Shown here piece by piece: positions 1 through 64,000 of a stretch of 64,000 nucleotides of DNA. The translations under genes were made by a program, and so were the position numbers. The DNA lies in assembly GCA_024639405.1 (NCBI GenBank), contig JAHEIL010000001.1:1-64000 (forward strand). Direction: 5' to 3'. Source of the DNA: Crocinitomicaceae bacterium (GTDB taxonomy: Bacteria; Bacteroidota; Bacteroidia; Flavobacteriales_D; Crocinitomicaceae). The number at the start of each line of letters is the position of its first letter. Positions within the stretch are counted from its first letter, which is position 1. The notes under the pieces were generated by a model. It was given only the letters and a program-made list of their open reading frames with translations. It was not told the DNA's origin and did no database searches.

Positions 1-113
1 ATTTATTGAAATTTAAAGTTGTTGGAAAAGATCCAAAAACGAAAAAATGGAAATTATCTCGCCGTGTTCTTTTACCAAGACCAGAGAAAAAAGAAGATGC
101 GCCTCAAGCGTAA
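1..113 (+). CDS. pnp: Polynucleotide phosphorylase, C-terminal end (partial)
   Basis: Only the last 36 residues are inside the window (reading frame from base 3, stop TAA at 111-113). They read as the end of an S1 RNA-binding domain: a VVGKDPKTKKWKLSRRVLLP stretch followed by a short charged tail. This is the usual end of polynucleotide phosphorylase, the 3'-to-5' exoribonuclease of the RNA degradosome, where the S1 domain ends in a K/R-LSRK-LLP-type motif. A strong intrinsic terminator follows 17 bases after the stop, so this is the end of a transcription unit. Another S1-domain protein (ribosomal protein S1, for example) is possible, but the wording fits PNPase better. Confidence 0.72.
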   Translation, partial: LLKFKVVGKDPKTKKWKLSRRVLLPRPEKKEDAPQA

Positions 114-130
114 GCTTTTAAAATAAATTG

Positions 131-166
131 AAAACGGCTCATTTAAATGTGCCGTTTTTTTTTTTT
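131..166 (+). terminator. Intrinsic terminator after pnp
   Basis: Inverted repeat AAAACGGC (131-138) and GCCGTTTT (151-158) around an AT-rich loop that can pair further, followed by an uninterrupted T run. It lies directly behind the pnp stop codon and before a gene on the opposite strand. Confidence 0.85.
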
Positions 167-191
167 GTGACTTGATTGTAATGTCTTTAAG

Positions 192-770
192 TTAAAATTG
201 AAATCCAAATCCAAAAGTACTTGCGAGCATAAAAGAGTTTATCATTAAAAAAAATCCGTTTGTAGAACCAAAGCCAAAACCTGTATAAACATAAAAATTA
301 GGATTTAATGATTTTTTTAATCCTACGTATAAATTGTTTTCAAGAATTGTTTTTCTTGTTTGAATTTCATCTGTAAAACCTAATGGATAATCAATTTTAC
401 TTATTTCATAAATTGAAAAAGATAATCGTGTTGTAAACTCAAAACCATTCTTACTAAATATAATTGGAAATTTTCGCTCATAGCCAAAATTTAATCCATA
501 ATTAATATGATTAATTTTTTCTATAGGATCATAAAGAAAGCCATTCAAATAAGAAATTTGTGGACCAATAAAAAATGAGTTGTTATTAATTGATCCAACA
601 AAAAGAATTGATTCATGCATAATAGAAAATGTATTGATATTACTATTATTCTGCTTAATTGGTACTCTGAAATTATATTCAATTGAATTTACATAACTAA
701 ATTGTAAAGTATCTTGTGCTAGACTAATAATTCCAAAGAAAGTGAATAATATGAAAATGAGGTTTTTCAT
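192..770 (-). CDS. Predicted secreted outer-membrane beta-barrel protein
   Basis: A 192-residue protein with a clear N-terminal signal peptide (hydrophobic residues 3-17, cleavage near SLAQ-D). The rest alternates polar and hydrophobic residues in short strands with Gly/Asn/Tyr turns, and the last residue is an aromatic Phe (GFGFQF). This is the usual look of a small outer-membrane barrel of Bacteroidota. I do not recognise a family. It lies head to tail with another small barrel-like gene upstream, about 120 bp away, and both run toward the pnp terminator. Function unknown; the barrel assignment is an inference from strand pattern and C-terminal residue. Confidence 0.6.
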   Translation of the reverse strand: MKNLIFILFTFFGIISLAQDTLQFSYVNSIEYNFRVPIKQNNSNINTFSIMHESILFVGSINNNSFFIGPQISYLNGFLYDPIEKINHINYGLNFGYERKFPIIFSKNGFEFTTRLSFSIYEISKIDYPLGFTDEIQTRKTILENNLYVGLKKSLNPNFYVYTGFGFGSTNGFFLMINSFMLASTFGFGFQF

Positions 771-890
771 TGTCTTAAATTTATTTTTTTTACGCTCAAC
801 TAGTATTAAGTATGTATTGATTAATGCATTAAAACAAATTCTTCCAATTACATTTATTCGATCTATTAATTTTAAACTAAAATATTTAAT

Positions 891-1466
891 TCAATCTTTC
901 ATCTTAATCCCAAATGATAACCTCAAAGTTGGGTTTTCGATTAAACTATTTAAAAAAATCAGATCATGGTGATATGCTATTCGTAAGGTTAAATCACATT
1001 TTTTCAAAGGAATGTTTTTACCAAAGGAAGTTATTGCACCTAAATTAACAAGTGAATACTTTGAGAAAATGTATTTACCTCCAATTTCAAAAAAGCAGCT
1101 TTTGTTTTTTCCTAAATTATAATGCCAACTAATTGGTATCGAAATAGAATTCGCCTGAAACTTTGTATTGTAATCAGTATATCCTCCCATTCCTCCTGTA
1201 AAAACATATTGTGTCATTTCTGGAAGGTAATCAAAACAAATTCCAAATTGAACACTTGATCGAGTTAATGATTTTGTATTGCGAAAACATCCAATACTGA
1301 ATCCAATACGATCTAGTACAATGTATTTTTCATTTGCAAATGAATGGGTTGCTGAAATAGAAATTTCATTAAAAAACAGTTTGTCTTGTTCTTGTTGAGC
1401 TATTGATGGAATTATGCACAAACAATTTAAAAAAAGTGAGAATGTAATGGATTTTTTTAGTTTCAT
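891..1466 (-). CDS. Predicted secreted outer-membrane barrel-like protein
   Basis: A 191-residue protein with a signal peptide (basic MKLKK start, hydrophobic core to about residue 22, cleavage near SIAQ-Q). The mature part is made of amphipathic strands rich in Gly, Tyr, Phe and Ser, including a GGMGGYTDYN turn, and fits a small outer-membrane barrel. It is nearly the same length as the next gene on this strand (192-770), although the sequences are not obviously alike by eye. No family recognised. Transcribed away from the divergent membrane-protein gene at 1558. Confidence 0.58.
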   Translation of the reverse strand: MKLKKSITFSLFLNCLCIIPSIAQQEQDKLFFNEISISATHSFANEKYIVLDRIGFSIGCFRNTKSLTRSSVQFGICFDYLPEMTQYVFTGGMGGYTDYNTKFQANSISIPISWHYNLGKNKSCFFEIGGKYIFSKYSLVNLGAITSFGKNIPLKKCDLTLRIAYHHDLIFLNSLIENPTLRLSFGIKMKD

Positions 1467-1533
1467 GTGTTTTAAATGTTTGTAATACCATACAATTTAC
1501 AAAAAATAATTACAATTCACCTAATTTTTAAAT

Positions 1534-1541
1534 TATCTTTG
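1534..1541 (+). promoter_or_regulatory. Candidate Bacteroidota -7 box (TAnnTTTG)
   Basis: TATCTTTG matches the TAnnTTTG -7 consensus of the Bacteroidota primary sigma factor and ends 16 bases before the ATG at 1558. No good TTTG -33 element is visible, so this is a candidate only. Confidence 0.4.
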
Positions 1542-1557
1542 AATGAAAGAAAACTAA

Positions 1558-4368
1558 ATGCAAAGTCAACAAAATAAGCTATTCACTACTTGGAGCCTTT
1601 TTACAAGTGTTGTGTTTGTTGCTGCATATGTTTGTTATCAATGGTTAAAATCCACAACTTTTGAATTAAAATCTTTTGATTCGTTGTTTATTTCACAAGC
1701 TACATTAGACCTTGTCTCTGTCAATGCAAAAGTGAGTTTAATGTACAAAGCACTTTTTGGATTTTCAATTGCTGGAACCTTACTATATCTTTTCTTTTCA
1801 AAGTTTCCGTTATTCATTCAACGCACTCAAAATCAACTTGGATTAGTCGCTTTTTTAGGAATCAGCGCTTTGTTAAGTGAAATTCTTGGTGTTAAAGTAG
1901 GAGGGATGCTTCATTTTTTTGTCGCTCTTTTCTTGGTTGGAATGGTCTTGAATTTATTAACGTTTTTCTTAAAGCAATTCGTTCCATTGGTCATTCAGTT
2001 TTTCTGGCATCCTTCAAGTTTATTAATTAGTTTTTTAAGTTTTTGTGCACTTCAATTTTTATATAATAATTCAACTTCGTTCAATTCCAATTCTTGGTTT
2101 ATTTTTGGAAGTGTTCATTTAGTATTTTCAGTTGTTTTAACTCAGTTGAAATTAGTGAAAAAGTACTCGTTCAATCAAGTTTTTTGTTTGTTTAAGACGC
2201 TTGTTTGGATTCCTTTGTTGGTTTTTGTTTCAGTTGAATCAGCTATATTTTTTCGCTTAAAATTTGATTTTTTTTTAGCGTATAAAATTGTTTTCGCAGC
2301 CTTGTTTTTGGTAAACATCATTCTAAATTTGTTCCTTAAAGAAAATAGAATTACAGCTGCTTCATTACAAGCTCGTTTTGCTTTAGCAGCCATAATCGGA
2401 CTCATACTTTCAGTCAATTACCACCCAATTATCACCCAATCAACTGAATTATTTGAGTTGGCGAACAGTGCAAATGCGCAATTAAAATTATTTCAATCGC
2501 ATGAAATTCCTTTTGTGGATTTCCTTTCTTCTCATATGTTTTCCGAGCAATTTTACGGTATCATCTACCATGCTATTTTCGGTTTTTCCAATGATTTAGC
2601 TTTTACAACGTATGCTTTTCTATACACGATTATTGCTTTTTCAGCCTTGTTCTATTTTTTAAAATTTGTTTTTAAATCTGCTTGGTTTGCCTTCTTATTT
2701 ATCGCCATTTTTCCCTATTTAGGTGCGTATCTAGTTAATCATTTTTATGTTGCTTTCTTTGTGTTTTTCTTGTTTCAAAAATTGAAGCATCAAGAAACAG
2801 TAAAAAATTACATAGTATTATTTTTGGTTTTAATAGCACTCGTTTTTTGGCGATTAGACACTGGAATTGCAACTGGAATGGCTGCAGTTGTTTACTTTTT
2901 ACTACAAGCGTTTTTCGGAACTGATAAATTGTCCCTAAAGAAGTTAAGTTTTTCAATTGCAATTATTGCTTTCATTTGTATATGTGTAATACTAGTCTTA
3001 GCAAGTTTTTATCCTTTGGAGTACTTACTTTCAAATGTTCAAAATGCCTTGCATTACATTGCAGGAAGTCAAGCACATGGCTATTCTAAAAGTACGGATG
3101 TATTCAACCAACAATTTTATTTATTTCATTTTGTATTTCCATTTTTTGCAGTTTGCATGATCGGTACATTAACGATAATGCTAAAAAATAAAGAGTCAAA
3201 ATGGTTGAAATCTTCCAACTTGGCGCATGCTTCAATCTTTGTTTTCTTGATTTATTTGTTTAACATACAACGCGGTATCGTTCGTCATGGTTTTATGGAG
3301 AGCAATGATAGCATCATCAATACATTTTTCTTTCTAGGCTGTTGTTTGTTGCTATTATCGTTGATTCATTTTAAAAATAATGCAACGCGTTTTGTTACTT
3401 TTTTCAGTGCTAGTTTTATTTTCGTGATAACTTGGAGTTACTTTCCAATGAATGAAAACAATAGTTTCTTCAATCAGTTTTTCTCAGAAAATACGTTGTA
3501 TAAATTAGATAAAGCACTAAATAAAGACAATTTTAAAGGAAGGGTAATGTTGAATGAGGAATTTAATAAAACAGAAATTATCCCAATTCACTCATTCTTA
3601 AACCAACATTTGAAGTATAAAGAAACATTTTTTGATTTTTCAAATTCTCCAATATTATATTATTATTCGAATCGCAATGTCCCAAGTTATTTTTGTCAAA
3701 ATCTTCAAAATACTATTGATGATTACTTACAAATTGAACAATTAAAACAGTTGAAAAAACAACAGGTTCCGCTAGTTATCTTTTCAAATTATCCGAAGAA
3801 TTGGTTTGATGCAACAGATGGTGTTCCAAGTGAAACTCGCCATTACATGCTTGCATCTTACATCTTCAAAAAATATAAACCGCTTGGTATTGTTGGAAAA
3901 CGAAGTGTTTGGGGATTGAAATCACGCAATTGGAAGTTAAAAACCTTGGAACAAGATACCTTAATTGAAAAAAGTGCCATCTTCGACTATAAAAAGTCAG
4001 CTCACGTTCAATTTCACCATTTTAAAATCCACCAGTCTATTTTACAAGGTATTGAAAATGGAAAGAATGTACATCCAAAAGTTGATTTATTTCACATCCC
4101 TAAAAAGTTATTCAAAGAAATAGGTGTTTTCATACAACTACAAACAAAAAAGCCAATTGATAATCAACAAGTAACAATTCAATTGCTAAAAGATTCACTA
4201 GTTGTTGGAGAAGTTAAATACACAGAAATAAAAGGTGAAAAAAGTTACTTAGTTCCTTTGAGTAATCAGTATTTATGGCACAAGGTGCAGCCAAATTTTA
4301 TTCGAATATTACCTGAAAACAGAAGTTATACAGTAAATTTCATGAAAGACATCCGCTATGAACGTTAA
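1558..4368 (+). CDS. Large multi-pass membrane protein, GT-C glycosyltransferase-like
   Basis: 936 residues. Roughly the first 630 consist of many hydrophobic segments (more than ten predicted helices); the last 300 or so are soluble. Around residues 312-335 an extracytoplasmic loop (SHEIPFVDFLSSHMFSEQFY) resembles the first loop of GT-C-fold polyprenyl-phosphate-sugar transferases, where a G-x-x-P-Y-x-D-F pattern sits before the next helix. The gene overlaps the following GT9-type glycosyltransferase by 11 bp, so the two are probably translated together and act on the same surface glycan. The GT-C assignment is an inference from topology and one loop; I cannot name a substrate. It could also be a non-catalytic membrane protein of glycan assembly. 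Confidence 0.6.
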   Translation: MQSQQNKLFTTWSLFTSVVFVAAYVCYQWLKSTTFELKSFDSLFISQATLDLVSVNAKVSLMYKALFGFSIAGTLLYLFFSKFPLFIQRTQNQLGLVAFLGISALLSEILGVKVGGMLHFFVALFLVGMVLNLLTFFLKQFVPLVIQFFWHPSSLLISFLSFCALQFLYNNSTSFNSNSWFIFGSVHLVFSVVLTQLKLVKKYSFNQVFCLFKTLVWIPLLVFVSVESAIFFRLKFDFFLAYKIVFAALFLVNIILNLFLKENRITAASLQARFALAAIIGLILSVNYHPIITQSTELFELANSANAQLKLFQSHEIPFVDFLSSHMFSEQFYGIIYHAIFGFSNDLAFTTYAFLYTIIAFSALFYFLKFVFKSAWFAFLFIAIFPYLGAYLVNHFYVAFFVFFLFQKLKHQETVKNYIVLFLVLIALVFWRLDTGIATGMAAVVYFLLQAFFGTDKLSLKKLSFSIAIIAFICICVILVLASFYPLEYLLSNVQNALHYIAGSQAHGYSKSTDVFNQQFYLFHFVFPFFAVCMIGTLTIMLKNKESKWLKSSNLAHASIFVFLIYLFNIQRGIVRHGFMESNDSIINTFFFLGCCLLLLSLIHFKNNATRFVTFFSASFIFVITWSYFPMNENNSFFNQFFSENTLYKLDKALNKDNFKGRVMLNEEFNKTEIIPIHSFLNQHLKYKETFFDFSNSPILYYYSNRNVPSYFCQNLQNTIDDYLQIEQLKQLKKQQVPLVIFSNYPKNWFDATDGVPSETRHYMLASYIFKKYKPLGIVGKRSVWGLKSRNWKLKTLEQDTLIEKSAIFDYKKSAHVQFHHFKIHQSILQGIENGKNVHPKVDLFHIPKKLFKEIGVFIQLQTKKPIDNQQVTIQLLKDSLVVGEVKYTEIKGEKSYLVPLSNQYLWHKVQPNFIRILPENRSYTVNFMKDIRYER

Positions 4369-5563
4369 ATTGCAATTGTTTTTTGACAAAGGAATCGCTA
4401 AACCTTTAGCCTTTTTATTGAATTATTTGGTTCAATTAGTTGGGAAAATACTGCGCATCAACCATGATTTAAATCGATCATACAAAACAATTGTTGTAAG
4501 TAAATTTAAAGGAATGGGAAGTATTATTCAAGCAACACCAATGTTGATGGCAATAAGTTCAAAATATCCTGGTGCAAAATTGGTGTTTGTAAGTTCTAAA
4601 GCAAATCATCAAATTTTAGAGAAAATTACTTGCATTGATGAATTGGTCTTGGTGGACGATCGTTCAATTTTTCAGTTTATTAAAACGAACATTACTTCCT
4701 TGTATCGTTTGATTCGAATGCGACCTGAATTGTTCATTGATTTAGAAGTGTATTCTGATTATAGCACGTTATTTACTTTAGCTACTTTGTCTACAAATCG
4801 AGTAGGGTATTACTTGCGCTCAAGTTCATTTAGAACAGGAATTTATACACACATGATGTTTTTCAACCCACGTGTTCCGATTTCAAAAGTGTATTTGCAA
4901 ACTGCTGCTCTTATCGGTTGCGACATTGAAAACGAATCGTTGTTTCCCATTCATCAAAACTTACCGCATTCTTCCGAACGTAAACCATACATCGTCATTA
5001 ATCCAAATGCATCTGATTTAAGAGTTGAACGGAAATGGGGGACAACCAATTTTGTCAATTTCATAAATCGATTCAGTGCAACACATCCAACAACAACTAT
5101 TTATTTAATTGGTAGTCCTGCTGAAGTGGATTACACAACTGAAATTTACTCTGCTTTAAATGTCTCAAATGTTATTAATTTGGCAGGTAAAACAAGTATT
5201 GATGAATTGATTGTATTGATTGCTGAAGCACAGTTGATGTTGAGCAATGATACAGGTCCAATGCACATAGCTTTTGCTACAAATACGCCAATTTTATGTT
5301 TGTTTGGACCTTGTTCACCAGATCAATATGGAAAAAGTGCTAATTCTAAAATTTTGTATAAAAAAGTGTATTGTAGTCCTTGTGTTCACGACTTTGAAGT
5401 TCCACCTTGTAAAGGAAATAATAGTTGTATGCAATTGATTCAAGTAGATGAAGTATTAGCTGAATTTGAAGCAATGTTACAAGGAGAAACGATTAAAAGA
5501 GATGAAAATCAAGACTTCATTTATTCCATCAATGAAAATGTATTGGGAAAGGTGTACCGTTGA
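4358..5563 (+). CDS. GT9 family glycosyltransferase (ADP-heptose:LPS heptosyltransferase-like)
   Basis: 401 residues with the two Rossmann halves of GT-B heptosyltransferases. Seen directly: an N-terminal VVSKFKGMGSIIQATPML segment corresponding to the family's nucleotide-sugar-domain start, a central IVINPNASDLRVERKWG acceptor/donor segment, and the C-terminal donor-binding signature NDTGPMHIAFATNTPILCLF followed by GPCSPDQYG. The family adds heptose or a related sugar to lipid A core or other surface glycans on the inner face of the inner membrane. Cysteines in a C-x2-C...C...C arrangement near the end (CSPCVHDFEVPPC...) may bind a metal, as in several GT9 members. It starts inside the end of the GT-C-like gene (11-bp overlap). 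Confidence 0.85.
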   Translation: MNVKLQLFFDKGIAKPLAFLLNYLVQLVGKILRINHDLNRSYKTIVVSKFKGMGSIIQATPMLMAISSKYPGAKLVFVSSKANHQILEKITCIDELVLVDDRSIFQFIKTNITSLYRLIRMRPELFIDLEVYSDYSTLFTLATLSTNRVGYYLRSSSFRTGIYTHMMFFNPRVPISKVYLQTAALIGCDIENESLFPIHQNLPHSSERKPYIVINPNASDLRVERKWGTTNFVNFINRFSATHPTTTIYLIGSPAEVDYTTEIYSALNVSNVINLAGKTSIDELIVLIAEAQLMLSNDTGPMHIAFATNTPILCLFGPCSPDQYGKSANSKILYKKVYCSPCVHDFEVPPCKGNNSCMQLIQVDEVLAEFEAMLQGETIKRDENQDFIYSINENVLGKVYR

Positions 5564-5586
5564 TTTCGTAAGTTTTTATATCTTTA
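5560..5586 (+). promoter_or_regulatory. Candidate promoter of the 85-residue protein gene
   Basis: A TTG at 5560-5562 is followed after 16 bases by TATCTTTA at 5579-5586, close to the TTTG / TAnnTTTG pair of Bacteroidota, and the ATG follows at 5603. The -33 match is partial and the spacing is short. Confidence 0.3.
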
Positions 5587-5602
5587 CCAAAAATTAAATA
5601 AA

Positions 5603-5860
5603 ATGGCAAGTAGAAAAGATTTAAAAAGAAACCTAAATAACATGGTTTTTGATATCGTTGAAGAGTGTTTTACGATTCAAATTTTAGATGAATCAAAAAC
5701 AAAAGAAGCGGATGCTATCATTGATGCTGCAGCGACTTTCCAAGATACAATGTTGACTAAAATCAACGCTTCTAAAACGAAAGCAGATTTCAAACCAATT
5801 TGTGAAGAAATTGAAAATACAGCAATTGATTTTATTAATAAATTAAATGCAATGAATTGA
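5603..5860 (+). CDS. Small conserved hypothetical protein
   Basis: 85 residues, predicted all-helical and acidic/basic mixed, with no signal peptide and no membrane segment. It begins MASRKDLKRNLNNMVFDIVEEC and contains an alanine-rich middle (DAIIDAAATFQDT). I recognise the style of a short cytoplasmic protein common in Flavobacteriales but no function. It has its own putative promoter upstream and a strong terminator downstream, so it appears to be a monocistronic unit, which argues that it is a real and well expressed gene. Confidence 0.7.
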   Translation: MASRKDLKRNLNNMVFDIVEECFTIQILDESKTKEADAIIDAAATFQDTMLTKINASKTKADFKPICEEIENTAIDFINKLNAMN

Positions 5861-5903
5861 TTTTAAACTTTTACGTTTAATTTTATTCAAAATAAGTTAT
5901 TTT

Positions 5904-5929
5904 AGCGGGTACATTACCCGCTTTTTTTA
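5904..5929 (+). terminator. Intrinsic terminator
   Basis: Perfect hairpin AGCGGGTA (5904-5911) with TACCCGCT (5914-5921) and a 2-base loop that would open to a slightly larger one, followed by a T run to 5928. It ends the 85-residue protein transcript. Confidence 0.9.
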
Positions 5930-5972
5930 TGGAATAAAGTCACATTTTTAAAGAAGTATAAATCGTTGAACA

Positions 5973-7349
5973 ATGAAAACTATAAAAAGTAAATTATTAA
6001 TTGCAATTGGCTTATTGTTATTCTTTACAATTTTAATTTCCACTGGAGCTAAAAGTACATTTTGGAATACCATCGCAATTGGTGGACTAATGATTTATTT
6101 TTGGGTTTTCGAAGTGATTCCAATTTATGTTACAGCATTAATTCCACTTGTATTAGCTGTTCCTCTTGGGATTTTGGATAAATCAGAACTCGCAAGTGCG
6201 TATGGTGATAGTAATGTTTACTTGTTTTTTGGTGGATTTATTTTAGCACTTGGATTAGAGAAATGGAAAGTACACGAACAAGTTGCACGTGCCATTATTC
6301 ATTTTGTTGGTGATTCAAAACCACGCATTTTATTTGGCTTTTTGATGAGTACAGGCTTAATTAGTATGTGGATTTCAAACACTGCTACTGCTTTAATGAT
6401 GTTGCCAATGGCAATGGCTATCATTCATGCTTTACCTGAGAAAGAACATAAAAGTAAATTCGCTTTGTTTTTATTATTATCTGTTGCATATGCATCAAGT
6501 ATTGGTGGAGTAGGTACCTTAATTGGTTCTCCTCCCAATACACAAATGGCAAGTATTTTAGAAAATACCTACCATGTTCGGGTTGATTTTTTCACTTGGA
6601 TGAAAATTGGAATGCCAATAAGTATTTTGATGTTATTGGCTACGTTTGGATTCTTTTATTTTTCAATGGGAAAAGAACGGAAAGAAAAGCATGCAGCTTT
6701 TGTTATTCATAAAACGCCTTGGTCAAAAGATCAGATAATAGTTTCATGCATATTTCTATTAGTTGTGTTTTTATGGTCATTTAAAGACCTAATAACACCT
6801 TTGTTAGGGTTTTCTTATCGAGATGAAAACGTAGCGTTGTTTGGAGGTTTATTATTATTTGTAATTCCAAGTTTTGAACAGAAAAAACCATTGTTAATAT
6901 GGAAAGATACGGAGAAATTACCTTGGGGAATTTTAGTGTTGTTTGGTGGGGGATTAGCACTTGCAGCAATGTTGGAGAAAAATGGTGTCATGTTAGAATT
7001 GTCTAAATTAATGGTCAATTTATCAAGCTATTCTTATTTAACAATCATTGCAGCATTAATTGTTTTAGCTGTTTTTGCATCTGAAGTTTTATCCAATCTA
7101 GCCATGGTTAGTATTTTTGTTCCAATAGTTGCAAATTTTGCCATTCAACTGGGAGTGCCTATTCAAAATTTTGCCATTCCTTTAACACTTGGCGCAAGTC
7201 TTGCATTTATGTTACCTGTTGGAACACCACCAAATGCTATAGTTTTCTCTTCTGGTTTTCTACACGTTAAACATATGGTGAAATATGGATTTGTTTTAAA
7301 TTGTATCGCAATTGGGTTAATCTTTCTTGCTGCTTTATTTTTGCTTTAA
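5973..7349 (+). CDS. SLC13/DASS family sodium-coupled anion (dicarboxylate) transporter
   Basis: 458 residues, about 11-12 hydrophobic segments. The inverted-repeat signature of the divalent anion:Na+ symporter family is visible twice: SNTATALMMLPMAMAI followed by GVGTLIGSPPNTQMA in the first half, and SEVLSNLAMVSIFVPIVA followed by LPVGTPPNAIVFSSG in the second. In the family the SNT motifs form the Na+ and carboxylate sites; the second copy here reads SNLA instead of SNT. Likely imports C4-dicarboxylates or citrate-like anions, but substrate (including sulfate) cannot be read from sequence. The following small secreted-protein gene begins 9 bases after the stop. Confidence 0.88.
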   Translation: MKTIKSKLLIAIGLLLFFTILISTGAKSTFWNTIAIGGLMIYFWVFEVIPIYVTALIPLVLAVPLGILDKSELASAYGDSNVYLFFGGFILALGLEKWKVHEQVARAIIHFVGDSKPRILFGFLMSTGLISMWISNTATALMMLPMAMAIIHALPEKEHKSKFALFLLLSVAYASSIGGVGTLIGSPPNTQMASILENTYHVRVDFFTWMKIGMPISILMLLATFGFFYFSMGKERKEKHAAFVIHKTPWSKDQIIVSCIFLLVVFLWSFKDLITPLLGFSYRDENVALFGGLLLFVIPSFEQKKPLLIWKDTEKLPWGILVLFGGGLALAAMLEKNGVMLELSKLMVNLSSYSYLTIIAALIVLAVFASEVLSNLAMVSIFVPIVANFAIQLGVPIQNFAIPLTLGASLAFMLPVGTPPNAIVFSSGFLHVKHMVKYGFVLNCIAIGLIFLAALFLL

Positions 7350-7358
7350 TGTGTTTAG

Positions 7359-7871
7359 ATGAAGAATATCTTATTAGTTACTTTCATCGGTTTGTCATTT
7401 TTTACTTTCGCTCAAAACCCAGCTTTTAAGGATTTTATTGGTAAAGATTATAGCGTTTTTTCAGAATTTGAATCATTTAGTAAATTCAATGATTATGGCG
7501 GTTTGTTATTGAATCATTCATTTGGAAAAGATACAAACGAAGCTTTTGCGTTATATGGATACGGAGATTCCCTAATTGTCTTATTTGAAAAAGCTTATAA
7601 TCCAGATCATGGAATGAACGCTCGTTTTATTTTGCTAGATGCTATTCAGCTAAATGATTTGAATAATAAGTATTTTATTCAGTATGGAACGTGTTCTTTC
7701 AATGGTAAAGATGATGTGCACATTGTTGCATTAGTCAAAATGAATAAAAACAAAGCATATTACAATCAATGTAAAAAGGCTTGGGAAATTGATCATCTAA
7801 AACATACTTTCATTGAGATAAATCCCAAAATGGTCAAATGTTTGAATGAAGGTTACAATGTTTGTGAATAA
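7359..7871 (+). CDS. Secreted hypothetical protein
   Basis: 170 residues with a signal peptide (MKNILLVTFIGLSFFTFAQ, cleavage after AQ). The mature part is mixed alpha/beta with several aromatic and Asn-rich turns and three Cys late in the chain (NQCKKAW, MVKCLNEGYNVCE). No family recognised. It begins 9 bases after the transporter gene and shares its terminator, so the two are probably co-transcribed; a functional link to transport is only an inference. Confidence 0.62.
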   Translation: MKNILLVTFIGLSFFTFAQNPAFKDFIGKDYSVFSEFESFSKFNDYGGLLLNHSFGKDTNEAFALYGYGDSLIVLFEKAYNPDHGMNARFILLDAIQLNDLNNKYFIQYGTCSFNGKDDVHIVALVKMNKNKAYYNQCKKAWEIDHLKHTFIEINPKMVKCLNEGYNVCE

Positions 7872-7905
7872 AAAAAGGCTACCATTTCTGATAGCCTTTG
7901 ATATT
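7871..7905. terminator. Bidirectional terminator between convergent genes
   Basis: AAAGGCTA (7874-7881) pairs with TAGCCTTT (7892-7899) around a 10-base loop. A-runs on the left and T-rich sequence on the right give a U tract in both directions, fitting its place between two genes that converge here. Confidence 0.82.
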
Positions 7906-7920
7906 TTATTTTCAATTTAG

Positions 7921-10539
7921 TTATTTGATAACCAATTTATGATTACTAACTTTTTGACCATTTGAAAGGGAGATTGTATAAAGTCCACTTGCCACTTTTC
8001 CTAATTGAATTTGTTTTACAAATGTACCTTGTTGGTTTTCAATTGTTGTTTCATAAACCAATTTTCCGTCTTCAGTGTAAATTTTCAAAGTATATAATTG
8101 ACCAGTAATCGCATCAAAAGAAACATTGAAATCACCCGTCGATGGATTTGGATAAATAGCTAAGTTCGCAGCATTCAATTCATCAACTCCTAAACCAAAT
8201 ACTGTATACCCATTTGAAAAGCTCGATTTACAACTATTCACATTAACTTGCACAGTAAATGTACCCGTTGTCGTTGGTGTATAAGTTTGACCGTTTGCCC
8301 CTGGGATTATTGTACCATTCAAATACCATTGATTACCTGTTGCTGCACTTGAATATAAAGTACCTGCAGAAGCAGTAACAATTGGTGTCGCTGGAATTGG
8401 ATTAACAGTCATTGTAATAACATTAGAATTTACTGTAGTTTGTGTAGCACAAGCATAATTTGAATTTAATATACAACTTACTGTTGCTCCATTTGTTAAT
8501 GAAGTCGTTGAAAATGTTGTACTGTTTGATCCAACTGCATTACCATTTACCAGCCACTGATAACTAGGACCAGTTCCACCATCAATTGAAGAAGCTGTAA
8601 ATGTTGAATTTACTCCAGCGCAAATTGTTGATGTTCCTGATACAGAAATTGAAGGAGTTGACATTTGATTAACTGTTGTTGTAATAGCATTTGATGTCGC
8701 TGGATTATTTGTCGCACCAGACATGTTTGAAGTCATAACACATGTAATAGTTTGTCCAGTTGTTAATGTGTTGGTTGTAAAAGTTGGACTATTCGTCCCA
8801 ACATTTGTTCCATTTAATTTCCATTGGTAACTTGGATTTGAACCTCCATTTGTTGGTGATGCAGTAAATGTAACAGAATTACCTGAGCAAATTGAATTAT
8901 CAGCATCAGAAGAAGTAATTGAAACATTAGCGTCTGTGACTAATGCGAATTGAAACGAATAGATACGCGTTCTTTTTGGGTTAGAAGTTGTTCCGCCTAA
9001 CCATTCGCCTGTATGCCAAAATGTAGAACCATCTGGATCTAATGCCGTATGAGCATAATCACCATAACGATTGATTCCACCTGTTTGTGATACAATACCC
9101 GCAATTGCAGTAGCTTCAGCAAATGTCATAGTATTTAATGGGTCGTTGGCTAGTCTTCCTGTGTAATACAAACCAGGGTAAATAGTACTTGAACCAGATT
9201 TAGCATAGCATAAACCAATGTTACCAGCGTCATCCATTGCAATAGAACCTAACCAACGACTGTATGTATCAGGTGTATAAATCCCTTGTTGGTATATTGA
9301 CCATATTCCTGAAGTTAAATCTTGACGAAGTTCCGCCCACATAATACTTCTTTGTGTTGTACTTATTTTTACTGGCCAATTCAATACTACTGAATTATAG
9401 GTTGACCATTTACGATATTGAGCTCTGTAATTTAAAATACCCCCAATGCCATCTAATTTTTGAGTTGTACCTGGTTGCGATATATCATTCCAACTTGAAT
9501 TATAAGATGCATCAAATGAATTGGTAGGGACAGCTGAAACAAATGAAATTGAAGCAGTAGGAGTTGTAGGTGTCCAGTTAACGGTCATTTGATAAATTTG
9601 TATACCATCAATTGTTCCACCTCCCCAAGCATTATCAGAATAAGACATAATTGGACAAGGAGTTCCTGCTGCTGGTAATCCGCCATTTCCATCTGCATCT
9701 GCTGGAAGAGGACAAAAGAAACCACCACCATCTGGTGGATTGAATGAAGCATAAACTGATTTTGCAGTAGCATTTCCTGCTAACATAGCTGAACGTTCAA
9801 ACGCAAAAACTTTTTGAGAATTTTGATTAGATGTCATGTAATATCCATCTTGCCAAATTGAAAATTTTAAATAATCAGGAAATGCTGGAGATGAAAAGGT
9901 GTAACAATTCCATGTTCCAAGTGGATCATTTGTTGAAGAAACAGCAATGTAAATTTTATTACCAGTTTGACCAAATTGTGCCAAAAACCAACGATCAGCG
10001 AAACGATCATAAAGAACAATCGGATCACCATCATTAGAAGCTAAATCTGGTGTCCACAATGTTCCCATTGTAAAACTTGAAACGGTTGTACCAGTTGTTT
10101 TATTAACAACTCTAATTGTAGTAGCATTAACCGCTTGAATGTAATGAGTTGTACTAGCCGCTCCTGATGGATCATGCGGGTATGAACCGTTGTTAACTCC
10201 GTTAATGTTGATTTTTGAAGAAGGTGCTGGTCTTGTTCCATTTTCAAATTGAATCAAACTTGGGTCATTTCCATATTCTCCGGAAGTTTTAGAATTCAAT
10301 AGGGGGAATTTTTGTGGCTCTCTGTGTTTACGATCTTTTGATTCACCATTTTTCTTACGCATGTTTTGACGCGCAATTTTTTTCTCACTTACAGGATTTT
10401 CTATTAACAAGTCTCTCAAAGGTCTAGAAACCTTAAAACTTTCACATTGAATTGCTCCTGTTTCATTCTCTTTCTGCGAAAAAGCAATATTTGAAAAAAG
10501 GATTGAAAGTGAACTCAGAATAAATATAAATTTTCTCAT
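7921..10539 (-). CDS. T9SS type A cargo protein with Ig-like repeats
   Basis: 872 residues. Order: signal peptide (about 1-21, ending AFSQ), a pro-region rich in Lys/Arg (EKKIARQNMRKKNGESKDRK), a large domain of about 100-530 with propeller-like strands (DGDPIVLYDRFADRWFLAQF, GNIGLCYAKSG), two clearly repeated Ig/PKD-like domains (each starting ICSG- or ICAG-, each with a YQWKLNG / YQWLVNG core and a paired Cys), a short linker, and a C-terminal sorting domain (LAIYPNPSTGDFNVSF ... VSNHKLVIK). The last is the type A signal used by the type IX secretion system to export and anchor proteins at the cell surface. Catalytic function not evident; adhesin or surface enzyme are both possible. Confidence 0.88.
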   Translation of the reverse strand: MRKFIFILSSLSILFSNIAFSQKENETGAIQCESFKVSRPLRDLLIENPVSEKKIARQNMRKKNGESKDRKHREPQKFPLLNSKTSGEYGNDPSLIQFENGTRPAPSSKININGVNNGSYPHDPSGAASTTHYIQAVNATTIRVVNKTTGTTVSSFTMGTLWTPDLASNDGDPIVLYDRFADRWFLAQFGQTGNKIYIAVSSTNDPLGTWNCYTFSSPAFPDYLKFSIWQDGYYMTSNQNSQKVFAFERSAMLAGNATAKSVYASFNPPDGGGFFCPLPADADGNGGLPAAGTPCPIMSYSDNAWGGGTIDGIQIYQMTVNWTPTTPTASISFVSAVPTNSFDASYNSSWNDISQPGTTQKLDGIGGILNYRAQYRKWSTYNSVVLNWPVKISTTQRSIMWAELRQDLTSGIWSIYQQGIYTPDTYSRWLGSIAMDDAGNIGLCYAKSGSSTIYPGLYYTGRLANDPLNTMTFAEATAIAGIVSQTGGINRYGDYAHTALDPDGSTFWHTGEWLGGTTSNPKRTRIYSFQFALVTDANVSITSSDADNSICSGNSVTFTASPTNGGSNPSYQWKLNGTNVGTNSPTFTTNTLTTGQTITCVMTSNMSGATNNPATSNAITTTVNQMSTPSISVSGTSTICAGVNSTFTASSIDGGTGPSYQWLVNGNAVGSNSTTFSTTSLTNGATVSCILNSNYACATQTTVNSNVITMTVNPIPATPIVTASAGTLYSSAATGNQWYLNGTIIPGANGQTYTPTTTGTFTVQVNVNSCKSSFSNGYTVFGLGVDELNAANLAIYPNPSTGDFNVSFDAITGQLYTLKIYTEDGKLVYETTIENQQGTFVKQIQLGKVASGLYTISLSNGQKVSNHKLVIK

Positions 10540-10638
10540 TGTTTTTTTTGTGTGTTTTTAGTTTTGCTAAATTAATATTATTTTAATTTTAACTAAATAG
10601 AATTGTTCAGTTTTAAACAAAATAAGTGAAGTATTGTT

Positions 10639-10646
10639 TAATTTTG
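10639..10646 (+). promoter_or_regulatory. Candidate -7 box upstream of yaaA
   Basis: TAATTTTG matches TAnnTTTG and ends 14 bases before the ATG at 10661. No convincing -33 TTTG at the usual distance. Confidence 0.38.
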
Positions 10647-10660
10647 TAAAAACAACTTAC

Positions 10661-11425
10661 ATGAAAATTCTTCTTTCTCCAGCAAAATCAATTCATCAGG
10701 ACAAAACATATGAAAATTTGTTTTCAACGGAAATTGTGTTTAAAAATGAAACGAATTCCTTGGCGAAGAAATTACAAAAGTTGTCTGTTAAAAAAATGGA
10801 AAAATTGATGCATATTTCTTCTGAATTAGCACTTTTAAATGTTCAACGATATGCCAATTGGACTGAAGAAATAAATGAAAACACAGCTTCTTTTCCAGCG
10901 ATTTATGGATTTAATGGTGAAGTATATAAAGGATTTGATGCGGATACATTAAGTGAGAATCAAAGTTTGTATACACAAGAAAACGTTCGGATTTTGTCTG
11001 GTTTATATGGAATCCTTAAACCTTTAGATTTAATTGCACCTTATCGCTTAGAAATGGGGACAAAATGGAACATCACCCCAAAAACTAAAAACCTTTACCA
11101 ATTCTGGGACAAAAAAATCACAACCTATTTAAACAATGAACTTAAAGAAAATGAACCAATCATTAATTTAGCTTCCAGTGAATATTTTAAAGCTGTTGAT
11201 GTAAAAACATTGCATTCTAAAGTTATTACACCTGTTTTCAAAGAATTTAAAAATGGAGATTACAAAATTATTATGATGTTCGCTAAACACGCTCGAGGCG
11301 CAATGGCTCGCTTTATTGTCGATAATGAATTAGAAAATCCAGAAGATCTAAAATTGTTTTCTAAAGATGGTTATGGATTTGACGCCAATTTATCTTCGGA
11401 AACAGAATGGGTGTTTACGCGTTAA
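10661..11425 (+). CDS. yaaA: YaaA family protein (UPF0246), peroxide stress
   Basis: 254 residues starting MKILLSPAKSIHQDKTY, the diagnostic N-terminus of the YaaA/DUF328 family. Further family segments are PAIYGFNGEVYKGFDA, RILSGLYGILKPLDLIAPYR, MGTKWNITPKTKNLY and FAKHARGAMARFI. In E. coli YaaA limits intracellular unincorporated iron during hydrogen peroxide stress and has a DNA-binding fold. I start at the ATG at 10661 because the family begins MKILLSPAK; an in-frame TTG 27 bases upstream is less likely. The 3' end overlaps the convergent murQ gene by 11 bp with no terminator between. Confidence 0.9.
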   Translation: MKILLSPAKSIHQDKTYENLFSTEIVFKNETNSLAKKLQKLSVKKMEKLMHISSELALLNVQRYANWTEEINENTASFPAIYGFNGEVYKGFDADTLSENQSLYTQENVRILSGLYGILKPLDLIAPYRLEMGTKWNITPKTKNLYQFWDKKITTYLNNELKENEPIINLASSEYFKAVDVKTLHSKVITPVFKEFKNGDYKIIMMFAKHARGAMARFIVDNELENPEDLKLFSKDGYGFDANLSSETEWVFTR

Positions 11426-12221
11426 AATGATCTACAGCTTTTCTTACTGAACCATATTCTTTTAACAGTTCAGATGCAACTTCATAACTTACTGGGATTT
11501 CACTCATAATCATTTTAATACCTCTGTCAATTAATTTGTCGTTGCTTAATTGCATGTCAACCATTTTGTTGCCTTTTACCTTTCCCAGTTTGATCATTAA
11601 ACTGGTTGAAATCATATTTAACACCAATTTTTGAGCAGTGCCAGATTTCATCCGTGTACTTCCAGTTACAAACTCAGGACCAACTTCAGGTACAATAGCA
11701 AATTCAGATTGTAGCGCAAGCGGACTTCCAGGATTACACGTGATTCCGCCAGTTAAAAGTCCATGTTCTCGAGCCTTTTTCAATGCAGCCAAAACATATG
11801 GTGTTGTTCCAGAGGCTGCAATTCCAACAACAGTATCATTTGAATTGATGGCGTATTTTTCTAAATCTTTCCACCCTTGTTCTGTGTCGTCCTCTGCAAA
11901 TTCAACAGCTTTTCTAATGGCAACATCACCACCAGCGATAATTCCAACAACAATTCCGTGGTCAATTCCAAAGGTTGGTGGACATTCACTTGCATCTACA
12001 ACACCTAATCGTCCACTCGTTCCTGCCCCGATGTAAAACAAGCGACCTCCTTTTTGCATGCGTAAATAGCAAGCGTCAACAAATGCTTCTATTGAACTTA
12101 TTTGTTCATTTACTGCTAATGCTACTTTTTGATCTTCAAAATTCATGTTAGCCAACAATTCTTGTGTTGACATTTGGTCTAAATGATCATGATTTGAAGT
12201 AGATTCTGTAATTTTTTTCAT
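11415..12221 (-). CDS. murQ: N-acetylmuramic acid 6-phosphate etherase
   Basis: 268 residues, one SIS domain. The sugar-phosphate site YIGAGTSGRLGVVDASECPP, the IAASGTTPYVLAAL segment and the family motif VTGSTRMKSGTAQKLVLNMI are all present. MurQ splits the lactyl ether of MurNAc-6-phosphate to GlcNAc-6-phosphate and D-lactate during recycling of peptidoglycan. It is somewhat shorter than the E. coli enzyme (about 298 residues), with a short N-terminal region, which is common in Bacteroidota. It starts 2 bases after the stop of the phosphoribosyltransferase gene upstream, so both are likely on one transcript. Confidence 0.93.
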   Translation of the reverse strand: MKKITESTSNHDHLDQMSTQELLANMNFEDQKVALAVNEQISSIEAFVDACYLRMQKGGRLFYIGAGTSGRLGVVDASECPPTFGIDHGIVVGIIAGGDVAIRKAVEFAEDDTEQGWKDLEKYAINSNDTVVGIAASGTTPYVLAALKKAREHGLLTGGITCNPGSPLALQSEFAIVPEVGPEFVTGSTRMKSGTAQKLVLNMISTSLMIKLGKVKGNKMVDMQLSNDKLIDRGIKMIMSEIPVSYEVASELLKEYGSVRKAVDHFNA

Positions 12222-12223
12222 GC

Positions 12224-12718
12224 TTAAATTAAATAGGCGTGAGCATTGCTAGAACTTAAGTCAACTTCAACGCGTTCTTTTAATGTAGTCGACAAACTCA
12301 ATCCTACAAAATCTGCTTTGATAGGGTAGCGGCGATGACTTCGATCCACCAATGCCAATGTTTTAATAGCTTTTGTAGGACGTTCTAAAAGTTTAACCAG
12401 TGCATATTGCATCGTTTTGCCTGAATTCAAAACATCGTCAACTAAAATTATAAACGCATCATTCAAACGTTCTTCTGGAATCGATAAAGTAATTGGTTCG
12501 CTCCAAGGTTCATCTTTATTAACAGATAATTCAAAAACATGAACTTCTTGAGTAGTGTTTAACTTTAAAATCGAAGATAATTTCTCTGCCAATAAACTAC
12601 CATTACCACTTATTCCAGCAATAAAAATTTCTTTTTCTTCAAAACAGTTTTCTAATAATTCGTGTGCTAAACGGTTGATTTTCTGTTCTATTTCAAGCTG
12701 ATTCAAGATGTTGTTCAT
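12224..12718 (-). CDS. Phosphoribosyltransferase, PyrR-like
   Basis: 164 residues of type I PRTase fold. The PRPP-binding loop FIILVDDVLNSGKTMQYAL is intact (two Asp, Gly-Lys-Thr), and an early FIAGISGNGSLLAEKL segment plus LALVDRSHRRYPIKADFVG match the PyrR/uracil PRTase side of the family. PyrR proteins bind pyr mRNA or act as uracil phosphoribosyltransferases; which applies here is not visible. The ATG at 12718 is chosen because the fold begins soon after; a longer form reaching 12778 adds an unrelated, basic stretch. The pyrimidine gene carB is the divergent neighbour, supporting a pyrimidine role, while murQ follows by 2 bases. Confidence 0.75.
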   Translation of the reverse strand: MNNILNQLEIEQKINRLAHELLENCFEEKEIFIAGISGNGSLLAEKLSSILKLNTTQEVHVFELSVNKDEPWSEPITLSIPEERLNDAFIILVDDVLNSGKTMQYALVKLLERPTKAIKTLALVDRSHRRYPIKADFVGLSLSTTLKERVEVDLSSSNAHAYLI

Positions 12719-12866
12719 ACTTTTTTTTGAATTGTTAATCGGATGATTTCTGCAACGAAAGTACATTTTTTCAACCATTTTATATTCTTTTCAATTAAAA
12801 ATAAGTTATCCACGTAGATTGTTAAAAACATCAAGAAAATCATCATCAAACATCAAGACTTTTGAT

Positions 12867-12874
12867 TAAATTTG
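12867..12874 (+). promoter_or_regulatory. Candidate -7 box upstream of carB
   Basis: TAAATTTG fits TAnnTTTG and lies 48 bases before the carB ATG. No clear -33 element, so the leader of about 40 nt is tentative. I see no uracil-responsive attenuator hairpin with T run in this gap. Confidence 0.35.
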
Positions 12875-12922
12875 CACTCAATTATTTGAATTATTCATAA
12901 TTGAACCCCAAAAGAGCAGAAA

Positions 12923-15739
12923 ATGCCAAAAGACACATCCATTAAATCCGTTTTAATCATAGGAAGCGGACCAATTGTAATCGGTCAAGCATGTGAATTT
13001 GACTACTCAGGATCACAAGCAGCACGTTCATTAAGAGAAGAAGGAATTGAAGTTACTTTAATCAATTCTAATCCTGCAACGATTATGACAGATAAAGTTG
13101 TTGCTGATAATGTATACTTACAGCCGCTAGAACCTGAAAGCATCATCGAAATATTAAAGAATCATAAAATTGATGCCGTTCTTCCAACAATGGGTGGACA
13201 AACTGCATTGAATTTATGTATTCAATGCGATGAAATGGGTATTTGGGAACAATACAATGTTCGAATTATTGGTGTTGATATTAAAGCGATTGAAATCACT
13301 GAAAACCGTGAAGCCTTCAGAGAGTTAATGTTGGAAATTGATGTGCCAATGGCTCCTCAAGCAACTGCAAAATCTTTTTTAGAAGGGAAAGAAGTCGCAC
13401 AAGAATTTGGTTTTCCTTTATGTATTAGAGCTTCATATACTTTAGGTGGAGCAGGAGCTTCTGTTGTTCACGATCCAAAAGAATTTGATAGCTTATTGGA
13501 ACGTGGTTTGCAATTGTCGCCGATCCACGAAGTAATGATTGATAAAGCATTACTAGGTTGGAAAGAATTTGAGTTGGAATTATTGAGAGACGATAATGAT
13601 AATGTTGTTATCATTTGTTCTATTGAGAACTTTGACCCAATGGGGATTCATACTGGGGATTCAATTACTGTTGCACCAGCAATGACTTTGTCAGATACGA
13701 CATTCCAAAAAATGCGTGACATGGCCATTAAAATGATGCGCTCAATTGGTAATTTCGCAGGAGGTTGTAACGTACAATTTGCGGTTTCTCCGGATGACCA
13801 TGAACACATTATAGCAATTGAAATTAATCCACGTGTGTCTCGTTCTTCTGCCTTGGCTTCTAAAGCAACGGGTTATCCAATTGCTAAAATTGCAGCTAAA
13901 TTGGCAATCGGTTACCATTTAAATGAATTAAACAATCAAATTACAAAAACAACTTCTGCTTTGTTTGAGCCAACGTTGGATTATGTAATTGTAAAAATAC
14001 CACGTTGGAATTTCAATAAATTCCCTGGAACAGATCGCCGTCTTGGTTTGCAAATGAAATCAGTGGGTGAAGTAATGGGAATTGGACGATCATTCCAAGA
14101 AGCATTGCAAAAAGCATGTCAATCTTTAGAGATTAATCGAAATGGATTAGGAGCTGATGGACGTGAATTAACCAACCAAGATGAAATTCTTCACAGTTTA
14201 GAATTCGCAAGTTGGAATCGATTGTTCCACATATACGATGCAATCAAATTAGGAATACCCTTCAAAAAAATTGTAGAGAAAACAAAAATTGACATTTGGT
14301 TCCTAAAGCAAATTGAAGAATTAATCAAATTGGAACGCAAAATTGAAAAATTCCATTTGGATTCAATGCCAAAAGAATTAATGTTTGAGGCGAAACAAAA
14401 AGGGTATGCGGATCGTCAAATTGCACACTTGTTAAGATGTTTGGAATCTGAAGTCTATAAAAAGCGAGAAGAATTTAAAATTAACCGAGTTTACAAATTG
14501 GTAGATACGTGTGCTGCGGAATTTGAAGCATTAACTCCTTATTATTATTCAACCTTTGAATACGAAAACGAAAGTGTTGTTTCGGATCGTAAAAAAGTTG
14601 TAGTATTGGGTTCTGGACCAAATAGAATTGGACAAGGAATTGAATTCGATTATTCTTGTGTGCATGGTGTTTTAGCCGCTAAAGAATGTGGTTATGAAAC
14701 AATTATGATTAACTGTAATCCTGAAACGGTTTCTACAGATTTTGACACAGCGGATAAATTGTACTTTGAACCTGTTTTCTGGGAACACATTTACGATATC
14801 ATTAAACATGAAAAACCAGAAGGTGTAATTGTTCAATTAGGTGGTCAAACTGCCTTGAAGTTAGCTGAGAAATTAGAACGATACGGCATTAAAATTTTAG
14901 GAACTAGTTTCGATGCTTTAGATTTAGCAGAAGATAGAGGTAGATTCTCTAAAGTCTTGGAAGATAATAACATACCGTTCCCTCAATACGGTGTTGTAGA
15001 AAGCGCTGAACAAGCAATTGAATTGTCTGATACGTTAGGATTCCCATTATTGGTGCGTCCTTCATATGTATTAGGTGGACAAAAAATGAAAATTGTTATT
15101 AATAAAGAGGAATTGGAACACCACGTAGTTGATATTATCAATGAAATGGGGAACAATCAAATATTATTGGATCACTTTTTAGGTGGAGCAATTGAGGCAG
15201 AAGCGGATGCAATTTGCGATGGCGAAGATGTTTACATCATTGGAATCATGCAACACATTGAGCCAGCTGGAATTCACTCGGGTGATTCTTACGCTGTTTT
15301 ACCTCCATACAATTTAGGTGATTTTGTGATTCAACAAATTGAAGACATTACTCGTAAAATTGCAGTTGCTTTGAAAACGGTTGGATTAATGAATATTCAA
15401 TTCGCAATAAAAGACGATAAAGTGTATGTGATCGAAGCCAATCCAAGAGCATCTAGAACAGTGCCATTTATTGCGAAAGCTTACGATGAGCCGTACGTAA
15501 ATTACGCAACAAAAGTAATGTTGGGCGACAAAAAAGTTAAAGACTTTAATTTCAATCCTCGTAAGGAAGGGTATGCGATTAAAATACCTGTATTCTCTTA
15601 CGAGAAATTCCCGGATGTTAAAAAAGAATTAGGACCTGAAATGAAATCTACTGGAGAAGCAATTCGTTTTATCAAAGATTTGAAAGATCCGTTCTTTACA
15701 AAAATATACGCTGAAAGAAACATGCATTTATCTAAATAA
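12923..15739 (+). CDS. carB: Carbamoyl phosphate synthase large subunit, without MGS domain
   Basis: 938 residues. Two tandem ATP-grasp synthetase halves are evident: the first starts SVLIIGSGPIVIGQACEFDY and the second KKVVVLGSGPNRIGQGIEFDY, each followed by an NCNPETVSTD / NSNPATIMTD loop and ATP-grasp metal sites (EINPRVSRSSALASK, EANPRASRTVPFIAK). It makes carbamoyl phosphate from bicarbonate, 2 ATP and ammonia delivered by CarA, for pyrimidines and arginine. The protein ends about 30 residues after the GPEMKSTGEAI motif, so the C-terminal methylglyoxal-synthase-like domain (about 120 residues in the ~1070-residue E. coli enzyme, site of UMP/ornithine control) is missing. No carA in the window. 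Confidence 0.95.
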   Translation: MPKDTSIKSVLIIGSGPIVIGQACEFDYSGSQAARSLREEGIEVTLINSNPATIMTDKVVADNVYLQPLEPESIIEILKNHKIDAVLPTMGGQTALNLCIQCDEMGIWEQYNVRIIGVDIKAIEITENREAFRELMLEIDVPMAPQATAKSFLEGKEVAQEFGFPLCIRASYTLGGAGASVVHDPKEFDSLLERGLQLSPIHEVMIDKALLGWKEFELELLRDDNDNVVIICSIENFDPMGIHTGDSITVAPAMTLSDTTFQKMRDMAIKMMRSIGNFAGGCNVQFAVSPDDHEHIIAIEINPRVSRSSALASKATGYPIAKIAAKLAIGYHLNELNNQITKTTSALFEPTLDYVIVKIPRWNFNKFPGTDRRLGLQMKSVGEVMGIGRSFQEALQKACQSLEINRNGLGADGRELTNQDEILHSLEFASWNRLFHIYDAIKLGIPFKKIVEKTKIDIWFLKQIEELIKLERKIEKFHLDSMPKELMFEAKQKGYADRQIAHLLRCLESEVYKKREEFKINRVYKLVDTCAAEFEALTPYYYSTFEYENESVVSDRKKVVVLGSGPNRIGQGIEFDYSCVHGVLAAKECGYETIMINCNPETVSTDFDTADKLYFEPVFWEHIYDIIKHEKPEGVIVQLGGQTALKLAEKLERYGIKILGTSFDALDLAEDRGRFSKVLEDNNIPFPQYGVVESAEQAIELSDTLGFPLLVRPSYVLGGQKMKIVINKEELEHHVVDIINEMGNNQILLDHFLGGAIEAEADAICDGEDVYIIGIMQHIEPAGIHSGDSYAVLPPYNLGDFVIQQIEDITRKIAVALKTVGLMNIQFAIKDDKVYVIEANPRASRTVPFIAKAYDEPYVNYATKVMLGDKKVKDFNFNPRKEGYAIKIPVFSYEKFPDVKKELGPEMKSTGEAIRFIKDLKDPFFTKIYAERNMHLSK

Positions 15740-16014
15740 TGATTGTTGAAGCATCAATAGTTGGAATTTTTAAAACAGTGCTCCTAATTTTAGGGGCATT
15801 TGTTTTACTTCGTTTTTTAGGTCAGTTGATGATTGCTAAAAGAAACATGGAGGAAGAACGTCAATTGAATAAGAAACAACGAGATGTTGAATCTGAACGC
15901 AATCAAAAATTGAAAAATTTTGGTAAAACTTCAATTTTGAATGCAAAGAAAAAATCACCTACTAAAAAAGAAGATGATTTTATTCAAGATGTCGATTTCG
16001 AAGAAGTGAATTAA
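15739..16014 (+). CDS. DUF4834-like small membrane protein
   Basis: 91 residues: one N-terminal membrane helix (about residues 7-31), then a basic, highly charged cytoplasmic tail with a likely short coiled coil (MEEERQLNKKQRDVESERNQ) and an acidic end. This layout matches the DUF4834 proteins of Flavobacteriales. Its ATG overlaps the carB stop by one base, so translation is probably coupled. Its 3' end overlaps the convergent DUF1573 gene by 4 bases. Function unknown. Confidence 0.72.
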   Translation: MIVEASIVGIFKTVLLILGAFVLLRFLGQLMIAKRNMEEERQLNKKQRDVESERNQKLKNFGKTSILNAKKKSPTKKEDDFIQDVDFEEVN

Positions 16015-16514
16015 CTTTTCTTTTGCACATTCGCTTTTAAAACTAAAACAGCCGTTTTTGGTTCTGTATTCGCTGTAACAGTTACCGTTTTTTCTTGTTG
16101 GTTTAATTGTCCAACTTTTGGATGAAAGACAATTTCAATTTTATCAGTTTTTCCAGGTAGAATAGGTTTATCTGGTTTTGAAGCTGTTGTACAACCACAA
16201 CTAACTTCTACCTTGTCAATAATTAAAGGATTTTTACCTGTGTTTTTGACAACATAAGATGCACGATTTTCTGAATCTTCCAAAATTTTACCAAAGTCAT
16301 GTGTCAACGATTCAAATTCCATCGTTGTTTTAGTCGCCATTTCTTCTTTTAATCGAGCCTGTTCTTCAGCTTCAATTTCTTGAAGTGAAGCTTTTAATTC
16401 GGCTTCAGTGGCTGGATTTGCAGCTACAGATGATTGGTAAGCACCATTTTTACTTTCTGAAGAACATGCATTAAGAAGTAAAATCGTTGCTATAAAAATT
16501 ACCTTTCTTTTCAT
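16011..16514 (-). CDS. DUF1573 lipoprotein
   Basis: 167 residues. A lipoprotein signal is clear: MKRKVIFIATILLLNACSSE, with the Cys at residue 17 and Ser at +2. After a helical linker (residues 30-60, rich in Glu/Ala) comes a single DUF1573 domain with its signature FESLTHDFGKILEDSE, a VVKNTGKNPLIIDKV strand and the SCGCTT motif. The fold is Ig-like (ASPM-SPD-2-Hydin type). It follows the S41 protease gene by 3 bases, so likely co-transcribed. Role in the envelope unknown. Confidence 0.88.
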   Translation of the reverse strand: MKRKVIFIATILLLNACSSESKNGAYQSSVAANPATEAELKASLQEIEAEEQARLKEEMATKTTMEFESLTHDFGKILEDSENRASYVVKNTGKNPLIIDKVEVSCGCTTASKPDKPILPGKTDKIEIVFHPKVGQLNQQEKTVTVTANTEPKTAVLVLKANVQKKS

Positions 16515-16517
16515 GTT

Positions 16518-18116
16518 TTAGTTTTTCAATTTTGCTTTTGAATATTCTTTTGTCGTCAATGCTTGAATTGCACGTTGAATAATTTCATCAGATTCATTGA
16601 ATACTTGATAAAATTCATTAATTCCATAAGCATTCTGTGCAATTTGAGCTTTGATACGCAAGTGAATTAATTTCTCACTCGTCGCATATTCTTTTTCATT
16701 GAATGTCAGTTTAGGATCTTCTTTTGCAACAAAAGCAAAGAATGTTTTCATAAATGATTCATCCACTTTAAATTCACGATTAAACGCATCGAAACTAGCA
16801 TATTTTTCTTTCAAAACCTCACGATTTTTTTCGATGTAATCCATTGTGAAATTATTCATCAATCCTGTTTGAACCAAAGAACGGAAATAATCTGTAATCT
16901 CAGTCGTATCCAATGGAACAAAAATATCTGGTAAAATTCCACCTCCACCATAAACAGTTCGTTTCGTTTGTAAGGTTTGAAATTTCAATGAATCTGGAAG
17001 TTTAATTGAATCTAAATGCTGTAATTCTCCATTTAAATAACGATTCTTTAAATCTTTTCTGTAAGAATCTACATCATCGTCGTATGGTTTTTGAATAAAA
17101 CGACCACTAGGTGTGTAATAGCGAGCAATAGTTAAACGCATTTGAGATCCATCTGATAAATCAATCGGACGTTGAACCAATCCTTTACCAAAGGTTCTTC
17201 TACCTACTATCAAGCCACGATCCCAGTCTTGAATCGCTCCTGAAACAATTTCACTTGCTGATGCAGTATATTCATCTGTTAAAATTACCAATGAACCTTT
17301 TTCCCAAAGCCCATCTCTGTATGTTTCTAAATCACTTCTTGGCTGCGCTCTTCCTTCTGAATAAACAACCAACTTTTTATCGGATAAAAATTCATCGGCA
17401 ATCTTTTGTGCTTGATCCAACAAACCGCCACCATTTCCTTTTAAATCAAAAATTAAATGCTTCATGCCTTTTAATTTTAATTCTGCTATGCTTTTTTGAA
17501 CTTCATCTAAGGTTGTTCTCGAAAAACTATTCAATTTCACATACCCAATTTCTGGTGTAATCATATAAGACGCATCAACTGAGAAAATTGGAATTTTATC
17601 ACGCGTAATAACAAATGCTAAATTTTTAGAAATTCCTTTTCGTACAATTTCTATTGCAACTTTACTTCCCAATTCCCCCATCAATTTTTCACGAACTTGG
17701 TTGTTTTTCAATCCAACTCCAGCGATTGTTTTGCCATCAATCATAACGATTTTATCACCTGGTTTAATACCTAGTTTTTCAGATGGACCACCAGGGATTG
17801 TTGCGACAACATTTAAAGTATCTTTCATAATCTGAAAACGAATTCCAACTCCAACAAAACTTCCATTAATCGATGAATTGGCATCGTCTACTTCTTCTTT
17901 AGAAATATAAGTTGTATGTGGATCTAATTTTTCCAACATAGCAACAATGGCTGCTTCAACTAATTGGTTATTGTTAACAGTGTCAACGTAACGACCATTT
18001 ATATGACTAAGAATCTCATCAAATTTATAAACAGCTGCCTGTTTTTTGGTGTTTTGTTGCGCTTGAACATTGATAAATGTTGTTGTAATTGAAAGGATAA
18101 AAAGTAATTTCTTCAT
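16518..18116 (-). CDS. S41 family C-terminal processing protease (CtpA/Prc-like)
   Basis: 532 residues from the ATG at 18116, chosen because it begins the signal peptide (MKKLLFILSITTTFINVQAQ). Domains: N-terminal helical region, PDZ (about 85-160, GVGIRFQIMKDTLNVVATIP ... GIKPGDKIVMIDG), and the S41 catalytic core with LKGNGGGLLDQAQKIADEF, the nucleophile Ser in TASASEIVSGAIQDW and the Lys in GRRTFGKGLVQRP. It cuts C-terminal tails of periplasmic or secreted proteins. A 9-codon longer start has no signal-peptide logic. The DUF1573 lipoprotein follows by 3 bases. Divergent from the NlpC/P60 gene. Confidence 0.92.
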   Translation of the reverse strand: MKKLLFILSITTTFINVQAQQNTKKQAAVYKFDEILSHINGRYVDTVNNNQLVEAAIVAMLEKLDPHTTYISKEEVDDANSSINGSFVGVGIRFQIMKDTLNVVATIPGGPSEKLGIKPGDKIVMIDGKTIAGVGLKNNQVREKLMGELGSKVAIEIVRKGISKNLAFVITRDKIPIFSVDASYMITPEIGYVKLNSFSRTTLDEVQKSIAELKLKGMKHLIFDLKGNGGGLLDQAQKIADEFLSDKKLVVYSEGRAQPRSDLETYRDGLWEKGSLVILTDEYTASASEIVSGAIQDWDRGLIVGRRTFGKGLVQRPIDLSDGSQMRLTIARYYTPSGRFIQKPYDDDVDSYRKDLKNRYLNGELQHLDSIKLPDSLKFQTLQTKRTVYGGGGILPDIFVPLDTTEITDYFRSLVQTGLMNNFTMDYIEKNREVLKEKYASFDAFNREFKVDESFMKTFFAFVAKEDPKLTFNEKEYATSEKLIHLRIKAQIAQNAYGINEFYQVFNESDEIIQRAIQALTTKEYSKAKLKN

Positions 18117-18333
18117 TCGTTTTATTGTTTTCAATAGAATCAAAAGGATTCTTTCTGTTGATTTTTTATTTAAGATCTTAAATATAATTGAAAAAAAATT
18201 AATCGGGATTTTTTTAACGCCTGTTTAACAAACATTGTATTTTTAAAGTAAACATTCAGCTGTTTATTAAATTTTAGTAGTTTTCAAAATACAAGCTAAT
18301 AAATCAGCAATTTTAGAATGAAGATCAGATTTT

Positions 18334-19212
18334 ATGAAAAAATTAGTTTTATTATTCTTAGTTACCTTCGTTAGCATAGTTTCTTTTGCCCAACAAAGAC
18401 AATTGGATCAATTAGATTTACTATACAAGCAACAACACATAAGAATGGTTTTTAGAAAAGCAAACCGTTTAATAGATTCTCCTGAATTTGATTTTTCATT
18501 AACGCCAAAATTTTACAAAGCTATTACAGCGTTGGAACTGAGTAAGAATAAATTTTGGTTGATGCGTCATGACAATGTTTTGGATGAAACGAAAGCTATT
18601 TTAACTTCTATCAATTCTTCAAACGAAGGCAAAGTTTTGATTACAAAGAATTTAACTGAATTAGGAAAGTTAAAAGCTCGTTTACATAAACAACTTAATT
18701 TTTACAAAATAGAAAAAAATGAGCTTAAGTACAATGAGTTAAAAGATGTTATGGGTACTTTTTTTGACGCGATAAAAACAATTGAAACGATTGAAAATAT
18801 ACCATCAAAAAAAGAAAACGAATTGTACAATGCAGAAAGAAATCAGTTGATTTCTGTTGCAAAAAATTACATTGGTACTCCATATGTCTTTGCTGGAACT
18901 GATGAAAATGGCTTTGATTGTAGTGGTTATACCTGTTATGTAATGAAAAAGAATGGAATTAATTTACCGCGAACAGCAGCCGAACAATTTGAAGCTGCAA
19001 AAAAAATTAAGCAATCAGAAGTACAAAAAGGTGATTTAATATTTTTTGACAGTGGAACAGGTGTTTCTCATGTTGGAATAATCCTATCTGAAAAGAATGA
19101 ACCTTTAGTGATGATTCACGCCTCAACTTCAAAAGGCGTAGTGATTACAGAAATTGAAAAATCTGATTATTGGCTAAAAAAAATAGCTGGTTTTGGAACG
19201 TTTGTGAATTAA
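18334..19212 (+). CDS. NlpC/P60 peptidoglycan hydrolase
   Basis: 292 residues: signal peptide 1-20 (cleavage SFAQ-Q), a helical region of about 150 residues with no family I recognise, and a C-terminal NlpC/P60 papain-like domain from about residue 170. Catalytic residues are visible: Cys196 in NGFDCSGYTC, His246 in GVSHVGIIL and a third polar His262 in IHAST. The family splits D-glutamyl-diaminopimelate bonds in peptide stems. The stop is 1 base from the stop of the convergent membrane-protein gene. Confidence 0.9.
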   Translation: MKKLVLLFLVTFVSIVSFAQQRQLDQLDLLYKQQHIRMVFRKANRLIDSPEFDFSLTPKFYKAITALELSKNKFWLMRHDNVLDETKAILTSINSSNEGKVLITKNLTELGKLKARLHKQLNFYKIEKNELKYNELKDVMGTFFDAIKTIETIENIPSKKENELYNAERNQLISVAKNYIGTPYVFAGTDENGFDCSGYTCYVMKKNGINLPRTAAEQFEAAKKIKQSEVQKGDLIFFDSGTGVSHVGIILSEKNEPLVMIHASTSKGVVITEIEKSDYWLKKIAGFGTFVN

Positions 19213-19213
19213 T

Positions 19214-19732
19214 TCAGTGTTTAATATTTACTTTAATTTTATGTAATAAATTTAAAATTACACAAAGTGATCCTGCTAAAAAAAAGCCACCAACCGTGGT
19301 GAAATAAAGCATGGTATGTATATTGAAAAGTATCGCTATTAACATTCCAACAAAAAACAAGCTGTTAAAAATCAAAATGTATTGCCAGAACTTTCCTTTT
19401 TTGATTAAAAATTTTAAGGTTAAAATTCCTAGAAAATGGAATAGACTTAACACAATAATTCCCTTCCAATAGGTAAAAACGATGATGGGGTTATTAAGTG
19501 AAACGATTGAAATTAAAATCAATAATAAAGCTGAACTGTAAAATACAACATACGATTTTGAAGGAGTTTCTAAAGGAAGCAATAAAAATGACAACGCTGC
19601 AACAAATGATAAAAACCCGATGATAACAAATAACAACTGTTCAATTCCTTCTTTTGTGAAATATGAAAATAATGCATAGCAAAGTGCTAAAACACTCAAA
19701 ACAATATAACTTGAAAAAATCTTTTTTAGCAT
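19214..19732 (-). CDS. Small multi-pass membrane protein of unknown function
   Basis: 172 residues with about five to six hydrophobic helices and short charged loops; basic C-terminus (HKIKVNIKH). No conserved motif recognised. Its ATG lies 7 bases inside the end of the agmatinase gene, so expression with the agmatinase is likely. Context gives no clear role. Confidence 0.62.
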   Translation of the reverse strand: MLKKIFSSYIVLSVLALCYALFSYFTKEGIEQLLFVIIGFLSFVAALSFLLLPLETPSKSYVVFYSSALLLILISIVSLNNPIIVFTYWKGIIVLSLFHFLGILTLKFLIKKGKFWQYILIFNSLFFVGMLIAILFNIHTMLYFTTVGGFFLAGSLCVILNLLHKIKVNIKH

Positions 19733-20778
19733 AGATTTAGTAAAAGTCGTCTATTTTTTTCAACTGAACAAATTAAATTCCACAAAGCTCTTGCTCCGAC
19801 GTTTGCATCCCAATCATCATCAGTACCTGGCGCAACTTCATTTAAGTCAAAACCAACAATTTTGCGTCCTGACTCGGCTAATTTGAACAATAAATAATTG
19901 ATTTCCTCTAGTTTAAATCCTCCAGCAACTGGTGTTCCTGTATTTGGACAAAGTTCTGGACTCAAACCATCAATATCAAAGGAAACATAGACGTTTTGAG
20001 GCAACTTTTCAATGATTTCATCAACTTGTTGTGCCCAAGTTTTTCCTGTGTATCTTCCTTCCTTTATTTCCCAATCAAAAAAGGTGCTTACTTTTCCATT
20101 AGAAGAATTAATTAAATCGACTTCTGATTGTGCAATGTCACGAATTCCAACTTGTACTAACTTAGAAAGATTCTTCAAGTTTTTCAATGCATTAAACATA
20201 ATGCTAGCATGTGATTGTTCAAAGCCTTCATAGGCATCTCTTAAATCTGCATGCGCATCGATTTGCAAAATACCAAACGATTGACCCAAATCATCAATTG
20301 CTTGCATTAATCCGAGTGGAGTAGAGTGCTCTCCTCCTAATACGCCAACAATTTTGCCTTGGCTCAATAATTCTTTTGCGCGATTTCTTAAGTTTTCACG
20401 CATGGCATGTTGTGCTTCCGAAATAACTGCAACAGTTTGTTGAAAATCTATATTTTCTTCCAACTTTCCACCGTTCTCTAAAAAATCAATGTAAGTAATC
20501 GCTTCAATGCATAATTTTGTATTGATTGCTTTCCATTCCGAAGAAACAGGAGTCATAAAAACAGCTGTTTGATAGGCGTTTTCTAATTTTGGATGGTAGA
20601 AATCCAATTGAGTTGAAGCAGTTAATATCGCTTCAGGTCCATCACTCGTTCCTTTTCCATAAGACGCTGTGGCATCCCAAGGAACGGGAATAATAACGAT
20701 ATCTGCATCTGCTTCAGTAACAGGAAAACCAAATAAATTTCCGTTGGCTATTCCTACACCATTTGGGTCAAATGTCAT
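19726..20778 (-). CDS. Agmatinase / ureohydrolase (arginase superfamily)
   Basis: 350 residues from the ATG at 20778. Ureohydrolase metal motifs are present: VLGGEHSTPLGL, LQIDAHADLRDAYEGFEQSH and VYVSFDIDGLSPELCPNTGT, giving the His/Asp ligands of the binuclear Mn site. The family includes agmatinase, arginase, formiminoglutamase. Agmatinase (agmatine to putrescine + urea) is preferred because the gene directly follows a fused SpeD-SpeE, which needs putrescine. The longer start near 20817 would lie inside a terminator hairpin, so I reject it. Only 18 bases separate the hairpin from the ATG. Confidence 0.83.
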   Translation of the reverse strand: MTFDPNGVGIANGNLFGFPVTEADADIVIIPVPWDATASYGKGTSDGPEAILTASTQLDFYHPKLENAYQTAVFMTPVSSEWKAINTKLCIEAITYIDFLENGGKLEENIDFQQTVAVISEAQHAMRENLRNRAKELLSQGKIVGVLGGEHSTPLGLMQAIDDLGQSFGILQIDAHADLRDAYEGFEQSHASIMFNALKNLKNLSKLVQVGIRDIAQSEVDLINSSNGKVSTFFDWEIKEGRYTGKTWAQQVDEIIEKLPQNVYVSFDIDGLSPELCPNTGTPVAGGFKLEEINYLLFKLAESGRKIVGFDLNEVAPGTDDDWDANVGARALWNLICSVEKNRRLLLNLC

Positions 20779-20795
20779 GCTTTTTGTATTGAAAT

Positions 20796-20828
20796 GAAAA
20801 AAGGTGGAAAATACCACCTCTTTTTTTT
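20796..20828 (-). terminator. Terminator behind the speD-speE fusion gene
   Basis: On the minus strand GAGGTGG pairs with CCACCTT around a TATTTT loop and is followed by a T run (A run 20797-20802 on the plus strand). Plus-strand arms lie at 20801-20807 and 20814-20820. It falls between the fusion gene and the agmatinase gene, so read-through or a separate start would be needed for the latter. Confidence 0.78.
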
Positions 20829-22113
20829 ATTTTTTTAATAATGTTTTGACAAAATTTGGAGTCGCAAAACTTCCTTTGTGAACATCAGCATTGTAATAGC
20901 GTAATCCTTTGTTATCCACAAATGCATCTATTTCACTTTCATTTGAAATGTGTTTAGGATGTCTCTCACCTTTGATGCCGTATTGGAAACTCCACATTCC
21001 AGTTGGATAAGTTGGGACAAAGAACAATGATACGGGTGCTTTGTCTGTACCAAAAATATCTTGTAATGTATGATTCAATTCTGTAAATGCTTTTTCATTG
21101 AATTTTGGTGATTCTCCTTGTGCTACTAAAATTCCATCTTTAGTTAAAGAATTGTAACAGTTAGTATAAAATTCAACAGAGAATAAACCTTCAGCAGGTC
21201 CTACAGGATCAGAACCATCAACAATAACTAAATCATACGATTCAGGAGCAGCATTTTTAATAAATGCAATTCCGTCATCTACAATTAAGTCTAAACGTGG
21301 ATCATCAAAAGCAGCTGCTATTTGAGGTAAATGCTCTTTACAAGCAGTAATAACTTCTCCGTCAATTTCAACCATCGTTACTTTTTCAACACCTTCGTGA
21401 CGTAAAATTTCTCGAACAGTTCCACCGTCTCCACCTCCGATAACTAAAATGTTTTTGGCATTTCCATGAGTAAATAGTGCAGGATGTGAAATCATTTCGT
21501 GGTAATGAAACTCATCTTCTATTGTAGTCATGACCATATCGTCTAAGGCCAACATTTTTCCGTATTTGTAGGATTCAATTATACGAACACGTTGAAATGG
21601 AGATTGAACATCAAAAAATACTTCACCTGTAAAACGCAAAGACAATGCTTGGAAATCATCTTTGTCAGTAAACCATACGTTACGTGTGAAAAATTCTGGA
21701 TTTCTCCATTCACTCGCTTTTTGACGCATTGTTGACATGTCGAAATCATTGCGTGTTAATAAGTTAACTGAACCGCGCTTCATTTCTATTGCAGAATAAG
21801 ACTGAGACTTGAAAGCTTCTTTTAAAAAATCAAACGAAATCCAAGCATCCATATCTCCACATGTAAACAAATCAACAGCTGCATAACCGTATTCTGGCCA
21901 TGTATGAATTGCTAAATGACTTTCTTGAATCACAACAACACCTGAAACTCCCCAAGGTGAGAAATGGTGAAATGTAGAGTTGATAACAGTTGCATTGGCT
22001 TTTTCTGCTGCAGCTACCATGTCACGTTCAATTCCAGCAACATCATTCATGATGTGTGGATCGCAATTCATAAATTCAACTAGAATATGATTTCCAAGTG
22101 ATGTGTTGTTCAT
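20827..22113 (-). CDS. Bifunctional S-adenosylmethionine decarboxylase / spermidine synthase
   Basis: 428 residues, a fusion. Residues 1-115 are a class 1b AdoMet decarboxylase: the self-cleavage pair Glu64-Ser65 in [20 protein letters not shown], with His70 and Cys85 at the same spacing as the processing and catalytic residues of the stand-alone enzyme. Residues 150-428 are spermidine synthase: [16 protein letters not shown] for decarboxylated-AdoMet binding, VEID at the end of the next strand, and the catalytic segment VDGSDPVGP (Asp299). Self-cleavage would leave the pyruvoyl-bearing chain attached to the spermidine synthase. One polypeptide can thus make decarboxylated AdoMet and use it on putrescine. 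Neighbour agmatinase supplies putrescine; a terminator follows. Confidence 0.93.
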
Positions 22114-22139
22114 TTATATGATTTATTTTATGTTTAAAA

Positions 22140-22487
22140 TTATAAGTGCATGAAGTCTTTCTTCGCAAGTAATTCGTCTTCAGACTCTCTGTATTCAGGA
22201 TCATCAACGCAACAATCTACCGGACAAACCGCTGCACATTGAGGTTCATCATGGAAGCCTACACATTCTGTACATTTGTCATGTGCAATGTAATAAACAT
22301 CCATATCCTTAGGTTCAAAAGCATTAGAAGCGTCAATTGAATCACCATCTAATGTTGTAATCATTCCTTTTAAAGAAGTTCCGTCCGAATATTTCCACTC
22401 TGCTCCGCCTTCATAAATAGCATTATTTGGACATTCTGGTTCGCATGCACCACAATTAATGCATTCATCTGTAATCATTATTGCCAT
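22140..22487 (-). CDS. 2[4Fe-4S] ferredoxin, YfhL/Alvin-type
   Basis: 115 residues. First cluster ligands in CINCGACEPECP near the N-terminus. A second set is CTECVGFHDEPQCAAVCPVDCC, with the insertion between the second and third Cys that marks the chromatium-type ferredoxins. An intervening segment of about 50 residues and a charged tail are longer than in minimal ferredoxins. Role is soluble low-potential electron transfer; partner unknown. It lies 26 bases upstream of the SpeD-SpeE gene on the same strand, with its own candidate -7 box. Confidence 0.9.
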   Translation of the reverse strand: MAIMITDECINCGACEPECPNNAIYEGGAEWKYSDGTSLKGMITTLDGDSIDASNAFEPKDMDVYYIAHDKCTECVGFHDEPQCAAVCPVDCCVDDPEYRESEDELLAKKDFMHL

Positions 22488-22506
22488 TTCGTCTTTTTTA
22501 AGAGTG

Positions 22507-22514
22507 CAAATATA
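22507..22514 (-). promoter_or_regulatory. Candidate -7 box for the ferredoxin gene
   Basis: On the minus strand the sequence reads TATATTTG, a full TAnnTTTG match, 19 bases before the ferredoxin ATG. The -33 element is not obvious. Confidence 0.42.
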
Positions 22515-22577
22515 ACAAGGTAAAATGTAATATTTTAAGGTATTTAAGTAAAAAATAGCCTTTTTTTGATTTTTTTA

Positions 22578-23648
22578 ATGGATAGACCTTATTTTTACCC
22601 TGTGAAAAGAGAAGAAATTATTGAGGGATTCGTTTTTTTAGGTCATTTAATGAACGAATTAGGTAATATGGAATCAGTTAAGAATATTCAATCAAAAATT
22701 GAAGTAAATGATTACAATGAGCTGATTAACAATATAAATAAGCAAAAAGGATTAAATGGTTGGTTTGTAAAAGAGAATGTTTGCAACTCATTAAAAGCAT
22801 TGGGTAGTAAATTGACTTTAGAAAATTTAACCAATTGGACAAATTCCTACACTTTTGAATCAAATCCTAAAAAAGTTGCGCTCATAATGGCTGGAAACAT
22901 TCCATTGGTTGGATTCCATGATTTTTTATGTGTGCTTTTATCAGGAAATATAGCTGTTTGTAAATTAAGTTCTGATGATAAAACGTTGTTACCGGCTTTA
23001 GCATCTCAATTAATTAAAAAGTGCCCAGGATTAACTGAAAGAATCATTTTTACAATAGGTAATATTGGAAAAGTTGATGCTGTAATAGCAACAGGAAGTG
23101 ATAATTCACTAAAGTTTTTCGAAGAATATTTCGGGAAATACCCACATGTGTTTAGAAGAAATCGAAGTTCAATTGCTGTATTAACGGGAAACGAAACGAA
23201 AGAGGAATTAATCGAATTAGGACATGATTTCTTTGATTATTTTGGGCTAGGTTGTAGAAATGTATCACATATTTTAATACCAACTGATTTTGATATCAAT
23301 CGAATTTTTGAGGCAATTGTTGGGTATGCAGACATTGTGAATCACCATAAATATGCGAACAACTACGATTACAACAAAGCTGTTTATTTATTGAATAAAA
23401 TCCCATTATTGGATAATAACTTTGTGTTATTTAGAGAAAATGAAAGCTTATTTAGTCCACTTGCAATGATTCATTATCAACGTTTTGCATCACTTTCAGA
23501 TGTGCACGATTTTATTGAAAAAAATAAGGATTCTATTCAAGCAATTGTTGGTCATGGTTACATTCCATTCGGAAAAGCACAATGTCCTATGTTGAACGAT
23601 TATGCTGACGGAATAGATACGATGGCATTTCTAAATTCGATTGAATAA
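22578..23648 (+). CDS. Acyl-CoA reductase (LuxC family)
   Basis: 356 residues from the ATG at 22578; an in-frame TTG 12 bases upstream is less likely. Matches the short LuxC-type reductases of Bacteroidota: KKVALIMAGNIPLVGFHDFL (nucleotide-binding region), CKLSSDDKTLLPALASQLI, and GHDFFDYFGLGCRNVSHILI containing the likely catalytic Cys. LuxC enzymes reduce fatty acyl-CoA or acyl thioesters to the aldehyde using NADPH; in non-luminous bacteria the physiological substrate is unknown. No luxA/B/D genes are nearby. The nuclease lipoprotein gene starts 1 base after its stop codon. Confidence 0.78.
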   Translation: MDRPYFYPVKREEIIEGFVFLGHLMNELGNMESVKNIQSKIEVNDYNELINNINKQKGLNGWFVKENVCNSLKALGSKLTLENLTNWTNSYTFESNPKKVALIMAGNIPLVGFHDFLCVLLSGNIAVCKLSSDDKTLLPALASQLIKKCPGLTERIIFTIGNIGKVDAVIATGSDNSLKFFEEYFGKYPHVFRRNRSSIAVLTGNETKEELIELGHDFFDYFGLGCRNVSHILIPTDFDINRIFEAIVGYADIVNHHKYANNYDYNKAVYLLNKIPLLDNNFVLFRENESLFSPLAMIHYQRFASLSDVHDFIEKNKDSIQAIVGHGYIPFGKAQCPMLNDYADGIDTMAFLNSIE

Positions 23649-23649
23649 T

Positions 23650-24636
23650 ATGAAAATTAGCTTGTTTTTAGTGGTTTGTTATTACTTGCTTGCTTGTAAC
23701 GCTGTTCAGAAACCTGAAAACCACCATGTATTAAAACAGCCAATTAGTAAAACGGCTAGTATAATAAATGTAGAAAATGTTGATGCATCTTTAACCACAA
23801 ATTCTTTTTTTTCTCATTTGGAATGGCCATTTGTTTCTGAAAACGATCAAATTGTAGAACACAAAGCATACACATTATGTTATGACGAAAAACACGAACA
23901 GGCAAAATGGGTAGCATACGTATTGACTGCTGCAGAGACTATTTCTCGCTATGAACGAACAAATGATTTCAACACGGACCCATCCGTAAAAACTGGTTCT
24001 GCTACAAATGATGATTACAAAGGTAGTGGGTATGATCGAGGACATTTAGCTCCAGCTGGTGATATGGGATTTTCGAGTGTTTCAATGATTGAATCGTTTT
24101 ATTATAGTAATATGTCACCACAAAACCCTTCGTTTAACCGTGGAATTTGGAAAAAATTAGAAGAACAAGTTCGAAGCTGGGCAGTTCTGTACGATTCTGT
24201 TTTGGTGGTAACAGGACCTGTTTTAACAGCTAGTTTACCTAAAATTGGAGTAAATGGAGTTTCTGTCCCAAGTTTTTATTATAAAGTGATATTAGATTAC
24301 AAAAACAATCAATCAAAAGCGATTGCTTTAATCTTACCAAATATTAAAGGATCAAAACCATTAAGTTCATACGTTCTTTCAATCGATGAACTTGAAAAAA
24401 TAACCAAATTAGATTTCTTTCCTGAATTGCAAGATGATTTAGAAGTACGATTAGAGAAAAACAGTTCAGTCGATTCGTGGGATTGGAAGATAATATTAAC
24501 ACATTCAACAGCTAAAAAATCTTCAAATTCTACTGGTGATAGTGATGCAACTCAATGCTCAGGCACTACTAAAAAGGGCTTGCGTTGTAAAAATCGCACA
24601 AAAAACAGCAGTGGAAGATGCTATTTGCATGAATAA
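23650..24636 (+). CDS. DNA/RNA non-specific endonuclease (lipoprotein) with Cys/His tail
   Basis: 328 residues from the ATG at 23650. Lipoprotein signal with lipobox LLAC (Cys16). Central beta-beta-alpha-Me endonuclease domain (about 55-280): catalytic motif YDRGHLAPAGDM (His132) and the metal-binding segment NMSPQNPSFNRGIW. After a Ser-rich linker, the last 30 residues hold a C-x-G-x-T-x-K-G-x-R-C ... C-x2-H pattern, as in DUF5763-like small Cys/His domains, probably a zinc site. The usual nuclease ends near residue 285, so the tail is an addition. Probably degrades nucleic acid at the cell surface or periplasm. Tightly follows the acyl-CoA reductase gene. Confidence 0.87.
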   Translation: MKISLFLVVCYYLLACNAVQKPENHHVLKQPISKTASIINVENVDASLTTNSFFSHLEWPFVSENDQIVEHKAYTLCYDEKHEQAKWVAYVLTAAETISRYERTNDFNTDPSVKTGSATNDDYKGSGYDRGHLAPAGDMGFSSVSMIESFYYSNMSPQNPSFNRGIWKKLEEQVRSWAVLYDSVLVVTGPVLTASLPKIGVNGVSVPSFYYKVILDYKNNQSKAIALILPNIKGSKPLSSYVLSIDELEKITKLDFFPELQDDLEVRLEKNSSVDSWDWKIILTHSTAKKSSNSTGDSDATQCSGTTKKGLRCKNRTKNSSGRCYLHE

Positions 24637-24833
24637 ATCAATGCTTGTTAAACCATTTAATCATTCAAACAGACATTCAGTCAATTGAAACTACAGATAA
24701 TCACTTTTCTGTAAATTAATTCTTCTTTTCGTATAAATTTAATGAACCAAACGTTGGTAAACGTGTACAGCTTAAAAGTTGAAATAACTATTGAAGTTGT
24801 TTCGTTTTGTTTAACCTTTTAATACGATTAGTT

Positions 24834-25709
24834 ATGTTAGTTATTGTAAGTATTATCGTCATCGTTGCAGTATTCTCTCTAGTAGATTATTTTAGTTCAA
24901 GAAGTTGGCAACGCGTTACCTCTGAAACTCGAAATGAAACAGTGTTTGAAAAACGGAATAAAGCTTATGGAGCTTATGTGATTCGAAAAGATTATGACCG
25001 AAATTTGGTATTGATTATGTTGTCTTTAGTGTTTGGGACAGGAATATTATTTGCTGCTTATAATGGGTTTAAAAATCCGGTTCAAGCAACAAAAGTGATA
25101 ATTGACCCTCCAATAATTGAAGATACAACAGTTTTAATTTTAGATGAAATTGAGCCTCCAAAACCAAAAGTTCCTCAAAAAACAGAAGTTAAACCAGAAA
25201 CGAATCAACAACAATTTGTCGAAATGAAAGTGGTGGATGTTAAGGTGAATGATTCTGTTTTAGCACAAGAAAAACTAAATGATCAACAGATTGGAACAAT
25301 TACGGTGCGTAAAATCATTCCAAACGATTTTAAATTGGTTGGTGAAACAAAAAACGTTCAAACAATTGTTACACCTCCAAAACGTGAAGTTCATACTTCT
25401 GTAGAAAAGGAAGCTTTTTTTCCTGGTGGTTATCCAGCATTGATGAGTTACATTCAAACAAATTTAGTGTATCCAACAGAAGGTATTGAAATTAATGCAC
25501 AAGGAAAATGTTATTTGCGCTTTATAGTAGATTTTGAAGGAAGAATTAGCTCTGTGAAAGTGCTTAGAGGAATTCAAGGTTGTCCAGAGTGTGATCGTGA
25601 AGCAATTCGTGTATTGAAAGGAATGCCAGAATGGGAACCAGGTAAGGTAGGAGGGGTAAGTGTTAGCTCTTATTTCGACTTGCCAATAAACTTTTCACTA
25701 AGTTATTAA
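24834..25709 (+). CDS. Energy transducer TonB (first copy)
   Basis: 291 residues from the ATG at 24834, which aligns with the start of the second copy at 28027. An N-terminal hydrophobic segment, a conserved DYFSSRSWQRVTSETRN block, then a second helix (about residues 61-80), a Pro/Lys-rich periplasmic linker (EPPKPKVPQKTEVKPE) and a TonB C-terminal domain (FFPGGYPALMSYIQTN ... SVKVLRGIQGCPECDREAI). It passes proton-motive force to outer-membrane receptors. The two-helix N-terminus differs from classic single-anchor TonB. A CPEC pair lies in the C-terminal domain. Separated from exbB by 165 bp with a candidate promoter. Confidence 0.88.
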   Translation: MLVIVSIIVIVAVFSLVDYFSSRSWQRVTSETRNETVFEKRNKAYGAYVIRKDYDRNLVLIMLSLVFGTGILFAAYNGFKNPVQATKVIIDPPIIEDTTVLILDEIEPPKPKVPQKTEVKPETNQQQFVEMKVVDVKVNDSVLAQEKLNDQQIGTITVRKIIPNDFKLVGETKNVQTIVTPPKREVHTSVEKEAFFPGGYPALMSYIQTNLVYPTEGIEINAQGKCYLRFIVDFEGRISSVKVLRGIQGCPECDREAIRVLKGMPEWEPGKVGGVSVSSYFDLPINFSLSY

Positions 25710-25826
25710 AAATGTTTAGCCTCTAGTTTAAACACTTAACTAAAAGAAAGGCACACTTTATCAAATTAAATGTAAATTTAACACTAAGGTAAAGTAGAAT
25801 ATTTTTTTCTTTTAAAAGTTTTTTAC

Positions 25827-25834
25827 TATGTTTG
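25827..25834 (+). promoter_or_regulatory. Candidate promoter of the exbB-exbD-exbD-tonB operon
   Basis: TATGTTTG, an exact TAnnTTTG match, 41 bases before the exbB ATG, with T-rich sequence but no perfect TTTG upstream at the -33 distance. Confidence 0.45.
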
Positions 25835-25874
25835 ACGCCTAAATCTAAAAGTTAAAAAATAAAAAAGTAAAATT

Positions 25875-26681
25875 ATGAGCAACTCAAAAAAGACAGCAGG
25901 TGGTTTTTCATCGTTAATGGCATCGATTGCTATTGTCATTGCATTGGTTATTGGAGTATTGATTTACAAGTACATTTTTGGAGATCCAGGAAACTTTGTT
26001 GATCGTGATCCTGCAGGTGAACCGTTAGAAGGAAATTTAATGGGTATTATTTACAAAGGTGGATTTATCGTGCCAATCCTTGTTGCAATTAACTTAATCA
26101 TTATTATTTTCTCAATTGAGCGTTTTATCACTTTAGCAAAAGCTAAGGGTAAAGGGGGAGTTGATAAATTTGTTTCTAAAATCAAAGGATTTTTAGGTTC
26201 AAAAGAAATTTCTGCTGCTATCGAAGAGTGCGATAAACAAAAAGGTTCTTTAGCGAATGTTGTTCGTGCTGGTTTAGAAAAATATGAACACATGGCGAAT
26301 GATTCAGATATGAACAAAGAGCAAAAAGTAGAATCTTTGAAAAAAGAATTAGAAGAAGCAACTGCATTAGAATTGCCGATGTTGTCTAAAAACTTAGTAG
26401 TACTTTCTACATGTGCATCGATTGCAACATTAGTTGGATTGGTTGGTACAGTATTAGGGATGATTCGTTCATTTGCTGCAATGTCTCAAGGTTCACCTGA
26501 TACAGCTGCATTAGCAACAGGTATCTCTGAGGCCTTAATTAATACATTCTTAGGAATTGCTGGTTCTACTATCGCAATTATTATGTACAACTTCTTCTCA
26601 ACTAAAATCGATGCGATGACTTACAGCATTGACGAAGCAAGTTTTACAGTTGTTCAGGATTTTTCTGCATCAACAAAATAA
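25875..26681 (+). CDS. exbB: MotA/TolQ/ExbB proton channel protein
   Basis: 268 residues. An N-terminal hydrophobic segment (about 16-37), a second helix (about 56-77, GGFIVPILVAINLIIIIFSI), then a cytoplasmic domain (FVSKIKGFLGSKEISAAIEE ...), and the two channel helices with the ExbB signature TCASIATLVGLVGTVLGMIR and ATGISEALINTFLGIAGSTI. With ExbD it forms the stator that energises TonB. The extra N-terminal helix is common in Bacteroidota homologues. First gene of a tight four-gene operon. Confidence 0.93.
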   Translation: MSNSKKTAGGFSSLMASIAIVIALVIGVLIYKYIFGDPGNFVDRDPAGEPLEGNLMGIIYKGGFIVPILVAINLIIIIFSIERFITLAKAKGKGGVDKFVSKIKGFLGSKEISAAIEECDKQKGSLANVVRAGLEKYEHMANDSDMNKEQKVESLKKELEEATALELPMLSKNLVVLSTCASIATLVGLVGTVLGMIRSFAAMSQGSPDTAALATGISEALINTFLGIAGSTIAIIMYNFFSTKIDAMTYSIDEASFTVVQDFSASTK

Positions 26682-26713
26682 TTCAGAAGTAACTAACATT
26701 TAATTTCAAAGAA

Positions 26714-27376
26714 ATGCCTAAAATTAAAATGCCCAAAAGCACCCCGTCCATAGACATGACGCCTATGGTCGACTTGGCTTTCTTGCTTGTTACTTTCTTT
26801 ATGCTTTCCGCTTCTTTTCGTTCAAATGAACCAGTTGAAGTAGATGTCCCAACGAGTATCAGTGATCACATTATTCCTGAGAATATTGTAATGGTTACGA
26901 TTGATAAAGGTGGGCGTGTATTTTTCAACATGTCTGATCCTGAAGCGAGAAGAGAGCTATTGCAAAACATGAGTGCTAAATACAAAACTGCACTTAGTCA
27001 AGAGCAAATAGATGAGTTTGTTTACATGTCAACTTTTGGCTGTTCAATGCAAGAATTACCAACGTATTTAAGTTTGGAATCTGAAAAGAGAAAAATGTTT
27101 AATACTGTTGGGATTCCTTCAGATTCAACAAAGAACCAATTGAAAGATTGGATTTTCTACGGAAATATCGCTGCGTTGAATACAGGTAAAACTGCATATG
27201 AAGAAGCGAAAATGAAAGGTGAATCACCTGAAGTAAACGACTTTAAGCCTAAGTTTATTTTGAAAGTAGATGGGAAAGCAGCATATGTTCACGCTCAAAA
27301 TGTAATCAGTACATTTAGAGATTTACATTTGAATAACTTGAATTTTGTAACTTCAATGGAAGCAGCTCCATTATAA
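26714..27376 (+). CDS. exbD: ExbD/TolR biopolymer transport protein (first copy)
   Basis: 220 residues. Short cytoplasmic N-terminus, a single membrane helix with the conserved proton-carrying Asp in SIDMTPMVDLAFLLVTFFML, and a periplasmic domain that is longer than in E. coli ExbD (141 residues) because of an insert after about residue 75. It lies 32 bases after exbB and 12 bases before a second exbD. The two copies may form a heterodimer in the ExbB channel, as proposed for paired ExbD proteins; that is inference. Confidence 0.9.
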   Translation: MPKIKMPKSTPSIDMTPMVDLAFLLVTFFMLSASFRSNEPVEVDVPTSISDHIIPENIVMVTIDKGGRVFFNMSDPEARRELLQNMSAKYKTALSQEQIDEFVYMSTFGCSMQELPTYLSLESEKRKMFNTVGIPSDSTKNQLKDWIFYGNIAALNTGKTAYEEAKMKGESPEVNDFKPKFILKVDGKAAYVHAQNVISTFRDLHLNNLNFVTSMEAAPL

Positions 27377-27388
27377 AACTTTAAAGAC

Positions 27389-28024
27389 ATGGCAGAAATT
27401 GCAGAAGGCGGTGGCGGTGGCCACGATAAAGGAAAGAAAAGAGCCAAGAAAAGTTCTACAAGAGTCGATATGACACCAATGGTGGATTTAGCGTTCTTGT
27501 TGTTAACATTTTTCGTATTGACTTCTACGTTTAGTAAACCTAAAGTAATGAGTTTAGTGTATCCTGCTAAACCAGATGAAACAGAAAAAGTTGATGCACC
27601 AAAAATTAATAACGCAATTACGTTCTTGGTAACAGAAGACAAAGTCTTTTACTACGAAGGTCAATATTATCCAGTAAATGCACCAGGTCCAGAAGGTCCA
27701 ACTAAGTTAGTTGAAACAAATTTTGGTCCAAGTGGATTGCGCAAACTTTTAGCGGATAAAAATAAATTTGTTTTAGAAGGTAAAGAAGGTTTGGATAAAA
27801 AATTAAAAAGCAAGGAAATAGCAGATACTACTTACACACGTTTATTAATTGATTTTAAATCAAAAAGAGAAGCGTTAAAAGTTTTGATCAAAACGGATGA
27901 TAAGGCTACCTGTAAAAACTTCATCGATTTAGTAGATGAATTAAAAATTGCAGAAGTAGGAGTTATTGCTCCAGTTGATATCTTAGCTAGTGAATTGGAA
28001 TTATTGAAACAAAACGCGAAATAG
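27389..28024 (+). CDS. exbD: ExbD/TolR biopolymer transport protein (second copy)
   Basis: 211 residues. Gly- and Lys-rich N-terminus (EGGGGGHDKGKKRAKKSS), one membrane helix with the conserved Asp in RVDMTPMVDLAFLLLTFFVL, then a periplasmic domain containing a Pro/Lys-rich start. It is a paralogue of the gene just upstream, sharing the DMTPMVDLAFLL motif but differing strongly in the periplasmic part. Only 2 bases separate its stop from the second tonB, so translation is probably coupled. Confidence 0.9.
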   Translation: MAEIAEGGGGGHDKGKKRAKKSSTRVDMTPMVDLAFLLLTFFVLTSTFSKPKVMSLVYPAKPDETEKVDAPKINNAITFLVTEDKVFYYEGQYYPVNAPGPEGPTKLVETNFGPSGLRKLLADKNKFVLEGKEGLDKKLKSKEIADTTYTRLLIDFKSKREALKVLIKTDDKATCKNFIDLVDELKIAEVGVIAPVDILASELELLKQNAK

Positions 28025-28026
28025 AT

Positions 28027-28887
28027 ATGGAAGTAATTATCAGTTTAATCGTTATTGTTGCATTGATCACATTTTATGATTATTTCGCAGCAAGAAGTTG
28101 GCAGCAAGTTACCTCTTCTGTTCGTAATGAAATCGTATTTGAACACAGAAACAAAGAATACGGAGCATTTGTTTTAAGAAGAGATTATGACAAAAGGCTG
28201 ATGTTCATCATGTTGGGATTGGTTCTTGCAATTGGTTTATCTTTTGGAACTTACATGTTCATCAAAAATTTACCTGAAGAGAAAGAAGTATTACCACCAG
28301 TTGACACAACTCAATTTACGGTAGCGGCTCCACCTGAAGAGGATGTTCCACCACCACCAAAAGAAGAGTTGCCACCACCAATGGAAAAAACAGTGGCGTT
28401 TATGCCTCCTGTTGTTGTAGATATTCCTGTTGAAGATGAAATTCCACCACAAGAAGCGATGGAAGATACAAAAGCAGATACAAAAAACAACGATACAGAA
28501 AACGAAAGCTTCGCTCCTCCAGTTGTAGGAGATGATACACCTCCGGTTGTTCAACAAAAAGAAGAAGAACCAGAGATGATTGTTGAAGAAGAAGCAGAGT
28601 TTCCAGGTGGATTTGCAGCTATGATGGCGTTTATTCAAAAGAATTTGAATTACCCTCAAGAAGCGATCGAAAACAACATTCAAGGAAAATGTTACTTGCA
28701 ATTCGTAGTTGATAAACAAGGAGATGTAAGTAAAGTACAATTGGTTCGAGGAATCAGTGGTTGTCCTGAATGTGACAAAGAAGCAATGCGCGTTGTTCGA
28801 ATGATGCGTGGATTCAAACCTGCAAAAATCAAAGGTAGAAGTGTAACAGCTTACTTTAGAATGCCAATTGATTTTAGATTAGAATAA
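28027..28887 (+). CDS. Energy transducer TonB (second copy)
   Basis: 286 residues. It shares the N-terminal block DYFAARSWQQVTSSVRN and the two-helix start with the copy at 24834. The linker is strongly Pro/Glu-rich (EEDVPPPPKEELPPPMEK), typical for spanning the periplasm. The C-terminal domain (FPGGFAAMMAFIQKNLNY ... VQLVRGISGCPECDKEAM) again has the CPEC pair. The two genes flanking exbB-exbD-exbD are clear paralogues. A terminator follows at once, closing the operon. Confidence 0.9.
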   Translation: MEVIISLIVIVALITFYDYFAARSWQQVTSSVRNEIVFEHRNKEYGAFVLRRDYDKRLMFIMLGLVLAIGLSFGTYMFIKNLPEEKEVLPPVDTTQFTVAAPPEEDVPPPPKEELPPPMEKTVAFMPPVVVDIPVEDEIPPQEAMEDTKADTKNNDTENESFAPPVVGDDTPPVVQQKEEEPEMIVEEEAEFPGGFAAMMAFIQKNLNYPQEAIENNIQGKCYLQFVVDKQGDVSKVQLVRGISGCPECDKEAMRVVRMMRGFKPAKIKGRSVTAYFRMPIDFRLE

Positions 28888-28903
28888 ATTTAACTTTTTA
28901 TTG

Positions 28904-28939
28904 AATCCCCGTTTGAGTTTTTAAACGGGGATTTTTTTT
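28904..28939 (+). terminator. Terminator behind the second tonB
   Basis: AATCCCCGTTT (28904-28914) pairs with AAACGGGGATT (28923-28933) around an 8-base loop, followed by a T run. Strong, and it separates the exb/ton operon from the small membrane protein and PstS-like genes. Confidence 0.92.
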
Positions 28940-28947
28940 ACACAATT

Positions 28948-29142
28948 ATGGGAAAAATTATCACGATTGGTTTAACCGCTGCAATTGTAATTATGTGTAT
29001 TGTAATGGCTTGTTATTTTGCGTTAACTGATATAATGAGTGACCGATTATTCGGAACAAAACGAACAGCATTAATTATTGTTTTATGTTGCTATGCACTT
29101 TATAGAATTTACCGATTATATGTAACTTTAAAGAAAAATTAG
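28948..29142 (+). CDS. Small membrane protein, two helices
   Basis: 64 residues with two hydrophobic helices (about 4-26 and 39-57) and a basic end (YVTLKKN). It follows the tonB terminator by 9 bases and is separated from the PstS-like gene by one base, suggesting they are made together. I recall similar short proteins at this place in other Flavobacteriales, but cannot name a function. Confidence 0.68.
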   Translation: MGKIITIGLTAAIVIMCIVMACYFALTDIMSDRLFGTKRTALIIVLCCYALYRIYRLYVTLKKN

Positions 29143-29143
29143 C

Positions 29144-30067
29144 ATGTTCAAAAAAATTAAAATATGCACCTTAATTAGTTCAGTAATATTATTGGCAGGA
29201 TGTGACGCATCAGATAATCCTATGGGTTATGCTAAGAATGCGCACGGAAGAGGAGCTGTGAAAATTTATATTGAAGAATCGTTTAAACCTTTATTTGATA
29301 CTTCGATTTACACCTTTGAAAGTTTTTTCCCGAAAGCAAATATTACTCCTGTCTTTCAATCTGAAGGTGAAATTATAAATGCATTTTTTGCAAACAAAAC
29401 TAAAACTATAACGATATCAAGAGATTTCACAAAAGCTGAAAAATACAAACTAAAGAAAAACAGTGTAGAAGTAAGAAGCGATAAAATTGCGGAAGATGCA
29501 ATTGCGTTAATTATTCATCCATCTAACAATGATTCATTGGTGACAATAGATGAGTTGAAAGCAATAATTTCAGGAAAACAAACAACTTGGAAATCCAATC
29601 AAGCTAAAATTAATGTTGTTTTTGATCAAAAAAATTCAGCAAACTTTGCCTACTTGATTGAGTTATGCAAATTGAAACAATTACCAATAAATGTATTTGC
29701 TGTTCATTCAAATTTAGAAGTTATTAATTACGTAAAAAATAATCCAAATGCATTAGGAGTGATTGGATTGAATTGGATCAGTGATCAAGACGATTTTGAT
29801 GTGCTTGATTTTGTGAACGGTTTGAAAGTAATGAGTGTTGCAAAAAACAAAAAATCAGGCTATTTTAAACCTTATGCTGGATTTATATATACGAGAGAAT
29901 ATCCGTTGAAACGAGAAATTTGGATGATAAATAAAGCTGGACGACAAACGTTGAACTCAGGTTTTGTTCTTTTCATGAAAGGAGAAAAAGGTCAATTAAT
30001 CGTTCAGAAATCAGCTTTAGTTCCTGCAAATGCGCCCGTTCGATTGATTCAGTTACGTGAAGAGTAA
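29144..30067 (+). CDS. PstS-like phosphate/anion-binding lipoprotein
   Basis: 307 residues. Lipoprotein signal with lipobox LLAGC (Cys19). The rest resembles a PstS-type type II periplasmic binding protein: VKIYIEESFKPLFDTS, SEGEIINAFFANKTKTI, a FTKAEKYKLKKN turn, and IHPSNNDSLVTIDELKAII. In Bacteroidota such proteins often sit next to exb/ton genes, not with pstCAB, and no pstCAB is seen here. Phosphate is the family ligand; binding here is not proven. Located between the small membrane protein and a TPR gene. Confidence 0.78.
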   Translation: MFKKIKICTLISSVILLAGCDASDNPMGYAKNAHGRGAVKIYIEESFKPLFDTSIYTFESFFPKANITPVFQSEGEIINAFFANKTKTITISRDFTKAEKYKLKKNSVEVRSDKIAEDAIALIIHPSNNDSLVTIDELKAIISGKQTTWKSNQAKINVVFDQKNSANFAYLIELCKLKQLPINVFAVHSNLEVINYVKNNPNALGVIGLNWISDQDDFDVLDFVNGLKVMSVAKNKKSGYFKPYAGFIYTREYPLKREIWMINKAGRQTLNSGFVLFMKGEKGQLIVQKSALVPANAPVRLIQLREE

Positions 30068-30117
30068 TAATTAACAATCAATTAACTAAAATTGCTTTTC
30101 AATCCGTCCATTTTTTA

Positions 30118-30125
30118 TAATTTTG
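30118..30125 (+). promoter_or_regulatory. Candidate promoter of the TPR-protein gene
   Basis: TAATTTTG fits TAnnTTTG; a TTTT at 30096-30099 lies 18 bases upstream in the -33 position (consensus TTTG). The TPR gene ATG follows 51 bases later. Confidence 0.42.
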
Positions 30126-30176
30126 ACGGTGTAACAATTAAGCAAATTACAAAAATTAAAAACAAAATTTTTCAAG

Positions 30177-31775
30177 ATGAAAATGCATATTATTTTAGCA
30201 CTTACGACTGTAGTTTCAAGTGTTACTTTTGGACAAACATTGAAAGATGCAATTCGTAAAACAGACAATGAGCGTTTTGCAGAAGCAAATAATGATTTTA
30301 GAAAATTAATCGCCTCTGAACCAGCAAATGGTTCTATATACTTTTATGCAGGTGAAAATTATCAATTTCAAGGTGAATTAGATTCTGCAATGATCATGTG
30401 GAAAAAAGCATACGATGTTCAGGCATTATCTCCTTTGTCAATCGTTAGTTTAGGAAAATCATTATGGATTTCTGGAGATCAAGTAGGTGCGAAAACACAA
30501 TTCGCAAATGCTATGAAAATGACTAAAAATAAAAATGCTGAAGTCATTAGAGCGATTGCTGGAACGTATGTTTATTCTAAAAATAAAAATTTAGACGAAG
30601 CAATTACATTATTACAATTAGCAACGAACTTAGAAAGTAAAAATGAAGATGGTTTTTTAATGTTGGGTGATGCATTGATTGAGAAAAATCCTACAAATGG
30701 AAATGAGGCAATTAAAAGTTACAACCAAGTATTAGAAATTAATTCAAAATCGCCGCGTGGAATTGTTCGTGTAGCTAAAGTATACCAACGAGCACAAAAC
30801 TTTGAATTAGCAAATGAGAAATACAAAGAAGCTCAAACAATTGATCCTACTTATGCACCTGCATATAGAGAAAATGCAGAATTAAACATGCGTTTCAATC
30901 AATCTAAAAAAGCAATTGAGAACTGGAAGAAATACTTAGAATTGAACAATAGTGATGAAGCGAGATACCGTTTTTGTACAGCTTTGTTCTCTGGGAAACA
31001 ATATTGTGATGCTATTACAGAGATTGAAAGTTTACAAGCAAAAGGGTTTGATAATTTTTACATGGAACGAATGTTAACTTATTCAAATTTTGAATGTTGG
31101 AAAGATGCAGAATCAACTAAAAAAGGACTAGCAGCAAGTCAAAAATTCTTTGAAATTGCTCCTGCTGATAAAGTATTGTTTTTAGATTACAAATACAAAG
31201 GTTTATTATTGTCTAAATCTGGAAGCGATTCTTTGTCGATTCTAGAGTTGGAAAAAGCATCTTCTATTAATGAAGAAGCAGCAAAAGAATTAGCAGGTGA
31301 CATTGGTAAAATGTACTTGAAAATGAAAAAGTACGATAAAGTAATTTTTTACTACAATTTAAAAGCAAGTGCTTCTAAGTTGTCTCCTCAAGAATTATTT
31401 GAATTGGGTCGTTCATATTATTTTGGTCCAAAAGACTACGTTAATGCAGACAGTTCATTTGCACGTCTTTTAGTGATTTCTCCAACATATGCACCTGCAA
31501 TGTTGTGGAGAGCTCGTTCTAACTTCCAACAAGATCCTAAAAATGCAAATTGGATGGCACAACCATATTATGAAAAAGTAATTGAAATGGTGAAGGTTGA
31601 GGAACGTACAGTTGGAAATAACAAGGGAATGGTAATCGAGTCAGCAAAATACTTAGGTGATTACTACGTAACTTCTAAAGCAAAGGATTTAGCAAAAGCA
31701 AAAATAAATTGGCAAATTGTAAAAGATTTGGATCCAGCTGATAAACAAGCGAAAGCATTCTTTGGGGAGAAATGA
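30177..31775 (+). CDS. Secreted TPR-repeat protein
   Basis: 532 residues with a signal peptide (HIILALTTVVSSVTFGQ, cleavage after GQ) and a chain of tetratricopeptide-like helical pairs through most of the protein, for example NEAIKSYNQVLEINSKSPRG, YKEAQTIDPTYAPAYRENAE and FARLLVISPTYAPAMLWRAR. Periplasmic TPR scaffold; partner unknown. Its place behind tonB and the PstS-like gene suggests an envelope role. A second ATG two codons in could also be used. Strong terminator follows. Confidence 0.85.
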   Translation: MKMHIILALTTVVSSVTFGQTLKDAIRKTDNERFAEANNDFRKLIASEPANGSIYFYAGENYQFQGELDSAMIMWKKAYDVQALSPLSIVSLGKSLWISGDQVGAKTQFANAMKMTKNKNAEVIRAIAGTYVYSKNKNLDEAITLLQLATNLESKNEDGFLMLGDALIEKNPTNGNEAIKSYNQVLEINSKSPRGIVRVAKVYQRAQNFELANEKYKEAQTIDPTYAPAYRENAELNMRFNQSKKAIENWKKYLELNNSDEARYRFCTALFSGKQYCDAITEIESLQAKGFDNFYMERMLTYSNFECWKDAESTKKGLAASQKFFEIAPADKVLFLDYKYKGLLLSKSGSDSLSILELEKASSINEEAAKELAGDIGKMYLKMKKYDKVIFYYNLKASASKLSPQELFELGRSYYFGPKDYVNADSSFARLLVISPTYAPAMLWRARSNFQQDPKNANWMAQPYYEKVIEMVKVEERTVGNNKGMVIESAKYLGDYYVTSKAKDLAKAKINWQIVKDLDPADKQAKAFFGEK

Positions 31776-31820
31776 ACAACAGATTCTCCTTCAAAAACTT
31801 CTAAGAATAAAAACAAAAAA

Positions 31821-31850
31821 AAAACACCTTAATTAAAGGTGTTTTTTTTT
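31821..31850 (+). terminator. Terminator of the TPR-protein gene
   Basis: AAAACACCTT (31821-31830) pairs with AAGGTGTTTT (31836-31845) with an AATTA loop, followed by a continuous T run. A-rich left side may also serve the minus-strand gene at 31871. Confidence 0.9.
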
Positions 31851-31870
31851 GTTTAATAGATTTATTATTT

Positions 31871-32092
31871 TCAAATATACGTTAAGATTAAATTTGAAAA
31901 TTGTTGAATTCTTGGTTTGTGTTGAATGCGTTTAGCTATTTGTAAACCTCTTACATAATGATCAATTGCTTCGTCTGTTTTACCGTTTTTCCCTGCTATA
32001 TTACCAAGTTCAAGGTAAGTAAGAATCAATGCAGATTCTGAATCCGATTGATGAATTGAAGACTGATTTAGTTGAACGTTTATTGTTTCCAT
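31871..32092 (-). CDS. Orphan short TPR-like protein
   Basis: 73 residues from the ATG at 32092. One TPR-like helical pair is visible (ALILTYLELGNIAGKNGKTD then EAIDHYVRGLQIAKRI). No signal peptide. It sits between two strong terminators, so it would be its own transcript. It may be a real small protein or a remnant of a larger TPR gene; I see no frame continuation on either side. Confidence 0.5.
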   Translation of the reverse strand: METINVQLNQSSIHQSDSESALILTYLELGNIAGKNGKTDEAIDHYVRGLQIAKRIQHKPRIQQFSNLILTYI

Positions 32093-32185
32093 AGGTTTGC
32101 TTTTTACATTCTTTAACACTACAAATTAACTAGTTGAATATTATTCAATTGTTAACAAGAAGGAAACAAATCGTTAAGTTTATTC

Positions 32186-32218
32186 AAAAAAAAATCCTGT
32201 CAGAAATGACAGGATTTT
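32186..32218 (-). terminator. Terminator of the S46 peptidase gene
   Basis: Read on the minus strand, AAAATCCTGTCA and TGACAGGATTTT form a perfect 12-bp stem around a TTTC loop, followed by a long T run (A run 32186-32194 on the plus strand). It also has T's on the plus side. Confidence 0.9.
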
Positions 32219-32238
32219 TAATAATTTATGACATTTAT

Positions 32239-34377
32239 TTATTTGATGATATCCATTTCATCAACAATTACTTTAGCATTTGAGAATTTTTCAATTACCC
32301 ATAAGACATAACGAATGTCAACATTGATTGTACGTTGTAAGTTTGCGTCAAAAATAACATCACCAGCCATAGCTTCAATATTACCATCGAATGCTAAACC
32401 AATTAATTCACCTTTTCCGTTTAATACAGGAGAGCCCGAGTTTCCACCAGTGATATCATTATCAGTTAAAAAACATACAGGCATGTATCCTTTTGCATCA
32501 GCATAACGACCAAAGTCTTTGCTTTTATTCATGTCGATTAAACGAGTAGGTAAATCAAATTCTGAATCTCCAGCTTTGTATTTTTTAACCATACCATCCA
32601 TAGTAGTATAGTTGTTGATTTTTGCGTCATTACGTTTGTCAGCTGGTAATGCTCTAACTTTACCATATGTTAAACGTAACGTTGAATTTGCATCTGGATA
32701 TTGAATTGGTGCTAATTTAGCAACTCTTAAACCATCAACTAAAAGTCTAAAAGAAGCACTAAAATCATTTTGTGCTTTTGTAACTTCTGGAGAACGTGTG
32801 TTGATGTGGTTAATCAAATCACTTGACAGTGCGAAGATAGGGTCGTTTGTTAACATAGCATCAGAAGGAGCATCTAAGAATGCCATTACTTTTTCTTCAG
32901 AACTAAAAATACTCATTGCAAAAATTGCTTTTGTATATGCCTCAGTGTTTTTACCGATTTTAACAACTGAAGGTGCTAAAGCATATCCAGTTGATTTCTC
33001 ACTGTAAACTTTCAATTGAGCAGCCATGATATCAATTTCTGCAGGCATGTATAATTCTGTGTAGAACGCATGGATTTCATTCGCAAGTTCTGCTTTCATT
33101 TCAGCTTGTTTTACTGCATCTGCTTGCGCATACATACTTAACTGTTTTCCTAAAGAACGAGAAATCACACCAAAAGAAGAAGTACGCAACAATTGTTGCA
33201 AATAGTTATCGTGACGTGCTTTTTCATTAGTAATGCTGTAATAGTTATTAATTGTTTCAACAACTTTGCCGTATTTTTCTTTGTTTTCAGCTTTGTTAGC
33301 CCATTTATTGAATTTCGCTTCTTGTGCTGCTTTAGATTTTGCAGTTTGGAATTTAGTCAATGCATCAATCATACCTTGACGGTTTTTCCAATAGTTTGCT
33401 GTAGATGCATATTTAGAAGCGTAAATTAAATTAACTGCTTCGCTTTTATCCATGTACTTTTTCATTTGGTCCATTCCAGTTTTAGCACCTTCAACCCAAG
33501 CAGGATAAGCAAATTTTACATTTTGCTCAATTCCACCAGCTGGCATCCAACGATTTGTTCTTCCAGGGTAACCAAGAATCATTGCGAAATCATTTTCTTT
33601 CACGCCACCAATGTTTACTGGTAAATGGTGTTTTGGTTTTAATGGAACATTGTTTGGAGAGTATTCAGCTGGATTTCCATCTTTATCAGCATAAATTCTA
33701 AACATTGAAAAATCACCTGTATGACGAGGCCATTCCCAGTTGTCAGTATCACCACCGAATTTACCAATGCTTTCTGGTGGAGTTCCTACTAAACGAACAT
33801 CTTTAAAATCTTGGTAAACGAAGTAGTAAAATTCATTTCCTTGAAAGAATGAACGGACAGAAACTGTATATTTTCCACCTTCATTGTTTTCTTTTTCTAT
33901 AACAGAAATCTCTTGTGCAATTGCTTTTTCACGTTCAGCTTCAGACATTCCAGGATTAACTTTCGCTAAAATTCGTTTTGAAACATCGTCCATTCTCACG
34001 AAGAAACGAACGTATAAACTTTTAGGTTTTAATTCGTTTTTACGATCTGTTGCCCAAAATCCATTTTTTAAATAGTTTGCTTCTGGAGTTGATAATTCAG
34101 CAATCGCATCGTATCCACAATGGTGATTTGTTAATACCAACGCTTCTTTTGAAATTAATTCAGCCGTACAACCTCCATTGAATTGAACAACTGCATCTTT
34201 TAATGAGTGATTGTTGATGCTGTAGATTTCTTCAGAAGTTAACTGAAGTCCCATTTTCTGCATATCTCGATGATTCAATCGATCAATGAACATTAAGAAC
34301 CACATCCCCTCATCAGCTTTCGCAAAAGTGCCTACCAATAAGAAGAATGCAATTAAAGTAATTTTAAATTGTTTCAT
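32239..34377 (-). CDS. S46 family dipeptidyl peptidase (DPP7-type)
   Basis: 712 residues, the usual length for the family, with signal peptide 1-21 (FAKA-D). Chymotrypsin-like catalytic residues are seen: His in LTNHHCGYDAIAEL, Asp in GGDTDNWEWPRHTGDFSMFR, and Ser in DNDITGGNSGSPVLNGKGEL. The residue 18 after the catalytic Ser is Gly (in AFDGN); in the family Gly at this place marks DPP7 (broad, hydrophobic P1) and Arg marks DPP11 (acidic P1). So a DPP7-like periplasmic aminopeptidase that removes dipeptides from imported or degraded peptides. Monocistronic, with its own terminator. Confidence 0.93.
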   Translation of the reverse strand: MKQFKITLIAFFLLVGTFAKADEGMWFLMFIDRLNHRDMQKMGLQLTSEEIYSINNHSLKDAVVQFNGGCTAELISKEALVLTNHHCGYDAIAELSTPEANYLKNGFWATDRKNELKPKSLYVRFFVRMDDVSKRILAKVNPGMSEAEREKAIAQEISVIEKENNEGGKYTVSVRSFFQGNEFYYFVYQDFKDVRLVGTPPESIGKFGGDTDNWEWPRHTGDFSMFRIYADKDGNPAEYSPNNVPLKPKHHLPVNIGGVKENDFAMILGYPGRTNRWMPAGGIEQNVKFAYPAWVEGAKTGMDQMKKYMDKSEAVNLIYASKYASTANYWKNRQGMIDALTKFQTAKSKAAQEAKFNKWANKAENKEKYGKVVETINNYYSITNEKARHDNYLQQLLRTSSFGVISRSLGKQLSMYAQADAVKQAEMKAELANEIHAFYTELYMPAEIDIMAAQLKVYSEKSTGYALAPSVVKIGKNTEAYTKAIFAMSIFSSEEKVMAFLDAPSDAMLTNDPIFALSSDLINHINTRSPEVTKAQNDFSASFRLLVDGLRVAKLAPIQYPDANSTLRLTYGKVRALPADKRNDAKINNYTTMDGMVKKYKAGDSEFDLPTRLIDMNKSKDFGRYADAKGYMPVCFLTDNDITGGNSGSPVLNGKGELIGLAFDGNIEAMAGDVIFDANLQRTINVDIRYVLWVIEKFSNAKVIVDEMDIIK

Positions 34378-34402
34378 TTTCTAGTTTTTATTTATTTGTT
34401 CC

Positions 34403-34410
34403 CAAAAATA
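34403..34410 (-). promoter_or_regulatory. Candidate -7 box for the S46 peptidase gene
   Basis: Minus-strand TATTTTTG matches TAnnTTTG and lies 25 bases before the ATG at 34377. The -33 region is T-rich without a perfect match. Confidence 0.38.
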
Positions 34411-34449
34411 AGAACATTTTGTTAAAAATTAAGCATAAATCAGACTTCT

Positions 34450-37400
34450 TTACCTGAAAATTAATTCATCTGTAAATAACCACGTATCATTTCCAGTACC
34501 TAAATGCCAACTAGGACATTTTCCAAAGTTTTTGGCCGTAACTTTGAATGCTGAAATAGGTTTGTCAGTTGTTATATTACGATAGAATTCAGCAATTGTT
34601 GGCCCGACATACGATGAGAATGAAGGGATAATAGTATTTGAATTGGCTGCAGATGCACTCGCTTGTACAGTTTCAATTGGAGCTAATTTCTCAAATGTTT
34701 TTCCGTTATAAGAAATTTCAATTTCGATGGAATTAGGATAAAAAATCCACGATTTCATATCTTGCAAGCAGGAAATTCCAATTTCTTTTAATATTCTTGG
34801 CTTCTCAAATTTTACTTCAGTTACTAAATCTTTTGCGTAATAGCCTTGCCAATCACCTGTCCTAAATTCTTTGGTTCCTTTTACACCATCAATAAGTGTA
34901 TTAGGACCTGCAGCTTCGTATTGATGCGCATATTCACTTTTTAATAATAGCGAGATTTCTTTATCGCGTTTGATGAAATTGGCTTTTACCCATGGACTAT
35001 AATTTGTTTCATAGGATGGCATTGAATTATAATCTAAGCGAGGTGAGATCGAGGTTAGTTGACGTGCTTCAATTTCACATGATTTTTCAATGGTAAATGG
35101 ATTTGAATAATCAAATTGTTTAGTTGTGTCGTCTGCAAATCGATATTGAACTCGAATATTTTCCCAGTTTAAAGGTTTTTGATGTTCAATTTTTACAGTT
35201 AATTGATTTTCAAATACACGATTGTCAACTCTAAAAAATGGAGTAGGAGTGAATCGCATGTTTAATGCCATTTCTTTTGTAATAGGACTTCCAACTGATG
35301 ATCGAATTGTTTTAGATGGCTCAGATCCCATTTCAAAGGTGAGTTCTCCGCCTCCGATTAATTGTTGATGCGTAATACCATTGATTAAAATCTCATTGCC
35401 ATTTAATGCAATCTTTTGGATGTATTTATTTTCTTTTGAATTATTTAAAATATTTATTTTTAATGTTTTACCATTTTCTAATTGAAGCTCTGCTTGATCA
35501 ATTAATGGACGTCCAAAATCATACCATGGATTTCCTGGAGCAATTTGATAAAAGCCTAAAGCACTTAAAACATACCAAGCAGACATTTGACCACAATCTT
35601 CATTTCCAGATAAACCATCTGGTTTTGTTGCATACAATTCACGCTCAATTTTATCTACATAAAAACTGGTTTTGTGTGGAGCATTGGTGTAATTATACAA
35701 GTAAGCCATGTGATGCGAAGGTTCGTTTCCATGTGCATATTGTCCAATTAAACCTGTAATATCAGCTTGATCGCGACCGCTTAAAGATGCATTCGTTGTA
35801 AACAAACGATCTAACCAATTTTCTAATGAATCTTTACCACCCATCAGTTGCCCCAACAAATCAATGGCATGAGGTGCATAAAGAGAATATTGCCAGCTAT
35901 TTGCTTCTGTATAATTGAAATTCACTTCAGTTGGGTCGAAAGGAGTATACCATGCACCATCTCTTCTAGCCCGCATGAATTTGGTTTGAGGATCATATAA
36001 ATTAATGAAATTCATCGAACGTTTGTAGTAAGGTTGATATACATCCATTTTTCCTAAGTTTTTAGCCATTTCTGCAATGCAAAAATCATCATAGGCATAT
36101 TCTAATGTTTTAGAAACGGATTCTGGTTCATCACCTGAACTAATAAAGCTTTTTTCTCCATATTGTTTTTTCCCTAACTCATTAATCTTAGAAGTAAAAA
36201 CCATTGCATTCAATGCTTTTAGCGCATCAAAATCTTTTATTCCTTTAGCATATGCATCTGAAATGATAGAAGCGCTATGGTATCCAATCATACAATCCGT
36301 TTCATTACCAGCAAGTTCCCAAACAGGCAAATCTCCTCCTTGATCAAATTGTCTTAAAAATGTGTGGATAAAATCTGTTGTTCGTTTTGGTTGGATGATC
36401 GTATACAAAGGATTTGCAGCTCTATAGGTGTCCCAAATTGAAAATACAGTGTATTGAGAATGATTGTTTTCAATTGTATGAATTTGATTGTCTCTTCCTC
36501 GGTATTTCCCATCAATATCATTAAAAACATTGGGTTGAATAAAGGTATGATACAACGCTGTATAAAAATTGATTAATATAGAAGGTGAAGTTGTTTTTAT
36601 GTCAATTTTATTCAATTCTTCATCCCATTTTTTAACTGTTTTAGCTCTAATCTCGTTGAAATCCCAATTCGGCATTTCTGTTTTAAGGTTTAATTCAGCA
36701 CCTTTTTCATCAACCGCTGACATTCCAACTTTAATTAAAATTTTTTCAGTTTCAGCTGGAAAAGTCAACATTAATTTGTGCTGACCATTTTTTGTAATGT
36801 GAGCTTCGTTTAAAAAAGGTGAATTCAATTGAATGAAAAAATAAAAATGTTGTTCATTCGCCCAAGCTGCTGATACTCTATATCCTTTTATAGTTTGTTT
36901 GTCAATTGATTGAATAGATTGGCTAATTAATTTGTCTCGGTGATCTAAGTCAATTAGAATATATTTTTTGCCTTTTTTCTTGTGAAATGTATATTCGTGC
37001 ATACTAGCTCTTTCAGTTGTGGTTAAACGAACATCTATCGCTTGTTTCAATAATTTAACACTGTAAAATCCAGGAGAAGCCTTTTCATCATCGTGATTAA
37101 ATTGATCACCATATCCTTTTTTTGACAAATAACCTGGAGTAGTTTTCGCTTTTCCACATTGTGGTACAATTAGTAAATCACCATAATCAGGCACGCCTGT
37201 CCCACTTAAATGAGTATGACTGAAACCATAAATAATCGAATCAGAATAATGATATCCAGAACAGCCATCCCAACCATCATACCGTGTGTCAGGACTTAAT
37301 TGCATCATTCCGAATGGCGCTGTAGCTCCTGGAAATGTGTGGCCGTGACCACCAGTTCCAATTAATGGATTTACATACAATGATTTTGAAGTTTTGTTTT

Positions 37401-37530
37401 GTTTATTTGTAGATGCTACAATTTTATCAATTTTATCGTGATTTTGTTTCAAAACATCCACACCAAGTGCTTGGCTAAATAAATTTGAATTAGCACAAAT
37501 AACTACTAAAAAAAGGAAGGTATTTTTCAT
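34450..37530 (-). CDS. GH92 family alpha-mannosidase
   Basis: 1026 residues. Signal peptide 1-20. The GH92 motifs are all present: NPLIGTGGHGHTFPGATAPF, GFSHTHLSGTGVPDYGDLL, GNETDCMIGYHSASIISDAY, the HGNEPSHHMAYLYNY segment with the likely acid Glu, and GNEDCGQMSAWYVLSALGFY. The family removes mannose by inversion with Ca2+. The last 300 residues add a chitobiase-C-terminal-like domain and a discoidin-like strand domain (FRTGDWQGYYAKDLVTEVKF), so the protein is longer than the minimal ~750-residue enzyme. Last gene of a tight minus-strand run; ROK kinase precedes by 2 bases. Confidence 0.94.
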   Translation of the reverse strand: MKNTFLFLVVICANSNLFSQALGVDVLKQNHDKIDKIVASTNKQNKTSKSLYVNPLIGTGGHGHTFPGATAPFGMMQLSPDTRYDGWDGCSGYHYSDSIIYGFSHTHLSGTGVPDYGDLLIVPQCGKAKTTPGYLSKKGYGDQFNHDDEKASPGFYSVKLLKQAIDVRLTTTERASMHEYTFHKKKGKKYILIDLDHRDKLISQSIQSIDKQTIKGYRVSAAWANEQHFYFFIQLNSPFLNEAHITKNGQHKLMLTFPAETEKILIKVGMSAVDEKGAELNLKTEMPNWDFNEIRAKTVKKWDEELNKIDIKTTSPSILINFYTALYHTFIQPNVFNDIDGKYRGRDNQIHTIENNHSQYTVFSIWDTYRAANPLYTIIQPKRTTDFIHTFLRQFDQGGDLPVWELAGNETDCMIGYHSASIISDAYAKGIKDFDALKALNAMVFTSKINELGKKQYGEKSFISSGDEPESVSKTLEYAYDDFCIAEMAKNLGKMDVYQPYYKRSMNFINLYDPQTKFMRARRDGAWYTPFDPTEVNFNYTEANSWQYSLYAPHAIDLLGQLMGGKDSLENWLDRLFTTNASLSGRDQADITGLIGQYAHGNEPSHHMAYLYNYTNAPHKTSFYVDKIERELYATKPDGLSGNEDCGQMSAWYVLSALGFYQIAPGNPWYDFGRPLIDQAELQLENGKTLKINILNNSKENKYIQKIALNGNEILINGITHQQLIGGGELTFEMGSEPSKTIRSSVGSPITKEMALNMRFTPTPFFRVDNRVFENQLTVKIEHQKPLNWENIRVQYRFADDTTKQFDYSNPFTIEKSCEIEARQLTSISPRLDYNSMPSYETNYSPWVKANFIKRDKEISLLLKSEYAHQYEAAGPNTLIDGVKGTKEFRTGDWQGYYAKDLVTEVKFEKPRILKEIGISCLQDMKSWIFYPNSIEIEISYNGKTFEKLAPIETVQASASAANSNTIIPSFSSYVGPTIAEFYRNITTDKPISAFKVTAKNFGKCPSWHLGTGNDTWLFTDELIFR

Positions 37531-37532
37531 TA

Positions 37533-38489
37533 TTAATTAATTTTTAATTTCAATAAATCCCAAAACACGTGAGCTGCAGTACCTAATACAGCTGCATTTC
37601 GGTCATGAAGAGATGATATTCGGATGTCAATTTTATTTTTGAAAATAACCAATATATTTTCTTCTAAATATTTTTTAACCCTGTGAGCAAAATCACCTTT
37701 GTGCTGAGCAATTCCTCCAAACAAAACATACGCTTTTGGGCTGGAAAAACAGGCGAAATCTGCAAGTGCAGCGCCTAAAATTTGAGCTGTATAATCAACA
37801 ATTTCTGTTGCAAATAAATCACCTTCTTCCGCTAACTCAAATACATTTTTTGCGGTTGGATGTTCTATAGAAGAAAGTACCGAAAATGATTTATTGTCAG
37901 AGTCCAATTCATGAATACTTCGAACAACCCCTGTTGAAGAGCAATAAGTTTCTAAACAACCATTCCGATGACAGCCACATTTTCTTCCGTTTGGAACCAC
38001 TCGTATATGGCCATATTCGCCTGCAAATCCATCATGACCATAAACTAAATTCCCATTGATAACAATCCCGCTTCCAACTCCTGTTCCTAAAGTAATGGTA
38101 ACAAAATCCTTTAAGTCTTTGGCGTTTCCAAAAACCATTTCACCCATTGCAGCTGCATTTGCATCGTTTGTGAGTAAAGTTGGAATACCAAATTTTGCTT
38201 CAAACATTTGTTTTAATGGAACGATTCCTTTCCATGCTAAATTTGGCGCATATTCAATGTGTCCTGTGAAATAATTGCCATTTGGCGCACCAATTCCAAT
38301 TCCAATTATTGAATTGAATTCAGCAAGATTATTAAGTTCATTGTATATTACATCTACTAACGAAGCAGGTGTTGGGAAATCCTTTGTTGGGAAATCATTG
38401 CTAAAAAGTACTTCGCCTTTATCATTAACAATTCCATATTCTATTGATGTACCACCAATATCTATTCCTAAAGCGTATTGATTCATCAT
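37533..38489 (-). CDS. ROK family sugar kinase
   Basis: 318 residues. ATP phosphate-1 motif GIDIGGTSIEYGIVNDKG at the N-terminus, LLTNDANAAAMGEMVFG (catalytic Asp), FVTITLGTGVGSGIVINGNL, and the ROK zinc/glucose motif GRKCGCHRNGCLETYCS. ROK kinases of this layout are usually glucokinases, but mannose/fructose or N-acetyl sugars are possible. The neighbour downstream is a mannosidase, so phosphorylation of released mannose or glucose is a reasonable inference. ATG at 38489 or 38486; same protein apart from one Met. Confidence 0.9.
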   Translation of the reverse strand: MMNQYALGIDIGGTSIEYGIVNDKGEVLFSNDFPTKDFPTPASLVDVIYNELNNLAEFNSIIGIGIGAPNGNYFTGHIEYAPNLAWKGIVPLKQMFEAKFGIPTLLTNDANAAAMGEMVFGNAKDLKDFVTITLGTGVGSGIVINGNLVYGHDGFAGEYGHIRVVPNGRKCGCHRNGCLETYCSSTGVVRSIHELDSDNKSFSVLSSIEHPTAKNVFELAEEGDLFATEIVDYTAQILGAALADFACFSSPKAYVLFGGIAQHKGDFAHRVKKYLEENILVIFKNKIDIRISSLHDRNAAVLGTAAHVFWDLLKLKIN

Positions 38490-38492
38490 ATC

Positions 38493-39140
38493 TTAATCTA
38501 AATTTTTTAAATTCCATTCATCGTAAAATTGAACTAAAAACGCTTCCATTATTTGGTGACGATTTAAGCCAATTACTTGCGCTGTATTAGTGTGTAAACG
38601 ATCCTTTAAAAGCAATAATTTTTCATAGAAATGATTGATTGTATGGCTTTTTGCTGTTGCATACTTTTTAAAATCATCGTGTAGTTCTGGTAATACAGAT
38701 GGTTCATAAATCGGTCTGTTTTTACTTCCACCAAAAGCAAAAGCTCTTGCAATCCCCATAGCTCCAATTGCATCTAAGCGATCAGCATCTTGAACAATTT
38801 TACCTTCAATAGAAATTTGTTGGTCTTTAACCAACGCTCCTTTAAATGAAACACCATCTACAATATTTGCTACAATTTTTGCCTTTTTTTCTTCGTAACC
38901 GTTTTCAAGCAACAATAGAAGCGCTACATTGCCACCCTCATTTAATTTTCCACCATTCATTTTATGATCAGAAATATCGTGTAATAATGCAGCTAATTGG
39001 ATAATTTCTAGATCACCACCTTCTTTTGCTTGCAAATGACAAGCCATTTTATAAACACGTTCAATGTGAAACCAATCGTGACCTGTTGTATCCGTTTCAA
39101 ATTGATTTTTAACGTGTTCAAGAATCGTCTTTACAATCAT
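38493..39140 (-). CDS. HD domain metal-dependent phosphohydrolase
   Basis: 215 residues with the HD superfamily order: H in TGHDWFHIERVYKMACHLQ, the HD pair in LAALLHDISDHKMNGG, and the later D in EGKIVQDADRLDAIGAMGI. This matches the YedJ-type HD phosphohydrolases. Substrate unknown, probably a nucleotide or phosphorylated metabolite. Its ATG overlaps the propeller gene's stop by 4 bases, and it precedes the ROK kinase by 3 bases. Confidence 0.88.
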   Translation of the reverse strand: MIVKTILEHVKNQFETDTTGHDWFHIERVYKMACHLQAKEGGDLEIIQLAALLHDISDHKMNGGKLNEGGNVALLLLLENGYEEKKAKIVANIVDGVSFKGALVKDQQISIEGKIVQDADRLDAIGAMGIARAFAFGGSKNRPIYEPSVLPELHDDFKKYATAKSHTINHFYEKLLLLKDRLHTNTAQVIGLNRHQIMEAFLVQFYDEWNLKNLD

Positions 39141-40168
39141 TCTACGTTTATTAATTTAAATACTTGAAACGACCCATTGATGGTAGTTGCATATAAATGA
39201 TGTTGATCAGTTGTCATGGAGAAATAATTTCCATTTGCAAAAGCTTTCCATGTTTTTCCGTTGTCAAATGAAACATCAATTCCCGATGTACCACAACAGT
39301 AATAAATCCCATTTTTTTCAAGTACACATGAACGATATCCTCTAGGTTGAATTGAAGAGTTTATCCAAAATTTTCCACCATCATTTGTGTAATAGCTGCA
39401 ATTTTTATTCAATTGAGGATTTGCATAATCGCCACCCACAACAACGCCATTTTGATCATTTTTAAAACTCACACTAAATGCGCCACTGGATTCACTTGCG
39501 AAAAAAGGAAGTGACGAATATTCCCAGCTTGAGCCTTTGTTTTTTGATTTAAAAAAACGACTTTTCATACCACCAGAAACAAATATAAACGTTGAGTCAT
39601 TTAATAACTGAACGTTTTTTCCACTTGCAGCGAAAGCAGCTTCTCCTTCAATAGCGTCGATAGTTCCTTTACACGTATCCCATGAATCGCCATTATCTGT
39701 TGAAACGAACAAAGAAAATTTTCCATTTTTAGGATCACCCATTAAGAAACCTGTTGACTTAAAAAAGTCCATCCCATCAAGAAATACACCATGCCAGATT
39801 TCTGAGGTAGGAGATACAAAATTTCTAAATTCAACAGGAGTTGTTTGAACGAGTAAGCCATTTGACCCACTTTGCATACCAATGAAGGTCCCATTAACAG
39901 AAGCAAGATCTCTCATTTCTCCAAAATTTTTGTGCTCCAATAAATTGGTTGATTGTTTTGTTGAAAGATCTGTTTTCCACAAACTTCCATCTGAATTTCC
40001 AGTATAAACCATATTGTTTTCAACTATTATTGTTCTTGCGTAACATTTTTCAGTTGAATAGTTTATGATTGGAGCAGATTCGTTTTTTCGTGTGTATTTA
40101 TTACTTTCTTGTCCGAACAAAAAAGTTGAAATGAAACAAAAAGTTAGACTAACGTTTATAGCGTTCAT
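39137..40168 (-). CDS. Secreted beta-propeller protein with sialidase-like repeats
   Basis: 343 residues from the ATG at 40168; an ATG at 40180 is also possible. Signal peptide (INVSLTFCFISTFLFGQ). The mature part shows several Asp-box-like repeats (TDNGDSWDT, KNKGSSWEY, TNDGGKFWI, FDNGKTWKA), typical of a BNR/YCF48-type propeller. Such proteins are often labelled oxidoreductase in databases, but no redox motif is visible. Function unknown, probably protein or glycan binding outside the inner membrane. Starts inside the end of the acyltransferase gene. Confidence 0.8.
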   Translation of the reverse strand: MNAINVSLTFCFISTFLFGQESNKYTRKNESAPIINYSTEKCYARTIIVENNMVYTGNSDGSLWKTDLSTKQSTNLLEHKNFGEMRDLASVNGTFIGMQSGSNGLLVQTTPVEFRNFVSPTSEIWHGVFLDGMDFFKSTGFLMGDPKNGKFSLFVSTDNGDSWDTCKGTIDAIEGEAAFAASGKNVQLLNDSTFIFVSGGMKSRFFKSKNKGSSWEYSSLPFFASESSGAFSVSFKNDQNGVVVGGDYANPQLNKNCSYYTNDGGKFWINSSIQPRGYRSCVLEKNGIYYCCGTSGIDVSFDNGKTWKAFANGNYFSMTTDQHHLYATTINGSFQVFKLINVE

Positions 40169-41069
40169 TGAATTTATCATGTTGTTGTTCTTTTAAGTGG
40201 TTCATGTCTTCAGGTAAAGTTCGTTTCCAGCGTTTGTGTGACCAAAGCCAGAATTCAGGTTGTTTAATAATTGTTGCTTCAAGTGATTTTGTATGCGCTT
40301 CCGTAATTTCACCCCATTCCAACGATTTTGGTTGATCCGTAATTATTTTTAATTCAATGGAATAATGACCTCGTTTTAATTTTTTTGTTTCAAAATAAAC
40401 AACTGCAAAATCATACGAATGCGCCATTTGTTCTGCACCAAACAAAACTGGAGTCTGTTGGTTTAAAAACTCCATCCAATAACTTTTGTGGGTATCTGAA
40501 GGTGATTGATCTGTTAATGTAAGAATCGCAATCGGAGTAGGTAGTGTTTTTTCAATTTCTTCTTTAAAATTCCCTTTGTGAATCACGTGCATACCATATC
40601 TCATTCTTCGTTCATTGATTTTGTTATCCATGAACGCATTGGTCATTTTTTTTCCAATTCCAAATGCAGCGTGTTTGAATAATAGGTGTTGCGCACTTAT
40701 TAAAAACTCCCAATTATTATAGTGTCCAGCTACTAAAATAACGCTTTTATTTTGTTTAAATAATTGATCCATAATTAAAGGATTCTCTACTTTTATACGT
40801 TTCAATAATTCATTTTTTGAAATACTTAAGTTTTTGATTCCTTCGGCTAATAAATCACAAAAATGTCGGTAAAACTTTCGTTGTATAAGTCTAATTTCTT
40901 TTTTGGATAAATTTGGAAATGATTTCGATAAGTTTTCGATGATGACTTTTTTACGATAAGGAAAAATCGTACAAAAAACAAGGAAAACGGTATCTGTAAA
41001 TACGTATATTATGCTTAATGGAAGCAACGAAAATGGCAACAATATGAGATAATACAAGATTTTTTGCAT
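40149..41069 (-). CDS. Lipid A biosynthesis acyltransferase, LpxL/HtrB-like
   Basis: 306 residues, N-terminal membrane anchor (about residues 5-33) followed by an acyltransferase domain. The catalytic HX4E-type motif is VAGHYNNWEFLISAQHLL; later segments GIGKKMTNAFMDNKINERR and LTDQSPSDTHKSYWMEFLNQ fit the family's conserved blocks. It would add a secondary acyl chain to lipid A, or act on another lipid such as ornithine lipid. Overlaps rarA by one base at its start and the propeller gene by 20 bases at its end, so all are likely one transcript. Confidence 0.87.
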   Translation of the reverse strand: MQKILYYLILLPFSLLPLSIIYVFTDTVFLVFCTIFPYRKKVIIENLSKSFPNLSKKEIRLIQRKFYRHFCDLLAEGIKNLSISKNELLKRIKVENPLIMDQLFKQNKSVILVAGHYNNWEFLISAQHLLFKHAAFGIGKKMTNAFMDNKINERRMRYGMHVIHKGNFKEEIEKTLPTPIAILTLTDQSPSDTHKSYWMEFLNQQTPVLFGAEQMAHSYDFAVVYFETKKLKRGHYSIELKIITDQPKSLEWGEITEAHTKSLEATIIKQPEFWLWSHKRWKRTLPEDMNHLKEQQHDKFNERYKR

Positions 41070-42355
41070 TATTTCTTCGTGTATTTATCTCCCCAGAGAT
41101 GGTTGATAATCGTTTCAATTTCTTGTTCTTTTTTACTGCTTCCAGCATTGTAAAATTGTGTTCCTTTAATTTCTTCAGGTAAAAAATCTTGTTGAACAAA
41201 ATTTCCAGGAAAATCATGCGAATACATGTATTCTTTTCCATAATCCAATTCCTTCATTAATTTAGTTGGTGCATTTCTTAATGCTAATGGAACAGATAAA
41301 CTTCCTGTTTTTCGAACTAATTCTTGGGCATTATTGATTGCCATGTATGCTCCATTTCCTTTTGGGGAACTTGCTAAATACAGTGTACATTGAGCCAAAA
41401 TAATTCGCGCTTCAGGCCAACCAATTGTATTTATTGCTTGAAAACAATTGTTAGCAATCAACAAGGCATTTGGGTTTGCAAGTCCAATATCTTCAGCTGC
41501 AGAAATGATTAATCTTCTTGCAATGAATTTAGCATCTTCACCACCTTCAACCATGCGTGCCAACCAATAAATTGCTGCATTTGGATCACTTCCACGAATT
41601 GATTTTATAAACGCTGAAATAATATCGTAATGTTGTTCTCCATCTTTATCATACAATGCAAGACTTTGTTGCGCGATAGATGAAACGAGTTCATCTGTTA
41701 TTTCAATAGTAGTTGCAGTTCCAAATGTTCCAATAATTATCTCAAAAACATTTAATAATTTTCGAGCATCACCGCCTGATATTGCTAACAAAGCTGAAGT
41801 TTCAAGCAATTCAATTTTTTTAGTTTTTAAAACTTCGTCTTCTTGAATAGCACGTTGCAACAGTTTCAATAAATCATCTTTACTGTGAGCTGCTAACGTA
41901 TAAACTTGACATCTTGAAAGTAGGGCAGAGATCACTTCAAATGAAGGGTTTTCTGTTGTTGCACCTATTAAGGTGATTGTACCTTTTTCAACAGCACCTA
42001 ATAATGAATCTTGTTGCGATTTCGAAAAACGATGAATCTCATCAATAAAAACAATCGCTCCTTTTTCTTGAAATAGTCCGCTTTTTTCAACTTTTGAAAT
42101 AATATCACGAATATCTTTTACACCAGAAGATATTGCAGAAAGTGTATAAAAAGGTCGTTTTAGATGTAATGCTAACAAGGATGCTAAAGTTGTTTTGCCG
42201 ACACCTGGAGGGCCCCAAAAAATAAGTGAGGGAACCAATCCAACATCCAATGCTTTTCTAAGTGAAGCCCCTTGTTGCAACAAATGTGTTTGACCTATGT
42301 AATCTTCCAAAGATTTAGGTCGCATACGTTCTGCAAGTGGAGCTAAAAAAGACAT
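41069..42355 (-). CDS. rarA: Replication-associated recombination protein A (AAA+ ATPase)
   Basis: 428 residues. Walker A GPPGVGKT (residues 48-55), Walker B AIVFIDEIHRFSKSQQD, sensor GATTENPSFEV and arginine-finger region LLSRCQVYTL. The C-terminal half (HYDIISAFIKSIRGSDPNAA, ARRLIISAAEDIGLANPNAL) is the MgsA/WRNIP1 helical domain. RarA acts at stalled replication forks, with links to SSB and recombination. First gene of a long minus-strand set that goes on to envelope and sugar genes. Confidence 0.95.
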   Translation of the reverse strand: MSFLAPLAERMRPKSLEDYIGQTHLLQQGASLRKALDVGLVPSLIFWGPPGVGKTTLASLLALHLKRPFYTLSAISSGVKDIRDIISKVEKSGLFQEKGAIVFIDEIHRFSKSQQDSLLGAVEKGTITLIGATTENPSFEVISALLSRCQVYTLAAHSKDDLLKLLQRAIQEDEVLKTKKIELLETSALLAISGGDARKLLNVFEIIIGTFGTATTIEITDELVSSIAQQSLALYDKDGEQHYDIISAFIKSIRGSDPNAAIYWLARMVEGGEDAKFIARRLIISAAEDIGLANPNALLIANNCFQAINTIGWPEARIILAQCTLYLASSPKGNGAYMAINNAQELVRKTGSLSVPLALRNAPTKLMKELDYGKEYMYSHDFPGNFVQQDFLPEEIKGTQFYNAGSSKKEQEIETIINHLWGDKYTKK

Positions 42356-42408
42356 GTTTCTTCTAATATTTAAGAAACAAATTTAATAAAATAAAAAGAT
42401 AAATTGGT

Positions 42409-42987
42409 TTAATTATCAATTGGATTGATCGGGAATTTTGCGATCGTTTTAAATCGTTCACCTTGCTTTTCAATGCAATATTGCCAAAAATCTTTTTGAT
42501 GAATGGTTAAAAGTTCGTCAGTTGTAATATTTGATGCAACAATCCATGAATTATCACTCATTTCTCGTGATAATTGAAGTTTGTCCCAACCTGAATAACC
42601 TAGGAAAAATCTAATTTTTGCATGATTTTCTTGGTCTTTTGAAAGCTCTTCTTTGATTTGTTCAAAATTTCCTCCAATTGAAATTGAATCATTGACAGGT
42701 GTACTGTCTTTAATTATGTCCCCAAAGGTATGGATGTAGAATAAACTTTCGGTTTCTACAGGCCCTCCAACACTTATTACAGCATTTATGTCAGGAAAAT
42801 CGTTATCGATTTCATGTAGATCAATGTCTAAAAAATTATTCAACACAAAACCAAAGGAGCCTTCACTGGAGTGATCACACAATAAAATGACAGATCTACG
42901 AAAAAAATCTTCGTCTAAAAAAGGATCTGAAATCAACACACAACCATTAGTAGGTTTGATATTATTTTTAAAAGCAATATCGATCAT
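42409..42987 (-). CDS. YqgE/AlgH family protein
   Basis: 192 residues. The family N-terminus NGCVLISDPFLDEDFFRRSV, followed by LLCDHSSEGSFGFVLNNFLD and later ISVGGPVETESLFYIHT and FFLGYSGWDKLQLSREM, identifies DUF179. Exact function of the family is not known; it has been linked to transcription or quinone and cell-envelope regulation. The lptD-like gene ends 3 bases upstream, so the two are probably co-transcribed. Confidence 0.92.
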   Translation of the reverse strand: MIDIAFKNNIKPTNGCVLISDPFLDEDFFRRSVILLCDHSSEGSFGFVLNNFLDIDLHEIDNDFPDINAVISVGGPVETESLFYIHTFGDIIKDSTPVNDSISIGGNFEQIKEELSKDQENHAKIRFFLGYSGWDKLQLSREMSDNSWIVASNITTDELLTIHQKDFWQYCIEKQGERFKTIAKFPINPIDN

Positions 42988-42990
42988 TAT

Positions 42991-45528
42991 CTATAAGAAT
43001 ACTGGTGGTTGACGAATATCCAATTTAGCAGACTGAAAAATAGAAGATGTGTTTCTAATTGAAAACAAGAAACTTTTATTAAATCCAATTGGTGTTAAAT
43101 TAAACGAAAGTGCCCAACAATGAAGATTTCTAGACAAGGTAAACCGAACATTTGTTATTTCTTGCGAAGTGAAATCATAGTTGGAGACACAAGAAATGTT
43201 CCAGCGTTTTGTAAAACTCATATCAGCAGTTAATGCTAATGTATGAATTGTTCTAAATTCGTCAGGATTAGTTAATGTTTTTGATGTGTTTCTAACAAGT
43301 GAATAAACATGAGAAATAGATGCTTTCCATGGAATATTGAAATTCATTAAAGCTTCAGGGTGCAATGCAAAATAATTGTAATCTGCATTCCATTCGGATG
43401 AACTTACAATTTGTGCAGAGTTTTTTAATTCATCTTGACTCTTTTTAGGAACCAATGTTAAGGTAGTAGTGAAATTCGCATTTAAAAAACGTCCCAAACC
43501 TTGGTTGTTTCCCAATGCATATTTACTAGTTTTAGCACCTGTAGTTGTGTTCCAAGCATAAGGAGAAAAGCTTGAATTGGCAACAAAATTTAACCAAGTT
43601 GCTGGACTAATTCTTAAGTTAATGGTTAAATCAGATAAATTCATAGAGTCTTTTATCAAATCATAATTTCCAGTAATGGATAAGATGTCAATAATGCGTG
43701 TTTTTTTAAATCCTGTAATGGTGTCTTTTTCGGATTTGCGTTTCAATTCAAATGTATTGTTGATACCGAAATTTATCGCTGCAGAATTCTTAGCTGTACT
43801 TGATGAATAGATACTTCGCTCAAAGGGAGAGTACGTAATTAACGATTGATTAGTTCCTGCAAAAGCGCTAATTAATTCATTGACTTGCGGTGTGTATCTA
43901 AACCCAACAGATGGTGTTATTATTTGGCGAAGTAAAGGTTGTTTTTTTCCTATGAATTTGTAATAGCTATAAATTAACGTGGTTAATTGAGCTGAAAAAC
44001 TTAATTCATGTGCCATTCCCATTTTTTGAATGGTATCAATTTTAGTGCTATTCGTTATTGAATTATAAGATTTTGCAATCTGTTGAAAATTGATTTTATT
44101 CCCATAATTAAAAGAGGGTGAAAACTTTAATGTGTTTTTGAAAAAACCTGTTGTTGTTTGAATTGAAACAGTTTGATTGAAACCATTTTGAAATTGATTG
44201 CCAATCTCTTTGAAATAACCATTCGTTAATAGAGAATCTTGAATGTTTGATTTATTTTGACCTTCTACATTATATGTGACACCAATTTTTGAAATTAAAG
44301 ATGACAATCCAGTAGTTTTTGTAAAACTGTTTTTAAATGGGAAAAATCGGGTGACATTTAAATTGAAAACAGGGGCAACAAGCGCAATATTTTTTGTGAT
44401 TGAATTCTGGCGTACAGAAATTTTCATACCTGTTGTAATAGGTTTTCCAGGAAATAAGCGGTTAATGTTGATGTCAGAGAAGAAACTATTGTTGAAATAA
44501 TCTTTATTTAAAGGATCTAAATTGTTTTTCGATTGGTTATCTGAAATAAAGTTAACATTGGATGAAAAATTCCAAAATGGATTTGATTTAGCTTCTTTTG
44601 AATGGGTCCAGCTAATCGTTAATTTATTGGATTTTGTGTCAGTTGGGAAACCAAGTTTAAATTGCTGAAAACCAACATCGAGGGTACCTCTGAAACCGTA
44701 TTTTTTAGCGTAATTCAACACATTTCTTAATCCCCAACTACCTCTTGAATAAAGGTTTGCATAAACAGACGTTTGTAAATAATCATTAATTGGAATGAAG
44801 TATCCTAAGTTTTGAACACCAAATCCATAGGATGAAGTTGGAACAATTTCAGGGAATAATATTCCACTTGTTCGTTTTTTCTGTTGAGGAATCATACTAA
44901 AAGGCAAGCCTAATGGTGTAGGAATGCCAGCCACCCATAAATTCATTGGACCAGTTACAATTCTTTTTTCAGGAATCATAATGGCGCGTGAAAGTTGAAA
45001 ATGATAATGTGGTTCTTCTAAATCACACGTTGTAAATCGACCTTTTATAAAATGAATTTCATCATTTGCTTGGCGTTTAGCCGTACCCATAAACAAATGA
45101 ATTTCATCCTGTTTAATTTTTAATTCTTCTATGTAACCTTTTCTCGTATCGATGTTATAGCGAATGCTGGTAGCATTGATTTCTTCAGTTCCATCTGTGA
45201 ATTTAGGAAATTGTGTTCTAACGCTATCTTTGTCATAAGCATAGCGTGCATAAATTTCACGTTTGTTCAAATCAATTAGAATATAACCTGCTTCCATATT
45301 AATTTGTCCATTGGTGATTTTTGCATTACCATATAAATGAACTTGACGATGTTTTAAATCATTGAATATCGAATCGCGAGCGCTGTAAATTATTTTCTCA
45401 GAAATTGAAGAATCATCAAGGGTTAAGGTGTCTTTAATTAAGTTGTTTTGAGAAAATATGGATCCAGAAAACAACATTATTAACAATGCGACGAAGATAA
45501 TTATTGATATGTCTTGTTTTTTCTTCAA
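42991..45528 (-). CDS. LptD-like outer-membrane LPS-assembly protein
   Basis: 845 residues. Signal peptide 1-26 (SGSIFSQ). An N-terminal OstA/LptA-like beta domain (about 40-180: RQVHLYGNAKITNGQINMEA, GYILIDLNKREIY), followed by a large outer-membrane barrel ending in Leu. Bacteroidota relatives are annotated as putative LPS assembly protein LptD; LptD with LptE inserts lipopolysaccharide at the outer membrane. The start appears to be TTG: the frame upstream reaches a stop without any ATG, and the next ATG is inside the signal peptide. Divergent from the amidase gene, 68 bp apart; yqgE follows. Confidence 0.84.
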   Translation of the reverse strand: MKKKQDISIIIFVALLIMLFSGSIFSQNNLIKDTLTLDDSSISEKIIYSARDSIFNDLKHRQVHLYGNAKITNGQINMEAGYILIDLNKREIYARYAYDKDSVRTQFPKFTDGTEEINATSIRYNIDTRKGYIEELKIKQDEIHLFMGTAKRQANDEIHFIKGRFTTCDLEEPHYHFQLSRAIMIPEKRIVTGPMNLWVAGIPTPLGLPFSMIPQQKKRTSGILFPEIVPTSSYGFGVQNLGYFIPINDYLQTSVYANLYSRGSWGLRNVLNYAKKYGFRGTLDVGFQQFKLGFPTDTKSNKLTISWTHSKEAKSNPFWNFSSNVNFISDNQSKNNLDPLNKDYFNNSFFSDININRLFPGKPITTGMKISVRQNSITKNIALVAPVFNLNVTRFFPFKNSFTKTTGLSSLISKIGVTYNVEGQNKSNIQDSLLTNGYFKEIGNQFQNGFNQTVSIQTTTGFFKNTLKFSPSFNYGNKINFQQIAKSYNSITNSTKIDTIQKMGMAHELSFSAQLTTLIYSYYKFIGKKQPLLRQIITPSVGFRYTPQVNELISAFAGTNQSLITYSPFERSIYSSSTAKNSAAINFGINNTFELKRKSEKDTITGFKKTRIIDILSITGNYDLIKDSMNLSDLTINLRISPATWLNFVANSSFSPYAWNTTTGAKTSKYALGNNQGLGRFLNANFTTTLTLVPKKSQDELKNSAQIVSSSEWNADYNYFALHPEALMNFNIPWKASISHVYSLVRNTSKTLTNPDEFRTIHTLALTADMSFTKRWNISCVSNYDFTSQEITNVRFTLSRNLHCWALSFNLTPIGFNKSFLFSIRNTSSIFQSAKLDIRQPPVFL

Positions 45529-45596
45529 AAATGAACTGTAATTTTGTTTATTGGTATTAAATTAGATTGCAAAACTATTAAATTTACGGCTTAAGA

Positions 45597-46736
45597 ATGG
45601 AAAAAAATACAACATATCTCAGAAAGAGTCTTTTTTTATTTTTTTTAACCTTCTTTTTTATAGGTTTTAGTCGTGCTCAAAAAGCAAATCAAGATACGCA
45701 TACAATTAAAACAGTTGTTATTGACGCTGGTCACGGAGGGAAAGATCCTGGTTGTCATGGTGCTTCTGCAAATGAAAAAAATGTTTGTTTGTCAATGGCT
45801 TTAAAATTAGGTGAAGCAATCAAAAGAAAATTTCCAGAAGTAAAAGTTGTTTACACAAGAGATAAAGATGAATTTGTAGAATTAGATGACCGTGCAATGA
45901 TCGCAAATAAAGCAAAAGCTGATTTATTTATTTGTATCCATGCCAATTCGGCTTCACCTGCTGCTTATGGAACAGAAACATTTGTGTTAGGATTGCATAG
46001 AACAGAATCACAACAAAAAGTAGCCGATCGAGAAAATGCTACAATTTATTTAGAAGATGATAAAGGAGCTAAATACAAAGATTTTGACATGTCACCTGAC
46101 GCTTTGATAGCTCATCAAATCCAATTATCTGTTTTCTTAGATCATTCCATCAAGTTTGCTGATAAATTACAAAAGGAATTTAAAAAAATCGGTCGTTACA
46201 ATCGCGGAGTAAAACAAGCTGGTTTTTTAGTGTTGTATAAAACAACCATGCCAAGTGTATTGATAGAAACAGGTTTCTTAACAAACCCATCAGATGAAGG
46301 TTTTATAGGAAGTACTGATGGGCAAATCGCAATGGCAAATGCCATGTTTACAGCATTTGAAAATTATAAAAAGGAGTTGGAAGGTGTGCAATCAAGACAG
46401 AATCAACAAAAAAATAATACTATAGAAAATCAAGAGGTTATAAAAACCCAAACTTCGACAGATAATTCAGAAGGATTAGTTTATTCTGTTCAAATTGAAA
46501 CTTCTGAATCTTCAATTCCATTTGATCATTCTAAATTCAAAGGTTTAAAAGTTGCTGAATACAAGCAGGATGGATTTTATAAATATACAACTGGGGAATT
46601 TGGTAAAGATTTTAAAGCGGCAAATAATTATAAAAATGAATTGAGAGGGAATGGATTTCAACATGCATTTGTAGTAGCATTTTTAAATGGTGAACGAATA
46701 AGTTTGGAAAAAGCGATGAATTTATCCAATAAATAA
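45597..46736 (+). CDS. N-acetylmuramoyl-L-alanine amidase (AmiC-type) with SPOR-like tail
   Basis: 379 residues. Signal peptide to about residue 28. Amidase_3 domain 37-260: zinc ligands His46 (VVIDAGHGGKDPG), Glu60 and His115 (LFICIHANSASP), and the catalytic Glu in VLIETGFLTNPSDE. After a Gln/Asn-rich linker, the last 75 residues (VYSVQIETSESSIPFDHS ... HAFVVAFLNGERISLEKA) look like a SPOR-type domain that binds denuded glycan at division sites. Probably splits cross-bridges at cell separation. Followed by the MCE gene. Confidence 0.9.
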   Translation: MEKNTTYLRKSLFLFFLTFFFIGFSRAQKANQDTHTIKTVVIDAGHGGKDPGCHGASANEKNVCLSMALKLGEAIKRKFPEVKVVYTRDKDEFVELDDRAMIANKAKADLFICIHANSASPAAYGTETFVLGLHRTESQQKVADRENATIYLEDDKGAKYKDFDMSPDALIAHQIQLSVFLDHSIKFADKLQKEFKKIGRYNRGVKQAGFLVLYKTTMPSVLIETGFLTNPSDEGFIGSTDGQIAMANAMFTAFENYKKELEGVQSRQNQQKNNTIENQEVIKTQTSTDNSEGLVYSVQIETSESSIPFDHSKFKGLKVAEYKQDGFYKYTTGEFGKDFKAANNYKNELRGNGFQHAFVVAFLNGERISLEKAMNLSNK

Positions 46737-46748
46737 TTTAGTTATTAT

Positions 46749-46756
46749 TAATTTTG
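46749..46756 (+). promoter_or_regulatory. Candidate -7 box upstream of the MCE gene
   Basis: TAATTTTG matches TAnnTTTG, 51 bases before the ATG at 46808 and just after the amidase stop. The -33 match is weak. Confidence 0.35.
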
Positions 46757-46807
46757 AAACATCTTACAATTCAACCAACCGAATGTTAAATTGGTGAGGA
46801 ATAAACT

Positions 46808-47845
46808 ATGAAAATAAGTAAAGAATTAAAAACCGGAATTGTTACAATTTTTGCGATTGCTTTAATGGTAACTGGAATTAACTTTCTGAAAGGAAATAGT
46901 TTCTTCGGAGGCGATGATATTTATTATGCTTATTTTCCTAATTCAGGTCAATTGGTTCCTTCGAGCAACGTTACTTTAAATGGAGTTGTTGTAGGGAAAG
47001 TTTTAAAAGTTGAATATGTTCCAAGTCAACCTGCTGAGCGTTGTGTAAAAATTTCTTTCTCAATTCAAAATGATGAAGTAAAAATCCCCAAAGGATCTGT
47101 AATTCAAGTTGGAGCACTTGATTTATTTAGCAAAGGAATGTTAATCGACGTCAGTGCTAATTTAGCGAAAGGGTTTTACAAACCTGGAGATGTAATACCT
47201 GGAGAAATGGCAGTTGATATGTTTGGGCAAGTTAAATCTTTTGCGGACCCTTTGTCTAAAAAAGTTCAAACAGCATTGGTCTCTGTTGATAAAATGGTGA
47301 ATTCTTTGAATGCTTTCTGGGATAAAACAGCTACTTCTGAAATCGAACAAAGTTTTTCAGTTTTAAAACTTACGATCAAACGTTTTGGAAATGTTGCTGT
47401 CAATATTGAAGATTTAGTTCAGGATGAAAAAATTAAATTAGCAAACATATTAACCAATGTCGAGAGTATTTCATTTAATTTAAAAAAGAGTAATGATCAA
47501 ATTGCTGCAATTCTTGGAAATGCAAAAACGATAACTGACGATTTGGTAACAGCTGATTTTAAAAAAGTAATTGGAAATGCCAATGAAACATTAAAGAATT
47601 TGAATCTAATATTGGCAACTGCTGAAAAAGGAGAAGGTACTTTAGGTAAATTATTAAAAGATGAGAAATTGTACAACGAATTGATAACAACTAACAAGGA
47701 TTTACAGAATTTAGTGGTTGATATTCAAATGCATCCTGAGCGTTTTATTCATTTTTCAGTGTTTGGAGCGAAAACAAAAGGTGTTCCTTTGAGTCAACGA
47801 GAAGAATTAAAATTAAGACAACTATTGGACTCTGTTCCAAACTAA
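46808..47845 (+). CDS. MCE/MlaD-family lipid transport protein
   Basis: 345 residues. One N-terminal membrane helix, then the MCE domain (about 37-115: YYAYFPNSGQLVPSSNVTLN, GVVVGKVLKVEYVPSQPAER) and a long helical C-terminal part with heptad-like leucines. MlaD-type proteins form rings that shuttle phospholipids between membranes in an MlaE/MlaF ABC system. No mlaE or mlaF is next to it here, and the next gene is an Fe-S protein. In Bacteroidota mlaE/F are often elsewhere. Confidence 0.88.
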   Translation: MKISKELKTGIVTIFAIALMVTGINFLKGNSFFGGDDIYYAYFPNSGQLVPSSNVTLNGVVVGKVLKVEYVPSQPAERCVKISFSIQNDEVKIPKGSVIQVGALDLFSKGMLIDVSANLAKGFYKPGDVIPGEMAVDMFGQVKSFADPLSKKVQTALVSVDKMVNSLNAFWDKTATSEIEQSFSVLKLTIKRFGNVAVNIEDLVQDEKIKLANILTNVESISFNLKKSNDQIAAILGNAKTITDDLVTADFKKVIGNANETLKNLNLILATAEKGEGTLGKLLKDEKLYNELITTNKDLQNLVVDIQMHPERFIHFSVFGAKTKGVPLSQREELKLRQLLDSVPN

Positions 47846-47855
47846 TTTTATTATA

Positions 47856-49169
47856 ATGGTAGCAAGTGTGATTTTTACTTTATTATTTTTTGGAGGTTTC
47901 GGCTTCTTTTTCATGCAAATACTCAAAATCAGATCTAATATTCTATTAGGTAGAGATTTGGATAGAAGTGGTGACGCTTCAACCAGGTGGAAAACAATGC
48001 TATTAGTTGCATTGGGCCAAAAGAAAATGTTTACAAGACCTATTCCTGCTTTGTTGCACTTGGCTTTGTATGTCGCGTTTATTATTACTCAAATTGAATT
48101 AATTGAAATTATCGTAGATGGTATTTCAGGAAACCATCGTTTTTTCGCTCCAGCTTTAGGATCTTTTTATACGTTTATGATAAGTTTTATTGAAGTGTTA
48201 TCTGTATTGGCTTTAATTGGTACAATTGCTTTTTTAGCTCGAAGAAACTTATTGAAGTTACCGCGTTTAACAATGAAGGAATTAACAGGTTGGCCTAAAA
48301 AAGATGCTAACTTGATTTTAATAATGGAAGTCATTTTGGTTTCTTTTATTTTTACAATGAATGGAGCTGACGAGGCATTACTGAATTTAAAATCAAATCA
48401 ATCAAATGGTTTTTTAATTAGTCAATATGTAGGACCATTATTTTTTGGAGGAATCAAAAATCATGAAACACTTCATGCATTAGAACAAATTGGTTGGTGG
48501 GGACATTTCACGATGGTATTGGTGTTTTTAAATTATTTACCATTTTCCAAACATTTACATATACTTTTTGCATTTCCAAATACGTATTATTCAAATTTAA
48601 ATCCAAAAGGACAATTCACGAATATGGAAGCTGTTACAGCTGAAGTAAAATTAATGATGGATCCAACTGCAGATCCATACGCTCAACCAGTATCTGATGC
48701 TACACCACAACGATTTGGTGCAAAAGACGTGACAGATTTGACTTGGAAAAATTTAATGGATGCATATTCTTGTACTGAATGTGGCCGATGTACATCTTCT
48801 TGTCCAGCAAATACAACTGGGAAATTACTTTCTCCAAGGAAAATTATGATGGATACAAGAGATCGTTTGACAGAAGTTGGAAATGGTATTCGAAAAAATG
48901 GAAAAGATTTTTCAGATGGCAAAAGCCTGCTGGGAGATTATATTTCTGAAGAAGAAATTTGGGCATGTACTTCATGTAATGCATGTGTACAAGAATGCCC
49001 GGTAAACATTGATCCTTTATCTATTATTGTTGATTTAAGAAGGTATTTAGTGATGGAAGAATCAAAAATGCCAACAGAATTAACTGGAATGTTAACCAAT
49101 ATTGAGAACAATGGAGCTCCGTGGCAGTTTTCTCAAAATGACCGTTTAAATTGGGCAAATGAAGACTAA
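47856..49169 (+). CDS. Membrane 4Fe-4S protein, heterodisulfide-reductase-like (HdrD/DsrK N-part)
   Basis: 437 residues. Five or more membrane helices in the first 250 residues, with His residues that could hold heme b (PALLHLALYVAF, EQIGWWGHFTMVLV), as in NarI-like subunits. Then a soluble domain with two cubane ligand sets: CTECGRCTSSCPANT and CTSCNACVQECPVNID. So a membrane electron carrier that passes electrons between quinone and Fe-S centres. The CCG-domain partner is encoded two genes on. It overlaps the HAD gene by 11 bp. Confidence 0.88.
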   Translation: MVASVIFTLLFFGGFGFFFMQILKIRSNILLGRDLDRSGDASTRWKTMLLVALGQKKMFTRPIPALLHLALYVAFIITQIELIEIIVDGISGNHRFFAPALGSFYTFMISFIEVLSVLALIGTIAFLARRNLLKLPRLTMKELTGWPKKDANLILIMEVILVSFIFTMNGADEALLNLKSNQSNGFLISQYVGPLFFGGIKNHETLHALEQIGWWGHFTMVLVFLNYLPFSKHLHILFAFPNTYYSNLNPKGQFTNMEAVTAEVKLMMDPTADPYAQPVSDATPQRFGAKDVTDLTWKNLMDAYSCTECGRCTSSCPANTTGKLLSPRKIMMDTRDRLTEVGNGIRKNGKDFSDGKSLLGDYISEEEIWACTSCNACVQECPVNIDPLSIIVDLRRYLVMEESKMPTELTGMLTNIENNGAPWQFSQNDRLNWANED

Positions 49170-49587
49170 AGACATTAAACTTGTTGAAATAGAAGAAAAC
49201 GGGAATAAAATATCGCCTGTTTTACCAGATCATATTAAAAATTATTTAATTGATATTGATGGTACTATTTGTGACGATATTCCTAATGAAGAACCAGAAA
49301 GAATGGCTACAGCAGCATTGTATCCCGATGCGCTGGTTACTATCAATAAATGGTTTGAAGAAGGGCATATTATCACGTTTTTTACCTCTCGAGTAGAAGA
49401 ACACCGAAGTGTAACAGAGATTTGGTTGAAAGAAAACGGATTTAACTACCATGCTTTATTAATGGGGAAACCAAGAGGTGGAAACTATCATTGGATTGAT
49501 AATCACATTGTTAGAGCAACTCGTTTCGAGGGTAAGTTCACGGATTTAGTGGATAAAACAGTAAGTATTCAAGTATTTGAAAAATAA
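49159..49587 (+). CDS. Small HAD-superfamily phosphatase-like protein
   Basis: 142 residues. HAD motif I is LIDIDGTICDD (nucleophile Asp and DxDGT pattern), motif II T/S in ITFFTSRVEEH, and motif III Lys in LMGKPRGGNYHWIDNH, with the Asp of motif IV. No large cap domain: a capless or minimal HAD. Substrate unknown. It starts inside the end of the membrane Fe-S gene and its stop is 4 bases before the CCG-domain gene, so it is embedded in the electron-transfer operon. Confidence 0.82.
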   Translation: MKTKDIKLVEIEENGNKISPVLPDHIKNYLIDIDGTICDDIPNEEPERMATAALYPDALVTINKWFEEGHIITFFTSRVEEHRSVTEIWLKENGFNYHALLMGKPRGGNYHWIDNHIVRATRFEGKFTDLVDKTVSIQVFEK

Positions 49588-49591
49588 AATT

Positions 49592-50380
49592 ATGGCATTA
49601 CAAGTACCAACAATGGCCGAATTGATGGCTAAAGGAGAAACTCCAGACATACTATTCTGGGTTGGTTGCTCTGGAAGTTTTGATGACCGCGCCAAAAAGA
49701 TCACGAAAGCAATTGTTAAGATTTTAAATCATTGCAATGTTAAATTTGCAGTGTTAGGAGCAGAAGAAAGTTGTACTGGTGATCCTGCTAAAAGAGCTGG
49801 AAATGAATTTACGTTTCAAATGCAAGCCATGATGAACATTCAAGTTTTGAATGGTTACGAAGTAAAAAGAATTGTTACAGGTTGTCCACATTGTTTTAAT
49901 ACGCTTAAAAATGAATATCCTGAATTAGGTGGAACTTACGAGGTGATTCATCACACTCAATTGATTCAAGATTTAATCAATACTGGTAAACTTCAATTAG
50001 AAGGGGGTTCAACATACAAAGGAAAGAAAATTACATTTCATGATCCGTGTTACTTGGGACGCGCAAATGATGTATATGAAGCTCCACGTTCTTTAATTGA
50101 AAAGTTAGATGCTGAATTGGTAGAAATGAAACGATGCAAAACAAACGGATTGTGTTGTGGAGCGGGTGGTGCGCAAATGTTCAAAGAAGCAGAAAAAGGC
50201 AACAAAGAAATCAATGTTGAACGCACCGAAGAAGCTGTTGAAACTTCTGCTGAAATTATTGCTACAGGATGTCCTTTTTGCAATACTATGATGACTGATG
50301 GAGTAAAAACTGTCGAGAAAGAAACAAGTGTTAAAGTATTAGATATAGCAGAATTAATCGCAAATGCAGCAGAACTTTAA
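49592..50380 (+). CDS. CCG-domain Fe-S protein (HdrB-like catalytic part)
   Basis: 262 residues from the ATG at 49592 (a TTG 15 bases upstream is less likely). Two cysteine-rich CCG domains: the first is partly degenerate (VGCSGSFDDR ... EESCTGDPAKRAGNE ... GCPHC), the second complete (HDPCYLGRANDVYEAP ... GLCCGAGGAQM ... GCPFC). This matches the catalytic unit of heterodisulfide-reductase, GlcF, DsrK and related enzymes, which hold an unusual Fe-S cluster. Together with the membrane gene at 47856 it makes the two halves of an HdrD-type enzyme. Substrate not known. Confidence 0.88.
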   Translation: MALQVPTMAELMAKGETPDILFWVGCSGSFDDRAKKITKAIVKILNHCNVKFAVLGAEESCTGDPAKRAGNEFTFQMQAMMNIQVLNGYEVKRIVTGCPHCFNTLKNEYPELGGTYEVIHHTQLIQDLINTGKLQLEGGSTYKGKKITFHDPCYLGRANDVYEAPRSLIEKLDAELVEMKRCKTNGLCCGAGGAQMFKEAEKGNKEINVERTEEAVETSAEIIATGCPFCNTMMTDGVKTVEKETSVKVLDIAELIANAAEL

Positions 50381-50837
50381 CCAATCATTTCCGGGTTTTT
50401 CAGATACAAGTCGCGTTTGGATTTACAGTTCAAATCGTGAAATAGCTGAAAATGAAATTGATTTTATACATCGTAATTTAGAAGAATTTACCCAACAATG
50501 GGCTACTCATGGCAAAGAATTAGTTGCTTCAGCGGCAGTAATTCTAAATAATTTTGTAGTTTTTGTTGTTGATGAAAAACAAGTAAAAGCATCTGGTTGT
50601 TCGATTGATTCTTCTGTAAGATTTATAAAATCTATTGGTTCGGAATTAAAAATTGACTTTTTCAACCGTTTATCTGTTTTAATTGAAAACAACGGAACGC
50701 TTGAACGTATTCACTTTAACGAATTAAAATCGTTTCCTGATTCCATTCTATTTGATACAACACTTCAAAATTTAGGTGATTTCAGAGAAAATTTTGCAAT
50801 TAAATTAAAAGAAAGTAGGCTTTTTAACTTGATTTAA
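50364..50837 (+). CDS. Conserved hypothetical protein behind the Fe-S operon
   Basis: 157 residues, no signal peptide. Starts MQQNFNQSFPGFSDTSRVWI; contains a beta-alpha segment with FVVFVVDEKQVKASGCSIDS. Homologues in Flavobacteriales are sometimes labelled ABC transporter ATPase, but no Walker A or signature motif is present, so I do not accept that. It overlaps the CCG-domain gene by 17 bases, so expressed with it. Its 3' end overlaps the convergent barrel gene by 14 bp. Confidence 0.72.
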   Translation: MQQNFNQSFPGFSDTSRVWIYSSNREIAENEIDFIHRNLEEFTQQWATHGKELVASAAVILNNFVVFVVDEKQVKASGCSIDSSVRFIKSIGSELKIDFFNRLSVLIENNGTLERIHFNELKSFPDSILFDTTLQNLGDFRENFAIKLKESRLFNLI

Positions 50838-51819
50838 TTTTTGATGTTTTCCAATCTTTAAATGTTTTTAACCGAACACCGACAGTAAGATTTACTGAAA
50901 TATAATTTTGATAATAACTCATTTCGTTAAAAGAAACTGATTTATTATCGTATTCTACAGATAGAAACGAAAAATATTGAGGTGTATTATAACCTCCATT
51001 TATTCTAAAATCAAAACGTGGTGCTAAGCCAATAAAAGAACGATTTATTGAAGCTGTATTGAAGTTTTTCAATTGAAATGCTCCTCCAATTCCTATTAAA
51101 AGTGAATATTGCCAATTGTTTTTTCTATTTACATAAGCAAAGCCAGGTATTAATGAAAGCTCTATAGATGAGAAATTATTTGACAGTGTTTTAGTGTTGA
51201 GGGAGTCAATTAATTCTGTTGGAATAATTGAATTGCTTGAATTGTTTAAGTTGAAAATATTAAAAGCTGATTTTGCATATAAAGACATGATTTCTTTGTT
51301 GTAATGACCAATTCTTCCTTTTAATAATTCCATTTTCAGGAATTTATTATGGAAATACCATGTTTTCAATCCTAAATCAACCGTGTTCATTTCAGGTAAT
51401 TTTTGCAATTTATTACTTGACCATTGATCAGAATTTAATACAGCATATCCTTTTGCAGTTGTTAGATCTACTTCAAAATAATTTTTTCTAACAGTGAAAT
51501 TAAATCCTAGGTTAAATTGAGATGTTTTACCATATTCTTTTATAGATAACATATTACCAAAAATAGCAACACTTAATCTACCTGACAACCATTTATAAGT
51601 CCCTCCTAAAGAGAGCATTAAACGAGGATTGTTAATATATGTGATTGATTGTATGTTGTTTTTGAATGCACCAGATATAACAATTGGGGTTGTGTTAAAA
51701 CCTAAATCTTGATAAAAAAGAATTTTTTCTTTGAAAAGAGTATAAGGAAGGCTATCTTTTTGAGCTGTTGTATTGAATAAAACATTCAATAAAATAAAAA
51801 ATAGCACTGTTTTTTTCAA
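50824..51819 (-). CDS. Predicted outer-membrane barrel protein (DUF4421-like)
   Basis: 331 residues. Signal peptide (KTVLFFILLNVLFNTTAQ). The mature part alternates in strands with many Gly/Asn/Tyr residues, for example LSLGGTYKWLSGRLSVAIF and YYQNYISVNLTVGVRL, and looks like DUF4421-type Bacteroidota barrels. The family call is moderate. The start is TTG at 51817-51819: upstream in frame there is no ATG before a stop. No gene directly follows on its strand. Confidence 0.66.
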   Translation of the reverse strand: MKKTVLFFILLNVLFNTTAQKDSLPYTLFKEKILFYQDLGFNTTPIVISGAFKNNIQSITYINNPRLMLSLGGTYKWLSGRLSVAIFGNMLSIKEYGKTSQFNLGFNFTVRKNYFEVDLTTAKGYAVLNSDQWSSNKLQKLPEMNTVDLGLKTWYFHNKFLKMELLKGRIGHYNKEIMSLYAKSAFNIFNLNNSSNSIIPTELIDSLNTKTLSNNFSSIELSLIPGFAYVNRKNNWQYSLLIGIGGAFQLKNFNTASINRSFIGLAPRFDFRINGGYNTPQYFSFLSVEYDNKSVSFNEMSYYQNYISVNLTVGVRLKTFKDWKTSKIKSS

Positions 51820-51923
51820 AATAAAAACAAAATTGATTGTGAATAATCGTTATAAATCTGATTCTTTCAACAAAATTAGTAGAAATTAAGTTTTTACAAT
51901 TCAAAGTTTTATTTTCTTTTCAT

Positions 51924-51931
51924 TAAATTTG
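51924..51931 (+). promoter_or_regulatory. TAnnTTTG box 4 bases before the methyltransferase ATG
   Basis: TAAATTTG is an exact consensus match ending 4 bases before the ATG. If active, the transcript would start at or just inside the coding start, that is, leaderless. No TTTG at the -33 distance, so function is uncertain. Confidence 0.28.
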
Positions 51932-51935
51932 TAAT

Positions 51936-52706
51936 ATGAAGAAGCTATATAAGTTTTTATTGAATAAATTACCACGACCATTATTGATTCGTTTAAGTTA
52001 TTTATTTAAAAAAATTGCTCCAATTGTTTACAAAGGAAACAATGTTGAATGTCCTGTTTGCAATCGTTCGTATTCAAAATTTTTATCCTATGGTTCTTCA
52101 ATAGCGCACCGTGAAAATGTTTTATGTCCAGGCGATTTAACACTCGAACGTCACCGATTAATGTGGTTGTATTTGAAAGATCATTCTGATTTTTTTACTA
52201 GCAATAAGTTAAATGTGTTGCATATTGCTCCAGAACAATGTTTTCACCAACGCTTTAAACAACAAGAAAATTTAAATTATTTAACCGGAGATTTAGTTTC
52301 TCCAATTGCAGATCTTCATTTTGACTTACATCAAATTCCTTTAGAAGAAAATCGATTTGATGTGGTCTTTTGTAATCATGTGCTAGAGCATGTGAATGAT
52401 GCAAATCAATGTATGCGTGAGTTATACAGAGTAATGAAACCAGGAGGCTGGGGGATTATGCAAGTGCCTCAAGATTTTGATCGTGAAATTACATTTGAAG
52501 ATTCCTCAATTACAAGCGAAGAAGACAGAGAACGTTATTATTGGCAAAAAGATCACGTTCGATTATTTGGAAAAGACTATCCAAATTGGTTAGAAAATGC
52601 AGGTTTTAATGTAGAGGTATTTGAAAAAGAGAAATTCTACTCTTCGTCTCAAATTAATCGTTTTAGATTGCAAGAAAAAGAAATTTTGTATATTGTACAC
52701 AAATAA
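51936..52706 (+). CDS. SAM-dependent methyltransferase, class I, with N-terminal Cys motif
   Basis: 256 residues. A hydrophobic/basic start (LLNKLPRPLLIRLSYLFKK) may be an amphipathic membrane anchor. Next, a C-x2-C site (VECPVCNRSYSKF) followed by a further Cys (LCPGDL), possibly a zinc site. The methyltransferase fold follows: VLHIAPEQCFHQRFKQ, NYLTGDLVSPIADLHFDLH, and FDVVFCNHVLEHVNDANQC with the later VMKPGGWGIMQVPQD. Substrate unknown; such proteins often act on glycan or lipid precursors. The MbnP-like gene starts 6 bases later. Confidence 0.85.
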   Translation: MKKLYKFLLNKLPRPLLIRLSYLFKKIAPIVYKGNNVECPVCNRSYSKFLSYGSSIAHRENVLCPGDLTLERHRLMWLYLKDHSDFFTSNKLNVLHIAPEQCFHQRFKQQENLNYLTGDLVSPIADLHFDLHQIPLEENRFDVVFCNHVLEHVNDANQCMRELYRVMKPGGWGIMQVPQDFDREITFEDSSITSEEDRERYYWQKDHVRLFGKDYPNWLENAGFNVEVFEKEKFYSSSQINRFRLQEKEILYIVHK

Positions 52707-52712
52707 ATAACA

Positions 52713-53690
52713 ATGAAAAATTTACTATCATTAATTACTGTTTTTGGAATATTTATTACACTACATTCTCAGAAAAATGTTTACTTAACAATTGTTCCGA
52801 AAGTAGGTAGTGAGGTGTTACAATTGGACAATAATTACACAAGTTTAAATGGTGATCTGTTTAAATTGGCTCATTTTAATTATTACTTGTCTAATTTGCA
52901 TTTAATTCACGATGGTGGTCAAGATTTAGATTTATCGGACACCGTTTTTTTAATTAAACATAACCAATATGTTTTAAATCTAGGCATATTATCGATTCAA
53001 AATATTGAGTCCATTCAATTTGGTATAGGAGTTCCACCTATATTAAATACGCAAGCAGGAGCAAATGCTTTAGATATTTCCTCCTATCCATCAAACCATC
53101 CATTGAGTTTTCAAGATCCTTCAATGTATTGGGGTTGGTCTGCGGGCTATATGCACATGATAATCGGTGGTAGAGCAGATGCAAATAATGATCAAGATCC
53201 TGAAAAAGTATTTGAATTACACAATTTAGGCGATGCAAATTATCATACGCTTTCTTTAAATGTTATTCAAACGAACACAACACCTGAAATGATTGACGTT
53301 TACATGGATTGCCATGTTGATCGTTGGATGAAAAATATTCCTATAAAAACAGTTGGTATTCAACATGCATCTATTAATTACAATGCTTCAATCATGTTGA
53401 ATGTATTACATGAAAATGTATTCGATCAACCTGAAACAGCAGCTGTAAATTCATTAACTTATACAAAAGGAACGTTAATATATCAAGCAGAAAACAAAAT
53501 TATGCATTGGCAAAATGTTAAGAATGCAGACCGTTTTCAATTGGTAGATTTAACAGGGAAATTAGTATTAACTGCAAAAGCGAATGAATCTGGATCAATT
53601 GATTTAAATGAACAGAGTAATGGAGTTTACTTGTTTACGATTGTAGGTTCAGATGGTACTGAATTGAATGCGATTAAAATAAATCATTGA
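52713..53690 (+). CDS. MbnP-like copper-protein candidate with T9SS sorting domain
   Basis: 325 residues. Signal peptide 1-19. Residues 20-220 resemble the MbnP family (DUF/PF20243-type) of periplasmic metalloproteins: FKLAHFNYYLSNLHLIHDGG, IQFGIGVPPILN, and the aromatic motif MYWGWSAGYMHM (Trp140, Trp142, His148, Met149), then VFELHNLGDANYHTLSL. In the methanobactin system a Trp of MbnP is oxidised to kynurenine by the di-heme enzyme MbnH and the product binds Cu. The C-terminal 85 residues look like a T9SS type A sorting domain (FQLVDLTGKLVLTAKANESG ... GVYLFTIVGSDG), so surface export is expected. The di-heme gene starts in its stop codon. Confidence 0.8.
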   Translation: MKNLLSLITVFGIFITLHSQKNVYLTIVPKVGSEVLQLDNNYTSLNGDLFKLAHFNYYLSNLHLIHDGGQDLDLSDTVFLIKHNQYVLNLGILSIQNIESIQFGIGVPPILNTQAGANALDISSYPSNHPLSFQDPSMYWGWSAGYMHMIIGGRADANNDQDPEKVFELHNLGDANYHTLSLNVIQTNTTPEMIDVYMDCHVDRWMKNIPIKTVGIQHASINYNASIMLNVLHENVFDQPETAAVNSLTYTKGTLIYQAENKIMHWQNVKNADRFQLVDLTGKLVLTAKANESGSIDLNEQSNGVYLFTIVGSDGTELNAIKINH

Positions 53691-54682
53691 TGCGTTTAAA
53701 ATCGTTTTCATTTACATTGTTTTCAATTGGCGCATTTATTGTGCCTTTTTTTATGGTTAAAAATTCGATTGAAATTAAAAAAATAGCTAAAGAAATTGAT
53801 CGAACTAAAGAACAATTAACCATTCATCTTGGTGAGAAACTGTTTTTTGAAAAGCGTCTATCTATTAATAATACTGTTTCTTGTGCTACATGTCACGTCC
53901 CAAAATTTGCTTTTACAGATCGAAAAAAAGTTAGTGAAGGTGTCTATGGAAGAAAAACTGAGCGCAATTCTCCTTCATTATTAAATTCGTATAAATTAAA
54001 AACTGTAATGTATGACGCGCATTTACCAACATTAGAAATGCAAGTAATCGTGCCAATTCAAGAACATGTTGAAATGGATATGAAAATGATTGATTTAATC
54101 AAAAAAATCAAACAAATAGAGCCTTATAATTCTTTAGCGCTTAAAGCATTTGACAGAGAATTTGACGCATATGTATTAACAAGAAGCATTGCTGCTTATG
54201 AACGAACATTGCTTTCAGAGAATTCTCGTTTTGACCAATATTACTCGGGTAAAAACAAAACTGCATTGACAAGAAATGAGAAAGCTGGCTGGAAAATTTT
54301 TAGTGAAAAATTATATTGCACCAAATGTCACCCAGCACCAGATTTTACAACCTATTTACCTGAAAATAATGGTCTTTACAAAAATTTTAAGTCAGACAAA
54401 GGTCGTTTCAGAATTCATTTAGATTCAACTCAAATTGGCTTTTTCAAGATTCCTTCTTTGCGGAATAGCGCAATTACATATCCCTACATGCATGATGGAA
54501 GCATGCAAACATTAAATGATGTGATAGATCATTACAGTAGAGGAGGAGCAGGCCACACATTACAAAGTAAAAACATTCAACCCTTTAATTTGTCAAAGGA
54601 AGAAAAATACCAATTAATTGTGTTTTTAAAATCCTTAACCGATTTAACTTATTTAAAAAAAACATCCATACATACGAAATAA
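53690..54682 (+). CDS. Di-heme cytochrome c peroxidase/MauG family (MbnH-like)
   Basis: 330 residues from the ATG at 53690, which overlaps the MbnP-like stop by one base. N-terminal hydrophobic segment (signal or anchor). Two c-type heme sites: CATCH (65-69) and CTKCH (210-214). Family segments: RNSPSLLNSYKLKTVMYDAH, EMQVIVPIQEHVEMDMKMID and FFKIPSLRNSAITYPYMHDG. Members are CCP peroxidases or MauG-like enzymes that oxidise a protein partner through a bis-Fe(IV) state. Coupling to an MbnP-like gene makes an MbnH role (Trp to kynurenine) likely; a peroxidase is the alternative. Confidence 0.86.
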   Translation: MRLKSFSFTLFSIGAFIVPFFMVKNSIEIKKIAKEIDRTKEQLTIHLGEKLFFEKRLSINNTVSCATCHVPKFAFTDRKKVSEGVYGRKTERNSPSLLNSYKLKTVMYDAHLPTLEMQVIVPIQEHVEMDMKMIDLIKKIKQIEPYNSLALKAFDREFDAYVLTRSIAAYERTLLSENSRFDQYYSGKNKTALTRNEKAGWKIFSEKLYCTKCHPAPDFTTYLPENNGLYKNFKSDKGRFRIHLDSTQIGFFKIPSLRNSAITYPYMHDGSMQTLNDVIDHYSRGGAGHTLQSKNIQPFNLSKEEKYQLIVFLKSLTDLTYLKKTSIHTK

Positions 54683-54777
54683 AAATTTTCATCGTTTAAA
54701 GTGTAACGGAAGTCTCCAATTTCGTTATTTCCATAAAGTCTGGCAGCTTTATTTTAAAAACTAGAAAAAATAAGCGT

Positions 54778-55359
54778 ATGAGAGTTCATTCAAATTTCCA
54801 TCAAACGAATCAACTACTTCAAAATGAATTAGACTTGATTAAAAAAGCGCAGAAAAATCCTGAACAATTTGGACCATTGTATAATAAATACCATGAGCAA
54901 ATTTTCCGTTACATCTACCAACGAATGGATGATATTGAGTTAGCACATGATATTACAGCGCAAGTATTCATTAAAGCATTGTTAAATATTACTAAGTACG
55001 AATACAGAGGTGTTCCTTTTTCTTCTTGGTTATATAGAATAGCTAAAAGTGAACTTTATCAATCTTTTCGTGATAAAAAAGCAGAACGTACAATCAATAT
55101 TGATGCAATTAATGTTGTAGCTATCATTGATGAAATTGAATCTGATGAAACAGAAGAAAATAAAAAGCACTTATTAGACTCACTTTCATTATTAAAAGAA
55201 AAAGATATACAATTAATTGAATTAAGATTTTTTGAGAAAAGATCTTTTAAGGAAATGGGAGAAATTTTAGAGCTTACAGAAAACAATGCCAAAGTGAAGA
55301 CTTTTAGAGCACTTGAGAAATTAAAAACATTATTTTTAACTAAAAAACCAGCGTTATGA
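54778..55359 (+). CDS. ECF-type RNA polymerase sigma factor
   Basis: 193 residues with sigma region 2 (EQIFRYIYQRMDDIELAHDI, then ITKYEYRGVPFSSWLYRIAK) and region 4 helix-turn-helix (LLKEKDIQLIELRFFEKRSF, KEMGEILELTENNAKVKTFR). Regions 1.2 and 3 are absent, as expected for the extracytoplasmic-function class. The next gene overlaps by 4 bases and encodes a single-helix membrane protein, which is the layout of a sigma/anti-sigma pair. No promoter consensus seen upstream. Confidence 0.92.
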   Translation: MRVHSNFHQTNQLLQNELDLIKKAQKNPEQFGPLYNKYHEQIFRYIYQRMDDIELAHDITAQVFIKALLNITKYEYRGVPFSSWLYRIAKSELYQSFRDKKAERTINIDAINVVAIIDEIESDETEENKKHLLDSLSLLKEKDIQLIELRFFEKRSFKEMGEILELTENNAKVKTFRALEKLKTLFLTKKPAL

Positions 55360-56060
55360 AATTAAATTATAACCGCCCTGAACTGTCAAGTTCTGAAATT
55401 GAAAAAAGACAAGATTTTAATACAATATTAAATCAAATTAAAACAGTTAAACCCTATTTATTTAAAAAAATATTGTTTTACGGAGCAATTGGACTCACTT
55501 CGATTGCTGGTATTTTTATACTGAATTCAACTACATTTAAAACTTCAACAAAAAAAACATATGGTACTAAAATTACATTAAACAAAACAAAATTACCCAA
55601 CAAGTCTTACAATACAAGTAATGATGTGAAACCAATAATTTCAATGAGTAAACCTTTGAAAAATGGAACAAATATAAAAAATGAAAAAGAGGATTTTCAT
55701 GATGAAATAGTTGAATTCACACCTAAAATCAAAACTGAAATTAAAGCAAATAAGCAAAGGAATTCGATTTTACCATCAATTTCTGGAGTTGAGTATGGAA
55801 CGATTACAAGGGATCAATTTTTAAATGCCGTAAAAGTTGAAATTGCGAATTCATCAAAAATAGTAAGTTATAAAATTAATTATTTTAAAATTTCAAATTT
55901 TATAGAAAAGGAAATTATTGGAGATGAACTTTCTGAAGAGCTAAAAAAAGATGTATTAACTTATCACAATCAATTACCCGTTTCAATTACAAACATTTTG
56001 TCAATTGATACAAATAACCAAGTTAATTCATTGCCATCTATTCGCTTATTTATTAAATAA
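55356..56060 (+). CDS. Single-pass membrane protein, possible anti-sigma partner
   Basis: 234 residues. A cytoplasmic N-terminus of about 37 residues, one membrane helix (about 40-58, ILFYGAIGLTSIAGIFIL), then a Lys/Thr-rich low-complexity periplasmic linker and a C-terminal domain of about 95 residues (GTITRDQFLNAVKVEIANSS, IVSYKINYFKISNFI). The ITRxQF and VxSYKI pattern reminds me of the GldM-type periplasmic repeat, but this is weak. ATG overlaps the sigma factor stop by 4 bases. No zinc anti-sigma motif (HxxxCxxC). Function inferred only from position and topology. Confidence 0.62.
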   Translation: MKLNYNRPELSSSEIEKRQDFNTILNQIKTVKPYLFKKILFYGAIGLTSIAGIFILNSTTFKTSTKKTYGTKITLNKTKLPNKSYNTSNDVKPIISMSKPLKNGTNIKNEKEDFHDEIVEFTPKIKTEIKANKQRNSILPSISGVEYGTITRDQFLNAVKVEIANSSKIVSYKINYFKISNFIEKEIIGDELSEELKKDVLTYHNQLPVSITNILSIDTNNQVNSLPSIRLFIK

Positions 56061-56128
56061 ACGATTTATTTATTCATAACTAAATTTGTATTATTTTATT
56101 TTTTTTATTTAAAGTGGGTGACATATAA

Positions 56129-56146
56129 TAAATTTGCTTAAATTTG
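56129..56146 (+). promoter_or_regulatory. Two tandem TAAATTTG boxes before the DUF6089-like gene
   Basis: TAAATTTG occurs at 56129-56136 and again at 56139-56146, both exact TAnnTTTG matches, 35 to 45 bases before the ATG at 56182. One is probably the -7 element; the -33 is unclear. Confidence 0.4.
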
Positions 56147-56181
56147 TTATACGTTATTATTGAAACCCAAAAAATATTAAA

Positions 56182-57102
56182 ATGAAATACGTTATTTATA
56201 CCTTAACCATTTTTTCTTCTTTAGTTGCTTTTTCTCAACATGCAAATTTCAACACTCAAAAAAATTGGTCTTTAAATAAAAAAGAAATTCTATTTGGAAT
56301 TGGTGCAACTCAATTTACTGGAGATGTAGGAGGATCAGATGGAATTGGTAAAGATTACAGTTTAAGAGATTTGGATTTGAGAGCAACTCGTTTCTCCGGT
56401 TTAATAGGTTTTCGCTATCGATTTGCTCCTATGTGGTCAACAACTACTGTTTTGAATTTTGGCATGTTAGCAGGTGATGATGCATACACCGAAGATATTG
56501 TAAGAAAAAGTAGAAATTTACACTTTAGATCTTGGGTGGTAGAATTAAATCAACGTATTGAGTTCATTCTTTATTCAAATGAAGGATTTGTTTCTTCAAA
56601 AAATACATCAAAAGCAAGAAATAAAAATGAACGTATTTACTTATTTTCAGGAATAGGAATCAATTATTTTTATTCTCAAGCAAAATACAACAATGAATGG
56701 GTAGGTTTGCGTGCATTGAAAACAGAAGGACAAGGTTTAGCAGGAGGGCCTTCTGAATATTTACCAATAACAGCAACAATCCCAATGGGAATAGGTTTTA
56801 GAACAGCATTAGGAAGAATGTGGAGTATTGGGATTGAAGCAAGTTATGTAAAAACATTTAGTGACTACATCGATGATGTTCATGGTGTATATTATGACCC
56901 TTCTAATTTAAGTTCTCCAGCAGCTCAGCATTTATCAAATCCTGCACAAGTAAATTCAGCATGGTTTAATCCTGGATCAAAAAGAGGGGATAGCCAAAAT
57001 GATTCATATTATTATTTGAATTTTGTAGTGTCAAAAAATATTACTTACAAGGATAACAAAAGAAATTCTGGTGGTATTATCAAAGGAAGATACAAATTCT
57101 AA
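56182..57102 (+). CDS. DUF6089-like outer-membrane barrel protein
   Basis: 306 residues with signal peptide (SLVAFSQ, cleavage near residue 19). Barrel strands with the DUF6089-type opening KEILFGIGATQFTGDVGGSD, the long turn ATRFSGLIGFRYRFAPMWST, and later IPMGIGFRTALGRMWSIGIE; the end KGRYKF has the aromatic C-terminal residue of outer-membrane barrels. Function unknown. It follows the sigma factor and its partner, with its own candidate promoter, so it might be a target of that sigma. Terminator downstream. Confidence 0.78.
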   Translation: MKYVIYTLTIFSSLVAFSQHANFNTQKNWSLNKKEILFGIGATQFTGDVGGSDGIGKDYSLRDLDLRATRFSGLIGFRYRFAPMWSTTTVLNFGMLAGDDAYTEDIVRKSRNLHFRSWVVELNQRIEFILYSNEGFVSSKNTSKARNKNERIYLFSGIGINYFYSQAKYNNEWVGLRALKTEGQGLAGGPSEYLPITATIPMGIGFRTALGRMWSIGIEASYVKTFSDYIDDVHGVYYDPSNLSSPAAQHLSNPAQVNSAWFNPGSKRGDSQNDSYYYLNFVVSKNITYKDNKRNSGGIIKGRYKF

Positions 57103-57126
57103 TAAAAAATACTAATTTTGAAAATG

Positions 57127-57152
57127 AAGGTGGCTTGAGTCACCTTTTTTTA
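57127..57152 (+). terminator. Terminator behind the DUF6089-like gene
   Basis: AAGGTGGCT (57128-57136 area) pairs with AGTCACCTT through a G-U pair around a TG loop, then a T run to 57152. It separates the barrel gene from pyrD. Confidence 0.8.
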
Positions 57153-57170
57153 TAGCTAAAATTTAAGTTA

Positions 57171-58208
57171 ATGTATAAACTGTTAAGGTCTTTCCTGTTT
57201 TTATTCGATCCAGAAAAAGTTCACTACTTCACGATGAGCTTTTTAAAATTCTTATTAAAAATACCTGGATTCAAGTGTTTATGGAGTAATTATTACACAG
57301 TTAATAATAAAAAATTAGAAACTACTGTTTTTGGCTTGACCTTTAAAAATCCTGTTGGATTAGCTGCGGGGTTTGATAAAAACGCTGCAATGTATAATGA
57401 ATTGGCAGCATGTGGATTTGGATTTATTGAAATCGGTACAATTACGCCTAAAGCACAAGATGGAAATCCAAAACCTAGATTATTTCGATTGAAAGATGAT
57501 AACGGGATCATTAATAGAATGGGATTTAATAATGACGGAGTAGAAGTAGCGATTGAAAATTTAAAAAAACGAAAAACATCGTTATTAATAGGAGGGAATA
57601 TTGGTAAAAATAAAGTTACGCCTAATGAAAATGCAACGGATGATTATGTAATTACTTTTGAAGCATTGTTTCCATATGTTGATTATTTTGTTGTAAATGT
57701 ATCCTCACCAAATACACCTGGTTTAAGAGAATTACAAGAAAAAGAACCATTAAAACAATTGCTTGTTACCTTGATGGATCTTAATAAAACAAAAGATAAA
57801 AGAAAACCTATCTTATTGAAAATCGCACCCGATTTAACCAATGAGCAATTGGATGATATCGTAGAAATCGTAACAGAAACAGCCATTGACGGAGTTATTG
57901 CAACAAATACTACAATTAGCAGGGAAGGGTTGAATGCTTCAAAAACAATGGTGAATTCAATAGGTGCTGGTGGTTTATCTGGAAAACCATTATCTAAAAG
58001 GTCAACCGAAGTTATTCGCTATTTGGCCGTAAAATCGAATCATTCGTTTCCAATTATAGGGGTAGGTGGAATTCATTCAGCAGAAGATGCGCTTGAAAAA
58101 ATACATGCAGGTGCTGCATTGATTCAATTGTACACTGGATTTATATATGAAGGATCTGGATTAATTAAAAAAATAAATCAAGCAATTTTAAAAGAACGGA
58201 CGAAATGA
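57171..58208 (+). CDS. pyrD: Dihydroorotate dehydrogenase (quinone), class 2
   Basis: 345 residues. The N-terminal helical extension ([16 protein letters not shown]) is the membrane/quinone-access region of class 2 enzymes. The TIM barrel follows: [40 protein letters not shown], the FMN/orotate segment [16 protein letters not shown] with the catalytic Ser in this loop, [14 protein letters not shown] and [16 protein letters not shown]. It oxidises dihydroorotate and passes electrons to menaquinone. The HMG-CoA lyase gene starts within its stop codon (4-bp overlap). Confidence 0.96.
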
Positions 58209-59056
58209 AATCCTTGAAAATAATTGAATGCCCAAGAGATGCAATGCAAGGAATTGTAGAATTTATTCCAACTTCAAAAAAAGTAGAATACATCAATGCT
58301 TTGTTGAAATGTGGTTTCGACACCTTAGATTTTGGAAGTTTTGTTTCGCCAAAAGCCATTCCCCAAATGCAAGATACTGCTATCGTCTTGGAACAATTAA
58401 ATCCATCTGAAACAAAATTATTAGCTATTATCGCGAATGAAAGAGGTGCGGTTAATGCTTGTGATTTTGAGCAAATTAAATATTTAGGTTTTCCGTTTTC
58501 TATTTCTGAAGAATTTCAAAAAAGAAATACCAATGCAACTATTGAATCTTCTTTTTTAGAAGTAGAGAAAATTCAAAATTTAAGTACAAAATCTGATAAA
58601 AAACTTGTTTTATATTTATCGATGGGGTTTGGTAATCCATATGGAGAAAATTGGAACATTGATTTACTGTATAAATGGTGCAATGATTTACATTCGAAAT
58701 TAGGAATTGAAATATTAGCATTATCAGATACAATTGGTGTTGCTACGCCTGAATTAGTTAAATCAACCTTACTTGATTTGATTCCAGCTCTTCCAACTTC
58801 AGAAATTGGTGTACATTTACACACCATTTCAAGCAACGCTAAATCTCTTGTCGCAGCAGCATTTGAAGCTGGGTGCAGAAGGTTTGATGGAGCAATAAAA
58901 GGATTTGGAGGTTGTCCGATGGCAATGGATCAGTTAACAGGAAATATGCCTACAGAAGTTATGATAGAATGGTTCCGAGAAAACAACATTGAAACTGGAA
59001 TTCATCCTTTAGAATTTAATGATTCTTATAATTTATCTGCCAAAATTTTTAATTAA
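58205..59056 (+). CDS. Hydroxymethylglutaryl-CoA lyase
   Basis: 283 residues, TIM barrel of the DRE-TIM superfamily. The start [20 protein letters not shown] is the PRD(x)LQ metal/substrate motif, [16 protein letters not shown] follows, IGVHLHT holds the metal-binding His pair, and [16 protein letters not shown] carries the active-site Cys (GCP). It splits HMG-CoA to acetyl-CoA and acetoacetate, the last step of leucine degradation. Other leucine genes are not in the window. Overlaps pyrD by 4 bases. Confidence 0.88.
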
Positions 59057-59063
59057 TAGAATT

Positions 59064-59714
59064 ATGAAAAATATCTTTTTATTTATTTTACTCAGTTTAA
59101 TCGTCGTTTCTTGTTCTAGTAATGAAGAACCGGTCACTAAAAAGAAAGTTGACCCAACAGGTGAAATAATTTCAATTGAAACGTTATTTGATACAGATGA
59201 TTTTCAAGACAAAGCGCACAAGGAAATTCTAGAAGAATTGAAAATTTGCTCATCATTTCAAAAAGATACTTCAAATTATTTAGAACCAGCTTGTTCTCCT
59301 AGATTTTTTAAAGTTTTTCAAATGAATGAAAAAATCAATGTAAAGAACGCTTTCTTAGTTCAAATAAAATCTAAAGTTGGTGGAATAAAATTAAGGAGAT
59401 TTTTAGCTTTTGTACGAGAACGAGGTGAATTAGTTAAATGCAATGCTTTTGTCGCAAATTTAATTGCTAAAATCAGAACAAAAAATGGTTATGACGATTT
59501 GGTTTTACGTTTCAACGACAATGTAGAGGGTGATATTATTTTTTACAATTGCTTGTTCTCTTGGGACGGTTTTAAATATGTATTTAAGACAGTTGTTGCA
59601 ATTGAAGGTTATGAGAATGGTGAATTGTGGCGCCAACGAATTAAAGCAGAATTAAAAGATTCAGTTTCAAAAGAAATATATAAGACTCTACAGAAAAATG
59701 AAATGATTTTATAA
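59064..59714 (+). CDS. Lipoprotein of unknown function
   Basis: 216 residues from the ATG at 59064. Lipobox VVSC with Cys17 and Ser at +2, so outer-membrane anchored is likely. The mature part is mixed, with basic segments (GGIKLRRFLAFVRERGELVK) and YENGELWRQRIKAELK near the end. No family recognised. It begins 7 bases after the HMG-CoA lyase stop and is likely on the same transcript. Confidence 0.7.
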   Translation: MKNIFLFILLSLIVVSCSSNEEPVTKKKVDPTGEIISIETLFDTDDFQDKAHKEILEELKICSSFQKDTSNYLEPACSPRFFKVFQMNEKINVKNAFLVQIKSKVGGIKLRRFLAFVRERGELVKCNAFVANLIAKIRTKNGYDDLVLRFNDNVEGDIIFYNCLFSWDGFKYVFKTVVAIEGYENGELWRQRIKAELKDSVSKEIYKTLQKNEMIL

Positions 59715-59800
59715 TTAAAATTGGAGTAGGAGTACTGTTAGTTTTTTATTGAAAAATAAATTAATTAAGAAAAAATAATATTGAAACCTTTTCTTGAATA

Positions 59801-60604
59801 TTAATTCTTTACAAATCGAACTGAAACAATCCCTTTTGAAGTTGCAATAGAAATAAAATAAACACCATTTTCTAAAGCATGTACATCTATTTTTTGATTT
59901 GTAGAGGTAAGAATTTCTTGACCATTTAATGTGTGAATAGTAGCAGATTTAAACGCATCAATTGTTGATATTTTTACAAAATCTGTTGAAGGATTTGGAA
60001 AGACATCAACAGTATTAACATTCGAAACTTCAATTAAACTTGCTGGATCTTCTTTCCAAATACGAATATCATCCACATATAACTTGTATCCGTTATTTGT
60101 TTTATTTACAAAAGCAACATAAACAGAATCATCATTAAAACCTTTCAGTGATAAGTCTACAATTCTTGTTGTCCAATCAACATATTCTGCACTTAATTTA
60201 GCAATCGTGTCTTCAAAAGCAGCAATAGTTGGAGTTGTTCTTGAAATCAATACTAAATAATCATCTGGAAATGAAGCGTCTTGAGAACGGGCATTCCATT
60301 CAATAAAGTTTCCAAAAGAACCTAGTTTAACTTTAGGCGTGATCAACCATCTACTAGCTGTTCCAACTGGAGAGAAAAAAGATGTGGAAGCTGCAATTGA
60401 ATCTGTCACATTAGAAGGATCAATTGTACTTATCCAAGCAGAAGTATATTCAGAAACTGCTGGGTCAGGAGTGAGCCCATCATTATCTATCATTGAAAAA
60501 TTTGAGGGAATTCCATTTTGAAAATCAACGTTAAACAATGTTATTTGCGCGTTAATTTTTGAAAAAGTTAAAACAAGTGTTAGAAAGAAAATGTATTTTA
60601 CCAT
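59801..60604 (-). CDS. T9SS type A cargo protein with choice-of-anchor J domain
   Basis: 267 residues. Signal peptide (about 1-19, SKINAQ). Residues 20-190 fit the choice-of-anchor (cleaved adhesin) domain: LFNVDFQNGIPSNFSMIDND near the start, ASRWLITPKVKLG, YVDDIRIWKED at the end. The last 75 residues are a sorting domain (VDVFPNPSTDFVKISTI ... FISIATSKGIVSVRFVKN). A carbohydrate- or protein-binding surface protein. Monocistronic. Confidence 0.88.
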   Translation of the reverse strand: MVKYIFFLTLVLTFSKINAQITLFNVDFQNGIPSNFSMIDNDGLTPDPAVSEYTSAWISTIDPSNVTDSIAASTSFFSPVGTASRWLITPKVKLGSFGNFIEWNARSQDASFPDDYLVLISRTTPTIAAFEDTIAKLSAEYVDWTTRIVDLSLKGFNDDSVYVAFVNKTNNGYKLYVDDIRIWKEDPASLIEVSNVNTVDVFPNPSTDFVKISTIDAFKSATIHTLNGQEILTSTNQKIDVHALENGVYFISIATSKGIVSVRFVKN

Positions 60605-60653
60605 GGAATCTAAAAATGATTAATCAATAAGTGCAAATTTAACGAAACAATTC

Positions 60654-61118
60654 TTAATCTGTAAGAGATATTAGTATTTCTTTGAATTCTTGATAAAATT
60701 CATCAAATTCTATTAAACGATCTTTTAAAAAATCATAAATTTTAGAGTGATCTTCTTCGTTGAAATAATTAACATCTTTTAATTCCCAATAAATTCTGGA
60801 ATAGATTTTCCCTTCAACTGAGTATGATTTTTCATCCCAGATGGTTTCATATTTCATGGATGCTTCCATTACTTTTTTTAATTCAGTCATTTGTTCCCAA
60901 ATAATCTCACGAACTGAATTGTCTTTTGGTTGAATTTCAAAACTTAAACGCGCAACTTTTGAATCTGTGTATAATCTGATGTACACATTTTTAACATCAG
61001 ATGGATAAGAAACCCAATTCATCCGTTTACCATTGGATGATTTATATTTTTGCATGAATTTTTTAAATCCATTCCAAAATAGGGTGTTCTTTAGTTTTAA
61101 TTCTTCTTTAGAAAGCAT
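60654..61118 (-). CDS. DUF4268 domain protein
   Basis: 154 residues, no signal peptide. The pattern KNTLFWNGFKKFMQKYKSSN, VYIRLYTDSKVARLSFEI, and VMEASMKYETIWDEKSYSVE matches DUF4268, a small domain also found joined to restriction enzymes and in stand-alone cytoplasmic proteins. Here it is alone. Function unknown; no restriction or defence genes are nearby. Confidence 0.82.
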   Translation of the reverse strand: MLSKEELKLKNTLFWNGFKKFMQKYKSSNGKRMNWVSYPSDVKNVYIRLYTDSKVARLSFEIQPKDNSVREIIWEQMTELKKVMEASMKYETIWDEKSYSVEGKIYSRIYWELKDVNYFNEEDHSKIYDFLKDRLIEFDEFYQEFKEILISLTD

Positions 61119-61202
61119 TCTAGTTGATTTGCTACAAATTTACACTTTTAATTTAATTCAATTTTATTTAACATAATGTTAATTATAAGACAAATTAAGA
61201 TT

Positions 61203-61230
61203 AAAAGAAAGGGAGAATGAACTCCCTTAA
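61203..61230 (-). terminator. Terminator of the cold-shock-domain gene
   Basis: On the minus strand AAGGGAG (61228-61222) pairs with CTCCCTT (61215-61209) around TTCATT, followed by TCTTTT. The tract is modest. Confidence 0.65.
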
Positions 61231-61247
61231 ATTGTATTATGATTTGA

Positions 61248-61694
61248 TTATGCTTTTTTTACACGAACTGCATTCATTCCTTTCATCCCGCGTTCAACTT
61301 CAAACGTAACATTATCATTCTCCTTAACTGGATCTAATAATCCATTAATGTGAACAAAAACATTTTCTTGAGTCATTAAATCTTTGATGAAACCGTAACC
61401 TTTAGCGTCATTAAAATAAGTTACTTTTCCTTGACGTCCAGTAACTTGTGGTTCGTCATCACGTTTAGGTACTCCAATTTCTATATTACTTGCAATAATT
61501 TTTTTCTTTTTTGTTGGATCTAGCGGCGTATCAGAAATGTTTCCAAATTCATCAACATATGCCATCATGCTTTCTAATGAACCACCTTCAGAAGTAGATT
61601 TACGTTCTTCTTTTTTTACTAATTTATCTTGACGCTTTTTTAAACGTTTTTTTTCTTTTTCCTTCTTACTAAATGTTTCTTGAGATTTTCCCAT
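61248..61694 (-). CDS. Cold-shock-domain protein with basic N-terminal extension
   Basis: 148 residues. The first 60 are very basic (KKEKEKKRLKKRQDKLVKKE) and probably bind RNA non-specifically. The cold-shock domain occupies about residues 84-148: RQGKVTYFNDAKGYGFIKDL (RNP1), ENVFVHINGL (RNP2) and VTFEVERGMKGMNAVRVKK. It likely acts as an RNA chaperone. Longer than classical 67-residue CspA. There is a gap of about 200 bp between it and ywbE upstream that holds a candidate promoter and a long leader. Confidence 0.9.
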   Translation of the reverse strand: MGKSQETFSKKEKEKKRLKKRQDKLVKKEERKSTSEGGSLESMMAYVDEFGNISDTPLDPTKKKKIIASNIEIGVPKRDDEPQVTGRQGKVTYFNDAKGYGFIKDLMTQENVFVHINGLLDPVKENDNVTFEVERGMKGMNAVRVKKA

Positions 61695-61856
61695 TCGTTA
61701 ATTGTGATAATATTATGTTAAATAGTCTTACCTGTATTTAGAGGATCACAAAAAGACGAAATGAAAACTGATGAATGAAATTAAATATTTCTACTACCGA
61801 TATACTTCTCGAGTTGTCATGAAGACTAAATTAAACTGATTTTCAATTTAATGGTA

Positions 61857-61864
61857 CAAATGTA
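61857..61864 (-). promoter_or_regulatory. Candidate promoter of the cold-shock gene with long leader
   Basis: Minus-strand TACATTTG is an exact TAnnTTTG match. If used, transcription starts near 61850, leaving a 5' leader of about 155 nt before the ATG at 61694. The leader (61695-61850) is AT-rich; I see no strong terminator-like hairpin in it. Confidence 0.45.
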
Positions 61865-61897
61865 AGAATATTAATTGATTTGAAGCTTGAATAATGT

Positions 61898-62095
61898 CTA
61901 TTCCTCTATTATTTCTTTCACACGACCTACACTACCATCCGTTAATTTTACTTTAATTCCATGTGGATGATGTGCTGAATTTGTTAGAATTTGTTTGATT
62001 TCTCCCTCAGTTAATTCACCGGTCGCTTGATCTTTTTTTAATACAATGGCAACATACATCCCCATTTTTAAAGCTGATCTATTGGTAATCGTCAT
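61898..62095 (-). CDS. ywbE: YwbE family protein
   Basis: 65 residues from the ATG at 62095. The family core is present: GMYVAIVLKKDQATGELTEG, EIKQILTNSAHHPHGIKVKL, DGSVGRVKEI. YwbE proteins are short, of unknown function, and possibly nucleic-acid binding. I start at 62095 (MTITNRSALKMG) because it forms a 4-base ATGA overlap with the upstream aminotransferase stop and drops an unrelated N-terminal extension. Confidence 0.9.
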   Translation of the reverse strand: MTITNRSALKMGMYVAIVLKKDQATGELTEGEIKQILTNSAHHPHGIKVKLTDGSVGRVKEIIEE

Positions 62096-62955
62096 TGTTC
62101 GTTCAATTGCAATTGATTTTCCCAATGATCATTCAAAATTGCAACTAATTTTCTAGAAACATTGTTGAAATATCGTTTTGTTCTGTAACCACTAACCCAA
62201 TTGATGCCACGAATTGCATTTGTAAAGAAAATCTCGTCTGCAGCTAATAAGTTTTGAGGTACGATGGAAGATTCATAGACTTTTATTCCGTTTGCCAGAG
62301 CCAAATTGATCACTTGCATTCTCATTGTACCAGCCAAACAACCTTCATCTAATCCTGGAGTGTATAAAACGCCATTACTAACAATGAAAATATTGCAACT
62401 TGAACTTTCAATAATGCCGTTTTTCTCATTTAGTATGAGCATATCATCTAAGTTTTTTTCACTCGCATGAATGGCTGCTAATACGTATATTAATCCACTT
62501 TTTGTTTTGAAATTTGATATTGGATTGATGTGTTTTTTAATATCCATGAATTGATCAATTTCAATCCCTTTGCTATTCAATTCAAAATTATTACAATCGT
62601 ATGGATAGATATCGATGAAAAAATTAACTTCATTAGATTCTGGTCTATATGCACCGCCTGAAACACGATCTAATGAAATTCGGCACTTCCCTCCTTCTTT
62701 GATATCTGATAATTGAATTAATTCATTTATTTTCTCTTGAAAAAAATCAACCGTTAAGTATGTTGCTGGTCTCATTTTAATAGCTTTCGCACCTGCTAAT
62801 AAACGAAGAATATGATTTTCAACATTTATAGCTTTTCCGTTGAAAATACGAATGCTTTCAAAAACTCCATCTCCGTATAAATAAGATCTATTTGTAGCCT
62901 CGATAGCTGCTCCTTCATTCGCTAAGACCGTACCATTATTGTTTAAGTAAAGCAT
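62092..62955 (-). CDS. Class IV PLP-dependent aminotransferase/lyase
   Basis: 287 residues from the ATG at 62955. The family features are: LYGDGVFESIRIFNG near the start, the lysine-bearing segment SNFKTKSGLIYVLAAIHASE, DMLILNEKNGIIESSSCNIF (the E-S-S-S-x-N-I-F pattern), and GCLAGTMRMQVINLA. This fits branched-chain aminotransferases, D-amino acid aminotransferases, or aminodeoxychorismate lyase (PabC); sequence alone does not separate them, and a PabC-like role is somewhat favoured by length. Overlaps the rhomboid gene only nominally; the ywbE start is in its stop. Confidence 0.84.
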   Translation of the reverse strand: MLYLNNNGTVLANEGAAIEATNRSYLYGDGVFESIRIFNGKAINVENHILRLLAGAKAIKMRPATYLTVDFFQEKINELIQLSDIKEGGKCRISLDRVSGGAYRPESNEVNFFIDIYPYDCNNFELNSKGIEIDQFMDIKKHINPISNFKTKSGLIYVLAAIHASEKNLDDMLILNEKNGIIESSSCNIFIVSNGVLYTPGLDEGCLAGTMRMQVINLALANGIKVYESSIVPQNLLAADEIFFTNAIRGINWVSGYRTKRYFNNVSRKLVAILNDHWENQLQLNEQ

Positions 62956-62960
62956 TTTAA

Positions 62961-63578
62961 TCAATTGAAAATTAAATGGAAAAATTCTTTCCCTTTGTCA
63001 AAATTAATCAATAAAATGAAAATAACACCAAAAATTGCACCACCAATGTGAGCATCATGTGCAATCCCAGTGTTTCCTTTTTTATCAGCCAAGTATTCAA
63101 GAAACAGGTAAATGGGTCCAAAAAGATAAGCTGGTATTGGAATTGGTATAAAAAGTATTCCTAATTGCATAGTTGGATTCCATAAAATTGTCGCAAAAAC
63201 CACTGCTGAAACAGCTCCTGACGCACCTAAAGATTGGTAGTTTCTATTTTCATGGTGTCTGTAATAAGGAATCAACGTAGCGAAAATTCCACCAAAAAGA
63301 TATAGTATCAAAAAAAATAATTCACCTTGAACTAATCCATAATATTGAATGAATGAATTTTCTAAAAAAGAACCAAGGAAATACAATGAGAATAAATTAA
63401 ATGCTAAATGTGTCAAATCTGCATGTATTAAAACATGAGTAACTATTCTCACATGTTCATTGTTGTGTTTAATTCGATACGGAATAAATAAAAATCTTTC
63501 TTTTAAATTATTGTTATTGAACGCATTAACAGAGATTAAAATCGTTATGCCAATAATTATTGTTAAAACACTTATCAT
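62961..63578 (-). CDS. Rhomboid family intramembrane serine protease
   Basis: 205 residues, six predicted membrane helices. Catalytic Ser in SLGASGAVSAVVFATI (GxSG), His in IAHDAHIGGAIFGVI, and an HVLIHADLTHLAFNLFSLYF segment with the oxyanion-region His/Asn. Rhomboids cut single-pass membrane proteins in the bilayer. No signal peptide is needed. It is upstream of the aminotransferase on the same strand, 5 bases apart. Divergent from rpe. Confidence 0.92.
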   Translation of the reverse strand: MISVLTIIIGITILISVNAFNNNNLKERFLFIPYRIKHNNEHVRIVTHVLIHADLTHLAFNLFSLYFLGSFLENSFIQYYGLVQGELFFLILYLFGGIFATLIPYYRHHENRNYQSLGASGAVSAVVFATILWNPTMQLGILFIPIPIPAYLFGPIYLFLEYLADKKGNTGIAHDAHIGGAIFGVIFILLINFDKGKEFFHLIFN

Positions 63579-63668
63579 GTTACTTTTTTTTTATCGAACG
63601 AAAGTACGAAATTCAAACAAAATCACTAACTATTAAAACCTCGTTTTTAATATCTATCTCAGTCCTTG

Positions 63669-63698
63669 ATTGTATCTTTAATTTATTGTGTAATTTTA
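63669..63698 (+). promoter_or_regulatory. Candidate promoter of rpe
   Basis: ATTG at 63669-63672 is followed after 18 bases by TAATTTTA at 63691-63698, close to TTTG / TAnnTTTG. The ATG at 63718 follows 19 bases later. Confidence 0.42.
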
Positions 63699-63717
63699 CA
63701 AAAAAAATAAGAAAAGT

Positions 63718-64000
63718 ATGAAAACTATCATCTCCCCTTCTATGTTATCGTGTGATTTTGCTAATATTCAACGCGATGTTGAAATGATTAACGCTTCAAG
63801 TGCTGATTGGTTTCACATTGATGTGATGGATGGAGTTTTTGTTCCAAACATTTCTTTTGGTTTCCCTGTATTGAGTGCGATGAAAAAGCATGCTACTAAA
63901 CCAATGGATGTTCATATTATGATTGAAAATCCAGATGCTTATATTCAAGATTTTAAAAATGCTGGTGCAGATATTTTAACTGTTCATTTTGAAGCATGTC
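63718..64000 (+). CDS. rpe: Ribulose-phosphate 3-epimerase, N-terminal part (partial)
   Basis: The first 94 residues only, cut by the window end. The start MKTIISPSMLSCDFANIQRD, the metal-site HIDVMDGVFVPNISFGFPVL and the HIMIENPDAYIQDFKNAGAD segment are diagnostic of Rpe. It interconverts ribulose- and xylulose-5-phosphate in the pentose-phosphate pathway. Confidence 0.95.
   Translation, partial: MKTIISPSMLSCDFANIQRDVEMINASSADWFHIDVMDGVFVPNISFGFPVLSAMKKHATKPMDVHIMIENPDAYIQDFKNAGADILTVHFEAC

Follow-up and report, generated by a model that had tools for sequence, protein, structure and literature searches.

The MbnH enzyme of the methanotroph Methylosinus trichosporium reportedly makes kynurenine from the first tryptophan of a WxW motif of its partner protein MbnP, and a Cu(I) ion is said to be bound beside this kynurenine by a histidine, a methionine and solvent. 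A gene pair found in a 64,000-nucleotide stretch of DNA from a Crocinitomicaceae bacterium (contig JAHEIL010000001.1 of assembly GCA_024639405.1; hereafter the window) raises the question of whether such chemistry could act on a protein that is displayed on the cell surface through a type IX secretion system (T9SS), as a preliminary description of the sequence had put forward. We addressed this question using a combination of methods (profile searches, structure prediction, alignments and trees of relatives, and reading of the neighbouring genes). The features of the locus are collected in Table 1.

Table 1. Features of the gene pair and of the gene preceding it (positions in the window).
Feature	Position	Strand	Evidence
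SAM-dependent methyltransferase with CxxC pairs	51936..52706	+	PF08241, 57 bits
MbnP-family protein, 325 aa, C-terminal T9SS sorting domain	52713..53690	+	PF20243; TIGR04183; Foldseek 7l6g; VIA Z 14.1 over 198 residues
Signal peptide, residues 1-19	52713..52769	+	hydrophobic N-terminus; cleavage site inferred
M138-Y-W140-G-W142, WxW motif	53124..53138	+	conservation; columns aligned with GMAWNW of 7l6g
D156-ANNDQDP-E164, calcium-loop-like DxNxDxDxxE ahead of H170	53178..53204	+	sequence
His170, candidate Cu ligand	53220..53222	+	H in 54/56 tailed and 41/41 untailed MbnPs; column opposite His of VHVG in 7l6g
T9SS type A sorting domain, residues about 251-325	53463..53687	+	TIGR04183; structural matches 8gl8_D, 8gl6_D, 8qb1, RgpB 5ag8
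MbnH-like di-heme enzyme (MauG/bCcP superfamily), 330 aa, N-terminal membrane segment	53690..54682	+	CCP_MauG; TIGR04039; 6e1c
Heme site 1, C65-x-x-C68-H69	53882..53896	+	invariant 32/32
Tyr108, inter-heme position, Trp in 6e1c and 3hq6	54011..54013	+	pairwise alignments; Y or F 32/32
Gln118 and Glu128, distal pocket	54041..54073	+	invariant 32/32; aligned with Gln/Glu of 3hq6
Heme site 2, C210-x-x-C213-H214	54317..54331	+	invariant 32/32
Tyr282, predicted MauG-type axial ligand of six-coordinate heme	54533..54535	+	opposite Tyr in 6e1c, Met in 3o5c; invariant 32/32

The pair comprises an MbnP-family protein and an MbnH-like di-heme enzyme

The motif MYWGWSAGYMHM occurs in the open reading frame 52713-53690, with its tryptophans at positions 140 and 142, and the following lines of evidence bear out the assignment of this protein to the MbnP type. 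First, the MbnP profile PF20243 matched residues 21-214 with 91.9 bits (gathering cut-off 27), while the score on the MbnP equivalog model TIGR04052 was 32.5 bits, under the cut-off of 140. Second, the top six Foldseek matches of the AlphaFold2 model (mean pLDDT 80.3; pTM 0.62) were the six chains of 7l6g, the MbnP of M. trichosporium (E 1.0e-5 to 1.0e-4; probability 1.00), which realigned with residues 19-241 at Z 14.1 and rmsd 3.3 over 198 residues. Third, the WxW motif (W140-G-W142) is kept in 32/32 close MbnPs. Given the E-values, the folds and 31 relatives, neither the WGW motif nor the tail can be put down to chance. Confidence in the model is lowest at the WGW loop (pLDDT < 50 at 132-137 and 141-147). 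A search of solved structures with a profile of the 32 close MbnPs returned no MbnP match; the profile of the untailed MbnPs matched 7l6g. CorA and MopE were absent from the best 50 Foldseek matches and from the best 50 realigned ones, a similar fold outside these being possible.

Eight MbnP residues are invariant in the 32 aligned pairs (Q20, M138, W140, W142, H148, H170, C200 and H218), Gln20 lying just past the inferred cleavage point. In these alignments, MbnPs L016 and L021 and enzymes L017, L018, L020, L025 and L026, which have no start codon where one was expected, were taken from stop to stop. M138, W140 and W142 occur in 56/56 tailed MbnPs, and among the untailed ones W140 and W142 are found in 41/41 and M138 in 35/41. 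In the profile alignment, the columns of M138, W140 and H170 stand opposite the Met, the first Trp and the His of 7l6g; W140 is thus the predicted oxidation site, and M138 a candidate copper ligand. The loop D156-E164, which may play a calcium-binding-like role, mostly reads DSNxDGxPD in relatives and is missing from three of them (L053-L055).

The ATG of the downstream gene, at 53690, is formed with the last base of the TGA stop codon of the MbnP gene, and its product bears two CXXCH motifs (65-69 and 210-214), in keeping with the di-heme partner and the one-base overlap initially described. This enzyme scored 159.8 bits on the Pfam profile CCP_MauG (cut-off 25.6), 230.5 bits on TIGR04039, the MbnH family, which was the best NCBIfam model among those listed (under the cut-off of 362.85), and 182.8 bits on TIGR03791, the MauG family (under the cut-off of 443.85). 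Its best solved match was 6e1c, entitled as a MauG-like protein associated with microbial copper homeostasis, both by sequence (E 7.6e-38) and by predicted fold (E 5.2e-16). The MbnP/MbnH-like character of the pair is therefore supported by sequence, by the predicted folds of both proteins (best solved matches 7l6g and 6e1c) and by relatives, with the equivalog cut-offs of TIGR04052 and TIGR04039 being missed.

From its alignment, Tyr282 would be an axial heme ligand. We take Gln118 and Glu128 to be equivalent, residue by residue, to the distal pocket of MauG, including its Gln103. This Gln103 is named in PMC6405878. A lipobox cysteine column is filled in at least 90% of the aligned enzymes and absent in the enzymes of the window and of L014; the enzyme of most relatives seems to be a lipoprotein, and those of the window and L014 are probably anchored by their N-terminal helix.

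The MbnP protein carries a T9SS type A sorting domain

The C-terminus of the window MbnP scored 28.8 bits on TIGR04183 (cut-off 23; residues 264-316; 31.0 bits in the genome-wide search) and 23 bits on Por_Secre_tail (PF18962), under the Pfam gathering cut-off of 27. By structure, the stretch 252-325 resembles translocon-bound T9SS substrates (8gl8_D, Z 9.3 and rmsd 2.1; 8gl6_D, Z 9.1), as well as 8qb1 (mirolase, Z 8.1), 8glk_D (Z 7.8) and RgpB 5ag8 (Z 7.4). Since the same list includes unrelated Ig-like domains (Z 7-8.6) and Bacteroides DUF3244 domains (8.3-10.4), the fold by itself is indecisive, and it is the profile plus the fold together that carry the assignment. With TIGR04183 exceeded at 28.8 bits, a substrate-like fold and tailed relatives, the proposed type A tail holds, the cut-off of PF18962 being missed. 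At E 0.01, TIGR04183 recognised 22/32 proteins of the close set, 35/38 tailed MbnPs from other loci and 0/41 untailed ones.

The tail lacks the usual YPNP start, retains the GxY and the lysine-containing end, enters TIGR04183 at model position 12 or 13, and is among the weaker tails of its own genome. A YPNP start is present in relatives outside the window's family, such as VTVYPNPSKG in L061; the start of the tail has diverged in that family.

These features might mean that the tail has decayed and that the window protein stays in the periplasm as a member of an ordinary MbnP/MbnH pair, a reading which is suggested by the late entry into the model, the missing YPNP, the 23 bits on the Pfam profile and the ten of the 32 proteins of the close set that escape TIGR04183 at E 0.01. 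We consider it very unlikely, knowing that the fold matches translocon-bound T9SS substrates (Z 9.1-9.3), that the tail region is present in all 32 aligned proteins of the close set, and that the C-terminal part of such a tail was reportedly found sufficient in P. gingivalis. The genome of the window (2.63 Mb; completeness 98.12%) encodes SprA (2417.8 bits) and the PorU sortase (1274.8 bits), both over cut-off, along with 109 sorting-tail matches (TIGR04183, E 0.01), of which 103 exceed the cut-off. As a T9SS is thus present, surface export of the window MbnP is likely.

Tailed MbnPs form one group across Bacteroidota

The genome of the window contains four MbnPs, each followed by an MbnH-like gene, and only that of the window is tailed; two of the others are lipoprotein-like and one is soluble periplasmic-like. 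Downstream of one paralogous pair (C14, at 86 kb) lies the gene of a YHYH protein that itself bears a sorting tail. Some MbnP match occurs in 181/200 genomes of the same family, and a match reaching residue 282 of the query or beyond in at least 110/200 (counted by hand among the matches listed), which rejects a singleton confined to one genome. The 14 named relatives, all of them metagenome assemblies, are titled as Flavobacteriales or as groups within or above it (10) and as Chitinophaga pinensis (4); the groups within or above Flavobacteriales are Flavobacteriia, Cryomorphaceae and Crocinitomicaceae. Of 395 sampled genomes from the phylum, 96 have an MbnP and at least 13 a tailed one, the tally of tailed ones being a lower bound, as the phylum and class searches with the profile of the close MbnPs scored five candidates per genome. 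Tailed MbnPs are one group across Bacteroidota, and no one-off.

The tail goes together with an enzyme that has lost the inter-heme tryptophan

According to PMC6405878, an inter-heme tryptophan is present in MauG and in previously characterised bCcPs, and in MauG it is necessary for the stabilisation of bis-Fe(IV) and the synthesis of TTQ. Aligned with 6e1c and 3hq6, the window enzyme has Tyr108 where these two carry the Trp, and the corresponding residue is Tyr or Phe in 32/32 close enzymes. Trp is retained in the genome's three paralogous MbnHs, so that the idea of the same enzyme for the tailed pair and the paralogs was rejected. As to the claim that the chemistry is that of MbnH, the family and the pairing stand, and the reaction itself becomes less certain because the partner is without the inter-heme Trp of the solved MbnH and of the bCcPs.

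We collected 114 distinct MbnP frames, 70 of them tailed, each with a di-heme gene at most 400 bases downstream. The inter-heme residue of this nearest enzyme is F in 32 cases, R in 21, Y in 6, L in 2 and W in 9 (L118 being counted as W from its raw letters). In larger regions, seven of the nine Trp-bearing enzymes are directly followed by a second, Trp-less one, and the operons of 68/70 tailed MbnPs thereby contain a Trp-less enzyme. The 39 untailed MbnPs with a readable partner show 32 Trp, 5 Tyr, 1 Ala and 1 Leu (the partner counts omit L040, L076, L088, the fragment L039 and the end fragment of L011). A strict rule equating tailed with Trp-less fails in both directions, with a Trp-bearing enzyme only in L113/L159 and L118/L175, and a Trp-less partner in 7/39 untailed cases.

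In a tree of the MbnP core (97 rows, tails removed), the 56 tailed rows lie on one side of one branch (SH-aLRT 99). In a tree of the enzymes (120 rows, inter-heme columns removed), a single group of 56 (SH-aLRT 96) unites all 54 included Trp-less enzymes that come from tailed operons, its remaining members being L118 and the untailed L073. The Trp is lost in 55/56 rows of this partner group, L118 being the exception, and is replaced by Tyr in the window and by Phe, Arg, Leu or Ser elsewhere. Both are quick trees, with SH-aLRT as their sole support measure (no bootstrap), and cover some of the close relatives; the root of the enzyme tree was placed on a single row with a long branch (L009), L076 bears a third label in the MbnP tree, which leaves the tailed group unaffected, and L071 was left out of alignment A3 (38/39). 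The simplest reading is that the tail and the Trp-less enzyme arose once, together and in either order. Labels inherited from a common ancestor do not count as independent events.

Because MauG is reported to need its inter-heme Trp (PMC6405878), this loss could mean that the partner performs another oxidation, yielding a hydroxylated or cross-linked Trp, or oxidising both W140 and W142, with a Trp-bearing second enzyme completing the job elsewhere. The loss in 55/56 rows of the partner group and the invariance of both Trp of the WxW motif are consistent with such a chemistry, which we nevertheless judge unlikely. Indeed, BthA of Burkholderia has Ser in place of the inter-heme Trp and still forms bis-Fe(IV), as it does with Ala or Trp at this place (same source), and the layout of the operons argues on both sides.

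Many tailed operons outside the family contain two di-heme enzymes

Among 32 larger regions, 31 have a tailed MbnP, 29 of them outside the window's family. In 24 of these 29, a Trp-less enzyme (R, once S) accompanies a Trp-bearing one of the FFWDG type, a proportion that is not that of a random sample, since 20 larger regions were chosen by hand, eight of them for a Trp in the nearest enzyme. This second enzyme speaks for the other oxidation chemistry, whereas four regions outside the family (L094, L095, L098 and L177) have a Trp-less enzyme only, and in the window's family one enzyme per operon is mostly enough (the window, L100 and ten more same-family loci whose flanks were read have a single one). 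A Trp-bearing enzyme alone was seen outside the family in L175; the two same-family larger regions are L100, with a Trp-less enzyme only, and L159, with a Trp-bearing one only.

The layout of two regions is worth noting: in L096 the Trp-bearing enzyme is part of an untailed pair that immediately precedes the tailed one, and in L169 its gene comes ahead of that for MbnP, which suggests that the three-gene operon derives from two tandem pairs.

A constant supply in trans of the Trp-bearing second enzyme in the window's genus was rejected using the C14 enzyme of L010 as the query. Among the matches listed, a full-length relative with at least 64% identity occurs in 23/26 genomes (its own included), the gene being in pieces in G090 and G149, and G017, the window's nearest relative, having only 45% matches. 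Since G106, G134, G152, G158 and G164 also possess the C14-type enzyme, with no full-length tailed MbnP among the matches listed, the two are not linked.

The stop codon of the methyltransferase gene lies 6 bases upstream of the MbnP ATG, and the two genes are probably co-transcribed. In 11/12 same-family regions read with flanks (L043-L047, L049-L051, L053, L055 and L100), a methyltransferase-like ORF runs up to the MbnP gene or stops shortly ahead of it, and none was seen in the twelfth, L159.

Copper-related neighbours occur in relatives

Among the neighbours of the window's pair we recognised no copper gene, and a copper-gene context was accordingly rejected for this pair; likewise, no methanobactin gene was recognised among the ORFs read around it. 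In the neighbourhood of tailed operons, where the family scans took in 85 of the 177 listed neighbour genes and listed the first 25 families, small Cys-rich HYC_CC_PP proteins account for at least 8/85 genes and multicopper oxidase domains for at least 2/85. HYC_CC_PP was confirmed as the gene just upstream of MbnP in five cases (L161, L163, L165, L171 and L172), with no match in the five other small upstream candidates checked with them. A YHYH protein is encoded downstream in L090, and most neighbours have no evident metal link.

The surface protein could serve, not as a scavenger, but as a redox or peroxide-handling device, or as a sink against copper toxicity. In support of such a role, the partner belongs to the bCcP/MauG superfamily, no importer was recognised beside the window's pair, and the neighbours of relatives are varied and seldom metal-related. 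Against it, the enzyme is paired with an MbnP of its own whose candidate metal ligands are conserved, and the aligned axial Tyr marks a six-coordinate heme of the MauG type rather than of the bCcP type. We regard this role as distinctly unlikely.

Proposed pathway

Computed results are the assignment to two families, the presence and fold of the sorting domain, the secretion machinery, the Trp loss, and the single group formed by the tailed MbnPs on the one hand and by their Trp-less partners on the other. Starting from them, we propose, with somewhat better than even confidence, that the pair represents a T9SS-exported branch of the MbnP/MbnH systems, in which a Trp-less enzyme oxidises W140, likely to kynurenine, to form a Cu(I) site on a surface-displayed protein. 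MbnP would reach the periplasm through its signal peptide (Sec) and fold there. The membrane-bound di-heme enzyme, driven by peroxide, would oxidise the first Trp of the WGW motif (W140). The product, most likely kynurenine, would complete, together with His170 and probably Met138, a site for Cu(I). T9SS carries folded cargo. The folded and modified MbnP would thus be recognised through its C-terminal domain, passed through SprA, and either fixed on the cell surface or released from it, where it may capture or hold copper. The enzyme would dispense with the inter-heme Trp in the manner of BthA, which has Ser in its place. We infer the order of modification and export, as well as the kynurenine, the copper and the physiological role.

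On the side of this proposal we count, besides the computed results, the conserved WxW motif, Met138 and His170, the intact heme sites and pocket residues of the enzyme, the HYC_CC_PP and multicopper oxidase neighbours in relatives and the BthA precedent (PMC6405878). Weighing against it are the missed equivalog cut-offs, the weak and YPNP-less tail, the 10/32 close tails above E 0.01, the absence of a recognised copper gene by the window's pair, the low model confidence at the WGW loop, and the reported requirement of MauG for its inter-heme Trp (same source).

More tentatively, and with a good deal of doubt, we also envisage that this T9SS-exported Bacteroidota branch, of one origin with its Trp-less enzyme, mostly employs two enzymes acting in turn on the WxW motif, so as to display a doubly or differently oxidised metal site, the Trp-less enzyme acting alone in the window's family.

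Comparison with known systems

Similarly to the MbnP/MbnH pair of M. trichosporium OB3b (7l6g and 6e1c), the window's pair combines the MbnP fold, the WxW motif and the conserved Met and His with a di-heme partner bearing a Tyr at the aligned axial place. It differs by the T9SS tail, the Tyr in place of the inter-heme Trp, the N-terminal membrane segment of the partner, the occurrence of one Cys only, and the absence of recognised methanobactin genes near the pair. The tail resembles the C-terminal Ig-like sorting domains of T9SS type A substrates (RemA, RemZ, NucA, mirolase and RgpB), whereas the cargo is an MbnP and the start of the tail has diverged in the window's family.

A surface-displayed, kynurenine-bearing copper protein had been presented as a novelty, which was too strong: PMC3912023 and PMC3621798 describe MopE/SACCP and CorA/CorB of methanotrophs as kynurenine-containing Cu(I) proteins that are surface-associated or secreted and have a di-heme partner. 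Their copper site differs, being made of two His and the kynurenine, and the passages cited mention no T9SS tail. In view of known systems including CorA/MopE (same sources), neither a pair in a non-methanotroph nor surface display is new by itself. As far as our searches show, what is new is the T9SS route together with the Trp-less, often doubled, partner enzyme; we found no description of the tailed branch or of Trp-less or doubled enzymes in the open-licence literature, and the MbnP structure paper may mention them. If our proposal is true, a large set of Bacteroidota relies on the Trp-to-kynurenine copper chemistry known from methanotrophs and exports the product after it has folded.

The partner group also provides natural variants (Tyr, Phe, Arg, Leu and Ser for Trp) of the debated inter-heme relay residue, each next to its own substrate, so that the need for this Trp in long-range protein oxidation becomes directly testable. 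As described in PMC6405878, MauG is likewise a di-heme enzyme with a Tyr axial ligand that oxidises a Trp of its partner protein, preMADH, but its product is TTQ and its Trp93 is retained; the window enzyme scores under the cut-off of the MauG model TIGR03791. A parallel for the Trp loss is BthA (same source), a MauG-like di-heme protein with Tyr-His ligation that reaches bis-Fe(IV) with Ser257 at the inter-heme place; it differs in having Ser rather than Tyr, Phe or Arg there, and in that no MbnP partner is mentioned for it in the passages cited.

Other MbnP/MbnH pairs and their di-heme enzymes

The genome to which the window belongs (G000) encodes three more MbnP/MbnH pairs (L010, L011 and L012), and their MbnPs, two lipoprotein-like and one soluble, all lack the C-terminal T9SS type A sorting domain (they are untailed). 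The inter-heme Trp is present in all the enzymes of these pairs. In one other family (f6), the untailed MbnPs of loci L147, L152, L154, L155 and L156 have partner enzymes with a Tyr at the inter-heme place, where the loss of Trp is apparently a separate event.

A different organization, combining one tailed MbnP with two different di-heme enzymes per operon, was observed in loci L089-L093, L097, L158, L160-L174 and L176. One of the two enzymes is Trp-less (Arg or Ser) and the other possesses the Trp; the gene order differs among these operons.

Features of the window and of the loci compared
Feature	Position	Remarks
MbnP/MbnH pair L010	G000 C14:8.3-10.1 kb
MbnP/MbnH pair L011	G000 C14:86.2-87.8 kb
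MbnP/MbnH pair L012	G000 C14:99.6-101.4 kb
Methyltransferase with CxxC pairs	51936-52706	ends 6 bases before MbnP
Calcium-loop-like DxNxDxDxxE in MbnP	53178-53204	between WGW motif and His170
Genes for ECF-type sigma factor and protein with apparent single membrane segment	54778-56060	directly downstream of pair
Choice-of-anchor J protein	59801-60604 (-)	canonical T9SS tail; TIGR04183, 40.1 bits
Tandem pairs	L096:3878-7686	untailed MbnP + Trp enzyme, then tailed MbnP + Arg enzyme
HYC_CC_PP small Cys-rich protein	L161:3530-3931	directly upstream of tailed MbnP
HYC_CC_PP small Cys-rich protein	L163:7054-7443	directly upstream of tailed MbnP
HYC_CC_PP small Cys-rich protein	L165:3498-3899	directly upstream of tailed MbnP
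HYC_CC_PP small Cys-rich protein	L171:7023-7421	directly upstream of tailed MbnP
HYC_CC_PP small Cys-rich protein	L172:7161-7556	directly upstream of tailed MbnP
YHYH protein	L011:7850-9208	near MbnP/MbnH operon; also with sorting tail
YHYH protein	L090:8287-9999	near MbnP/MbnH operon

Neighboring genes

The methyltransferase occupies the same place in 11 of the 12 Crocinitomicaceae regions read with their flanks (the exception being L159), and in several relatives an ORF resembling, by eye, the sigma factor gene follows the pair. Proteins that look, by eye, like HYC_CC_PP, without matching it, were noticed in L089, L096, L158 and L167. The two YHYH proteins come from genomes distant from each other.

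Comparison with CorA

Calcium binding is also on record for CorA, as reported in PMC3912023, a point of comparison for the calcium-loop-like stretch of the window MbnP.
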